Below are positions 1 to 30,844 of a stretch of 30,844 nt of DNA, in pieces. The DNA lies in IMG/VR virus record IMGVR_UViG_3300043803_000818, positions 1 to 30,844 of that record. One strand, written 5' to 3'. Both the position numbers and the translations under genes were made by a program. The notes under the pieces were generated by a model. That model was not told the DNA's origin. It ran no database searches and saw nothing but the letters and a program-made list of their open reading frames with translations. Each line of letters opens with the position of its first letter. Positions within the stretch are counted from its first letter, which is position 1. The DNA comes from a virus.

Positions 1-23
1 CGTTATTTATCTGGGAGCAACAA

Positions 24-314
24 ATGTTTCGTTATGACCTGATTCCACCGAAGGGCATTGAGGCAGTGGCAAGCGCCTGTGCAGAAGGTGCCGCCAAGTA
101 CAGTCCCTATAACTGGGAAGCCGGGATGGGTGCAGCCGACATACTGAATCATGCCATTCGCCACGTATTCAAGTTCCTGGACGGCGACAGGAGCGAAGAC
201 CATCTGGGCCATGCGGCGTGGAACTTCATGGCAGCGATTCATTCGTTGGAGTTGTGGCCGGAACTCAACGAAGGTTCATTTCGTACCGGCTATTGTGAGG
301 CACCGACAAAATAA
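24..314 (+). CDS. MazG-like dATP/dGTP pyrophosphohydrolase family (DUF5664 type)
   Basis: A 96-residue protein that reads as a member of the DUF5664 family, now named for the N-terminal domain of phage dATP/dGTP diphosphohydrolases (MazZ-like, all-alpha MazG superfamily). Visible signatures are the N-terminal YDLIPP segment (residues 4-9), AEGAAKYSPYNW (20-31), the RH pair near residue 46 and the EDHLGHAAWN stretch (58-67), whose acidic and His residues normally bind Mg2+ in this fold. Known members hydrolyse dNTPs to dNMP plus pyrophosphate in the cytoplasm and shape the phage nucleotide pool; substrate here is inferred only. The start ATG has GGGAGC 8 nt upstream. Its stop overlaps the start of the next gene (TAATG), so the two are translationally coupled. 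Confidence 0.8.
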   Translation: MFRYDLIPPKGIEAVASACAEGAAKYSPYNWEAGMGAADILNHAIRHVFKFLDGDRSEDHLGHAAWNFMAAIHSLELWPELNEGSFRTGYCEAPTK

Positions 315-862
315 TGATCGCCGTCGCCGTAACGGAATACGACGACGAGAACATCGTTGAGGAGTGCGAGACTGGCTGGAGGAGGTTTTGTGCAGAAGTT
401 CTCGTTCGGACCCATTACCACGTTCGGGAGTTGTGCCGTCGCCACAGGCGTCTGGGGTACAGGCAGATGCTCCCTTCCAGCAGAAAGGAGTGGGAGATCC
501 TGCGCCGTCAGGTAGCCGCCTACAGGTGGGCCTTTGACGGCACGGGAGGGGAGTTCACGTTTGACCAGACGTGCCGGGATTTGAGCCTCGATCCCGAGAT
601 CGTGCGGCGAAAACTCCTGTCCCTGTGTAAGCCCGAGCGGGACATAAATCTTCTGGTGAAGTGGGTGGCCCGCCAGAAGGAGAAGCCGCATGGCAACCGT
701 AGCCGAGAAGGTAAAGATGCTGGTGGAGTGGGCACCAGCCTTGTCGCTGCTGTCCGAGATTTCCGCCGCCGACACGGCGAACGAACGGGCAGAAGGGGCG
801 CTCAAACTCATGCGGTTTGTCGCTACCAAGACGGCCACGCCCATCGACGACGACCTTTGTGA
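314..862 (+). CDS. Hypothetical phage protein, N-terminal part HTH-like; 3' end overlaps next gene
   Basis: Starts on the ATG that overlaps the previous stop (TAATG), with GAGG about 12 nt upstream. Residues 1-125 look like a genuine protein: a charged helical region, then a block with REWEI-like and FTFDQTCRDLSLDPEIVRRKLLSL character (split about residues 57-99) that resembles small phage DNA-binding or sigma-associated proteins containing a helix-turn-helix; this is a weak resemblance. From about residue 126 the composition becomes Arg/Gly/His-rich and looks like out-of-frame reading of the following gene, which begins at 690 with its own Shine-Dalgarno site. Either the two genes overlap by 173 bp or a frameshift has extended this reading frame. 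No function can be assigned with confidence. Confidence 0.55.
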   Translation: MIAVAVTEYDDENIVEECETGWRRFCAEVLVRTHYHVRELCRRHRRLGYRQMLPSSRKEWEILRRQVAAYRWAFDGTGGEFTFDQTCRDLSLDPEIVRRKLLSLCKPERDINLLVKWVARQKEKPHGNRSREGKDAGGVGTSLVAAVRDFRRRHGERTGRRGAQTHAVCRYQDGHAHRRRPL

Positions 863-959
863 GCGGGTGGAGGCGTGCCTCCTGAGTCCACAGGGGGAGG
901 AGTTGTTCCGGTACATCGTGGCCCTGGTCACGGCTGTATCGCAGGCGGAGGTGGACTGA
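690..959 (+). CDS. Small hypothetical alpha-helical protein
   Basis: An 89-residue acidic, probably all-helical soluble protein with no motif I recognise. The start ATG is preceded by AAGGAGAAGCCGC, a strong ribosome binding site with good spacing, which supports it as the true gene over the other frame that runs through the same DNA up to 862. The stop TGA at 957-959 overlaps the ATG of the next gene (TGATG), so it is part of a coupled string of small genes leading to the membrane-protein genes downstream. It may be a phage accessory or lysis-cluster protein by position, but that is inference only. Confidence 0.65.
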   Translation: MATVAEKVKMLVEWAPALSLLSEISAADTANERAEGALKLMRFVATKTATPIDDDLCERVEACLLSPQGEELFRYIVALVTAVSQAEVD

Positions 960-1201
960 TGGCGATGTACCTGCTCGCCGCTGTCGCCTTTGCTGTGGCA
1001 GCGGGGGCGTCTGCCCTGCCGTACCTGACTGCGGCCCGGTCGCCGGGAGTCTCACCGGCTGACCGGGCCGGGTGGGTGAATCGTCTGTTTGTCCTGGCCG
1101 GGCAGGCGGAGGAGGTAGGGGAGGGTGCTGTGGCCGCAGCGGCACGGGCTCTGATCGCCGCTCTGGTGGCGGAAAAGGAACTCCCGAAGAAAGCACGGTA
1201 G
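959..1201 (+). CDS. Small membrane-anchored protein
   Basis: An 80-residue protein whose first 20 residues (MAMYLLAAVAFAVAAGASAL) form a hydrophobic segment suited to a membrane anchor or uncleaved signal; the rest is an Ala/Glu-rich helical domain ending KKAR. The start overlaps the preceding stop codon and has GGAGG about 9 nt upstream; a second ATG at 965 is an alternative. It lies in a run of small genes with single N-terminal hydrophobic segments (this one, 1205-1621, 2567-2797, 2800-3165, 3162-3422), an arrangement typical of phage lysis clusters. A holin or spanin role is possible but not shown. Confidence 0.65.
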   Translation: MAMYLLAAVAFAVAAGASALPYLTAARSPGVSPADRAGWVNRLFVLAGQAEEVGEGAVAAAARALIAALVAEKELPKKAR

Positions 1202-1204
1202 TTC

Positions 1205-1621
1205 ATGGCACGGACGGTCGCAATCTGGGCGGGCCTGCTGATTGGCATTGGGGCCATGACGGTTACCGTCCTGCCCCGCAAGCCCGTTGTTGGCCCTGTC
1301 GTGCCGAAGCCCAGCGGCGTGCTGGAGGGCGTCAGTCCCGCCGACGTAGCCATCCTGCAAGGCTTCCACGCAGCGATGGCGGACATCGTGGTGCGGGACG
1401 GAGCGGCCAAGCAGCCGGTCTGCAAGACGCTGTTCGACCTGCGGGCGCGGTACAGGAACGCCCTGTCGATGGCCTTTGAGAACACGGGGATGGTGGGCCG
1501 GTACACCGGGCTTGGGCAGCGGCTCGATGAGTACCTGCTCCTGGCTGTGGGCGACAAGGACTTGCCGCTCACGCCGGAACTCCGTCAGTCGGCAGCACGG
1601 GCGTTCGCAGCGATCAAATAG
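1205..1621 (+). CDS. Membrane-anchored or secreted hypothetical protein
   Basis: 138 residues. Residues 5-23 (VAIWAGLLIGIGAMTVTVL) form a hydrophobic segment followed by a Pro/Val-rich linker and a soluble helical domain from about residue 40 to the end. It starts 3 nt after the previous stop; no clear Shine-Dalgarno beyond GAAGAAAGC is visible, so coupled translation is likely. The next gene starts 7 nt after the stop. The fold suggests a protein that acts in or across the inner membrane. No family recognised. Its position immediately before a cysteine-protease-fold gene suggests that the two may act together at the cell envelope. Confidence 0.65.
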   Translation: MARTVAIWAGLLIGIGAMTVTVLPRKPVVGPVVPKPSGVLEGVSPADVAILQGFHAAMADIVVRDGAAKQPVCKTLFDLRARYRNALSMAFENTGMVGRYTGLGQRLDEYLLLAVGDKDLPLTPELRQSAARAFAAIK

Positions 1622-1628
1622 GTGGGGC

Positions 1629-2570
1629 ATGGAAGACTTCTACGCCTCGCCAGAGGACATCGCTCGGGCGTACAACGACGGGCTCATGGGCTCGTACTGC
1701 GACCCGGACGCCACCGCTCGGCTGCTGCGGTCGCTGCCCATGCCGCTATTCGGCGGGACGCTGGCTGGTAGCGGGGCAGGAAAACTGTCGCTCGCCTTCA
1801 AGGCGGTCGTCCACTGGGAGGCGGCGACGGGACGCAAGCCCTACGACGAGACGCAAACCACTGGAGATTGTGTCAGCCATGCAGTGCGTGGCGGGGCGGA
1901 CGTGGCTCGGGCCAACGACCCGGACCTGCACTCGACAGAGGACTGGGTAGATCGCACGGCGACGGAGCCGCTGTACGGCGCTCGTGGTCACGGTGGACAG
2001 GGGGCGACCTGCTCCCGCATCGTGGAGTGGGCACACAAGACTGGTGGCCTGCTGCTCCGCAAGAGGTACGAGTCGCTTGGGCTCGACCTCACGGACTACA
2101 CCGCATCGGTGGGCATGCGGTGGGGATCGCGGGGTGTCCCGGCGGAGGTGACCAGCGAGGCGAAGAAGCACCACATCGGGACCATCAGTCTCGTGACGAC
2201 GTGGCAGCAGGCACGGGACGCCATCGCCAATGGGTACGGGCTGGTGTGCTGCTCGGACGTTGGGTTCGCCGGGATGAAGCGGAACTCGGAGGGCATGATC
2301 CGCCCGTCCGGGACATGGCACCACGCGATGCAGTGGCACGCGGCCGACGACACCCGTCCCAATGACTGCCGCTTCTGCGTGCAGAACTCGTGGGGCTGGA
2401 ACGCCCACACCGGCCCGAAGGTGCATGACCAGCCGGAGGGGTCGTTCTGGATCGACCAGCAGACGGCCCAGCGGATGATCGCGCAGGGGGGAACGTATGC
2501 AGTATCGAACGTGGTGGGCTTTCCTAAGCGGACGCTCAAAGACTGGGGCGCACGGGAGATTCTCGGATGA
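1629..2570 (+). CDS. Papain-like (C1-family-fold) cysteine protease homologue
   Basis: 313 residues with the three landmarks of the papain fold in the right order: a Gln and nucleophile Cys in QTTGDCVSHA (Q76, C81), a His in WHHAMQWHA (H231/H232), and the Asn motif NSWGW (N253-W257). The spacing between Cys, His and Asn is normal for a C1 catalytic core. There is no obvious signal peptide or long propeptide. The reading frame is open upstream of 1629, but this ATG follows GGTGGGGC and comes 7 nt after the previous stop, so it is the best start. In a phage late region, possible roles are virion processing, host envelope degradation or cleavage of a host protein; the sequence does not decide between them. 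The stop overlaps the ATG of the next gene (ATGA). Confidence 0.75.
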   Translation: MEDFYASPEDIARAYNDGLMGSYCDPDATARLLRSLPMPLFGGTLAGSGAGKLSLAFKAVVHWEAATGRKPYDETQTTGDCVSHAVRGGADVARANDPDLHSTEDWVDRTATEPLYGARGHGGQGATCSRIVEWAHKTGGLLLRKRYESLGLDLTDYTASVGMRWGSRGVPAEVTSEAKKHHIGTISLVTTWQQARDAIANGYGLVCCSDVGFAGMKRNSEGMIRPSGTWHHAMQWHAADDTRPNDCRFCVQNSWGWNAHTGPKVHDQPEGSFWIDQQTAQRMIAQGGTYAVSNVVGFPKRTLKDWGAREILG

Positions 2571-2797
2571 AGATTTCCGTCGCTACTGTCGCCGTATGGC
2601 TCGCGTTTGCCCCAGACGTGCTACCTCCGCAGCCCAGTCCGCAGCCGGTGAAGTGCTGCGGCAAGTGCGGGGGAACGGGGATGGTTCCGACCGGCGACGG
2701 GATCACTCGGGTGTGGTGTGAATGCCCGGCGACTTGCTCGTGCGCCAAGAACCGGCCGAAGCCCCAGCAGTGCATAAACGGAACGTGCAGGAAGTGA
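2567..2797 (+). CDS. Small cysteine-rich, probably secreted protein
   Basis: 76 residues. The first 19 residues form a short hydrophobic signal-like segment, followed by a Pro-rich stretch and nine cysteines at positions 30, 31, 34, 51, 53, 57, 59, 69 and 74. The CGKCGGTG block resembles the DnaJ zinc-finger repeat (CxxCxGxG), and the following CECPATCSC could complete a metal site or disulfides. The ATG overlaps the stop of the protease-fold gene by 4 nt, so the pair is translationally coupled. If exported, it could be a lipoprotein-like or disulfide-bonded envelope factor; if cytoplasmic, a small zinc protein. No family assigned. Confidence 0.65.
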   Translation: MKISVATVAVWLAFAPDVLPPQPSPQPVKCCGKCGGTGMVPTGDGITRVWCECPATCSCAKNRPKPQQCINGTCRK

Positions 2798-2799
2798 CC

Positions 2800-3165
2800 A
2801 TGCAAGCCGACGAACTGTGCGAGTACGTCCGCCGCCGCCTTCCGGTCCGAGCCCGGCTGGTGGGGAAGGAACGGCTCAACGATCTGGTGCTGATCGCCGT
2901 GACGGAGTGGCCGATTGAGCCGCTGATGGCGGCGGGCAGAGGGTCGGTCGAGGAGGAGAAGATCCTGGACGCGACCACCAAGAGGGTGACCGCCACCTAT
3001 GAGGCGCTGCGTGGCAGCGAGCAGACCTACGGATTCTTCTGGACGCTGATCCTGTCGGCGGCGATCTCCGCCATCGTGCAGCACGTCCTGGAGTGGTGGC
3101 TATCGAGATCGGCCAATCGCGTGAAACTGGCCGGGTGGCAGTGGGCAGCAAGAGGTGAGGCGTGA
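2800..3165 (+). CDS. Small membrane protein, lysis-cluster candidate
   Basis: 121 residues. A helical charged N-terminal region (1-75) is followed by one clear membrane segment at about 79-101 (YGFFWTLILSAAISAIVQHV and onward) and a short basic tail. GGAAG lies 7 nt before the ATG; the upstream in-frame extension overlaps the Cys-rich gene and is unlikely to be used. The stop overlaps the GTG start of the next membrane protein. A C-terminal anchor with a soluble domain facing one side resembles some phage holin or antiholin pairs, but no specific family is recognised. Confidence 0.65.
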   Translation: MQADELCEYVRRRLPVRARLVGKERLNDLVLIAVTEWPIEPLMAAGRGSVEEEKILDATTKRVTATYEALRGSEQTYGFFWTLILSAAISAIVQHVLEWWLSRSANRVKLAGWQWAARGEA

Positions 3166-3422
3166 GTAGCGTGGAAGTGTACGAGACAGCCCTGCGAATG
3201 GTGGAGCGGTACGGGTTCGGCCTCGTCCTGGCGAGCCTCGTGCTGTGGTTCGTGCGGGTGGACATCGTGCTGCCGATGGTGGAGGCCCATCAGGCGTTCC
3301 TCCGGGAGATGTCCCTGACGCAGCGGGACATAGCCGAAGCCGTCCACGAACAGACGCGGCTGCTCTATGCCTTGCAGCCGAAGGTGGCTGCGGCGAACGG
3401 GGTGGACGAGGGAAGGAACTGA
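3162..3422 (+). CDS. Small single-span membrane protein, holin/spanin-like candidate
   Basis: 86 residues starting on a GTG that overlaps the previous stop (GTGA). One membrane segment lies at about residues 18-38 (GFGLVLASLVLWFVRVDIVL), followed by a charged helical tail likely to form a coiled coil. This one-span plus coiled-coil plan is seen in BhlA/UviB-type holins and in inner-membrane spanins; the sequence resemblance is architectural only. Together with the preceding membrane protein it forms a two-gene membrane module just before the tail-fibre-like gene. Confidence 0.65.
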   Translation: MSSVEVYETALRMVERYGFGLVLASLVLWFVRVDIVLPMVEAHQAFLREMSLTQRDIAEAVHEQTRLLYALQPKVAAANGVDEGRN

Positions 3423-3426
3423 CCGC

Positions 3427-5817
3427 ATGCCACAGTCCCCCCGCCTTCTTCGTCCCTCCGGCACCTTCACGCCGCGCTCCATCTCTGGCCTCGCCCTCTG
3501 GCTGGACGCGGCTGACACGCAGTCGCTCTACACCACCGACGCTGGGCCGGTGACGGCGGTGTCGGCGCCTACGGAGATCAGTGGGTGCGCGCTGTGGCTT
3601 GATGCGGATGACTTGAACAGCATGACGCTCTCTGACAGCAATGTTTCAGAGTGGAGAGACAAGAGCGGGGCTGGCTCTCCCGCAGCATCGCAGGCTGTAT
3701 CGGCCAGCAGGCCGCAGCGGGTTGCATCCAGCCTCAATGGACGCGCAACCATAGAGTTTGATAACACCGATTCGCTTGTTTTTGGCAGCAGCACTGCGGC
3801 GTTCAATTATCTGCATAACGCCACCGGCGCCACCATGTTTGTTGTGCTGAAGCCAGCAACGACGAGCAACCCGGACAGCATCCGGTACTTGTTCAACAAC
3901 ACCAACAACGCATCTGGCAATACGGGCGTCTCCATCTTCATGGATGATCGCTCCAGCCTAACGCGCAACAACAGCCTACAGTTCTACGTCACTCGCGGCG
4001 TCAGCGGACTTGGAACGTCATCTATAGGCCAAAACGACTTCTTCACTGCGGTCAACTCCTTCTGCATCATGTCCGTTGTCATGGACAACGCCAACGCGAC
4101 AGCGGCTTCGCGGTTGCTGGCGAGGCAGAACGGCGTCCTGTCCGGCGCGACCAACACTGCCGCGAACGCGGCTGCTGCAACGAACGCCTCATTTGACCTA
4201 ACTATCGGAAACTTCGGCGGCGGTGGTGCGCCTGCTGCGATAGCGGAGATCATCTTCTATCAGGGCGTCATCTCCACCTCCGACCGCGCCCGCGTCGAAG
4301 CCTACCTCGCTGCGAAATGGGGGATCAGCGGAGTCCACGCACAGGCAACGGCGACCAGCGATCCGGTGGGGTGTTGGCGGGACAAGAGTGGGAACAACAG
4401 GCACGCCACACAGGCGACGGCGGGGAATCGGCCGACGATCAGTGCGACGGCACTGAATGGAAAGAAGCAACTCGGCCTTATCTCGCAGCACCTTCGCGGG
4501 CCGTCAACTACATGGACGGGCAGTGCGTCGATCTACTGGGTCGGCAAGACGGGTCAGGCAGCGTTTGGCGCGTTTGTTTTCGGAGACGGAACAACTGACC
4601 AGACTGACGGCTTTCACGCTGGATGGCTGAACACGGCGGGGGTTGGTGCTTACGGAAACGGATGGCAGTCTGGCAACGCTCCTCGCGCCGAGTCGCCGTC
4701 AGCATGGAGAAACGCTGACATTGTGGCTGGCGTCACGCTCTCGTCCACCGAAGCGATTGCCCGAGTCAACGGGGCGACAACGAACACTACGGCCGCGCTG
4801 ACCGGAACGCTCGCACAATCGGCGGCGGCTCAGTTCTACATCGGGCGAGAGTCATCCGGTACATGGACGAACCTCAACGGCACGCTTGCCGAACTGCTCA
4901 TCTACCAGCCAGCCCTCAACGCCTCGCAGCGTCAACGCATCGAACGCTACCTCGCCGCCAAGTGGGGCATCGCGCTCGCCCCGCAGGTCTCCAACGCTGA
5001 CGCCCAAGACTGGGTGAACCGCGTCTACGCCAACGGCGGCACCGTCTCGTCCACTACGGCAACGGCGGTGAATACGTTCTGCAACAACATCGACGCGGCG
5101 GGCTTGAGGGATCGGTTCTATCGGCTGAATCTGTTCTGCGGCACCGGCCTGTCTGCGTGCCTTGTACCGCTGTATCGCGGGCCGTCGTTGGGTGGGACGC
5201 AGTACGGCGGAACCACCGACACAAATAACGGGCCGTTCGTCAGTGGAGACTACGCGGAGACGGGAGCGAGCGGAGGGCTGACTGGCAACGGCACATCAAA
5301 GTATCTGGATACTGGGCTGACGTATGACGCTATGGGCGTGCCATCGACCAACCACATCGGTGTATTCAAGGGCGCTGGGACTTGGAACACCAACATAGAA
5401 ATCATCGGAGCAAGAGACGCCGACGACTACTATTACATCCAGGGCCGCGCCCAAGTCGGAGGCGATCACAAGGTTCACGCATTCAGCGGGCCGGCCGCCT
5501 CCGCCGGCAGTTTTATTAACAATGCGACAGTCTCGTCAGCCACTAATTTTTTAGTGGCGTCGCGGAATAGTTCCGCATCGTTTGTCCTTTACCAAAACGC
5601 GGCCTCCGTTGCCAGCACGTCGTCGGCCGTAACGATTGCCGGCAGCAACAGGCCGTTCCTAGTGTTCATGCGCGATATAGGCACCGGGCCTAGTTTTGGA
5701 GGCTGGGCCTACCGACTGCTCGGATATTCGTTTGGACTGGGCATGAGTGCGGCGCAGGTGTCGGCCTACAATTCGGCAATGCAGGCATTGCAGACCTCCC
5801 TGGGCCGAAACGTATGA
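3427..5817 (+). CDS. Large LamG-like (concanavalin-fold) adhesin, probable tail fibre
   Basis: 796 residues built from repeated beta-rich modules. An ALWLDAAD-type motif occurs at residues 23-30 and again at 55-62, WRDKSG-type motifs near 76-81 and about 317-322, and the closing motif YLAAKWGI appears twice (about 293-300 and 508-515), marking two LamG/concanavalin A-like domains. The C-terminal part (about 520-796) has a different Gly/Thr-rich domain with an ADAQDWVNRVYANGGTVSS-type opening seen in environmental phage tail proteins. Such proteins bind surface sugars. The ATG at 3427 lies after GGAAGGAACTGACCGC; the frame is open upstream but overlaps the previous gene. The stop overlaps the next start (ATGA). 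Likely a receptor-binding or virion decoration protein. Confidence 0.75.
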   Translation: MPQSPRLLRPSGTFTPRSISGLALWLDAADTQSLYTTDAGPVTAVSAPTEISGCALWLDADDLNSMTLSDSNVSEWRDKSGAGSPAASQAVSASRPQRVASSLNGRATIEFDNTDSLVFGSSTAAFNYLHNATGATMFVVLKPATTSNPDSIRYLFNNTNNASGNTGVSIFMDDRSSLTRNNSLQFYVTRGVSGLGTSSIGQNDFFTAVNSFCIMSVVMDNANATAASRLLARQNGVLSGATNTAANAAAATNASFDLTIGNFGGGGAPAAIAEIIFYQGVISTSDRARVEAYLAAKWGISGVHAQATATSDPVGCWRDKSGNNRHATQATAGNRPTISATALNGKKQLGLISQHLRGPSTTWTGSASIYWVGKTGQAAFGAFVFGDGTTDQTDGFHAGWLNTAGVGAYGNGWQSGNAPRAESPSAWRNADIVAGVTLSSTEAIARVNGATTNTTAALTGTLAQSAAAQFYIGRESSGTWTNLNGTLAELLIYQPALNASQRQRIERYLAAKWGIALAPQVSNADAQDWVNRVYANGGTVSSTTATAVNTFCNNIDAAGLRDRFYRLNLFCGTGLSACLVPLYRGPSLGGTQYGGTTDTNNGPFVSGDYAETGASGGLTGNGTSKYLDTGLTYDAMGVPSTNHIGVFKGAGTWNTNIEIIGARDADDYYYIQGRAQVGGDHKVHAFSGPAASAGSFINNATVSSATNFLVASRNSSASFVLYQNAASVASTSSAVTIAGSNRPFLVFMRDIGTGPSFGGWAYRLLGYSFGLGMSAAQVSAYNSAMQALQTSLGRNV

Positions 5818-6125
5818 CCCTCTCCGACCTCACGCTCCCGATCAGTGACGCCGACGCCAAAGAATTGGCGCTGGTCTTCACGCCGAAACTCGCCGCGAGG
5901 CTCGCGGAACTCCACGCGGAACACGGCACCACCAACTGCGTGCCGATGCCTCGCGTTCTGACCGACGGCCGCCTCATGCTCTGCGGCGACGTGCTGACAG
6001 AGGTGGGGCCGGGAGGCTTGCTACAGGGGATGTGGGAAGCGGCCGACCAGGCCGTCCTGCTGCCTGCGGTGGAGGTGATTCCTTGGAGCGAGGCGGTGGC
6101 GCTGCTGCCGGTGGAGGGGGAGTAG
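5814..6125 (+). CDS. Hypothetical protein, possible fibre-associated partner
   Basis: 103 residues, acidic, with a helical N-terminal region (DADAKELALVFTPKLAARLAELHAEHG) and a C-terminal half rich in short hydrophobic segments. The ATG overlaps the stop of the large adhesin gene by 4 nt, indicating translational coupling; small genes in this position often encode tail-fibre chaperones or assembly factors. No motif identifies it, so the chaperone idea is inference from position. Confidence 0.6.
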   Translation: MTLSDLTLPISDADAKELALVFTPKLAARLAELHAEHGTTNCVPMPRVLTDGRLMLCGDVLTEVGPGGLLQGMWEAADQAVLLPAVEVIPWSEAVALLPVEGE

Positions 6126-6146
6126 CGGCCTATCCACTTGGGTTGC

Positions 6147-6689
6147 ATGCGTCAGAGTGCTTGGATGCACCTGACAGCAGAGCAGCAGCGGCTTGCCGAG
6201 CAGGCGATGGAGATCGTGCCGAAGGCGATTGTGGCCTTCCGGTGCCGGTATCCGTCGCTCCGGCGGCAGGTGGCTGCGATAGATGCCACGAGCGTTGCCT
6301 ACCTTGCCATCTGCAAGGCGGCGGTCACCTATGACCCGGCACAGTCGAAGGTCACGACCTACTTCTCGATGGCGATTCGCAACGCACTGCTCAAGGAGAT
6401 CGACAAGAACCGCCGGATGCGGTACGACTCGCCGGATCGGGTGCCGATGGAGTTGGCGGAGGCACTGTCGGCCAGCAAGCAGCACGGGTTTTCGACCCGC
6501 ATCCAGACGGCCATCGCCCGGCTTCCCGCCAAGTCCCGCAGACTGATCCACTTGCGGTTCTTTCGTGGACTCAGCCTGCGGGAGATTGGCGAGCAGTCCG
6601 GGTGCGACCCGCGAACTATCCAGCGGCGACTGGCCGTCGCTTTGGACTGTCTGGGAACGCTTTTGCAAAGCGAGCCGCTTGGGCCTTGA
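6147..6689 (+). CDS. Phage-encoded sigma-70-family RNA polymerase factor
   Basis: 180 residues from the ATG at 6147 (an in-frame TTG at 6138 and ATG at 6165 are alternatives; no strong ribosome site picks among them). Region 2 is visible as SVAYLAICKAAVTYDP...VTTYFSMAIRNALLKEID, matching the core-binding and -10-binding helices of sigma factors. Region 4 is visible as a C-terminal helix-turn-helix: ARLPAKSRRLIHLRFF followed by SLREIGEQSGCDPRTIQRRL. Regions 1 and 3 are missing, as in compact ECF-like or phage factors. It would redirect host RNA polymerase to phage promoters. It is the last gene of the rightward block and overlaps the 3' end of the oppositely oriented recombinase by 74 bp. Confidence 0.85.
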   Translation: MRQSAWMHLTAEQQRLAEQAMEIVPKAIVAFRCRYPSLRRQVAAIDATSVAYLAICKAAVTYDPAQSKVTTYFSMAIRNALLKEIDKNRRMRYDSPDRVPMELAEALSASKQHGFSTRIQTAIARLPAKSRRLIHLRFFRGLSLREIGEQSGCDPRTIQRRLAVALDCLGTLLQSEPLGP

Positions 6690-7356
6690 GTGCCCGGCTG
6701 ATGGAGTTGATGTTCCACTTGTAGCCGTTCGGCCTGCGGACGTTGTAGTACGCCAGCGTCAGCCGCTCCAGCGACCAGCCCGCCTTCCGGCAGCGGGCCA
6801 TCTCCTCCACCACCGCCCGCTCCTCGTGGTCGGGCAGGTAGTAGGAGTCCTTGCCCGTGCCGCACTTCTTCCAGCCGATGGGAGCGTGCCTGCCGTGCGG
6901 CTTGCCCGCCTTCCGCTTCTCCCGCAGGCTGTCTCGGGTTCGCTGGCGGATGAACTCCACCTCCAGTTCCGCGAACGCCGTGAGGATCGTGAACACGCAG
7001 CGGCCGATGGGACTGCCGGTGTCCAGCCCGAGATCGAGGGAGTTGAACGACACCTCTTTCCGGTTGAGCAACTGCATCGTCTGGGCGGCGTCGATGACGG
7101 AGCGGAAGGCCCGGTCGAGTTTTGCCCACACGATCTTGTCGCCCGGCTGGACGAGAGCCCACACCTTGCGGCCCTCGTCCCGCTCAAACATCGGCTTGGT
7201 GCCGCTGGTGGCAGAGTCGTAGAGCCAGCCGCCGTAGGTGTAGCCCTCCGGGACGAGTGCCCGCTTGATGTACTCCTCGCACACGGAGCGCTGGGCGTCC
7301 TCCGTGATGGTCTGTCGGCCGGTGGATGCCCGGCCATACGCATAGACGATGGGCAT
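6616..7356 (-). CDS. Serine recombinase (resolvase/invertase family)
   Basis: 246 residues. The N-terminal catalytic domain begins YAYGRASTGRQ with the expected nucleophile Ser10, and carries the conserved LDRAFRS block and the GSPIGRCVFTILTAFAELE...RQRTRDSL helix of small serine recombinases. The C-terminal part (about 145-246) has a short recombinase-type DNA-binding region. These enzymes cut and rejoin DNA at specific sites through a Ser-DNA link: resolution, inversion or phage integration. The length is near small invertases plus an added tail, shorter than large phage integrases (usually over 400). The ATG has GGAGG 9 nt upstream; upstream in-frame codons overlap the next gene. No attachment site could be recognised. 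The stop lies within the sigma gene on the other strand. Confidence 0.85.
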   Translation of the reverse strand: MPIVYAYGRASTGRQTITEDAQRSVCEEYIKRALVPEGYTYGGWLYDSATSGTKPMFERDEGRKVWALVQPGDKIVWAKLDRAFRSVIDAAQTMQLLNRKEVSFNSLDLGLDTGSPIGRCVFTILTAFAELEVEFIRQRTRDSLREKRKAGKPHGRHAPIGWKKCGTGKDSYYLPDHEERAVVEEMARCRKAGWSLERLTLAYYNVRRPNGYKWNINSISRALKAQAARFAKAFPDSPKRRPVAAG

Positions 7357-7367
7357 GTACGTGCCTC

Positions 7368-7580
7368 CTAGAGCAAGTAGAAGAAGACGAAGACCACGAT
7401 GCAGAGCCAGCCGAACGGACCCATGTAGATGGGCTCGGTCGGATCGAGGCTGGTGCGAACCATCAACGCCAGGATCGCAAGCCGGAACACCCACTCGATA
7501 GGCCCGGCATCGAGGCCGAGCATGTTGCGGAACCGTTCGCGGACGGTGCTGTGGCTGTACTTGTAGTCCAAGAAATCCAT
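7368..7580 (-). CDS. Small two-span membrane protein
   Basis: 70 residues. A basic N-terminus (YKYSHSTVRERFR) precedes two hydrophobic segments at about 28-42 and 53-70 (FGWLCIVVFVFFYLL runs to the C-terminus). GAAAGGA about 9 nt before the ATG supports this start. It lies 11 nt upstream of the recombinase gene and 13 nt after the next upstream gene, within the leftward operon. No family recognised; a membrane accessory such as a superinfection-exclusion protein is possible but unsupported. Confidence 0.65.
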   Translation of the reverse strand: MDFLDYKYSHSTVRERFRNMLGLDAGPIEWVFRLAILALMVRTSLDPTEPIYMGPFGWLCIVVFVFFYLL

Positions 7581-7593
7581 GTCAGTTTTCCTT

Positions 7594-8490
7594 TCAGAAT
7601 GAGTCGGGTCCGGGAATGTAGAGGTCACCGAGAATCCACTCCGTGATGCCAGCGATGGCGTCCTTGCTGCACTTCCACCGCATGCCGCCGTCTCGCCAGG
7701 ACTTCCCTTCCGGGACGGCAAAGAACTGGCTGTGCTTGCGGGCGTAGTCACCGTCAACGTGGTGGTGCGTCCGCCCTGTGTCGTCGTACGGGCCGACCTT
7801 GATGAGCAGCCGCTTGCCGTCCTGCCCCGCTGTGGGTGCGGTGCAGACGTGCAGGGTGGCACCCACGAAGGGGATGTGGGCACGGTATCCAGTCAGTTCG
7901 TCAAAGACCTGCACCACGCAGGGCGGGCCATCGGCCAGTGCCCGCTTCAAGCGGGTGGCAAACAGCCTGCACCTGCGGGCCAGCGTCTTGTACTTGCGGT
8001 GTTCAAACGGCTTGGCCCAGTCCTTCGGCTCCGGCAGCAGCCCGCGTGGTGCGTGCTGCCACACTCCAGGGAGTCGGGGGACATGCGTGGCAACTCCGTC
8101 GCGAACGATGTAGTGCATGCGGATGGAGTCCGCGAACACTCGTCGCTCATCGTACGGGGTGAACGCCCGCACGTAGCGTTTCCATGTCTCCCGAATCTTC
8201 TCGTGCCGGAGGCGGTTCTGCCTGCGGTAGTACGTGTCGGGGCTGACGACGGAGTATGCCGTGTCGCCATTCGCCGCACGGTAGACGTACGCCAGCGGCA
8301 CGACGAGCCGGTCTGTCTCGTACGCAATCGCAATGGCGCACGGCGGACGCTGGGATGGGATCGCCTTCACGCTGCCGTACAGGGACGCGGACCGTCTGGC
8401 TCCCGTCTTGTGTGCATGCAGGATCGCCTCCAACTGTTCGTAGGTGTAGACCTGCTTGCCCAGTTTCTTCTGTCGCTGTCGCATGCTCAT
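7594..8490 (-). CDS. Hypothetical protein of the AAA/VWA cluster
   Basis: 298 residues, basic, with Arg/Tyr-rich middle part (YYRRQNRLRHEKIRETWKRY) and a C-terminal half containing a His cluster (GRTHHHVDGDYARKHSQFF). Two alternative starts exist 6 nt apart (MSMRQR); the first overlaps the stop of the VWA gene (ATGA), indicating coupling. I do not recognise a family. The tight coupling to the VWA-metallopeptidase gene suggests it may be a substrate, adaptor or effector of the MoxR-VWA pair, but this is inference from context. Confidence 0.65.
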   Translation of the reverse strand: MSMRQRQKKLGKQVYTYEQLEAILHAHKTGARRSASLYGSVKAIPSQRPPCAIAIAYETDRLVVPLAYVYRAANGDTAYSVVSPDTYYRRQNRLRHEKIRETWKRYVRAFTPYDERRVFADSIRMHYIVRDGVATHVPRLPGVWQHAPRGLLPEPKDWAKPFEHRKYKTLARRCRLFATRLKRALADGPPCVVQVFDELTGYRAHIPFVGATLHVCTAPTAGQDGKRLLIKVGPYDDTGRTHHHVDGDYARKHSQFFAVPEGKSWRDGGMRWKCSKDAIAGITEWILGDLYIPGPDSF

Positions 8491-9989
8491 GCCTCCTGCG
8501 GAAGTGGCACAACGCGAGCCCACTTGGGGATGGAGTTGTGCCAGTGAGTGCCCGTCTTTCCTGTGTACGCCACAACGACACGGGCACGGGGCTTCGTGCC
8601 GTGCCATCCCGTCTCGGCGTCCGTGATGAGAACGATGGAGTCAGGCTTGTCTTCCTTCTCCACCTGCTCGATGGCTGTGGGCATGTCCGTGCCGCCGCCA
8701 CCGTGCCATTCAAACAACTTGGTCGTGGCGACCATCTTGTGCGACTGCACCTGCGTGTCGGCACAGTAGACCTTGACCCGCCCCAGTTTCCGCAGTCCTT
8801 GAGCGATGACGGAGAGCGCCTTCGCCTGGATGTCCGTTCGCATCATGGAGTAGGACGTGTCCACGATCACGACGGCATGCGGCTGCACGGTGATGCGGCC
8901 GTGCAGGAGTGGGGCATCGTCTCCCGGCGGCTGCTTGCGTGACCGGCGGCGGTGTGAGTAGTCCCGTCCGCCGACCGGAGATGCCACGCTGGTGCAGACC
9001 GCTGACCGCAACTGATCGAACGGGTTGGGCGTGGGCCGCAACTTCTGCTTGAGTGCCTGCTTGATGGAGCCGGGCACCTTGCCGGGATTGCTGGACTCGT
9101 ACTTGGCTATGGCCTCTTCCGCTTGGGCTGCGGCCATGTCCTCGCCGTACGCTTCCCACGAGCCGTCACTTTCGATCTCGTAGGAGCGAGGGCACCCGTC
9201 CGCACACGAGCCGCCGGTGCCCGGCGAACCGGGCGGGGGCGGTGCCGAGCCCTGCCCAGACGGAGGCGATCCCGCTCCGCTGCCAGACGGACTCTTGCTG
9301 CCATCCGCGTCAGCACCGTCTTCGTCAGCGTCTCCCCCAGCACCCGGACTGCCAGCGCCACCGTCGCTGCCCTCGCCGCCCATGTCGTCATCGCCTTGCC
9401 CGTCTCCATCGGGATCATCGCCGCCGGATGCGGACGAATCCCCCTGCTCGCCACCACCTCCGGCAGACCCATCGGAATCAGACTCCCCATCGCCGTCTCC
9501 TTGCTGTTGGTTGTTGTCGCCGCTCCGCTTCAACTTCTCCATGATGAGGCGGTAATACTCCTGCATCGACTTGTTCTCTGGGAAGTCGAGCGTGATGCCC
9601 CATGCCGGGACTTCCACTCCCAGATGCACGGCACCCTCCGGTCGCAGGTGCCGCATCATGTCGAGAGTCTGCTCGATGACCAGATCACCGGCCACGTTGC
9701 AGACGAACCGCTCCAACTCACTCGGGTTCTTGCCGAGTATCTCCTGCGACCGGGAGTGGTGGTCGAAGATCAGATGCAAAACCTCGTGGGCTACGAGGTA
9801 GGCGGTCTGATCCCGGCCGATCTTGGATACGAACGCGGCATCCCAGTACAGGTTGCCAGCCGCATCCACTGCTGCCGTGCCGATGCCCGGCGTCTCCTGC
9901 TCCCGCAGGGAGTAGATGTATGAGGCGAGGTACGGGACATACTCAAAGGTATGTACCCGTGCCTGCCCCAGTAGTTGTCGTGGGGTCAT
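8487..9989 (-). CDS. Metallopeptidase-like plus VWA-like domain protein (DUF2201 type)
   Basis: 500 residues. The N-terminal domain has a zinc-binding HEVLH at residues 68-72 (AHEVLHLIFDH), as in the putative metallopeptidase domain paired with DUF2201. A low-complexity Gly/Asp/Ser-rich linker spans about 160-275. The C-terminal VWA-like domain carries a metal-ion-dependent adhesion site pattern: VVIVDTSYSMM (DTSYS 377-381), GGGGTDM near 430 and LITDAE near 455. Proteins of this layout are nearly always encoded next to a MoxR-type ATPase, as here (gene at 10261-11364), and are thought to act with it as a chaperone or remodelling pair. The ATG is preceded by GGAGAACGGTAC and overlaps the preceding stop (ATGA). 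Confidence in family is high, cellular role unknown. Confidence 0.85.
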   Translation of the reverse strand: MTPRQLLGQARVHTFEYVPYLASYIYSLREQETPGIGTAAVDAAGNLYWDAAFVSKIGRDQTAYLVAHEVLHLIFDHHSRSQEILGKNPSELERFVCNVAGDLVIEQTLDMMRHLRPEGAVHLGVEVPAWGITLDFPENKSMQEYYRLIMEKLKRSGDNNQQQGDGDGESDSDGSAGGGGEQGDSSASGGDDPDGDGQGDDDMGGEGSDGGAGSPGAGGDADEDGADADGSKSPSGSGAGSPPSGQGSAPPPPGSPGTGGSCADGCPRSYEIESDGSWEAYGEDMAAAQAEEAIAKYESSNPGKVPGSIKQALKQKLRPTPNPFDQLRSAVCTSVASPVGGRDYSHRRRSRKQPPGDDAPLLHGRITVQPHAVVIVDTSYSMMRTDIQAKALSVIAQGLRKLGRVKVYCADTQVQSHKMVATTKLFEWHGGGGTDMPTAIEQVEKEDKPDSIVLITDAETGWHGTKPRARVVVAYTGKTGTHWHNSIPKWARVVPLPQEA

Positions 9990-10240
9990 GTACCGTTCTC
10001 CGTAGGAACCTCTGGAAGATCGCACCAGTACCGCACTCGCGGCACCATTCTGGGCGGCAGCGTGCCGGGCTTGGCCGACCCGTACACGACTGACGGCCAG
10101 TCGAAGTCAAAGACCGTGCCGTCCCAGTACGCCATCTCGATGTAGCCATCGTCCTGTGCGACAAGCACACGACGCTGGCTGTCGGGCAGGCACTTCCGTT
10201 CGCCCTGCTCGACTTCATGCCACACAATTCCGATGCACAT
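9986..10240 (-). CDS. Hypothetical protein between AAA and VWA genes
   Basis: 84 residues starting MCIGIVWHEVEQ, rich in aromatic residues and with conserved-looking DGYIEMAYWDGTVFDFDW and VRYWCDLPE segments, which suggest a small beta-rich fold. AGGAGG lies 6 nt before the ATG. Its stop overlaps the VWA start, and it lies 20 bp downstream of the AAA ATPase stop, so it is part of the same transcription unit. Cys2 immediately after the start Met recalls N-terminal nucleophile enzymes, but no amidotransferase motifs follow and I do not assign it. Confidence 0.65.
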   Translation of the reverse strand: MCIGIVWHEVEQGERKCLPDSQRRVLVAQDDGYIEMAYWDGTVFDFDWPSVVYGSAKPGTLPPRMVPRVRYWCDLPEVPTENGT

Positions 10241-10260
10241 GGTTGCCTCCTGTGTGCAGT

Positions 10261-11364
10261 TCACGACTGAACCAACGCCATCAACTTCGCCAGCACATCC
10301 TTCGGTGGGTTCCAGCCGTCCGGTCGCACGCCACCCTTGCTGACGGGGTTCCAGAACGAACGGAACTGCATGAGGAACGACTCGATCTCCTGTTCACCGA
10401 TGGTGATGAACGCCTCCGCCGCACGAGTCCACCGCTCCTTGCTGGTGTTGTCACGCAGGGACTTCACCAGACCAGTGAGGAAGCAGATGTTGGCGTCTGG
10501 CCGACGCTCGTACTTGTAGTCCTCAGCACCGGACAGGTACGCCTCCGGGTTGAGCAGGTCGAGCCGGTGCCAGTACCGGAGGAACTCGCCGCCCACCTCC
10601 GCACCGACGCAGCCAACGGCGAGCGGCCGGTAGATGGGGTCTTTCTGCTCGTACCCGCAGGCACCCGCCGCAGCGAAGCACTTGGCGAGGAACGTCCAGG
10701 TCCGCAGGTTGGGGAACGCCATCGTCTCGTCGTCCTGCGGCAACTTCTCCCGAGCGTCGGGGGCCGAGCGGAGGAACGCCTCGACCAGCGCGCCGAACTG
10801 CGGGAGGAAGTCGGTCCAGTGTTCCGGCACGATGGGGAACGCAGGTGCCGTCCACTGGCACCCGGCACGCAAGCCGGTGAACCAGTGTTCGTAGTCCACC
10901 TCCCAAGGGAAGTGAACGAACCGTGCCCGCATGGCTGGTGCGAGGGGCACCGCATTGGGGCACAGTTCCGGTGGGTTGCAGGCACCGACGATGATGGTCG
11001 ATGCAGGCATCACGTAGTCACCGACCCGTCGCTCCGACAGGACGGAGAGCAAGCCACCCTGCGTGGCAGTTGGTACGTTGGTCACCTCGTCCACGAGGAC
11101 GAGAGACTTGCCGTCTTTGGTCTTGTCCCACAGCGAGGTCGGCATCATGCGAACGACGCCAGCCTTGTGGTCAGGGATAGGATAGCCAGAGAAATCTTCG
11201 GGCAGGTGGGTGGCACCGAGCAGCGGGACGAACGTCCGCTCCAGTGCCGCAGCCAGCGCCTCCCACGTTGAGGACTTGCCGACGCCAGTGCCACCCGTGA
11301 CCAGCACGGGGGCGACCTGACAGGCGAGGAACGCAGGGGTGTTGCCGAGTGTGGTGCGAGACAT
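10261..11364 (-). CDS. MoxR-type AAA+ ATPase
   Basis: 367 residues. Walker A is GGTGVGKS (24-31), Walker B is LVLVDE (88-93), with a sensor/arginine-finger region ending in NPPE...APAMRARFVHFPWEVD around 135-165. The ATPase core is near the N-terminus, followed by a helical C-terminal domain, as in MoxR-like proteins. MoxR ATPases couple ATP hydrolysis to remodelling or metal loading of partner complexes and usually sit beside VWA-domain genes, as here. AGGAGC precedes the ATG by about 9 nt; upstream in-frame codons run into a hairpin and are unlikely to be coding. The gene follows a repeat-plus-hairpin leader (11400-11455). Confidence 0.85.
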   Translation of the reverse strand: MSRTTLGNTPAFLACQVAPVLVTGGTGVGKSSTWEALAAALERTFVPLLGATHLPEDFSGYPIPDHKAGVVRMMPTSLWDKTKDGKSLVLVDEVTNVPTATQGGLLSVLSERRVGDYVMPASTIIVGACNPPELCPNAVPLAPAMRARFVHFPWEVDYEHWFTGLRAGCQWTAPAFPIVPEHWTDFLPQFGALVEAFLRSAPDAREKLPQDDETMAFPNLRTWTFLAKCFAAAGACGYEQKDPIYRPLAVGCVGAEVGGEFLRYWHRLDLLNPEAYLSGAEDYKYERRPDANICFLTGLVKSLRDNTSKERWTRAAEAFITIGEQEIESFLMQFRSFWNPVSKGGVRPDGWNPPKDVLAKLMALVQS

Positions 11365-11399
11365 GACAGGAATGCTCCTGAGTAGGGGACCAATGGGAC

Positions 11400-11432
11400 G
11401 GGGACGGGGCGGCACGATGCTACCCCGTCCCC
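11400..11432 (-). other. Hairpin after repeat copy 1, leader of AAA ATPase gene
   Basis: Perfect 10-bp stem GGGGACGGGG/CCCCGTCCCC with a 13-nt loop, 8 nt downstream (minus strand) of repeat copy 1 and 35 nt upstream of the AAA ATPase start codon. No T-run follows, so it is less terminator-like than the hairpins at 16922 and 17843. Confidence 0.75.
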
Positions 11433-11440
11433 CTACAAAC

Positions 11441-11455
11441 CAGACTCCGCAGCGG
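11441..11455 (-). repeat. Repeat copy 1 (CCGCTGCGGAGTCTG)
   Basis: Exact copy of the 15-bp element, read on the minus strand. It is part of a 39-bp stretch (11441-11479) repeated exactly at 13900-13938, which includes the TGA stop of the upstream gene. See the finding on the repeat family. Confidence 0.9.
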
Positions 11456-11474
11456 GAAAACTGCGGGAAAAACG

Positions 11475-11804
11475 TCAGCCGCCGACGCAGATCACGAACG
11501 TCGGGGAGGCGGCAGGTGCGGCAGCGGGTTCGCTGCGGCGAGCGGTCGGCTGGGCAGAGGGCCGGGTGATCTTGGCCCTCCGCTTAACCTTCCGCTTGGC
11601 GGGGACGATCCCGCTGCGCCTGTTCCGCATGCCCTTCAACTTGGGCAGGACGAGCCCCCGCTGGGCCAGCGTCTTGAGCCGGTCGTTGAGCATGTATGGA
11701 CTGATGCCAGTGAGTTCCAAGAACTCCTTGAAGTGCAGGCCGCAGGTCAGGGCGTCCTTGTACTCGCTGATGAACTTGCTGTAGTCGAGGCGAAGCGTAC
11801 GCAT
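11475..11804 (-). CDS. Small putative winged-helix DNA-binding protein
   Basis: 109 residues. The N-terminal 60 residues contain a helix-turn-helix-like pattern, FKEFLELTGISPYMLNDRLKTL followed by AQRGLVLP (split about residues 25-54), as in winged-helix transcription regulators. Residues 58-85 are very basic (KLKGMRNRRSG and KRKVKRRAKITR), suited to nucleic-acid contact, and the tail is Ala/Pro-rich. AAGGAG 7 nt before the ATG supports the start. Its stop lies inside the 39-bp duplicated segment. It may regulate the leftward operon; the target is unknown. Confidence 0.6.
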   Translation of the reverse strand: MRTLRLDYSKFISEYKDALTCGLHFKEFLELTGISPYMLNDRLKTLAQRGLVLPKLKGMRNRRSGIVPAKRKVKRRAKITRPSAQPTARRSEPAAAPAASPTFVICVGG

Positions 11805-11832
11805 AACACTCTCCTTAGTGGGATGGGATGGG

Positions 11833-12711
11833 TCAGACAGCCGCAGCCAGCAGCCGATTGACGGCGACTGCCTGCTTCACTTGGTCGATGGCCGCAGTCA
11901 GTTCGGGCAGCGGTCGTCCGAGAACCTGCTCGTACAACCGCACCTTCTCCAGAAACCTGTCGGCCCTGTTGATCCGCACGTTTATGGAGCGGTCGGCCAT
12001 GCCGCCGGTCGCCTCCATCACGTCGGTCATGATCTCCGCCAGACCGGCCTGCACTTCCGAGCCGAGCCGGTCGAGGACGTGCATCACCGTGTCGGGATCT
12101 GATGCGATCTCGACTTGGTGAACGGTGAATCGCGGGCCGTCTGCGTGCGGTCCGAGCAGCAGGCTTGAGAACGTGCGGAAGTCCTCAAGCGTCTGGCCCA
12201 GCATGAACCACACGCCGCCGTCGTCCTTCAGTGGCGTGGCCTTCCAGTGGCGGAGCATCTTGACCACCACCTGACCGACCACACTGGACGGCAGGTAGTC
12301 CCGCTGCTGCACGACCGCAGGGTCGAGCGAGGCGAGAACCTGTGAGCCGCGTGGCCCGGCGGAGTCGTACTCCAGGATGCCCACGCCCCAGTTCGTGTCG
12401 ATGAGGGCCGAGAACAGGAAGCGGTACTCGTTCTGCGACTGGCCCGGCACCACACGCACCACCTCAAACGAGGCGGGGTCGTCCAGTTGCCGCACCACGT
12501 TGGGTTGCCTGCGGATGCGGCCGTACAGGCTGTCGGCTACGTCCTTCATGCAGTCCCGCAGCACGGTCGTGCGAGCGGGCTGGGAAGGGACGAACTGCGC
12601 GCAGCGTACGGCATCCGCCGCGTAGTAGAGGCGGTCGCGATTGACCGTCTTGGTGTTGAGGATGGCGATGCCGCCGAGCCCCGACCCGATGGTGAGAGTT
12701 GTCGGTGTCAT
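11833..12711 (-). CDS. Phage protein resembling DUF6744 family
   Basis: 292 residues. The pattern LKDDGGVWFMLGQTLEDFRTFSSLL (split about 161-185), followed by a helical C-terminal half with a final long helix (INRADRFLEKVRLYEQVLG), resembles the DUF6744 family of roughly 300-residue phage proteins, which share an R-x-GGVYF motif. The assignment is from memory and moderate. Function of that family is unknown. AAAGGAT lies 8 nt before the ATG. It stands within the leftward block between a small DNA-binding candidate and a 58-residue protein. Confidence 0.65.
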   Translation of the reverse strand: MTPTTLTIGSGLGGIAILNTKTVNRDRLYYAADAVRCAQFVPSQPARTTVLRDCMKDVADSLYGRIRRQPNVVRQLDDPASFEVVRVVPGQSQNEYRFLFSALIDTNWGVGILEYDSAGPRGSQVLASLDPAVVQQRDYLPSSVVGQVVVKMLRHWKATPLKDDGGVWFMLGQTLEDFRTFSSLLLGPHADGPRFTVHQVEIASDPDTVMHVLDRLGSEVQAGLAEIMTDVMEATGGMADRSINVRINRADRFLEKVRLYEQVLGRPLPELTAAIDQVKQAVAVNRLLAAAV

Positions 12712-12722
12712 GGTGGATCCTT

Positions 12723-12899
12723 TCAGTGGGTGATGACTTGGTGCTGTGCCTTGACGAACCGTCGTTGCAGTACGGCGAACGCCGCCGACTGCTCGGGTTC
12801 ATCGAACTGCTCACGGTCCTCCGCACTCTCGTGCAGGGCCGTGATGATGAGGTCGATCTCGCGTGGCGTGAGGGTCACGGTAGTATTCGGGTATGGCAT
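12723..12899 (-). CDS. Small hypothetical protein (58 aa)
   Basis: 58 residues, starting MPYPNTTVTLTPREIDLIITALHESA; the central part is an amphipathic acidic helix with the C-terminus basic (VLQRRFVKAQHQVITH). The sequence TPREIDLIITALHE is typical of small phage proteins that begin with a beta strand and a long helix. AGGAGGCGGGGT before the ATG is a strong ribosome site; an upstream in-frame codon is less likely. No function known. Confidence 0.7.
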   Translation of the reverse strand: MPYPNTTVTLTPREIDLIITALHESAEDREQFDEPEQSAAFAVLQRRFVKAQHQVITH

Positions 12900-12929
12900 A
12901 CCCCGCCTCCTGTGTGAGTGTACATACAT

Positions 12930-13094
12930 TCAGTTCTCCGTCAACGGTGCGACGGGCCGCGAGCCTGTGTTCCAGTTGTCATCCGGATGCCTGAGCATCC
13001 CGGTGTAGACGACGACCTCACGCTCGTCGCTCTCGTCGAACATGGCGTCGGGGAACACGGCGAGTACGCGATCCATCAGTTCTTGCAGCGTCAT
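12930..13094 (-). CDS. Small hypothetical protein (54 aa)
   Basis: 54 residues: MTLQELMDRVLAVFPDAMFD, then an acidic strand-rich part and a flexible tail. The ATG has AAGGAG 8 nt upstream and lies inside the 3' end of the LexA-like gene, overlapping it by 77 bp. Residues such as FPDAMFDESDEREVVVYTGM resemble small phage proteins with a helix followed by a beta-hairpin. No function assigned. Confidence 0.65.
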   Translation of the reverse strand: MTLQELMDRVLAVFPDAMFDESDEREVVVYTGMLRHPDDNWNTGSRPVAPLTEN

Positions 13095-13323
13095 ACTTCT
13101 GCTCCTTGAGGTAAGACTTCCAGTCGAACGACCACGCACGGGCACCGATAACTTGGGCATGGCCCTTGAGTGCGATGCGCCGGGCGAGGTACTGCAACCA
13201 GCCGAGCCCGGTCCACCCGAAGTGGGCGGCGATCTCCCGGTAGGAAGGCTGGTATCCATTGGCGTCAATCGAGCGGGCGATAAGGGTGAGGATCTCTCGC
13301 TCGCGTTCTGTCAGTTCAGCCAT
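13018..13323 (-). CDS. LexA-like winged-helix DNA-binding protein
   Basis: 101 residues. Residues 3-50 match the LexA N-terminal winged helix: LTEREREILTLIARSIDANGYQPSYREIAAHFGW (split), i.e. helix 1, NGYxPSxREI and the recognition helix. There is no LexA peptidase domain (no Ser-Lys dyad), so it cannot self-cleave. It probably binds an operator as a phage regulator. GGAGGG lies 5 nt before the ATG. The C-terminal 25 residues are Arg-rich and lie over the start of the next gene, so the exact end of the functional protein is uncertain. The start overlaps the stop of the upstream gene. Confidence 0.75.
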   Translation of the reverse strand: MAELTEREREILTLIARSIDANGYQPSYREIAAHFGWTGLGWLQYLARRIALKGHAQVIGARAWSFDWKSYLKEQKYDAARTDGSRTRRVPRRHVRRERRA

Positions 13324-13576
13324 CGGCCCTCCTCGACAGCCGCTCGCAGGCGTCGTCGCTGAAGGTGTGTGCCATTACTCCCTCGCTCGCAATGCGGCAC
13401 ACCCACAGGTCGTAGTCGTCCGTGCCCCTGACGCACACGGCGATGTTCAGTCCGTCGTGTTCCTCGACGTACAGGCGCTCGCCGTTCGTGAGTTGCACGA
13501 CATGGGCGATGCGATCCCGAAAGTTGGGAGCACGGCGGACAGAGGACGGCGGGTACTTGGCATCTGCAAAAGGCAT
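13316..13576 (-). CDS. Small hypothetical protein (86 aa)
   Basis: 86 residues, mixed alpha/beta, with MPFADAKYPPSSVRRAPNF at the N-terminus and strand-rich segments GERLYVEEHDGLNIAVCVRG and YDLWVCRIAS. The second of two close ATGs is chosen because GGAGG lies 7 nt before it, while the first is only a base or two away. Its stop overlaps the next gene's start. No family recognised. Confidence 0.65.
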   Translation of the reverse strand: MPFADAKYPPSSVRRAPNFRDRIAHVVQLTNGERLYVEEHDGLNIAVCVRGTDDYDLWVCRIASEGVMAHTFSDDACERLSRRADG

Positions 13577-13578
13577 GG

Positions 13579-13764
13579 TCATTCCTCCTTTGGTGTTACA
13601 CATCGAACGTCGATGCTGAAGTAGTTGGGGAATCGCTTTGCGAACCGCCGCATCACGACGCGGATCGGCCCGCACGAATGGGACGTGAAGTACATAGTTC
13701 TTTCGGGCTTGCTCTCCTCCTGTTGCACGGCAATCCGATACAGTCGCTTGGCTCTTGGCTGCAT
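13579..13764 (-). CDS. Small basic hypothetical protein (61 aa)
   Basis: 61 residues, strongly basic (RAKRLYRIAVQQEESKPER, VMRRFAKRFPNYF). GAGGA precedes the ATG by 7 nt. The last codons (PKEE then TGA) form the ribosome site AAAGGAGG of the next gene, so the two are tightly linked. It could bind nucleic acid by charge; no motif supports a specific role. Confidence 0.65.
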   Translation of the reverse strand: MQPRAKRLYRIAVQQEESKPERTMYFTSHSCGPIRVVMRRFAKRFPNYFSIDVRCVTPKEE

Positions 13765-13779
13765 TTGGGGTTCCTCTAG

Positions 13780-13872
13780 TCAGTCGAGTTCCGCCCACCG
13801 TGCCAGTGCCTTCATGGCGACGTAGCACATGGCGAGGAAGATTTCGATCTCCGCATGGGTCCAGTGGTGCAT
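13780..13872 (-). CDS. Micro-ORF, 30 aa
   Basis: A 30-residue frame starting MHHWTHAEIEIFLAMCYVAM and ending RWAELD. It has one of the best ribosome sites in the region (CAAGGAGGCAAGCC before the ATG) and lies exactly between a repeat element (13900-13914) and the next gene, where a gene is expected. Its stop comes 16 nt before the next start. The predicted peptide is a single amphipathic helix with a hydrophobic face (IFLAMCYVAMKALA), perhaps membrane-associated or a regulatory peptide. The strong initiation site is the main evidence. Confidence 0.65.
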   Translation of the reverse strand: MHHWTHAEIEIFLAMCYVAMKALARWAELD

Positions 13873-13899
13873 GGCTTGCCTCCTTGCTTGCCGTAGAAA

Positions 13900-13914
13900 C
13901 AGACTCCGCAGCGG
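13900..13914 (-). repeat. Repeat copy 2 (CCGCTGCGGAGTCTG)
   Basis: Exact copy of the 15-bp element within the second 39-bp duplicate (13900-13938), which covers the stop of the clamp-like gene. Unlike the other copies, no hairpin follows; only 27 nt separate it from the start of the 30-residue gene. Confidence 0.9.
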
Positions 13915-13933
13915 GAAAACTGCGGGAAAAACG

Positions 13934-14671
13934 TCAGCAGATGGGCGGCAGGCACACCGACCAGTCGTCGGGCTCCGTCACTGCCACTGCCACCTGCTCG
14001 TCGTCCATCAGTTCCGGGACTGGTGCAGGCTGCGTTGCCTTCCTGCGGGAGCGAGTGGCGGGCTCGCCCTTCGCTGCCTGCACTGCACCCGGTCGGGGCG
14101 GAAACGTAGGAGCGGCCTCGTCGTCCGCAGCCAGCGGCATGATGGCGAAGCGGGCAACGTGTCCGTCCTCGCCCAGCGTGGAAGCAAACACGCAGGACTG
14201 CGAGTCCTTGACGAACAGCGTGATTCCCTTGTGCTTGTAGCGGTCGTCGTTCATGGCGTGCGACAAGGCACACAACTTGCCGAGCAGGGATGCATCCAGG
14301 TTGACGGACACATACCCCTTCGGGCTGGCGTGAATCGTCATCACCTTCTCGTAGTCAGGGAAACGTCCGCTCGTGTTGAGCGTGACGCTGCCACTGACGC
14401 CGCCACGAAACTCGTCGCCGTCAAACCGCACCCCGAGCGGGTGCGAGAACGCCTTGACTGGCGGCGACGACAACTCCTTCGCGTCCGCAAGGGAGTCCAG
14501 TGCGATGCCGTCGTCGTCCTTCCAGTGGACGCTGGCAAGGATGCGGCCGTCGGTTGCCGTCATGCTGGCTGTCTTGCCGTCGCTCACGCACTTGATGCAG
14601 CCCAGTGCGTACCGTGCCTGCTCCGGGTCGCAGCACTTGGCGAGTTGCTTGATGAACGCTGGTATCTTCAT
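13934..14671 (-). CDS. Beta-sliding-clamp-like protein (DnaN type)
   Basis: 245 residues that resemble the bacterial DNA polymerase beta clamp: TASMTATDGRILASVHWK (about 34-51) matches the clamp ATDG motif, SGRFPDYEKVM (about 101-111) matches the conserved PDYxxV element, and CVFAST...HVARFAIMPL (about 164-180) matches the C-terminal strand ending in MPL/MPM. The length suggests a two-domain clamp plus a 60-residue disordered tail (Ala/Pro, SRRKATQ). Clamps tether polymerase to DNA; no phage polymerase is in this window, so it may act with one elsewhere or with the host enzyme. The ATG is preceded by GAGGTTCCC. Moderate confidence because the clamp fold is read from a few motifs. Confidence 0.65.
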   Translation of the reverse strand: MKIPAFIKQLAKCCDPEQARYALGCIKCVSDGKTASMTATDGRILASVHWKDDDGIALDSLADAKELSSPPVKAFSHPLGVRFDGDEFRGGVSGSVTLNTSGRFPDYEKVMTIHASPKGYVSVNLDASLLGKLCALSHAMNDDRYKHKGITLFVKDSQSCVFASTLGEDGHVARFAIMPLAADDEAAPTFPPRPGAVQAAKGEPATRSRRKATQPAPVPELMDDEQVAVAVTEPDDWSVCLPPIC

Positions 14672-14693
14672 GGGAACCTCGTGATGAAAGGGA

Positions 14694-14728
14694 TGCGGGG
14701 CCGGTGACCCAGTGCCACCGGCCCCGCA
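14694..14728 (-). other. Hairpin after repeat copy 3, leader of clamp-like gene
   Basis: Perfect 13-bp stem (TGCGGGGCCGGTG with CACCGGCCCCGCA) and 9-nt loop, 5 nt from repeat copy 3. It lies 22 nt upstream of the clamp-like start codon, leaving just room for the ribosome site. It is the most stable hairpin in the set, and no T-run follows. Confidence 0.8.
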
Positions 14729-14733
14729 GAAAC

Positions 14734-14748
14734 CAGACTCCGCAGCGG
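14734..14748 (-). repeat. Repeat copy 3 (CCGCTGCGGAGTCTG)
   Basis: Exact copy, 5 nt after the TGA of the amidotransferase gene (minus strand). Confidence 0.9.
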
Positions 14749-14753
14749 CGAAA

Positions 14754-15608
14754 TCAGATGGCGTCGTGCAGAGCCTCGATGCCGTAGTGGCCGAGAATGT
14801 CCTGCACTTCCGACAAGCACTTGCGACTGAACCCGTAGGTGAGCAACTCCTCCACGCGGAGGTCGGTGTAGAACGCCGTCTCGCGGTCGTCCTCCTCCTG
14901 CTCGTCGGGCAGGCGGTCGTACGCCGTGCGAGTGGCAGCGGCGGACGCGGCGTTGTCCTCGTCCACGTACTTCCACTTGCCATCCGACGCCTCGATCCAC
15001 GAACGCTCGGTCTTGGGCTTCGTCGTGGTGCGAGATGTCAGGCCGAAGCCGATGCTGCGGTAGTACGATCCCTCGTGCGAGTCGTTGCTGTACCAGTGAC
15101 CGTCACGCGACCAGTCACCATCGTCCTCGTTCCAGATGCAGTAGTCGCCGTCCGCCCGCAGGAACACGAACTTGCTGCCGGAGTGGGCAAGTTGCTGCGT
15201 GTACACAACCTCGTTGCGTCGGTAGAAGTCCGAGTCCCTTGCGTGCAGCGGCTTGAGCACCAACTCGTTGAAGTGCCAAGTGTCACTGCGATCCTTGTCC
15301 ACGTCGCAATGGATGGAGATCACGCCGTTGTGGATCACGGCGAGCGAGTCGCTCACCATGAACGGGTGACAGTTGCCCGTGTCCTTCTTGCCGTGCGTGG
15401 CCCATCGGAAGTGGATGATGGCCTGCTTGTCGGCGTACGGCTCAAGGGCTTCGCGGAACTCCTCAAAGTTGCCGATGCCGCAGCGGGTGACGAGCGTGCC
15501 GTCAACGACGACGGCGAACCCCCACGAATCGTCGTTCACGGCGAAGCCGTTGCGGTAGGCGGACCAGTCGGGCGTGGTGGTGGCGGGCTTGTAGATGGCG
15601 AGGCACAT
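14754..15608 (-). CDS. Class II glutamine amidotransferase
   Basis: 284 residues. Cys2 directly after the initiator Met (MCLAIYKP) is the expected N-terminal nucleophile once Met is removed. HFRWATHG (66-73) and HNG (93-95) match the glutamine- and oxyanion-binding elements of class II (Ntn) glutaminases. This fold frees ammonia from glutamine and passes it to a partner synthetase. Residues about 97-284 are a lineage-specific extension with Asp/Trp-rich segments. The ATG has AAGGAG 8 nt upstream. Its partner is probably the amidoligase gene immediately upstream in the same operon (37 bp gap). Phage copies of this pairing have been noted in surveys of amidoligases. Confidence 0.8.
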   Translation of the reverse strand: MCLAIYKPATTTPDWSAYRNGFAVNDDSWGFAVVVDGTLVTRCGIGNFEEFREALEPYADKQAIIHFRWATHGKKDTGNCHPFMVSDSLAVIHNGVISIHCDVDKDRSDTWHFNELVLKPLHARDSDFYRRNEVVYTQQLAHSGSKFVFLRADGDYCIWNEDDGDWSRDGHWYSNDSHEGSYYRSIGFGLTSRTTTKPKTERSWIEASDGKWKYVDEDNAASAAATRTAYDRLPDEQEEDDRETAFYTDLRVEELLTYGFSRKCLSEVQDILGHYGIEALHDAI

Positions 15609-15645
15609 GCAGGAATCTCCTTGTGAGTGTGAGTGAAACCAGGAA

Positions 15646-16890
15646 TCAGGCACCGACGACGGACGACGTACGGATCATGTTGAACACGGGCGACCGCTCC
15701 TTCGGGTTGGCGATGCTCGCCGGGAGCGGACTGTTGCTGCGGTAGCCGCCGCTGATGAGCGGATGCGACAGCAGGAACTCATGCAGGAAGCGGTACGCAC
15801 TGCGATTGACCGCCACAAAGTTGCGGAAGTTGACGAAGTGCAGCGGGTCGAGGGACGACTCGACCGCACCGAACCCGTGTGCTGCCTGCTCGCAGAACTT
15901 GACAGCCGCAACGGCGAACTCGTGGTTCTTGAGGATCGCTCGGCCGTACAGGTTGCTCTTGAACAGGCGGAACTCGACGGTGGTGTTCGTCACGTTCAGC
16001 ACTTCGTAGCGGTCGCTGTTCTCCGTCTGGGTCAGTTGCTTGGTGCGGAACTTGTTGAATCCCGCAGGGCGACAGGCGATGGCTTCCAGGAACGCACGGT
16101 TGGGCTCGGCGTTCATGAACACCAGCAACTTGCCCAGCGTGAGCGGGCCGATGGCCGCTTTGGACAGGTGGATGTGGTGACCAACGTCCTCGCCCATGTC
16201 CCACGCCGAGCAGCGTCCGTTGCCGAGCGTCTTGAACGCCCCGAAGATGCCGTAGACCTGCTCGGTCGTGAGCGGGACCGTGACCAACTCAAAGCCGCCG
16301 CTGCCGTACTCGTCGAGCGAGCCGTCGCGTTTGGCGATGGCGCACTTGCGGTTGCGGGTGAGCGGATTGAGTTTCCGATACAGGTCGTTGACTTGGGCGA
16401 GCGTGTGTTCCACGTCGCTGAAGTCCTCGTCGTCGGAGTACATCTCGATCTCGTGACCGGCGTACATGTACGCGGGGCCACGAGCCGGGTCAGCCTCCCA
16501 GCCATGCACGCGGTGAGCCCGCGTGCCGTAGTCGTCGAGGCTGTTGTCGAAGTCCGTGTGGTGGCAGTCGCAGTCGTCGTCGTAGCACTCGCCGTTGGAG
16601 CAGCGGGTGCAGCCGTTGGAGTCCTCCCCGTCGCAGTCGTACCCGTCCGAGTCGTACCCCTCTCGGTCGTACCCGTTGCGGTCGTAGCCCGCGTAGCAGT
16701 ATCCCTCCGAGTCCAGCCGCTCCCCGTCGCGTGTGAGTCGGGTGGTGGGGCTGAACTCCGTCTCGGTGGTTTGGTGGATGCCCTCACTGTCGAACCCGTT
16801 GGGGTCGTACAGCGTGCCCGTCTCGTTGTGGATGCCGGTGGACTCATTGAACCCGTACGCGTCGTGCAGGACTTCGTTCTCGTCGCTCAT
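15646..16890 (-). CDS. Amidoligase-family (COOH-NH2 ligase) protein with Y-D-x-x-G repeats
   Basis: 414 residues. Core motifs of the phage-type amidoligase family occur in order: GHEIEM (145-150), AIAKRDGSLDEYGSGGFELVT (split about 184-204), GHHIHLS (237-243) and VEFRLF (305-310). These enzymes are glutamine-synthetase-like ATP-dependent ligases that join a carboxylate and an amine, making amides or isopeptides. The N-terminus carries a run of GYDRNGYDREGYDSDGYD-type repeats (about 68-86) and a Cys-rich stretch (CTRCSNGECYDDDCDC, about 94-109), perhaps a metal site. ATP-grasp or GS roles are inferred. The start ATG has GAGGAG 7 nt upstream. It is cotranscribed with the amidotransferase downstream (37 bp gap). 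Confidence 0.8.
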   Translation of the reverse strand: MSDENEVLHDAYGFNESTGIHNETGTLYDPNGFDSEGIHQTTETEFSPTTRLTRDGERLDSEGYCYAGYDRNGYDREGYDSDGYDCDGEDSNGCTRCSNGECYDDDCDCHHTDFDNSLDDYGTRAHRVHGWEADPARGPAYMYAGHEIEMYSDDEDFSDVEHTLAQVNDLYRKLNPLTRNRKCAIAKRDGSLDEYGSGGFELVTVPLTTEQVYGIFGAFKTLGNGRCSAWDMGEDVGHHIHLSKAAIGPLTLGKLLVFMNAEPNRAFLEAIACRPAGFNKFRTKQLTQTENSDRYEVLNVTNTTVEFRLFKSNLYGRAILKNHEFAVAAVKFCEQAAHGFGAVESSLDPLHFVNFRNFVAVNRSAYRFLHEFLLSHPLISGGYRSNSPLPASIANPKERSPVFNMIRTSSVVGA

Positions 16891-16921
16891 GTCTCGCTCC
16901 TCAGCGAAGGTGAAAAAGAAA

Positions 16922-16946
16922 GGGCCGCCCCACGACGGGACGGCCC
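16922..16946 (-). terminator. Terminator-like hairpin in leader of amidoligase gene
   Basis: On the minus strand GGGCCGTCCC/GGGGCGGCCC (10 bp with one wobble) and a 5-nt loop are followed by TTTCTTTTT: a textbook intrinsic terminator. It lies about 31 nt before the amidoligase start and 11 nt after repeat copy 4, so it is inside the operon; the reading of the operon past this point would need antitermination, attenuation or inefficiency. Confidence 0.75.
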
Positions 16947-16957
16947 ATGCCGAAAAC

Positions 16958-16972
16958 CAGACTCCGCAGCGG
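16958..16972 (-). repeat. Repeat copy 4 (CCGCTGCGGAGTCTG)
   Basis: Exact copy just after the TGA of the 42-residue gene, 11 nt before the terminator-like hairpin at 16922. Confidence 0.9.
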
Positions 16973-16976
16973 CGGA

Positions 16977-17105
16977 TCACCGCTGCTTTTGCTTGCGGCG
17001 AGTGGCTCGCTTGGCGTGCTTGCGTGCCACTCGCAGTCGCTCCTCCTCCTTGACGCGTTCAGCCTTGACCAGTGACCACCACTGGTCGTTCCAGCGGTTG
17101 CCCAT
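16977..17105 (-). CDS. Small Lys/Arg-rich protein (42 aa)
   Basis: 42 residues: MGNRWNDQWWSLVKAERVKE, then a highly basic helix ending ATRRKQKQR. The ATG overlaps the TGA of the upstream 71-residue gene (TGATG) and AGGAGG sits 4-5 nt ahead. Too short for automated calls, but start coupling and repeat copy 4 right after its stop both support it. A small basic helix could bind RNA or DNA; unassigned. Confidence 0.7.
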   Translation of the reverse strand: MGNRWNDQWWSLVKAERVKEEERLRVARKHAKRATRRKQKQR

Positions 17106-17320
17106 CAGTCCTCCTGCCAGGAGGGGAACGCGATGGGGCCGGGATAGCCGCCACCTACGCAGTCCCGAAGGAAACTGGCGTAGCGTTCCAGTTCATGCGA
17201 GAGGCGCATGGCCTGCTCCTGCCAGGGGATACCCTCGCCAACGTCCTCGCCGCACAGGATGCGATGGCTGGCAAGGATGGAATCGCGGTACGAAACCGCC
17301 ACCTTGTAGGCGTCGGCCAT
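17105..17320 (-). CDS. Small hypothetical protein (71 aa)
   Basis: 71 residues: helical N-terminal half (VAVSYRDSILASHRILCGED) and a second helix (QEQAMRLSHELERYASFLRDCV), then a short flexible tail. GGAGG lies 8 nt before the ATG. Its stop overlaps the next start. No family recognised. Confidence 0.65.
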   Translation of the reverse strand: MADAYKVAVSYRDSILASHRILCGEDVGEGIPWQEQAMRLSHELERYASFLRDCVGGGYPGPIAFPSWQED

Positions 17321-17322
17321 GT

Positions 17323-17493
17323 TCAGCCCTCCTTCTTCACGAGGTCGGCCACTTCACGACGCTCACGCGGGGTGAGCGTGCGGAGGTCGGCCAGCAGGTG
17401 ACGCTGCGACTTCGCACCCACTTCGCTTGCCACACGGGCGAGCGAGACGAAGTGCATGAGGCGGGGGTTGGTGGTGGTGACATGCGTGCGCAT
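17323..17493 (-). CDS. Small hypothetical protein (56 aa)
   Basis: 56 residues starting MRTHVTTTNPRLMHFVSL, ending in a helix with RTLTPRERREVADLVKKEG. AGGAG 7 nt before the ATG fixes the start; the 13 upstream in-frame codons cover the hairpin of repeat copy 5 and are not used. The stop precedes the next start by 2 nt. Unassigned. Confidence 0.65.
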   Translation of the reverse strand: MRTHVTTTNPRLMHFVSLARVASEVGAKSQRHLLADLRTLTPRERREVADLVKKEG

Positions 17494-17515
17494 GGGAACT
17501 CTCCTGTGAAATGCG

Positions 17516-17550
17516 ACGGGGCCAGCCGCCACCGTGACGACTGGCCCCGT
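17516..17550 (-). other. Hairpin after repeat copy 5
   Basis: 10-bp perfect stem ACGGGGCCAG/CTGGCCCCGT with a 15-nt loop, in the leader of the 56-residue gene; 15 nt from repeat copy 5. Confidence 0.75.
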
Positions 17551-17565
17551 TCGCAGTGTGAAAAT

Positions 17566-17580
17566 CAGACTCCGCAGCGG
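17566..17580 (-). repeat. Repeat copy 5 (CCGCTGCGGAGTCTG)
   Basis: Exact copy 4 nt after the TAA of the 73-residue gene; the sequence after it (ATTTTCA) is also shared loosely with copies 3 and 4 (GGTTTC, GGTTTTC). Confidence 0.9.
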
Positions 17581-17584
17581 CGAT

Positions 17585-17806
17585 TTACCGGGTCAGCGGG
17601 TTGACATCGGCCTCCTCCGCAGGCAGGCCGTCGCGGAACGCCCGCACCACGTCGTTGCTGTGCTCGTGGCCGGGAATCGTGGCCCGTGCCATGCGGACCT
17701 GCTTCGTGTCCAGGTACGGGCCGTACACGCGACCGTCGCTCTTGAGGTTGACGAGGTAGAAGCAGCCGTCCTTGCCGGTGAACTGGGCGAGAGGGGAACG
17801 GGGCAT
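17585..17806 (-). CDS. Small hypothetical protein (73 aa)
   Basis: 73 residues with FYLVNLKSDGRVYGPYLDTKQV forming a probable beta-sheet, then an acidic helix with RAFRDGLPAEEAD. AAGGAG is 7 nt ahead of the ATG. It sits between a structured leader (17843-17919) and repeat copy 5. No family recognised. Confidence 0.65.
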   Translation of the reverse strand: MPRSPLAQFTGKDGCFYLVNLKSDGRVYGPYLDTKQVRMARATIPGHEHSNDVVRAFRDGLPAEEADVNPLTR

Positions 17807-17842
17807 GGTGAACTCCTTGTGAAACAGGGACTAGAAACACAA

Positions 17843-17870
17843 ACGCCCACCGCGAAGTTGCGATGGGCGT
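17843..17870 (-). terminator. Terminator-like hairpin in leader of the 73-residue gene
   Basis: On the minus strand ACGCCCA/TGGGCGT (7 bp) with an inner CGC/GCG pairing, followed by TTGTGTTTCT. It resembles an intrinsic terminator and lies inside the operon about 36 nt upstream of the 73-residue gene's ATG, 3 nt after the larger fold at 17873-17919. Confidence 0.6.
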
Positions 17871-17872
17871 AG

Positions 17873-17919
17873 GTGAGGGGGCGGGCTACGAACCCGCCCG
17901 AGCCGTCGTCGGCCCTCAC
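17873..17919 (-). other. Branched RNA fold in leader, superficially tRNA-like
   Basis: A 7-bp outer stem GTGAGGG (17913-17919 side)/CCCTCAC encloses a small CCG-loop-CGG hairpin and a 6-bp GGCGGG-TTCGTAG-CCCGCC hairpin. The outer stem, T-arm-like hairpin and 47-nt size recall a truncated tRNA. The T-loop lacks the conserved A at position 58, no anticodon arm is present and no CCA follows, so it is not a tRNA. Most likely a stable leader structure. Confidence 0.5.
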
Positions 17920-17923
17920 TGGT

Positions 17924-17938
17924 CAGACTCCGCAGCGG
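17924..17938 (-). repeat. Repeat copy 6 (CCGCTGCGGAGTCTG)
   Basis: Exact copy 5 nt after the TGA of the 142-residue basic gene, 4 nt before the branched fold at 17873-17919. Confidence 0.9.
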
Positions 17939-17943
17939 CGGAA

Positions 17944-18372
17944 TCAGCGAATCTGGGCGGCAACCTTGCGGATCTCGTCGCTCCGGATCACGTTGTTGAT
18001 CGCCGCGAACAACTCCGCCTTGCGGGCGTTGTCACCGGCCGGGAGCCACGCCGTGAGCGGTCCGATCTGCACGATCTGGCCCTTCACGCCCTTCTTCGTG
18101 ACGTGATCCTTGACGCTCCACGCGGGGCGTGCCTTCTTCACCTTCGCGGGCTTCTCCACCGGCACGACCGCTGCGGCAGCGGGCTTGGCCTTCTTCGCCT
18201 TCGCGGGCTTGCCAGTGGCCTTCTGCGACTCCCGCCACTTGCGGAGAGCCTCCGGGTTGCCCTTCCGCTTCTTCACGGGGGCGGGCACGGCCATCGTCTG
18301 CAACTCCGCGACAGCGGCGGCGTGGGCAGCGGAGTCGGTCGTGGACAGGAACTTCAAGAACTGGGCAATCAT
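17944..18372 (-). CDS. Lys/Ala/Pro-rich, histone H1-like basic protein
   Basis: 142 residues. After an N-terminal helix (MIAQFLKFLSTTDSAAHAAA) comes a long basic stretch (about 34-86) with repeated KPAKAKKAKP and KPAKVKKARP blocks, then a globular C-terminal part (PAWSVKDHVTKKGVKG...NVIRSDEIRKVAAQIR). The Lys/Ala/Pro repeats resemble bacterial histone H1-like tails. Such proteins bind DNA non-specifically and could condense or regulate phage DNA. GAGGAG precedes the ATG by 5-7 nt; the 21 upstream in-frame codons lie over the leader hairpin. Unassigned to a family. Confidence 0.7.
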   Translation of the reverse strand: MIAQFLKFLSTTDSAAHAAAVAELQTMAVPAPVKKRKGNPEALRKWRESQKATGKPAKAKKAKPAAAAVVPVEKPAKVKKARPAWSVKDHVTKKGVKGQIVQIGPLTAWLPAGDNARKAELFAAINNVIRSDEIRKVAAQIR

Positions 18373-18415
18373 GGGATTCTCCTCATGGAAAGGAACACAC
18401 CGAACCAGTGACGAA

Positions 18416-18428
18416 CGGCAACGTGCCG
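18416..18428 (-). other. Hairpin after repeat copy 7
   Basis: 5-bp stem CGGCA/TGCCG with a 3-nt loop, 11 nt from repeat copy 7. Weaker than the other leader hairpins. Confidence 0.55.
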
Positions 18429-18439
18429 CCGCCACAATT

Positions 18440-18454
18440 CAGACTCCGCAGCGG
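18440..18454 (-). repeat. Repeat copy 7 (CCGCTGCGGAGTCTG)
   Basis: Exact copy 4 nt after the TGA of the 59-residue gene. Confidence 0.9.
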
Positions 18455-18458
18455 CGAT

Positions 18459-18638
18459 TCACGCCACCATCAGCACCGGGAACCGGGACTCGATCACGAC
18501 CTCACCGGCAGGGTCGTACAACACGAACAGCCGCACGCCGTCCGCGTTGTCGTTGATGTACCAGCGGGCCTTCCGCTCGCAGGGAAAGACGTAGGCACGA
18601 CGCTCGCCGCTGGCGTTGATGGACACGACGCAGAACAT
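18459..18638 (-). CDS. Small hypothetical protein (59 aa)
   Basis: 59 residues beginning MFCVVSINASGERRAYVFPC. Alternating strand pattern and the aromatic WYINDN and LFVLYDPAGEVV segments suggest a small beta-sheet protein. GGAG 5 nt ahead of the ATG supports this start; the longer in-frame extension runs through a hairpin and repeat and is not favoured. Unassigned. Confidence 0.65.
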   Translation of the reverse strand: MFCVVSINASGERRAYVFPCERKARWYINDNADGVRLFVLYDPAGEVVIESRFPVLMVA

Positions 18639-18669
18639 GGGACGCTCCGGGTGAGGGGGACGGGACGGA

Positions 18670-18684
18670 GGCCGAACGTCGGCC
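18670..18684 (-). other. Hairpin after repeat copy 8
   Basis: 6-bp perfect stem GGCCGA/TCGGCC with 3-nt loop CGT (minus strand), 10 nt from repeat copy 8. Copy 7's hairpin has the same 3-nt loop. Confidence 0.65.
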
Positions 18685-18694
18685 AGCCGAAAGA

Positions 18695-18709
18695 CAGACG
18701 CCGCAACGG
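18695..18709 (-). repeat. Repeat copy 8, variant (CCGTTGCGGCGTCTG)
   Basis: Two-base variant of the element (CCGTTGCGGCGTCTG) 5 nt after the TGA of the 71-residue gene; same placement as the others. The variant shows the element is under selection or evolving, not a recent exact copy. Confidence 0.8.
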
Positions 18710-18714
18710 CGGAA

Positions 18715-18930
18715 TCAGCCGAAAGCGACTTGATCGGCTTCGTGGGTCGAGCCGTCCGGGCGGCGGATCGTGTGGCCGAACTCCCCGCTACGGCACAACT
18801 CACGAGCAGCAGCCGCCGCGCTGTCGTAGTCGGGGAACGATTCCCGGCTGACTTCGACACGACGCTCCACCCAAGTACCGTCGAACATGCGGTAGCCGGG
18901 AATCGTCCAGTTGTGTTCCAGAACCCACAT
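18715..18930 (-). CDS. Small hypothetical protein, first gene of the leftward operon
   Basis: 71 residues beginning MWVLEHNWTIPGYRMFDGTW; a beta-rich N-terminal half and an acidic helix with DYDSAAAAARELCRSGEFGH. GAGAGGAAGG lies about 8 nt before the ATG. It is the first gene transcribed leftward after the divergent control region, so it would be expressed early. The frame extends upstream to 19143 but through the hairpin, repeat and probable control region. Unassigned. Confidence 0.65.
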   Translation of the reverse strand: MWVLEHNWTIPGYRMFDGTWVERRVEVSRESFPDYDSAAAAARELCRSGEFGHTIRRPDGSTHEADQVAFG

Positions 18931-18955
18931 GCTGCACCTTCCTCTCGTGCCGGTC

Positions 18956-18976
18956 ACGACGGTCACTCGCCGTCGT
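18956..18976 (-). other. Hairpin after repeat copy 9, leader of first leftward gene
   Basis: 7-bp perfect stem ACGACGG/CCGTCGT with a 7-nt loop, 15 nt from repeat copy 9, and 25 nt before the ATG. Confidence 0.7.
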
Positions 18977-18991
18977 CGATCCGACACAAGG

Positions 18992-19006
18992 CAGACTCCG
19001 CAGCGA
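18992..19006 (-). repeat. Repeat copy 9, slightly shortened, in leader of first gene
   Basis: Fourteen of fifteen bases of the element (TCGCTGCGGAGTCTG, first base differs). No stop codon precedes it, so the element does not need an upstream gene; it belongs to the leader of the downstream gene. Confidence 0.8.
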
Positions 19007-19041
19007 ACGGACCGCGATGATTGAGCGTTTCGGCAGGCCGG

Positions 19042-19273
19042 TTCACGGCCGCCCTCGACAGCGTGAAGCGGAAGCCTTTGGAAATGCTGGGGTTGGGGCG
19101 GCGTATAGATGGCACGCCCCCGAGCCCCCCCCAGCCGCGTCACGTATCAGTTACGTTCCCCTCCTGGATTTTTTCCCAAAATAGATCGACCCCTGCCCGC
19201 TGGGGGGTTGCTATACGCCCGTCCAGGCTTATGCTGTCCACCTGTCCAGCATCCCAATGAGAGAGAGGAACCG
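19042..19273. promoter_or_regulatory. Divergent control region
   Basis: Non-coding DNA between the leftward operon and the rightward SSB operon. A CTATACGCC motif lies on the plus strand at 19211-19219 and on the minus strand at 19100-19108, facing outward. ACGTA-TCAGT-TACGT (19142-19156) is a short perfect dyad. An AT-rich stretch GATTTTTTCCCAAAATAGATC (about 19168-19188) interrupts the GC-rich DNA. A possible rightward promoter is TTGCTA (19208-19213), 16 bp, TATGCT (19230-19235), 38 nt before the SSB ATG. No leftward -35 is clear. Likely holds both promoters and an operator. Confidence 0.55.
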
Positions 19274-19627
19274 ATGATCGAAGCGACCGTGACTGGCAAT
19301 GTGGGCAAGGTGAACGAACTCAGGATCACCAAGAGCGGGAAGGCGATGCTGACCTTCTCGGTGGCCTCGACGGAGAAGAAGGACGGGCCGACGACGTGGG
19401 TGGAGGTGGTCTGCTTTGACGAGCAGGCGGAGACATGCTCTCAGACGCTCCAGAAGGGCCAGAGAGTCGTTGTCTCCGGCCGGGCTGGTCTGGAGACGTA
19501 CGAGAAGAAGGACGGCTCACAGGGCTTCTCGTTGCGTCTAATGGCGAACGAGGTGGGTGTCAGCCTGCGGTGGCCCAAGCGGGAGCCTGCTGGCGTGGGT
19601 GCGGATGACGAGATTCCCTTCGCATGA
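19274..19627 (+). CDS. ssb: Single-stranded DNA-binding protein
   Basis: 117 residues of bacterial SSB type: an OB-fold core opening MIEATVTGNVGKVNELRIT, with LTFSVASTEK, TTWVEVVCFDEQAE and RVVVSGRAGLETYE, and the acidic C-terminal tip DDEIPF (111-116) that docks partner proteins. It coats single-stranded DNA during replication and recruits enzymes through that tip. AGAGAGGAACCG precedes the ATG. It is the first gene of the rightward operon; its stop overlaps the next start (ATGA). Short length compared with cellular SSBs is usual for phages. Confidence 0.9.
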   Translation: MIEATVTGNVGKVNELRITKSGKAMLTFSVASTEKKDGPTTWVEVVCFDEQAETCSQTLQKGQRVVVSGRAGLETYEKKDGSQGFSLRLMANEVGVSLRWPKREPAGVGADDEIPFA

Positions 19628-19914
19628 GCGTCGAGGAACTCGACCGTATCGCCGCCGCGTTGCCGGAGTGGGAAAGGATGCCCCCTCCGGCTTCCGGCGT
19701 TGAGGCGGACCGGCTGGCCCTTGTGGCCCGAGTGGAGGCGGAATCGGCGGCGGTCTACCGGCAGCACGAGTCCCGCATGGCGAACCTGCGGAGCATGGAG
19801 CGGACGGTGTGGATCCTGGTCATAGCCTTGCTGGCCGGGACGGTGGCGGCGGTGGTGGCGGAGGTGTTCTCCGGCCCGCCTGCGAACCCCGAGTTCTTGA
19901 GGGAGAAGCCATGA
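19624..19914 (+). CDS. Small membrane protein with coiled-coil N-terminus
   Basis: 96 residues: residues 28-60 form a charged helix with coiled-coil character (DRLALVARVEAESAAVYRQH), followed by a clear membrane segment at 61-80 (TVWILVIALLAGTVAAVVAE) and a short tail. The ATG overlaps the SSB stop. Topology is likely N-in. No family assigned. Confidence 0.65.
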   Translation: MSVEELDRIAAALPEWERMPPPASGVEADRLALVARVEAESAAVYRQHESRMANLRSMERTVWILVIALLAGTVAAVVAEVFSGPPANPEFLREKP

Positions 19915-20138
19915 CCCTTCCCTGCGAGCGAACGCTGGCGGTCCTGCGCGCCCGCAACTTCCTGGTGCGGCTCTCCAACGTCTATGAGGAGGGCGGCATC
20001 AAGGGGATCCGCACGGAGGTTCGCCAAGAGGCTAGGGCTGTTCTGCGACATTTCCCGCACTGGTTTGATATGGGGCGTGCTGACTGCTTTGACGAGCAGG
20101 CCGCAATGCTGTGGGCCAACGAGGAGGACAAGCCATGA
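19911..20138 (+). CDS. BPSL0761-family protein
   Basis: 75 residues: MTLPCERTLAVLRARNFLVRL, then EARAVLRHFPHWFDM near 45-58. The MTxPxERTxAVLxxRxFL opening and the RxLLRHFP motif match the BPSL0761 family of small bacterial and phage proteins of unknown function. The ATG overlaps the previous stop (ATGA). Very likely cotranscribed with ssb. Confidence 0.75.
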   Translation: MTLPCERTLAVLRARNFLVRLSNVYEEGGIKGIRTEVRQEARAVLRHFPHWFDMGRADCFDEQAAMLWANEEDKP

Positions 20139-20713
20139 CCGACCGCGACCACTTCGCCGCTGCGGCCCTGACTGGATACAACGCAAACCCAGCGTGGGAC
20201 GATACGGATTCGTCAATTGTTGCAGAACGGGCGTACGCAGACGCCGACGCCATGCTCCGCGAGCGGGAGCGAACCGAACAGTCTCCATCCGGCTCTGGCT
20301 CCGGCGGAACGTCGGGGAGCGCACCAGAGCGGCAGTCACCGGCCAGCGAGCGTGGTGGAGGCGTGCCCCTAGACGTTACGCGGCCCGACAACGGCGAGGC
20401 GGCGGGTGGGCGGGGGCAAAATACACAGGATCCGGTGGCGTGGGCGGCGGTCGCCAAGAACGGTCAGCCGATGTGGCTGGCATACAGCCGCCAAGACGCT
20501 GAGGGTGCGGTTGTCGGCATGGCGGAAGTCATCCCGCTCTACCGCACCCCGCAGACTTGCCCATACGTTGTTGGCCGAACCACGCAGCACTGTTCGCTGA
20601 CGCCGTTCACGCTCACCGACGATGAGCGTGAGGCGATTGCCTACTATGTCGGAACTGGAGGGCCGGATATGGTGGACGCCACGCTCCGCTCGCTACTGGA
20701 GCGGACGAAATGA
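20135..20713 (+). CDS. Hypothetical phage protein with low-complexity middle
   Basis: 192 residues: an N-terminal helix unit (MTDRDHFAAAALTGYNANPAW ... AERAYADADAMLRERE) of a type common in small phage proteins, a Gly/Ser/Glu-rich linker (about 48-95), and a C-terminal beta-rich unit with VAWAAVAKNGQPMWLAYS and MAEVIPLYRTP. The two ends look like separate small domains fused through the linker. The ATG overlaps the previous stop. Function unknown. Confidence 0.65.
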   Translation: MTDRDHFAAAALTGYNANPAWDDTDSSIVAERAYADADAMLRERERTEQSPSGSGSGGTSGSAPERQSPASERGGGVPLDVTRPDNGEAAGGRGQNTQDPVAWAAVAKNGQPMWLAYSRQDAEGAVVGMAEVIPLYRTPQTCPYVVGRTTQHCSLTPFTLTDDEREAIAYYVGTGGPDMVDATLRSLLERTK

Positions 20714-20919
20714 GCGACCAGATCATTCGGGATGATCAGGACTCGGCAGCGACCCATGGCCTGGAGGGGCCGATGTGCTACGGATACACGCGCGACGGCG
20801 TGTGGCTGGACACCTACTACGGCTGGGTGATTCCTGGTGAAGCCTCCGTCGCTGATGCAGGCGAGGCGGGGCCGACCATTGAGCGAGAACGCCAGCGATC
20901 AGCGGCCCGCGAGGAATGA
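20710..20919 (+). CDS. Small acidic hypothetical protein (69 aa)
   Basis: 69 residues with aromatic GVWLDTYYGWVIPG in the centre. The ATG overlaps the previous stop (ATGA). The 3' end carries a 20-bp sequence also found at 21192-21211, so part of this coding sequence has been duplicated. Unassigned. Confidence 0.6.
   Translation: MSDQIIRDDQDSAATHGLEGPMCYGYTRDGVWLDTYYGWVIPGEASVADAGEAGPTIERERQRSAAREE
20887..20906 (+). repeat. Direct repeat A, left copy
   Basis: GAACGCCAGCGATCAGCGGC here and again exactly at 21192-21211. See finding on scattered duplication. Confidence 0.85.
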
Positions 20920-21185
20920 CCATGAACAAACCAACCGACGCTCTCGCGGGTCCGCTGCATCGCGTGGTTCGCCACGCCGTGCTGCTGTGTGGGCTGTCCG
21001 GGTGCTGCGGTCAGCCACATCCGCAGCCCATAACGCGAGCGGAGTGCTGGGACTTGCATTGCGCGTGCCTCGTCCTTGAGGGAAAGGGCGACGGCATCAG
21101 CGACGACGCGAGGAAACAAACGGCAGAGCGTGTGACAGCGATGATGAAGCGGCTGCGGCCTCGCGGCGGCTATGTCAGCGATTGA
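20916..21185 (+). CDS. Cys-containing hypothetical protein (89 aa)
   Basis: 89 residues from the ATG overlapping the previous stop (ATGACC); MNKP at 20922 is an alternative. A hydrophobic Cys-containing segment (AVLLCGLSGCCGQP) recalls a signal or lipobox-like region (LSGC-C), then ECWDLHCACLVLEGKG and a helical C-terminus. If the LSGC is a lipobox, it would be a lipoprotein; this is a guess. The first half contains a 21-bp sequence repeated at 21215-21235. Confidence 0.6.
   Translation: MTMNKPTDALAGPLHRVVRHAVLLCGLSGCCGQPHPQPITRAECWDLHCACLVLEGKGDGISDDARKQTAERVTAMMKRLRPRGGYVSD
20950..20970 (+). repeat. Direct repeat B, left copy
   Basis: GTCCGCTGCATCGCGTGGTT plus C, repeated exactly at 21215-21235. 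Confidence 0.85.
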
Positions 21186-21191
21186 GCAGGC

Positions 21192-21211
21192 GAACGCCAG
21201 CGATCAGCGGC
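21192..21211 (+). repeat. Direct repeat A, right copy
   Basis: Identical to 20887-20906. In the gap between the 89-residue gene and the DUF551 gene. Confidence 0.85.
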
Positions 21212-21214
21212 GCA

Positions 21215-21235
21215 GTCCGCTGCATCGCGTGGTTC
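21215..21235 (+). repeat. Direct repeat B, right copy
   Basis: Identical to 20950-20970. Only 3 bp separate it from repeat A, compared with 43 bp at the left site, which points to a degenerated tandem duplication. Confidence 0.85.
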
Positions 21236-21260
21236 TGGGGCGCAGGAAAAGGAGTTGACA

Positions 21261-21503
21261 ATGCAGACAGCAAGACGATGGGCCTCCGCGAAAAACAAGC
21301 GGCTACCGCCACTGATGAAGTCGGTGCTGGTCCGGCTCAAGTCGGGATGGGGAGAAGGTGGCGAGCGAGTGACCATAGGGTGGCGAGTTGAGCGAAACAG
21401 ATGGATCGCGTTGACGGCAATCGGGTCGCAGGTAACGCAGGTCACTCACTGGATGCCGCTCCCGCCCCCGCCGAGCGACTGCACAGAAACTGTCGAAAAG
21501 TGA
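21261..21503 (+). CDS. DUF551-domain protein
   Basis: 80 residues; near the C-terminus VTHWMPLPPPP (about 63-73) is the hallmark of DUF551, a short phage and prophage domain of unknown function. The N-terminal part is basic (TARRWASAKNKRLPP). AAAAGGAGTTGACA before the ATG is a strong ribosome site. Its stop overlaps the next start (GTGA). Confidence 0.75.
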   Translation: MQTARRWASAKNKRLPPLMKSVLVRLKSGWGEGGERVTIGWRVERNRWIALTAIGSQVTQVTHWMPLPPPPSDCTETVEK

Positions 21504-21604
21504 CACAAACCACCCACCCCGACGTTCGCCCCTGGTTCCACGAGGACGCGGAGCCCGGCCCGTACACCGAAGACCCGGAGGACGGTTACCCGTACGACGA
21601 ATGA
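21500..21604 (+). CDS. Very small acidic protein (34 aa)
   Basis: 34 residues starting on GTG that overlaps the previous stop (GTGA): a Thr/His start then WFHEDAEPGPYTEDPEDGYPYDE, strongly acidic. Its stop overlaps the next ATG. Both overlaps support translation; no ribosome site of its own. Unassigned. Confidence 0.55.
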   Translation: MTQTTHPDVRPWFHEDAEPGPYTEDPEDGYPYDE

Positions 21605-21744
21605 GCGGATGGCTGATAGCACTGACGGGGCTGATCTACGCCTACGTCTCCGCCGAGCAGTTCTGGCGTGGCAATCCCGGCATGGGGGTCGCCTACTTGG
21701 GGTACGCATTCTCCAATGTGGGCCTGTACCTGCTGGCGAAGTAG
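21601..21744 (+). CDS. Two-span membrane protein (47 aa)
   Basis: 47 residues: MSGWLIALTGLIYAYVSAEQ, then a short loop FWRGNPGMG and a second hydrophobic segment (VAYLGYAFSNVGLYLLA). ATG overlaps the previous stop (GAATGAG). Small two-helix phage membrane proteins with a WLIALTGLIYA-like start are frequent. Too short for many gene finders, but the overlap and the membrane pattern support it. Confidence 0.7.
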   Translation: MSGWLIALTGLIYAYVSAEQFWRGNPGMGVAYLGYAFSNVGLYLLAK

Positions 21745-21752
21745 ACGGCCAT

Positions 21753-21770
21753 AAATCCCGTGAGGGATTT
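21753..21770 (+). promoter_or_regulatory. Hairpin covering a ribosome binding site
   Basis: AAATCCC-GTGA-GGGATTT, a perfect 7-bp stem with a 4-nt loop, immediately before the ATG at 21773. The right arm contains GGGA, the likely Shine-Dalgarno. The stem could limit translation of the first structural gene until melted or cleaved. See finding. Confidence 0.6.
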
Positions 21771-21772
21771 CT

Positions 21773-22816
21773 ATGGCAACACCCGCTGCACTTGCTGCTG
21801 CCCGGCTCGGGCGAGCGAAACGGGTTGCAGAATTGGCGGGGGCAGTGCGCGACGCAGGCCCGGCGGACGACTTGGCGCCAGTGTGGCGCTCGCTTGAGGA
21901 AAACTACAAATCCAGGCCGACTGTTCGGCTATCTGACGATATGTCAATTCCAGGCCACGCACGACCGGAGCCGGTCAGTCTTCGCCGTGCCGTGTCGCGT
22001 TGGTACGAGAACGTGCCGGGAGGTTTCGACGCCGCAGTCCAGCGCTCGCAAGAGGCGTTGCGCACTCACGGAACCGTGTACCCAAAGAACGGCACTCAGC
22101 CGTATGGCGACTGGAAGGCTGGGGACGTTGACATCCCGTTTGCCGTGCGGATTGAGCCGCGCAGCACAAAGCACGCGCAGGGCATTTTCGGGAGCGAAGG
22201 CGTCGATCTCAATCCTCGCCTTCTTGCGGCTCGTTCTGGCCGGAATGAGGCATTGGAGCATGAGTTGACGCATGGCCTGACTCTGGGTGATCGCGTCCAG
22301 AGCCAGACGTACTACAACGACCGCGAGCCTGATCTCCGGTTTGACGCGACTCGTGAAGGGAGTGCGTCGGAGGACGCGAGGCCAGACCTGTTTGCAAGGA
22401 TTCTGCTTGCCGAAACCCCCGCGCAGGAGAAGTCTGCCGAGCATGCCGTGCGGCTGCTGCAAGACACTGAGAAGTACGTGATGCAGCGCGCAGAACTTGA
22501 CCCGCGCGTGGCTGGCGTGCGTCGGCGGTACGCATACCACACTGGCCGTGACGTGGATTCTACGGCTGAAGCCGAGCGTGCGTGGGACTGGTACAAGGCC
22601 AACAGGCAGCGGTTTGAGGATGCGTCTGAGGCGGGCGACAACTTGGTGATGTGGCCTTCGGAGTTCGACATCTACGACGCACTGCCTCCAGCGTCCAAGC
22701 AAATCATGTTCAAGAGGATGACCCAGATTCCGGCTGTCCTCGCTCCGCTCGCCATCGGAGCCGGTGCATCCCAGCAGCAGCAGGGCGTCCTTTCTGGCTT
22801 GAAGGAGACACGGTGA
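21773..22816 (+). CDS. HExxH zinc metallopeptidase-like protein
   Basis: 347 residues. HELTH (163-167, in EALEHELTHGLTLGD) is a zinc-binding signature of metallopeptidases; no further conserved region was recognised, so the fold is unassigned. N-terminal part is Ala-rich; C-terminal region from about 310 has ALPPASKQIMFKRMTQIP and a small hydrophobic patch before a Gln-rich end. It opens the run of structural genes, so it may be a prohead maturation or virion-associated protease, but that is inference. Hairpin control is described in the preceding entry. Confidence 0.7.
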   Translation: MATPAALAAARLGRAKRVAELAGAVRDAGPADDLAPVWRSLEENYKSRPTVRLSDDMSIPGHARPEPVSLRRAVSRWYENVPGGFDAAVQRSQEALRTHGTVYPKNGTQPYGDWKAGDVDIPFAVRIEPRSTKHAQGIFGSEGVDLNPRLLAARSGRNEALEHELTHGLTLGDRVQSQTYYNDREPDLRFDATREGSASEDARPDLFARILLAETPAQEKSAEHAVRLLQDTEKYVMQRAELDPRVAGVRRRYAYHTGRDVDSTAEAERAWDWYKANRQRFEDASEAGDNLVMWPSEFDIYDALPPASKQIMFKRMTQIPAVLAPLAIGAGASQQQQGVLSGLKETR

Positions 22817-22817
22817 T

Positions 22818-24218
22818 ATGGCTGGACTGAACGAGGCAGGCATCGACGAGGTATTCGCCTCACGTCCCAAGCCCAACCCTGCCGCCCAGCCGGGTGCGCT
22901 TGGAATGGAGCGGGCGGATGCCATTCGCGGGGAGATTTACCGGCGGCACCGCATCAGCCCCGACACGCCCCTTGCGGACGCGATGAAGCAGATCGAGCAG
23001 CGGTCGCAGATGCGGTCGGCTCTTGGCGTGGACGGCGGACAGCCATCGGCATGGGCGAATCCGGAGGAGCGGGCGAGGGCCAGGGAGGAGTACGCCATGC
23101 AAGGCCAGAAGCCTGCCGACGTGCAGAAGCGGTGGGACGACTCCACGCACCTGCTCGACCCTCGCACCTACCAGTACATGCAGAACTTCGGCCGCGACCT
23201 GGACTTCTTGGGAAGCGAGCAGCAGCAGGAAGAGGCCGCGTCACGGCTCAAGACGCCCCGCCGCATGCTCGATGCCAACGCGATCCGGCACTACGAAGGC
23301 AGCGATGGCGAGCGCCTGTCTGGGGTCGGCGGAATCAGCCCGTTCGCCATGCCGCGAGGCTATCAGCGGTTCGACACGGTATCGCAGGCTGCGATGGACA
23401 ACATGTCCAACCCAGACGTGCCGCTTGGCAACTACATGCAGGCATCCGAGACGGTGCCGAATTACCTGCGCATGCAGGGCAGCAGCGAGTCTGACACGTC
23501 TTCCGAGTCGTGGAGGCGTGCGCAATCTGCAAGGCTGGCGAACAATCGCTACCGCCTGACCTCGCCGCACGCGATCCTGGATTTGCCGGAGGGCGCCAGC
23601 GGCAAGGACATCTCCAGGCGGATTGCGGAATTGCAGGCGGAGGTGGGCTCCGCAGGCGTGCCATTTGCGGACGAGCGATGGCAGCGCATGACTGGATGGA
23701 CGCCTCCAGGGTGGCTTTCCGATGCTGGAGACTTTGCGATCAGCATGATCGACCCGACTGTTGCCATTCCTGCCGCAAGGGGCGTTGGGGCGCTGACCAA
23801 TGCCGCACGGGCTGGGCTGATGGCCTCCAAGATTGCTGGCACGGGCTGGGCCGCTCCAGCCATCCGCAGTGCCGTTGGACCGACCGCTGCGAACTTTGGG
23901 TGGGACATGGCCTCCGAGCAGGCGATGGGCTCCGGCATCCAGGGGTCGCTTGGCGGAATACCAGGACGCTCTGACAGGCAGTTCTGGATGGGTGGCGGGA
24001 AGCCGGGCGTGGACTTCGCCTACAAGACCGACGAGCAGGTGGAGGAGGCTCGACGTGCAGGCGACCAACTCCATGCCCGACTCAAGGACGATGACGGAGT
24101 ATCGAGAGCGGACAGCGAGGCATACAACCGGCTTGTCGCTACGGGCCTCCTCCCACAGCCCGGCAGTGACCTCCACCCGCGTCCGCAGTGGAGGATGAAC
24201 TCGTCCAACAAGCAGTAG
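22818..24218 (+). CDS. Large probable virion-associated protein
   Basis: 466 residues, no catalytic motif found. Charged N-terminal half (ERADAIRGEIYRRHRISP...) and a Gly/Ala-rich C-terminal third with hydrophobic stretches (FAISMIDPTVAIPAARGVGAL, MASKIAGTGWAAPA). GAAGGAG 11 nt before the ATG. It sits between the HExxH protein and the scaffold gene, so it may be an internal or head-associated structural protein. No family recognised. Confidence 0.6.
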   Translation: MAGLNEAGIDEVFASRPKPNPAAQPGALGMERADAIRGEIYRRHRISPDTPLADAMKQIEQRSQMRSALGVDGGQPSAWANPEERARAREEYAMQGQKPADVQKRWDDSTHLLDPRTYQYMQNFGRDLDFLGSEQQQEEAASRLKTPRRMLDANAIRHYEGSDGERLSGVGGISPFAMPRGYQRFDTVSQAAMDNMSNPDVPLGNYMQASETVPNYLRMQGSSESDTSSESWRRAQSARLANNRYRLTSPHAILDLPEGASGKDISRRIAELQAEVGSAGVPFADERWQRMTGWTPPGWLSDAGDFAISMIDPTVAIPAARGVGALTNAARAGLMASKIAGTGWAAPAIRSAVGPTAANFGWDMASEQAMGSGIQGSLGGIPGRSDRQFWMGGGKPGVDFAYKTDEQVEEARRAGDQLHARLKDDDGVSRADSEAYNRLVATGLLPQPGSDLHPRPQWRMNSSNKQ

Positions 24219-24225
24219 GGCTCCC

Positions 24226-25338
24226 ATGTCCGACGAAGCATCCGTCATCGACGAATCCGTAGACTCCACGCCAGACACCTCGACTGAAAGCACCTCCAGT
24301 GCCCCCTCGACGCCGGAAACTGCACCTGCGTCGGCTGCTGCATCGGCTCCACAGCAGTCGGTCTGGGACGCCTTCAAGAATCTCGATGAGTTCCAGGGGC
24401 AGGACGACTTGGCGATTGCTCGCCGCCTCTATGCCTCTATGGAGCGGGAGAAAGCCGCAACTCAAGCCCTCCAGCAGTACCAGCAGTACGTCCCCTATGC
24501 CCAGATGTACGCCCAGAACCGAGAACCCTTTGAGCGATGGCTCTCCTCCCAGCGAGAGCAACCCGCCCCCCAGCAGCCTGTCCAGAAGACCACTGCCGCA
24601 GAGGCGGTGAAGAAGTGGTGGAGCCCGCCGGAGGTCCGCGAGTCGTACAAGCAGTACCTCGTGAAAGACGAGAACGGGCGTGAGGTCATTGCTGGTGACG
24701 CCCCGCTCGACGCCAAGCACGCCCTGTACGAGTACCAGAAGTACAAGGCCGACTTCGCCCAGAAGTTCCTCACCAATCCGGAGGAAGCGCTGGGGCCGAT
24801 GATCCAGGAGATCGCCCAGCGTCAGGCCCAGCAGATCGTGGAGAGCCAGTTCCAGGAGGTGCAGCAGCACCAGTACGTCTCCGGACTTGAGAAGGAGAAC
24901 TCCGACTGGCTGTACGAGGCGGACGGGAAGACGCCCACCGCCGAAGGTCTGGCGGCTCAGACGTACATCGAAGAAGCCTCTCGCATGGGCATCCAGAGTG
25001 CAGAGGCGAGGTGGGAATACGCCACGAAAATGATCGAGCGTGATTTGCTTGATCGACTGCGTGGCATGCAGTCGCAGAGCGCGCAGCGAAGTGCGTTTGA
25101 GTCTGCTTTACCGCAGCAAATCGCACCTGCTGCTGCGGCTGCGATGCCTGCTGCTGCTGCACCTGCGCCGACTGCCGATGCCGCAACTCAGGCACAGAAG
25201 GACATAGAGTTTCTTAGAAGGGAAGCGTCTCGCAATCCGAGTAGGGCTGCGGGGTCAAGCGACCCGAGAACACCGCAAGCACCTCTGACCTTTGAACAGC
25301 GTCTCGCTCGCCAACTGGCACGAGACGGCATCAACTGA
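24226..25338 (+). CDS. Scaffold-like head assembly protein
   Basis: 370 residues. Acidic, Ser/Thr/Pro-rich N-terminus (1-44), long helical, Gln/Glu/Arg-rich middle (QQYQQYVPYAQMYAQ...), an Ala/Pro-rich linker (about 300-320) and a basic end (RQLARDGIN). Composition, helical character and place immediately upstream of the major capsid gene match phage scaffolding proteins, which guide capsid assembly and leave before maturation. No sequence motif proves it. Confidence 0.7.
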   Translation: MSDEASVIDESVDSTPDTSTESTSSAPSTPETAPASAAASAPQQSVWDAFKNLDEFQGQDDLAIARRLYASMEREKAATQALQQYQQYVPYAQMYAQNREPFERWLSSQREQPAPQQPVQKTTAAEAVKKWWSPPEVRESYKQYLVKDENGREVIAGDAPLDAKHALYEYQKYKADFAQKFLTNPEEALGPMIQEIAQRQAQQIVESQFQEVQQHQYVSGLEKENSDWLYEADGKTPTAEGLAAQTYIEEASRMGIQSAEARWEYATKMIERDLLDRLRGMQSQSAQRSAFESALPQQIAPAAAAAMPAAAAPAPTADAATQAQKDIEFLRREASRNPSRAAGSSDPRTPQAPLTFEQRLARQLARDGIN

Positions 25339-25351
25339 AAGGTAAAGCGAC

Positions 25352-26470
25352 ATGGCGTCGAGCGTTGACTGGGCTCGTTCTATCGGAACTACGCTGACCC
25401 TGCACCTCAAGGAAGAGGAGCAGACGACCTTCCGCAAGTTCAAAGTCTTCGCTGCCCTTCAGGCGAACGGCAACGTCGCCATGAATCAGGGTGGGCGCGG
25501 CTTCGACTGGCAGGTTCGTTACCGCAACATCCCCGTGTCCACTTACACGGGCGAGTCGCCGCGAGTCTTCGCACGCCACGCGCTCTGGCAGCGAGCCAAC
25601 CTCCCGTATCGGGGCTATTCGGTCACCGATCAGATCAGCAAGCGGGAGATGCTGGAGAATCGCGGTCAGGCCCAACTCATCGACGTGGCCGGGAAGATGA
25701 CGAACCGGCTCACGGAGTCGATGCAGGAACATCTCGCGAAGGAGGTGTTCATCGACGGGTACGCCAGCGGCAACGAGAATCGGTGGCATGGGCTTGAGTC
25801 CATGTTCTCCGTGAACGGGACGATCAACGTCGCCACTGGTGCCCAGCGGACTGCGAACGCCGCTGACCCCTTCGGCTTCCCGAACGACGAGTACGCCGGT
25901 CTGAAGACTGGTCTGGGTCAGTACGCTGGCTCGCAGTTGGCGACCGGCTCGTGGCCCCGCGTTCCGGCCGATCCGGAGTACGACTTCTGGTCGCCCATCG
26001 TGTGTAACTACACGAGCACGGCCTTCGGTGGTGCGACGGCGACCTGGAAGGATCAGTGCATCGAGGCGATCCGCGAGTCGGTCAACCACGCCAAGCGGAA
26101 CGACACTCGCGAGAACCAGATCGACATGATCCTCCTGGATCGGTCGATGTACATCCAGTTCCTCAACCGGCTGGACAGCCGCGAGCGGGCCATCGTGTCG
26201 AAGACCAACGGTCTGAAGTCCTACGGCTTCGGGGATGTGGTCGAAATCGACGGCATCGAAACCGCGTCGGACTACGCCGTGCCGCCGGGCGTGGGCTATG
26301 CCCTCTCCATCGGCAACATGGAGATGAAGGTGATGACCGGCAACCTGCTGGAAGCGGAGGGACCGTTCTACAACGAGGAACTTTCCGCGTACCGCTACGC
26401 CGTGTCGGTTCTCGCCAACATCAAGATGAAGTCGCCCCGCAACTTTGTGAAGTTCGCGGCCCTCGCCTGA
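25352..26470 (+). CDS. Major capsid protein
   Basis: 372 residues, 13 bp after the scaffold stop, with GAAAGG before the ATG. It has the N-terminal arm and strand/helix content expected of an HK97-fold capsid, including TTFRKFKVFAALQANGNVA, IDMILLDRSMYIQFLNRLDS, VVEIDGIETASDYAVPPGVG and a C-terminal ALSIGNMEMKVMTG segment like that of other phage capsid proteins. Assigned from position, size and general sequence character; no prediction was run. Confidence 0.8.
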   Translation: MASSVDWARSIGTTLTLHLKEEEQTTFRKFKVFAALQANGNVAMNQGGRGFDWQVRYRNIPVSTYTGESPRVFARHALWQRANLPYRGYSVTDQISKREMLENRGQAQLIDVAGKMTNRLTESMQEHLAKEVFIDGYASGNENRWHGLESMFSVNGTINVATGAQRTANAADPFGFPNDEYAGLKTGLGQYAGSQLATGSWPRVPADPEYDFWSPIVCNYTSTAFGGATATWKDQCIEAIRESVNHAKRNDTRENQIDMILLDRSMYIQFLNRLDSRERAIVSKTNGLKSYGFGDVVEIDGIETASDYAVPPGVGYALSIGNMEMKVMTGNLLEAEGPFYNEELSAYRYAVSVLANIKMKSPRNFVKFAALA

Positions 26471-26504
26471 CCCTCAACAGCCACCAGAAGGAGAGTTCTC
26501 GCAG

Positions 26505-27041
26505 ATGAGTACGCTGACTGCTGATCCTGGATTCGCTCGCGGCCAGACGCTTGGCGTCACCGTGACGATGTACGAGGCCGAGAACGGCGACGGCTCGACG
26601 GTTGTGGGCATCCGCAAGGTGTTCCGCGACGAAGACCCGAAGACCGGCGCTCTCAAGAGCAACCGGACGGTCGAGTGCATCGCCGTGAAGAACACGAGCG
26701 GCTCGGCTCTCCTGCCGGGTGCGGTCGCCAAGTTCAAGGACGCTGCCATCCTGTCCGAAGTGGACGGTCTGGCGACGACCTCGACGGCCCTCATGGGCGT
26801 CGTGGACGAGTACCTCCCCTCTGCTGGCGTTGCCAACAACGAGGTGTTCTGGCTCGTGGTGCGTGGCCCCTCGACGGTGACGAAGACTGCGACCAGCGTT
26901 TCGGCTGGTGCCTCCTACGGCCTGTCGGCTACGGCGGGCTCGGCGGCGGCTCAGTCCACGAACCCGCTGCTCGGCTACGCCATCGAGACGAGTGCCACGA
27001 CCTCCGGTCGGATCCTGGTTCGCACGAACGCTGGCTTCTGA
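26505..27041 (+). CDS. Head decoration/stabilisation-like protein
   Basis: 178 residues, beta-rich with many Thr/Ser/Ala/Val, e.g. TVTMYEAENGDGSTVVG and GPSTVTKTATSVSAGASYGL. GAAGGAGAG precedes the ATG by about 9 nt. Position immediately after the major capsid gene fits a decoration or capsid-stabilising protein. No direct motif; inferred from context. Confidence 0.6.
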   Translation: MSTLTADPGFARGQTLGVTVTMYEAENGDGSTVVGIRKVFRDEDPKTGALKSNRTVECIAVKNTSGSALLPGAVAKFKDAAILSEVDGLATTSTALMGVVDEYLPSAGVANNEVFWLVVRGPSTVTKTATSVSAGASYGLSATAGSAAAQSTNPLLGYAIETSATTSGRILVRTNAGF

Positions 27042-27069
27042 TTCGGTTTATCTCACGTCGCGACGTTGC

Positions 27070-27107
27070 GGGGCCGCAGGAGGGGAGGGACACCCACCTG
27101 CGGCCCC
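27070..27107 (+). terminator. Hairpin after the decoration-like gene
   Basis: GGGGCCGCAGG (27070-27080) pairs exactly with CCTGCGGCCCC (27097-27107), loop 16 nt, followed by TGCTCTTTG. The stem is strong but the tail is only partly T-rich; it may be a rho-independent terminator or an RNA-stability element between capsid and small packaging genes. Confidence 0.6.
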
Positions 27108-27133
27108 TGCTCTTTGTATAGGGAGTATCGACA

Positions 27134-27343
27134 GTGCCGCTTCCCAACGACCCTAGTCCGATGAGCCAGTTCGATCAGCCTGACCGGCAGGCGATCATGG
27201 CTCAGTTGCACACGGCGGGGCTGCTGGACTTCCCGGAGTTGGAGGACTTCAAGGTCAAGCGGGAAGTCGGTGCCGGTCGCGTTCCGGCCCCGAAGGACGG
27301 CATGGCCCCGATGATCTCGTCGGTTCCGCAGGCAGACAGGTGA
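27134..27343 (+). CDS. Small hypothetical structural-region protein (69 aa)
   Basis: 69 residues starting on GTG (GGGAG 8 nt upstream), Pro/Asp/Glu-rich, with DQPDRQAIMAQLHTAGLLDFP resembling a short helix in other small head-region proteins. Stop 3 nt before the next start. Unassigned. Confidence 0.6.
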   Translation: MPLPNDPSPMSQFDQPDRQAIMAQLHTAGLLDFPELEDFKVKREVGAGRVPAPKDGMAPMISSVPQADR

Positions 27344-27346
27344 CGC

Positions 27347-27625
27347 ATGGGAAAGACAGAGGACAGCATCCGCAGCCTGATCCCCAATCGCCCAGTGCGT
27401 GACTCGCAGGGCGGCAAGAAGTTTGTCGTGCGGGCGAAGGTGGGCGACGAGGAGCGGATCGTTCGCTTTGGCGACTCCTCGATGGGTCACTATCGGGAAG
27501 GCGGCAGCGAGGGGGACGGTCACGGCGACGAGGGTCGTCGGGCCAACTTCAAGTCCCGCCACAACTGCAACGAGAAGAACGACAAACTCACGCCCGGCTG
27601 GTGGTCGTGTAACTGGAGTTGGTGA
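27347..27625 (+). CDS. Small phage protein, DUF5754-like
   Basis: 92 residues with VVRAKVGDEERIVRFGDSS followed by a C-terminal block ANFKSRHNCNEKNDKLTPGW, then SCNWSW. The KSRHNCxEKxDKLTxGxWSC pattern resembles small families such as DUF5754; this is from memory and not certain. Short gene between decoration and terminase region. ATG 4 nt after the previous stop. Confidence 0.6.
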   Translation: MGKTEDSIRSLIPNRPVRDSQGGKKFVVRAKVGDEERIVRFGDSSMGHYREGGSEGDGHGDEGRRANFKSRHNCNEKNDKLTPGWWSCNWSW

Positions 27626-27628
27626 CGC

Positions 27629-28306
27629 ATGTCCGACAAGACCTGCACCGACTGCGGCCAGTCCTTTCCACTTTCCAGAAACCACTTCCGCGTCAAGAAG
27701 GACGGGTCGTGGGATCCCCGCTGCGTCATGTGCCGTGCGAAGGTGAATCGTGGCAAGAAGTTGAAGCAGAAGAAGCGGGACATGGCCGCAATCGAGGATG
27801 GTGCCCTCGACGCTTTCGCGAAGGCTGCTGGCAGGGGTGGCGAGAACATCCCGCACTCCAGCGAACTCCTGGAACGGCTGATGGAGTATTTCGGCGGGTC
27901 CAACGGATTCGCCGCCATGATGGTCAAGCAGTATTTCGACGCCCCTCCCGGTGGCTCGCACCGCACCAAGTTGCTGGAGGGCATCGTCCGCCTTGTCACG
28001 AAGAACACCGAACTGGGCGGGGCGAAGAAGCCGCTGACTCAGTGGTCTGACGAGGAGTTGGAGTCCGAGTTGGATCAGCGTCTCAGCCGCATTGCCATGA
28101 GTATTGGTGGAGGGTTCCTCAATGTCGAAGTCACGCCGCAAACCCCCTCAGATTTCGCCGCTGCCGTCCGTCAAGCGATTGGGGTCGTTCCAGCAGAGCG
28201 AACTCAAGGAGATGCAGGCGGAGTTGGCGAGCCGCCGAATCGAGGCATTGCGGCTCTACCAGCCGACGCCCAAGCAGGAGGAAGTCCACCAGTCCCGGTC
28301 GAGTGA
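27629..28306 (+). CDS. Zinc-ribbon protein, probable small terminase subunit
   Basis: Up to 225 residues. C6-x2-C9 and C32-x2-C35 form a zinc-ribbon-like site at the N-terminus; the middle (about 52-155) is helical and acidic (HSSELLERLMEYFGGSNGF, SDEELESELDQRLSRI). Position directly before the large terminase fits a small terminase subunit, which recognises the packaging site. The last 62 residues lie over the large terminase start (28122) in another frame and have Pro/Ala/Gly-rich composition, so the natural C-terminus may be shorter or the overlap real. Role by position only. Confidence 0.55.
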   Translation: MSDKTCTDCGQSFPLSRNHFRVKKDGSWDPRCVMCRAKVNRGKKLKQKKRDMAAIEDGALDAFAKAAGRGGENIPHSSELLERLMEYFGGSNGFAAMMVKQYFDAPPGGSHRTKLLEGIVRLVTKNTELGGAKKPLTQWSDEELESELDQRLSRIAMSIGGGFLNVEVTPQTPSDFAAAVRQAIGVVPAERTQGDAGGVGEPPNRGIAALPADAQAGGSPPVPVE

Positions 28307-29828
28307 GATGCTCGTGCTGGGCGGCAACCGCTCCGGCAAGTCGCTCTGCACGTTCGTGGAAGATGCTCGTGCCGTCTGCGGTAAAGACCCGCACGGGAAG
28401 TATCCCGAGAAGGACGGCATCCTCGCCATCGTCGGCAAGGACTGGAAGCACATCGGCCTTGTGGTCTACCCCATGCTGTTCATGGCTGGGGCGTTCAAGA
28501 TCATCAAGGACGAGAAGACCGGCGAGTGGCGGGCCTACAACCCGGCGACCGACGCTGCCCGTGAGCGTGAGGCCAAGCCTGCCCCGCCGCTGATTCCGCC
28601 TCGCATGGTGGCGAAGAAGTCGTGGATTCTGAAGTCCGCCCGCTACATCCAGTCCTGCACGCTGACCAACGGCTGGCAAATCTACTTCTTCTCGTCGGAA
28701 GGAGAGCCGCCGCAGGGCTGGCAGGCAAACAGGGTCCACATCGACGAAGACGTAAACAACGGCGATGCGTGGGTTCCGGAAATGCAGGCCCGCCTCTCTG
28801 ACCGTCGCGGTGTATTTGCGTGGTCGGCTATGCCGCACAGCAAGAACGACTCGCTCCAGTCGCTTGCGGAGCGGGCCGACAAGTTGGCGGAGGAGGGCGT
28901 CGAGAATCCGACCATCGTCAAGTTCCAACTCAGATTTTTGGATAATCCCCATATCCCGGACGACGAGAAGCGGAAGCGTATCGAAGGCTGGGCGGCACTG
29001 GGCGACGACGTGCTGCGGATGCGCAGTGAGGGCGAGTTCATCAGCGACTCGATCCTCTGCTACCCGACGTTCGCCATGCACGTTCACGGCCACGACCGGA
29101 CGGAACTGGAGAACCTGACCGTCCCGAACGATTGGTGCCGGTACGCCGCCATCGACCCTGGTCACGCCGTCACGTCGGTGCTGTTCGCGGCCGTGCCGCC
29201 CGACGAGTCGATGATGCTGATCTACGACCAACTCTACATCCGCAACTGCAACGCCATCATCTTTGGCGAGAAGATGCGGGAGAAGTGTCAGGGCCAGAAC
29301 TTCTACGCCTTCATCATCGACATGCACGGCGGTCGGCTCCGCGAGATCGGTTCCGGACGCCTGCCGGTGGAACTGTACACCGAGCAACTCAAGGCGCAGG
29401 GGGTTGCCAGCGAGACGACGGGGCACAGTTTCCTGGCGGGGTGCGACGACGTGCAGGCCCGCATGTCGGCCGTCCGGAACTACCTCCACATCCGCCCTGA
29501 CGGCAAGCCCATGCTGCGGGTGCTGCGGAGCGCCGTCCCCGACCTGGAGCGGGAACTCAAGCGGTACAAGCACAAAACCCAGTTGGTGGGCGGAACCTAC
29601 GTCGTGACGGACCAGCCGAACACTCGGGGGGAAGTCCATGCCTGCCAGTGTTTGGAGTACCTCTGTGCCTATCGACCTCGATGGCACAAGCCTAAAGTCG
29701 ATGTCGGTCCCGATCCCTGGTACGTCGATTGGATGCGGAAACGCAAGAAGCGTCTCTCATCCGAGTCCGACGAGTTCATCTTCTTAGGCCCACAGTCAGG
29801 AGCGAAGTATGGAAGCCGAATCCTTTAG
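28122..29828 (+). CDS. Terminase large subunit
   Basis: 568 residues. Walker A is GGNRSGKS (67-74); the Walker B-like region is NRVHIDED. A nuclease-like segment with AAIDPGHAVTSV and FIIDMHGG occurs in the second half, matching the two-domain ATPase-plus-nuclease plan of TerL. TerL packages DNA into the empty head through the portal and cuts it. The ATG follows GGTGGAGGGTTCCTC (good SD); an upstream in-frame TTG at 28104 is not favoured. Overlaps the next gene by 20 bp. Confidence 0.9.
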   Translation: MSKSRRKPPQISPLPSVKRLGSFQQSELKEMQAELASRRIEALRLYQPTPKQEEVHQSRSSEMLVLGGNRSGKSLCTFVEDARAVCGKDPHGKYPEKDGILAIVGKDWKHIGLVVYPMLFMAGAFKIIKDEKTGEWRAYNPATDAAREREAKPAPPLIPPRMVAKKSWILKSARYIQSCTLTNGWQIYFFSSEGEPPQGWQANRVHIDEDVNNGDAWVPEMQARLSDRRGVFAWSAMPHSKNDSLQSLAERADKLAEEGVENPTIVKFQLRFLDNPHIPDDEKRKRIEGWAALGDDVLRMRSEGEFISDSILCYPTFAMHVHGHDRTELENLTVPNDWCRYAAIDPGHAVTSVLFAAVPPDESMMLIYDQLYIRNCNAIIFGEKMREKCQGQNFYAFIIDMHGGRLREIGSGRLPVELYTEQLKAQGVASETTGHSFLAGCDDVQARMSAVRNYLHIRPDGKPMLRVLRSAVPDLERELKRYKHKTQLVGGTYVVTDQPNTRGEVHACQCLEYLCAYRPRWHKPKVDVGPDPWYVDWMRKRKKRLSSESDEFIFLGPQSGAKYGSRIL

Positions 29829-30168
29829 CCCGCCGCAGGTCCGGGTTGGCGACAGCGTGTACTGGTATCACGACCCGCTCAACTGCAACGAGCCGACGCT
29901 CGGGTGGATCGTGGAGCGACCGGGTGTCATGACGGTCAGCGTCCTCACCTTCTCCCCGAACACGGGGTTCCTGGAGCGTCCGTCCGTGCGGCACAAGGAC
30001 GATCCCGGCTTGCAGGAACACTCCGAGTGGCGGCAGTGGGGCTGCTGGGACTTCACGCCGCAGTCTGCCCAGATGCGAAAGATGGATGGCCTCGTGGCTC
30101 AGATCGCCAGCCTGACGGAACAGGTTGCCCTTGCAAGGAAGCAAAACGGTGGAACCAAGAACGGGTGA
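29809..30168 (+). CDS. Hypothetical protein between terminase and portal
   Basis: 119 residues: beta-rich N-terminal part (VRVGDSVYWYHDPLN, LGWIVERPGVMTVSV) and a helical end (MDGLVAQIASLTEQVALARK). CAGGAGCG 3-8 nt before the ATG. The start lies inside the terminase 3' end by 20 bp. A small protein at this spot is common in phages; function unknown. Confidence 0.6.
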   Translation: MEAESFSPPQVRVGDSVYWYHDPLNCNEPTLGWIVERPGVMTVSVLTFSPNTGFLERPSVRHKDDPGLQEHSEWRQWGCWDFTPQSAQMRKMDGLVAQIASLTEQVALARKQNGGTKNG

Positions 30169-30844
30169 GGACGCCCTTCGCTCTCTGGCGACTGGGTGGC
30201 TCAAGAAGATCGAACTGTCTCTCAAGCACAAGCGTCCTTTCACGGAGGACGGCCGGGAGGCCATGTCGTTCTTCGACGGGCCGCACAACTGGTTCTGGAA
30301 AGACACCTACGCCCGCCACGAGTACGGCTACAACCGGACCATCGCCCCGCCTGCGTTTCGCATGCAGGTGAATCGCGTCTTTGAGGCGGTGAAGTTGTTT
30401 GGCAGCGTCATCTACCACCGCAATCCGGTGCGGACGGTGACGCCCGCCAAGTACCCGTTCGTCTCGCCGGAGGTGGTGGGCGTCGTGGACGAGCAGTCCA
30501 TGATGGCGTACCAGCAGGCGGCACAGGACACGATCCAGCGGACGGAGATCCGCAAGATCGCTGCCATGCTCATGGAGCGGTATCTGAACTACACGCCCAC
30601 CGAACTCGACCTCAAGACGCACAGCCGTCGCGTCGTGGACGAGGCGATCATCAAGGGCATGGGCGTGTGGTGGACGGAGATGGTCACGCTGCCCGGCTCG
30701 GACATCGGCGTCATCGGGTCGTTTGCGGACAGCGTGGACAACTTCACGATGGACCCGGACGCCACCGAGATCGAGGACATCACATGGTGTGCCCGGCGTT
30801 GCACGCACCCGATTGACGTAGTGGCCCGCCAGTACGGCCTGGAT
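30149..30844 (+). CDS. Portal protein, N-terminal part (runs off the window)
   Basis: Partial, at least 232 residues. GTG start with AAGGAAGC 7-8 nt upstream; reading stays open to the end of the window. EAMSFFDGPHNWFWKDTYA and PAFRMQVNRVFEAVKLFGSVIYH resemble the start of podovirus/siphovirus portal proteins; NFTMDPDATEIEDITWC continues the pattern. Immediate follow-up of terminase fits portal. The other end must be read from adjacent sequence. Confidence 0.75.
   Translation, partial: MEPRTGEDALRSLATGWLKKIELSLKHKRPFTEDGREAMSFFDGPHNWFWKDTYARHEYGYNRTIAPPAFRMQVNRVFEAVKLFGSVIYHRNPVRTVTPAKYPFVSPEVVGVVDEQSMMAYQQAAQDTIQRTEIRKIAAMLMERYLNYTPTELDLKTHSRRVVDEAIIKGMGVWWTEMVTLPGSDIGVIGSFADSVDNFTMDPDATEIEDITWCARRCTHPIDVVARQYGLD

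Follow-up and report, generated by a model that had tools for sequence, protein, structure and literature searches.

The window, which is the whole stretch of 30,844 nucleotides of viral DNA analysed (IMG/VR virus record IMGVR_UViG_3300043803_000818), contains a leftward operon in which the sequence CCGCTGCGGAGTCTG is repeated nine times on the minus strand. Seven copies are exact, copy 9 has 1 mismatch and copy 8 has 2 mismatches (Table 1). A preliminary description of this DNA had reported nine intergenic copies in a single orientation, placed shortly after stop codons, and the analysis bore this out. All nine copies fall between genes. The gap from stop codon to repeat is 4–5 nt in six copies and 19 nt in copies 1 and 2, and copy 9 has no preceding gene, again as described. 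Each copy heads a group of 1–5 genes and usually lies 70–90 nt before the ATG, the two being separated by a hairpin. Allowing ≤3 mismatches, the window has 13 matches, a number not reached in any shuffle (mean 2.8). A chance origin of the repeat was rejected on the strength of these shuffles and of the copies in related contigs.

The element begins with stem I and continues through the conserved linker AGTCTGNNTTNYR to stem II, which is GC-rich and variable; the ribosome site and the ATG follow. Stem I, which lies upstream of the repeat and overlaps it, is an addition to the preliminary description, as are the conserved pyrimidine-purine step before stem II, the phage sigma factor and the alternative cores of distant relatives. 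The repeat, whose core contains GGAG, forms the 3′ arm of stem I, and the upstream stop codon is often found in the loop. Stem II begins about 20–26 nt past the start of the repeat, pairs bases 15–20 in some leaders, and ends just before the ribosome site. A GC-rich hairpin had been assigned to eight of the copies, and 8/9 indeed have one, the exception being copy 2 with only a weak stem. The core had also been read as symmetric, CCGC-T-GCGG. Because relatives carry CCGATCCGG and (N)CGATGCGG, only CCG...CGG is symmetric throughout, and CCGATCCGG, found in L166, is incompatible with a 4-bp CCGC-T-GCGG hairpin.

Table 1. Positions of the repeat copies, the predicted stems and the phage sigma factor gene in the window.
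Feature	Position	Strand	Remarks
Sigma-70-type factor	6150..6689	+	phage protein with regions 2 and 4; might act in trans if the repeat is a promoter
Repeat copy 1	11441..11455	-	exact; leader of MoxR-type AAA ATPase gene
Repeat copy 2	13900..13914	-	exact; weak stem after, ribosome site in its loop
Repeat copy 3	14734..14748	-	exact
Repeat copy 4	16958..16972	-	exact
Repeat copy 5	17566..17580	-	exact
Repeat copy 6	17924..17938	-	exact
Repeat copy 7	18440..18454	-	exact
Repeat copy 8	18695..18709	-	CCGTTGCGGCGTCTG, 2 mismatches
Repeat copy 9	18992..19006	-	TCGCTGCGGAGTCTG, 1 mismatch; first leader, divergent region
Stem I copy 1	11447..11466	-	CCGCAGT-TTTCCC-GCTGCGG; identical in copy 2 at 13906-13925
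Stem I copy 4	16966..16986	-	GCAGCGGTG-ATC-CGCCGCTGC
Stem I copy 7	18449..18469	-	TGGTGGCG-TGAAT-CGCCGCTG; stop TGA in loop
Stem I copy 9	18998..19017	-	TCGCGGT-CCGTTC-GCTGCGG
Stem II copy 1	11400..11432	-	compensatory changes, 12 MoxR leaders
Stem II copy 3	14695..14728	-	
Stem II copy 4	16922..16946	-	followed by TTTCTTTTTC, terminator-like
Stem II copy 5	17512..17555	-	
Stem II copy 6	17873..17919	-	like tRNA acceptor stem plus T arm; second, terminator-like hairpin at 17843-17870
Stem II copy 7	18408..18435	-	
Stem II copy 8	18666..18689	-	
Stem II copy 9	18944..18990	-	covariation, 17 leaders

The preliminary description proposed that number, orientation and position of the copies be compared in relatives, and held that copies within genes or at random would speak against a selected element. 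The repeat was found in about two dozen contigs of metagenomic phages, 3–12 copies in each, and its position and orientation are conserved among them. In the nearly full records checked (5/5), clear copies lie in the same operon and on one strand. Copies within genes do occur, amounting to 21/225 in the relatives (≤2 mismatches); those that were read are on the same strand and mostly in the frame Ala-Ala-Glu-Ser, and some of the 21 differ at 2 positions and may be due to chance. An opposite-strand match in L090/L107 lies inside a gene. A mobile repeat was rejected, since the clear copies hold one orientation and one operon and the in-gene copies that were read hold the same strand. The repeat starts 3–5 nt after a stop codon in about 60% of copies, and 16–19 nt is also common. 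A logo of the repeat consists of one contiguous 15-bp block followed by a T-rich stretch and Y(-1)R(+1) 6–7 nt past the repeat, and this pyrimidine-purine step is conserved immediately before stem II.

In distant relatives the layout is kept with another core, such as CCCCTTG-TTTT-CAGGGG-YCGGCGAGTTCTTTGTAGA, and there both stem I and the linker differ from those described above. Pattern scans for other cores added two further contigs, and the cores of four or five phage lineages were found. Known phage records contained no nucleotide match, and the terminase matches Arthrobacter phages only, at 23–24% identity. Genome contigs searched for host copies gave 29 single matches that looked like chance, and L233 has three similar copies.

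Compensatory changes place stem II under selection at the RNA level. Among the 12 MoxR leaders 6/14 pairs were changed on both sides, giving 16 such cells compared with 4.8 after shuffling (0/500). Among the 17 first leaders 7/17 pairs were changed, with 22 cells compared with 8.3, above all shuffles. This check of covariation had been suggested at the outset, and together with the conserved position and orientation in relatives it supports the original proposal of a selected RNA or DNA element. The mean folding z was -2.9 over 105 distinct leaders. Most stem II hairpins have no good U-tract and are therefore not classical terminators. Terminator-like sites exceed the shuffled numbers in the window (13 vs 6.2), in L076 (10 vs 3.7) and in L175 (13 vs 5.4), and are mostly on the transcribed strand. 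Since the repeat lies before, not after, the terminator-like hairpin, an antiterminator fits better than a terminator-promoter pair. Some hairpins remain with the upstream gene although the downstream gene changes, so that assigning the element to the leader of the downstream gene only, as was done originally, is too strong. An Rfam search of positions 10000-20000 to E = 5 returned only two weak, unrelated matches. Some stem II hairpins resemble an acceptor stem plus T arm, though no tRNA genes were found.

Stem I is enriched. Complementarity to the repeat in the upstream sequence scored 11.2, whereas the value following 213 other stop codons from these phages was 8.0 (0/2000 resamplings). Several pairing registers are in use, something that a fixed contact between protein and DNA would not require. 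Stem I is visible only when several registers are allowed; fixed-column pairing between the upstream bases and stem II gave no strong signal, and a strong stem I is present in only about half of the clade A sites. In the distant clade, pairing in stem I falls from 88.6% to at most 67.5% when the partner is slid, and covariation shows no excess (0.120 vs 0.120 shuffled).

No catalogued element among those searched matches the repeat element. T7-type promoters precede genes in one orientation as a strongly conserved block that leads into a T-rich stretch and a purine start, and the repeat resembles them in each respect; PF00940 (single-subunit RNA polymerase) had no match in 22 records and none in the control genomes either. 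The lambda nut site likewise combines a short conserved sequence with a hairpin just downstream in the nascent RNA, but there is one site per early operon and the hairpin is sequence-specific and bound by N, neither of which applies here. Put suppresses termination via the zinc-binding domain of the polymerase β′ subunit. The put RNA of phage HK022 is about 70 nt long with two stem-loops and occurs twice per genome, once behind each early promoter; in the proposed model it acts in cis to carry polymerase past terminators (PMC9378689). The element described here is predicted to share the two stem-loops in early phage operon leaders. Unlike put, it is present 4–12 times per locus, in the gaps between genes; its stems are joined by a conserved linker and the sequence of stem II is free. 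No sequence relation to put was found.

The SAS of cluster K mycobacteriophages is the 13-bp GGGATAGGAGCCC located 3–9 nt from the start codon (PMC3203893, PMC11373665), and the ESAS has putative -35/-10 hexamers. Like the repeat, SAS/ESAS are multi-copy, in a single orientation before some non-structural genes and accompanied by upstream inverted repeats, and their consensus varies by subcluster (PMC3203893, PMC11373665, PMC12699233). The repeat differs from them in sequence, in the hairpin that separates it from a more distant ATG, and in having no -35/-10 hexamers. Cluster O mycobacteriophages have palindromic 17-bp repeats that are genome-wide and without orientation; these and the cluster A stoperators, which are oriented with transcription, are also short gap repeats present by the dozen (PMC4351075). 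The repeat too consists of short asymmetric sites oriented with transcription, as stoperators do, but neither of these families has a covarying hairpin downstream. Of the analogues named in the preliminary description put/nut is the favored one, while the stoperator and SAS/ESAS labels, along with that of a T7 promoter, are not supported.

Judging from sequence, our preferred but tentative reading is that the element could be a put/nut-like cis-acting RNA that controls transcription elongation, a copy standing before every hairpin or terminator. We infer that both stems act as RNA, and likewise the pause, the read-through and the partner. One such RNA would be made for every gene group of the leftward operon. 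Formation of stem I and the single-stranded linker would slow polymerase at the T-G-Y-R step just before stem II, a pyrimidine-purine step that may be likened to the bacterial consensus pause. The RNA alone, or a bound phage or host factor, would then set polymerase to pass stem II (antitermination). With read-through set at every stem II, each gene group would have its own checkpoint. A NusG/RfaH-type protein was found in 0/15 records, while the control was positive in 10 genomes; an RfaH/ops or LoaP system, which has a NusG paralog in the phage, was rejected, no such protein being found in these records.

The main rival is an array of promoters, in which the repeat would be read by host RNA polymerase carrying the phage sigma factor, transcription would start at about position 21 and stem II would be a 5′-terminal stabilising hairpin. 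The sigma factor is conserved: its full length was found in 17/22 records, and of 15 records all have region 4 and 14 have region 2. Each repeat copy heads a gene group as a promoter would, and the T-rich stretch and Y(-1)R(+1) stand where the start would lie, with stem II beginning near there. The conserved block is contiguous, however, rather than two boxes near -35 and -10, and the logo has no conserved -35 element 35 bp upstream. Phage sigmas without a -35 box exist. Promoters were later proposed within the ESAS of cluster K mycobacteriophages (PMC11373665). Under this reading stem I, though enriched, would fall outside the transcript, and the pairing of bases 15–20 in some leaders would lie ahead of the supposed start. 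A terminator-like hairpin right after the start makes little sense, and phages with another core carry the sigma gene as well. We regard promoters as a rather doubtful explanation; if correct, it would give the recognition sequence of an uncharacterised phage sigma factor family.

Control of RNA processing or translation is unlikely in our estimation. An RNase or RNA-binding protein would cut or bind the repeat and stem I, giving separate messages with a protective stem II, or re-initiation would be controlled after the upstream stop. The short stop-to-repeat gap in about 60% of copies agrees with this, as do the stop codon in the stem I loop, the GGAG in the core and a stem II that ends directly before the ribosome site, but copy 9, in the first leader, has no upstream gene, the wider spacing of 16–19 nt is common and no partner enzyme was identified. 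Improbable to a greater degree is a stoperator-like system in which a phage repressor, such as the LexA-type winged-helix protein encoded at 13018-13323 within the operon, binds the repeat as DNA and blocks elongation. Many short gap sites in a single orientation relative to transcription would suit it; however, the sites are limited to one operon, and RNA-level covariation and stem I enrichment are left unexplained. There is very little to commend the view that the repeats are kept because gene-cassette exchange uses them. Gene content between repeats is highly variable, leaders are re-assorted among genes, a serine recombinase gene is nearby, and recombination between intergenic repeats has been inferred in cluster O phages (PMC4351075). 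Break points also occur between hairpin and start codon, however, and a near-invariant 15-mer with covarying hairpins demands another function, so that cassette exchange at the repeats is probably a by-product.

Returning to elongation control, it is possible, though we say so with some doubt, that the elements form a new class: a two-stem nascent-RNA checkpoint for each gene group of an early operon, with lineage-specific cores, that controls elongation without a known antitermination protein. The phage antitermination RNAs known so far number one or two per genome. If the elongation reading is true, an operon with 4–12 copies before different hairpins would amount to a natural collection of terminators and of signals for read-through that follow one rule, and the cores from four or five lineages offer a ready set of variants for testing the importance of each base. 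It would also reveal how phages hold freely exchanged small genes under common control.

The 30,844-base virus record carries exact copies of the 15-mer CCGCTGCGGAGTCTG on the minus strand, together with variants of one and two mismatches. All nine copies are intergenic and lie within a single leftward operon, and at three mismatches or fewer the window holds 13 matches against 2.8 expected. Scanning viral contigs for the 15-mer yielded 115 stretches. Nearly all of those with a single copy appear unrelated, and about two dozen multi-copy contigs have the same type of operon. Placement was checked in five whole or nearly whole records (G019, G011, G012, G018 and G005), where the exact and one-mismatch copies fall in one operon (~6-10 kb) on one strand and the remaining few have two mismatches. 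The intergenic position and single orientation noted in the preliminary description are largely kept in relatives. Across 24 contigs 204 copies are in leaders and 21 of 225 are inside genes; the latter are partly two-mismatch matches, and those among them that were read individually lie on the same strand, mostly in the frame Ala-Ala-Glu-Ser. Where the upstream gene is clear, its stop codon precedes the repeat start by 3-5 nt in 106/167 cases. In three contigs a copy directly precedes the GTGATG of a 42-residue gene, so the repeat's GGAG may act as its ribosome site. Similar copies in a Hyphomicrobiales MAG (L233) are probably a chromosomal repeat with no relation to the phage element.

Positions of the repeat copies and of other features in the window and related contigs
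Feature	Sequence	Position	Strand
CCGCTGCGGAGTCTG, exact	window	11441, 13900, 14734, 16958, 17566, 17924, 18440	-
CCGCTGCGGAGTCTG, 1 mismatch	window	18992	-
CCGCTGCGGAGTCTG, 2 mismatches	window	18695	-
Repeat directly 5' of GTGATG	L071	~3062	
Repeat directly 5' of GTGATG	L109	2558	
Repeat directly 5' of GTGATG	L119	8237	
Three similar copies, then GGGTCCCCGCCTGCGCGGGGACGAC	L233	107, 2930, 4998 (offsets)	-
tRNA-like stem II hairpin	window	17873-17919	-
tRNA-like stem II hairpin	L057	12366	
tRNA-like stem II hairpin	L088	2713	
tRNA-like stem II hairpin	L166	365	
Stem II plus U-tract	window	16922-16946	
Convergent sigma (+) and serine recombinase (-) genes, ends overlapping ~70 bp	window	6616-6689	
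15-bp tandem-like repeats in coding sequence of 414-residue protein (Asp/Gly/Tyr-rich)	window	16613-16672	
Divergent region with conserved blocks	window	19007-19273	

The repeat would form the 3' arm of a first stem (stem I). Complementarity to the repeat in the sequence directly upstream averages 11.2, against 8.0 beside stop codons elsewhere in these phages, and scores of at least 12 occur at 49% of repeat sites and 17% of those stop codons (0/2000 resamplings). Registers vary (GCAGCGGTG-ATC-CGCCGCTGC; TGGTGGCG-TGAAT-CGCCGCTG; CCGCAGT-TTTCCC-GCTGCGG), the signal is absent when columns are compared in a fixed register, and a strong stem I is lacking at roughly half of the sites.

Stem II follows, its main stem starting mostly 15-26 nt from the repeat start (commonest 20-21) in 105 distinct leaders. 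These have a mean folding z of -2.9, and 88% of them beat shuffles by >1 sd. Compensatory changes in the hairpins had been named as the support to look for, and orthologous leaders show them at 6/14 pairs for the MoxR gene (16 cells vs 4.8 in shuffles) and at 7/17 pairs for the operon's first leaders (22 vs 8.3); the shuffle counts are not probabilities because the leader sequences are related. The slide control agrees: in the MoxR leaders a shift of 2-3 columns leaves zero compensatory cells. In shape and letters, certain stem II hairpins match a tRNA acceptor stem joined to a T arm (GTGAGGG...GGTTCGACTCC...CCCTCAC) with the other arms absent; ARAGORN predicted no tRNA gene.

Distant phages, reached through MoxR homologs, have the same plan with a different core: CCGATCCGGAGTC in L166 (7 copies), (N)CGATGCGGAGTC in L167, CCGCTGAAAA...TTTTCAGCGG in L177 and CCCCTATTTTTCAGGGGCTGGAGAACACTAGTAG in L178. 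L171-L176, whose MoxR proteins are 55-57% identical, have CCCCTTG-TTTT-CAGGGG, then YCGGCGAGTTCTTTGTAGA and stem II. The L171 variant CCCTTG...CAAGGG pairs perfectly; covariation of this stem type is no higher than shuffles (19 copies), so the L171-type core may be a DNA dyad instead of an RNA stem.

The evidence favours some function at the RNA level, which we consider reasonably probable; control of elongation is its most likely form, a tentative assignment. The main rival, which we regard as rather unlikely, is an array of promoters for a phage sigma factor. The strand opposite the operon encodes a sigma factor that has both region 2 and region 4; it was found in 17/22 related records, the five without it being fragments of 15-45 kb, and phages with other cores also encode one. 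No NusG-type protein was found in 15 records. A logo of 150 distinct copies gave G/C at -10 and -9 and T at -4 and -3 on the 5' side, and N-N-T(74%)-T-N-Y(92%)-R(94%) on the 3' side, the Y-R step directly preceding stem II. The consensus pause is G-10/-11, T-3 G-2 Y-1 G+1. The flanking letters look like a transcription start as well as like this pause, and therefore do not choose between promoter and elongation control. The window's element falls outside the definitions of SAS/ESAS and of put. A PF00940 search for a single-subunit RNA polymerase matched none of 22 records, but it matched no control genome either and so does not decide for or against T7-type promoters.

Terminator-like sites, mainly on the transcribed strand, number 13 in the window (6.2 in shuffles), 10 in L076 (3.7) and 13 in L175 (5.4), and several consist of a stem II plus a U-tract. 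Many other stem II hairpins have no U-tract following. This excess suggests that read-through has to be arranged in the operon.

The operon encodes a MoxR-type AAA ATPase, a LexA-type DNA-binding protein, a DUF2201 metallopeptidase/VWA protein, a serine recombinase and small proteins; another product reads as a putative sliding-clamp-like protein. In the divergent region the blocks kept in relatives (ACGTA-N5-TACGT, TTCACG...CGTGAA and a poly-G stretch) are likely operators or an origin. Comparison of neighbours showed leaders and genes re-assorted between relatives. The leader GGGGCCAGTCGTCACGGTGGCGGCTGGCCCC has a constant upstream family and at least 10 different downstream families; other leaders keep their downstream gene and differ in the upstream one. 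The operon is therefore a site where genes are exchanged, at the repeats or close to them.
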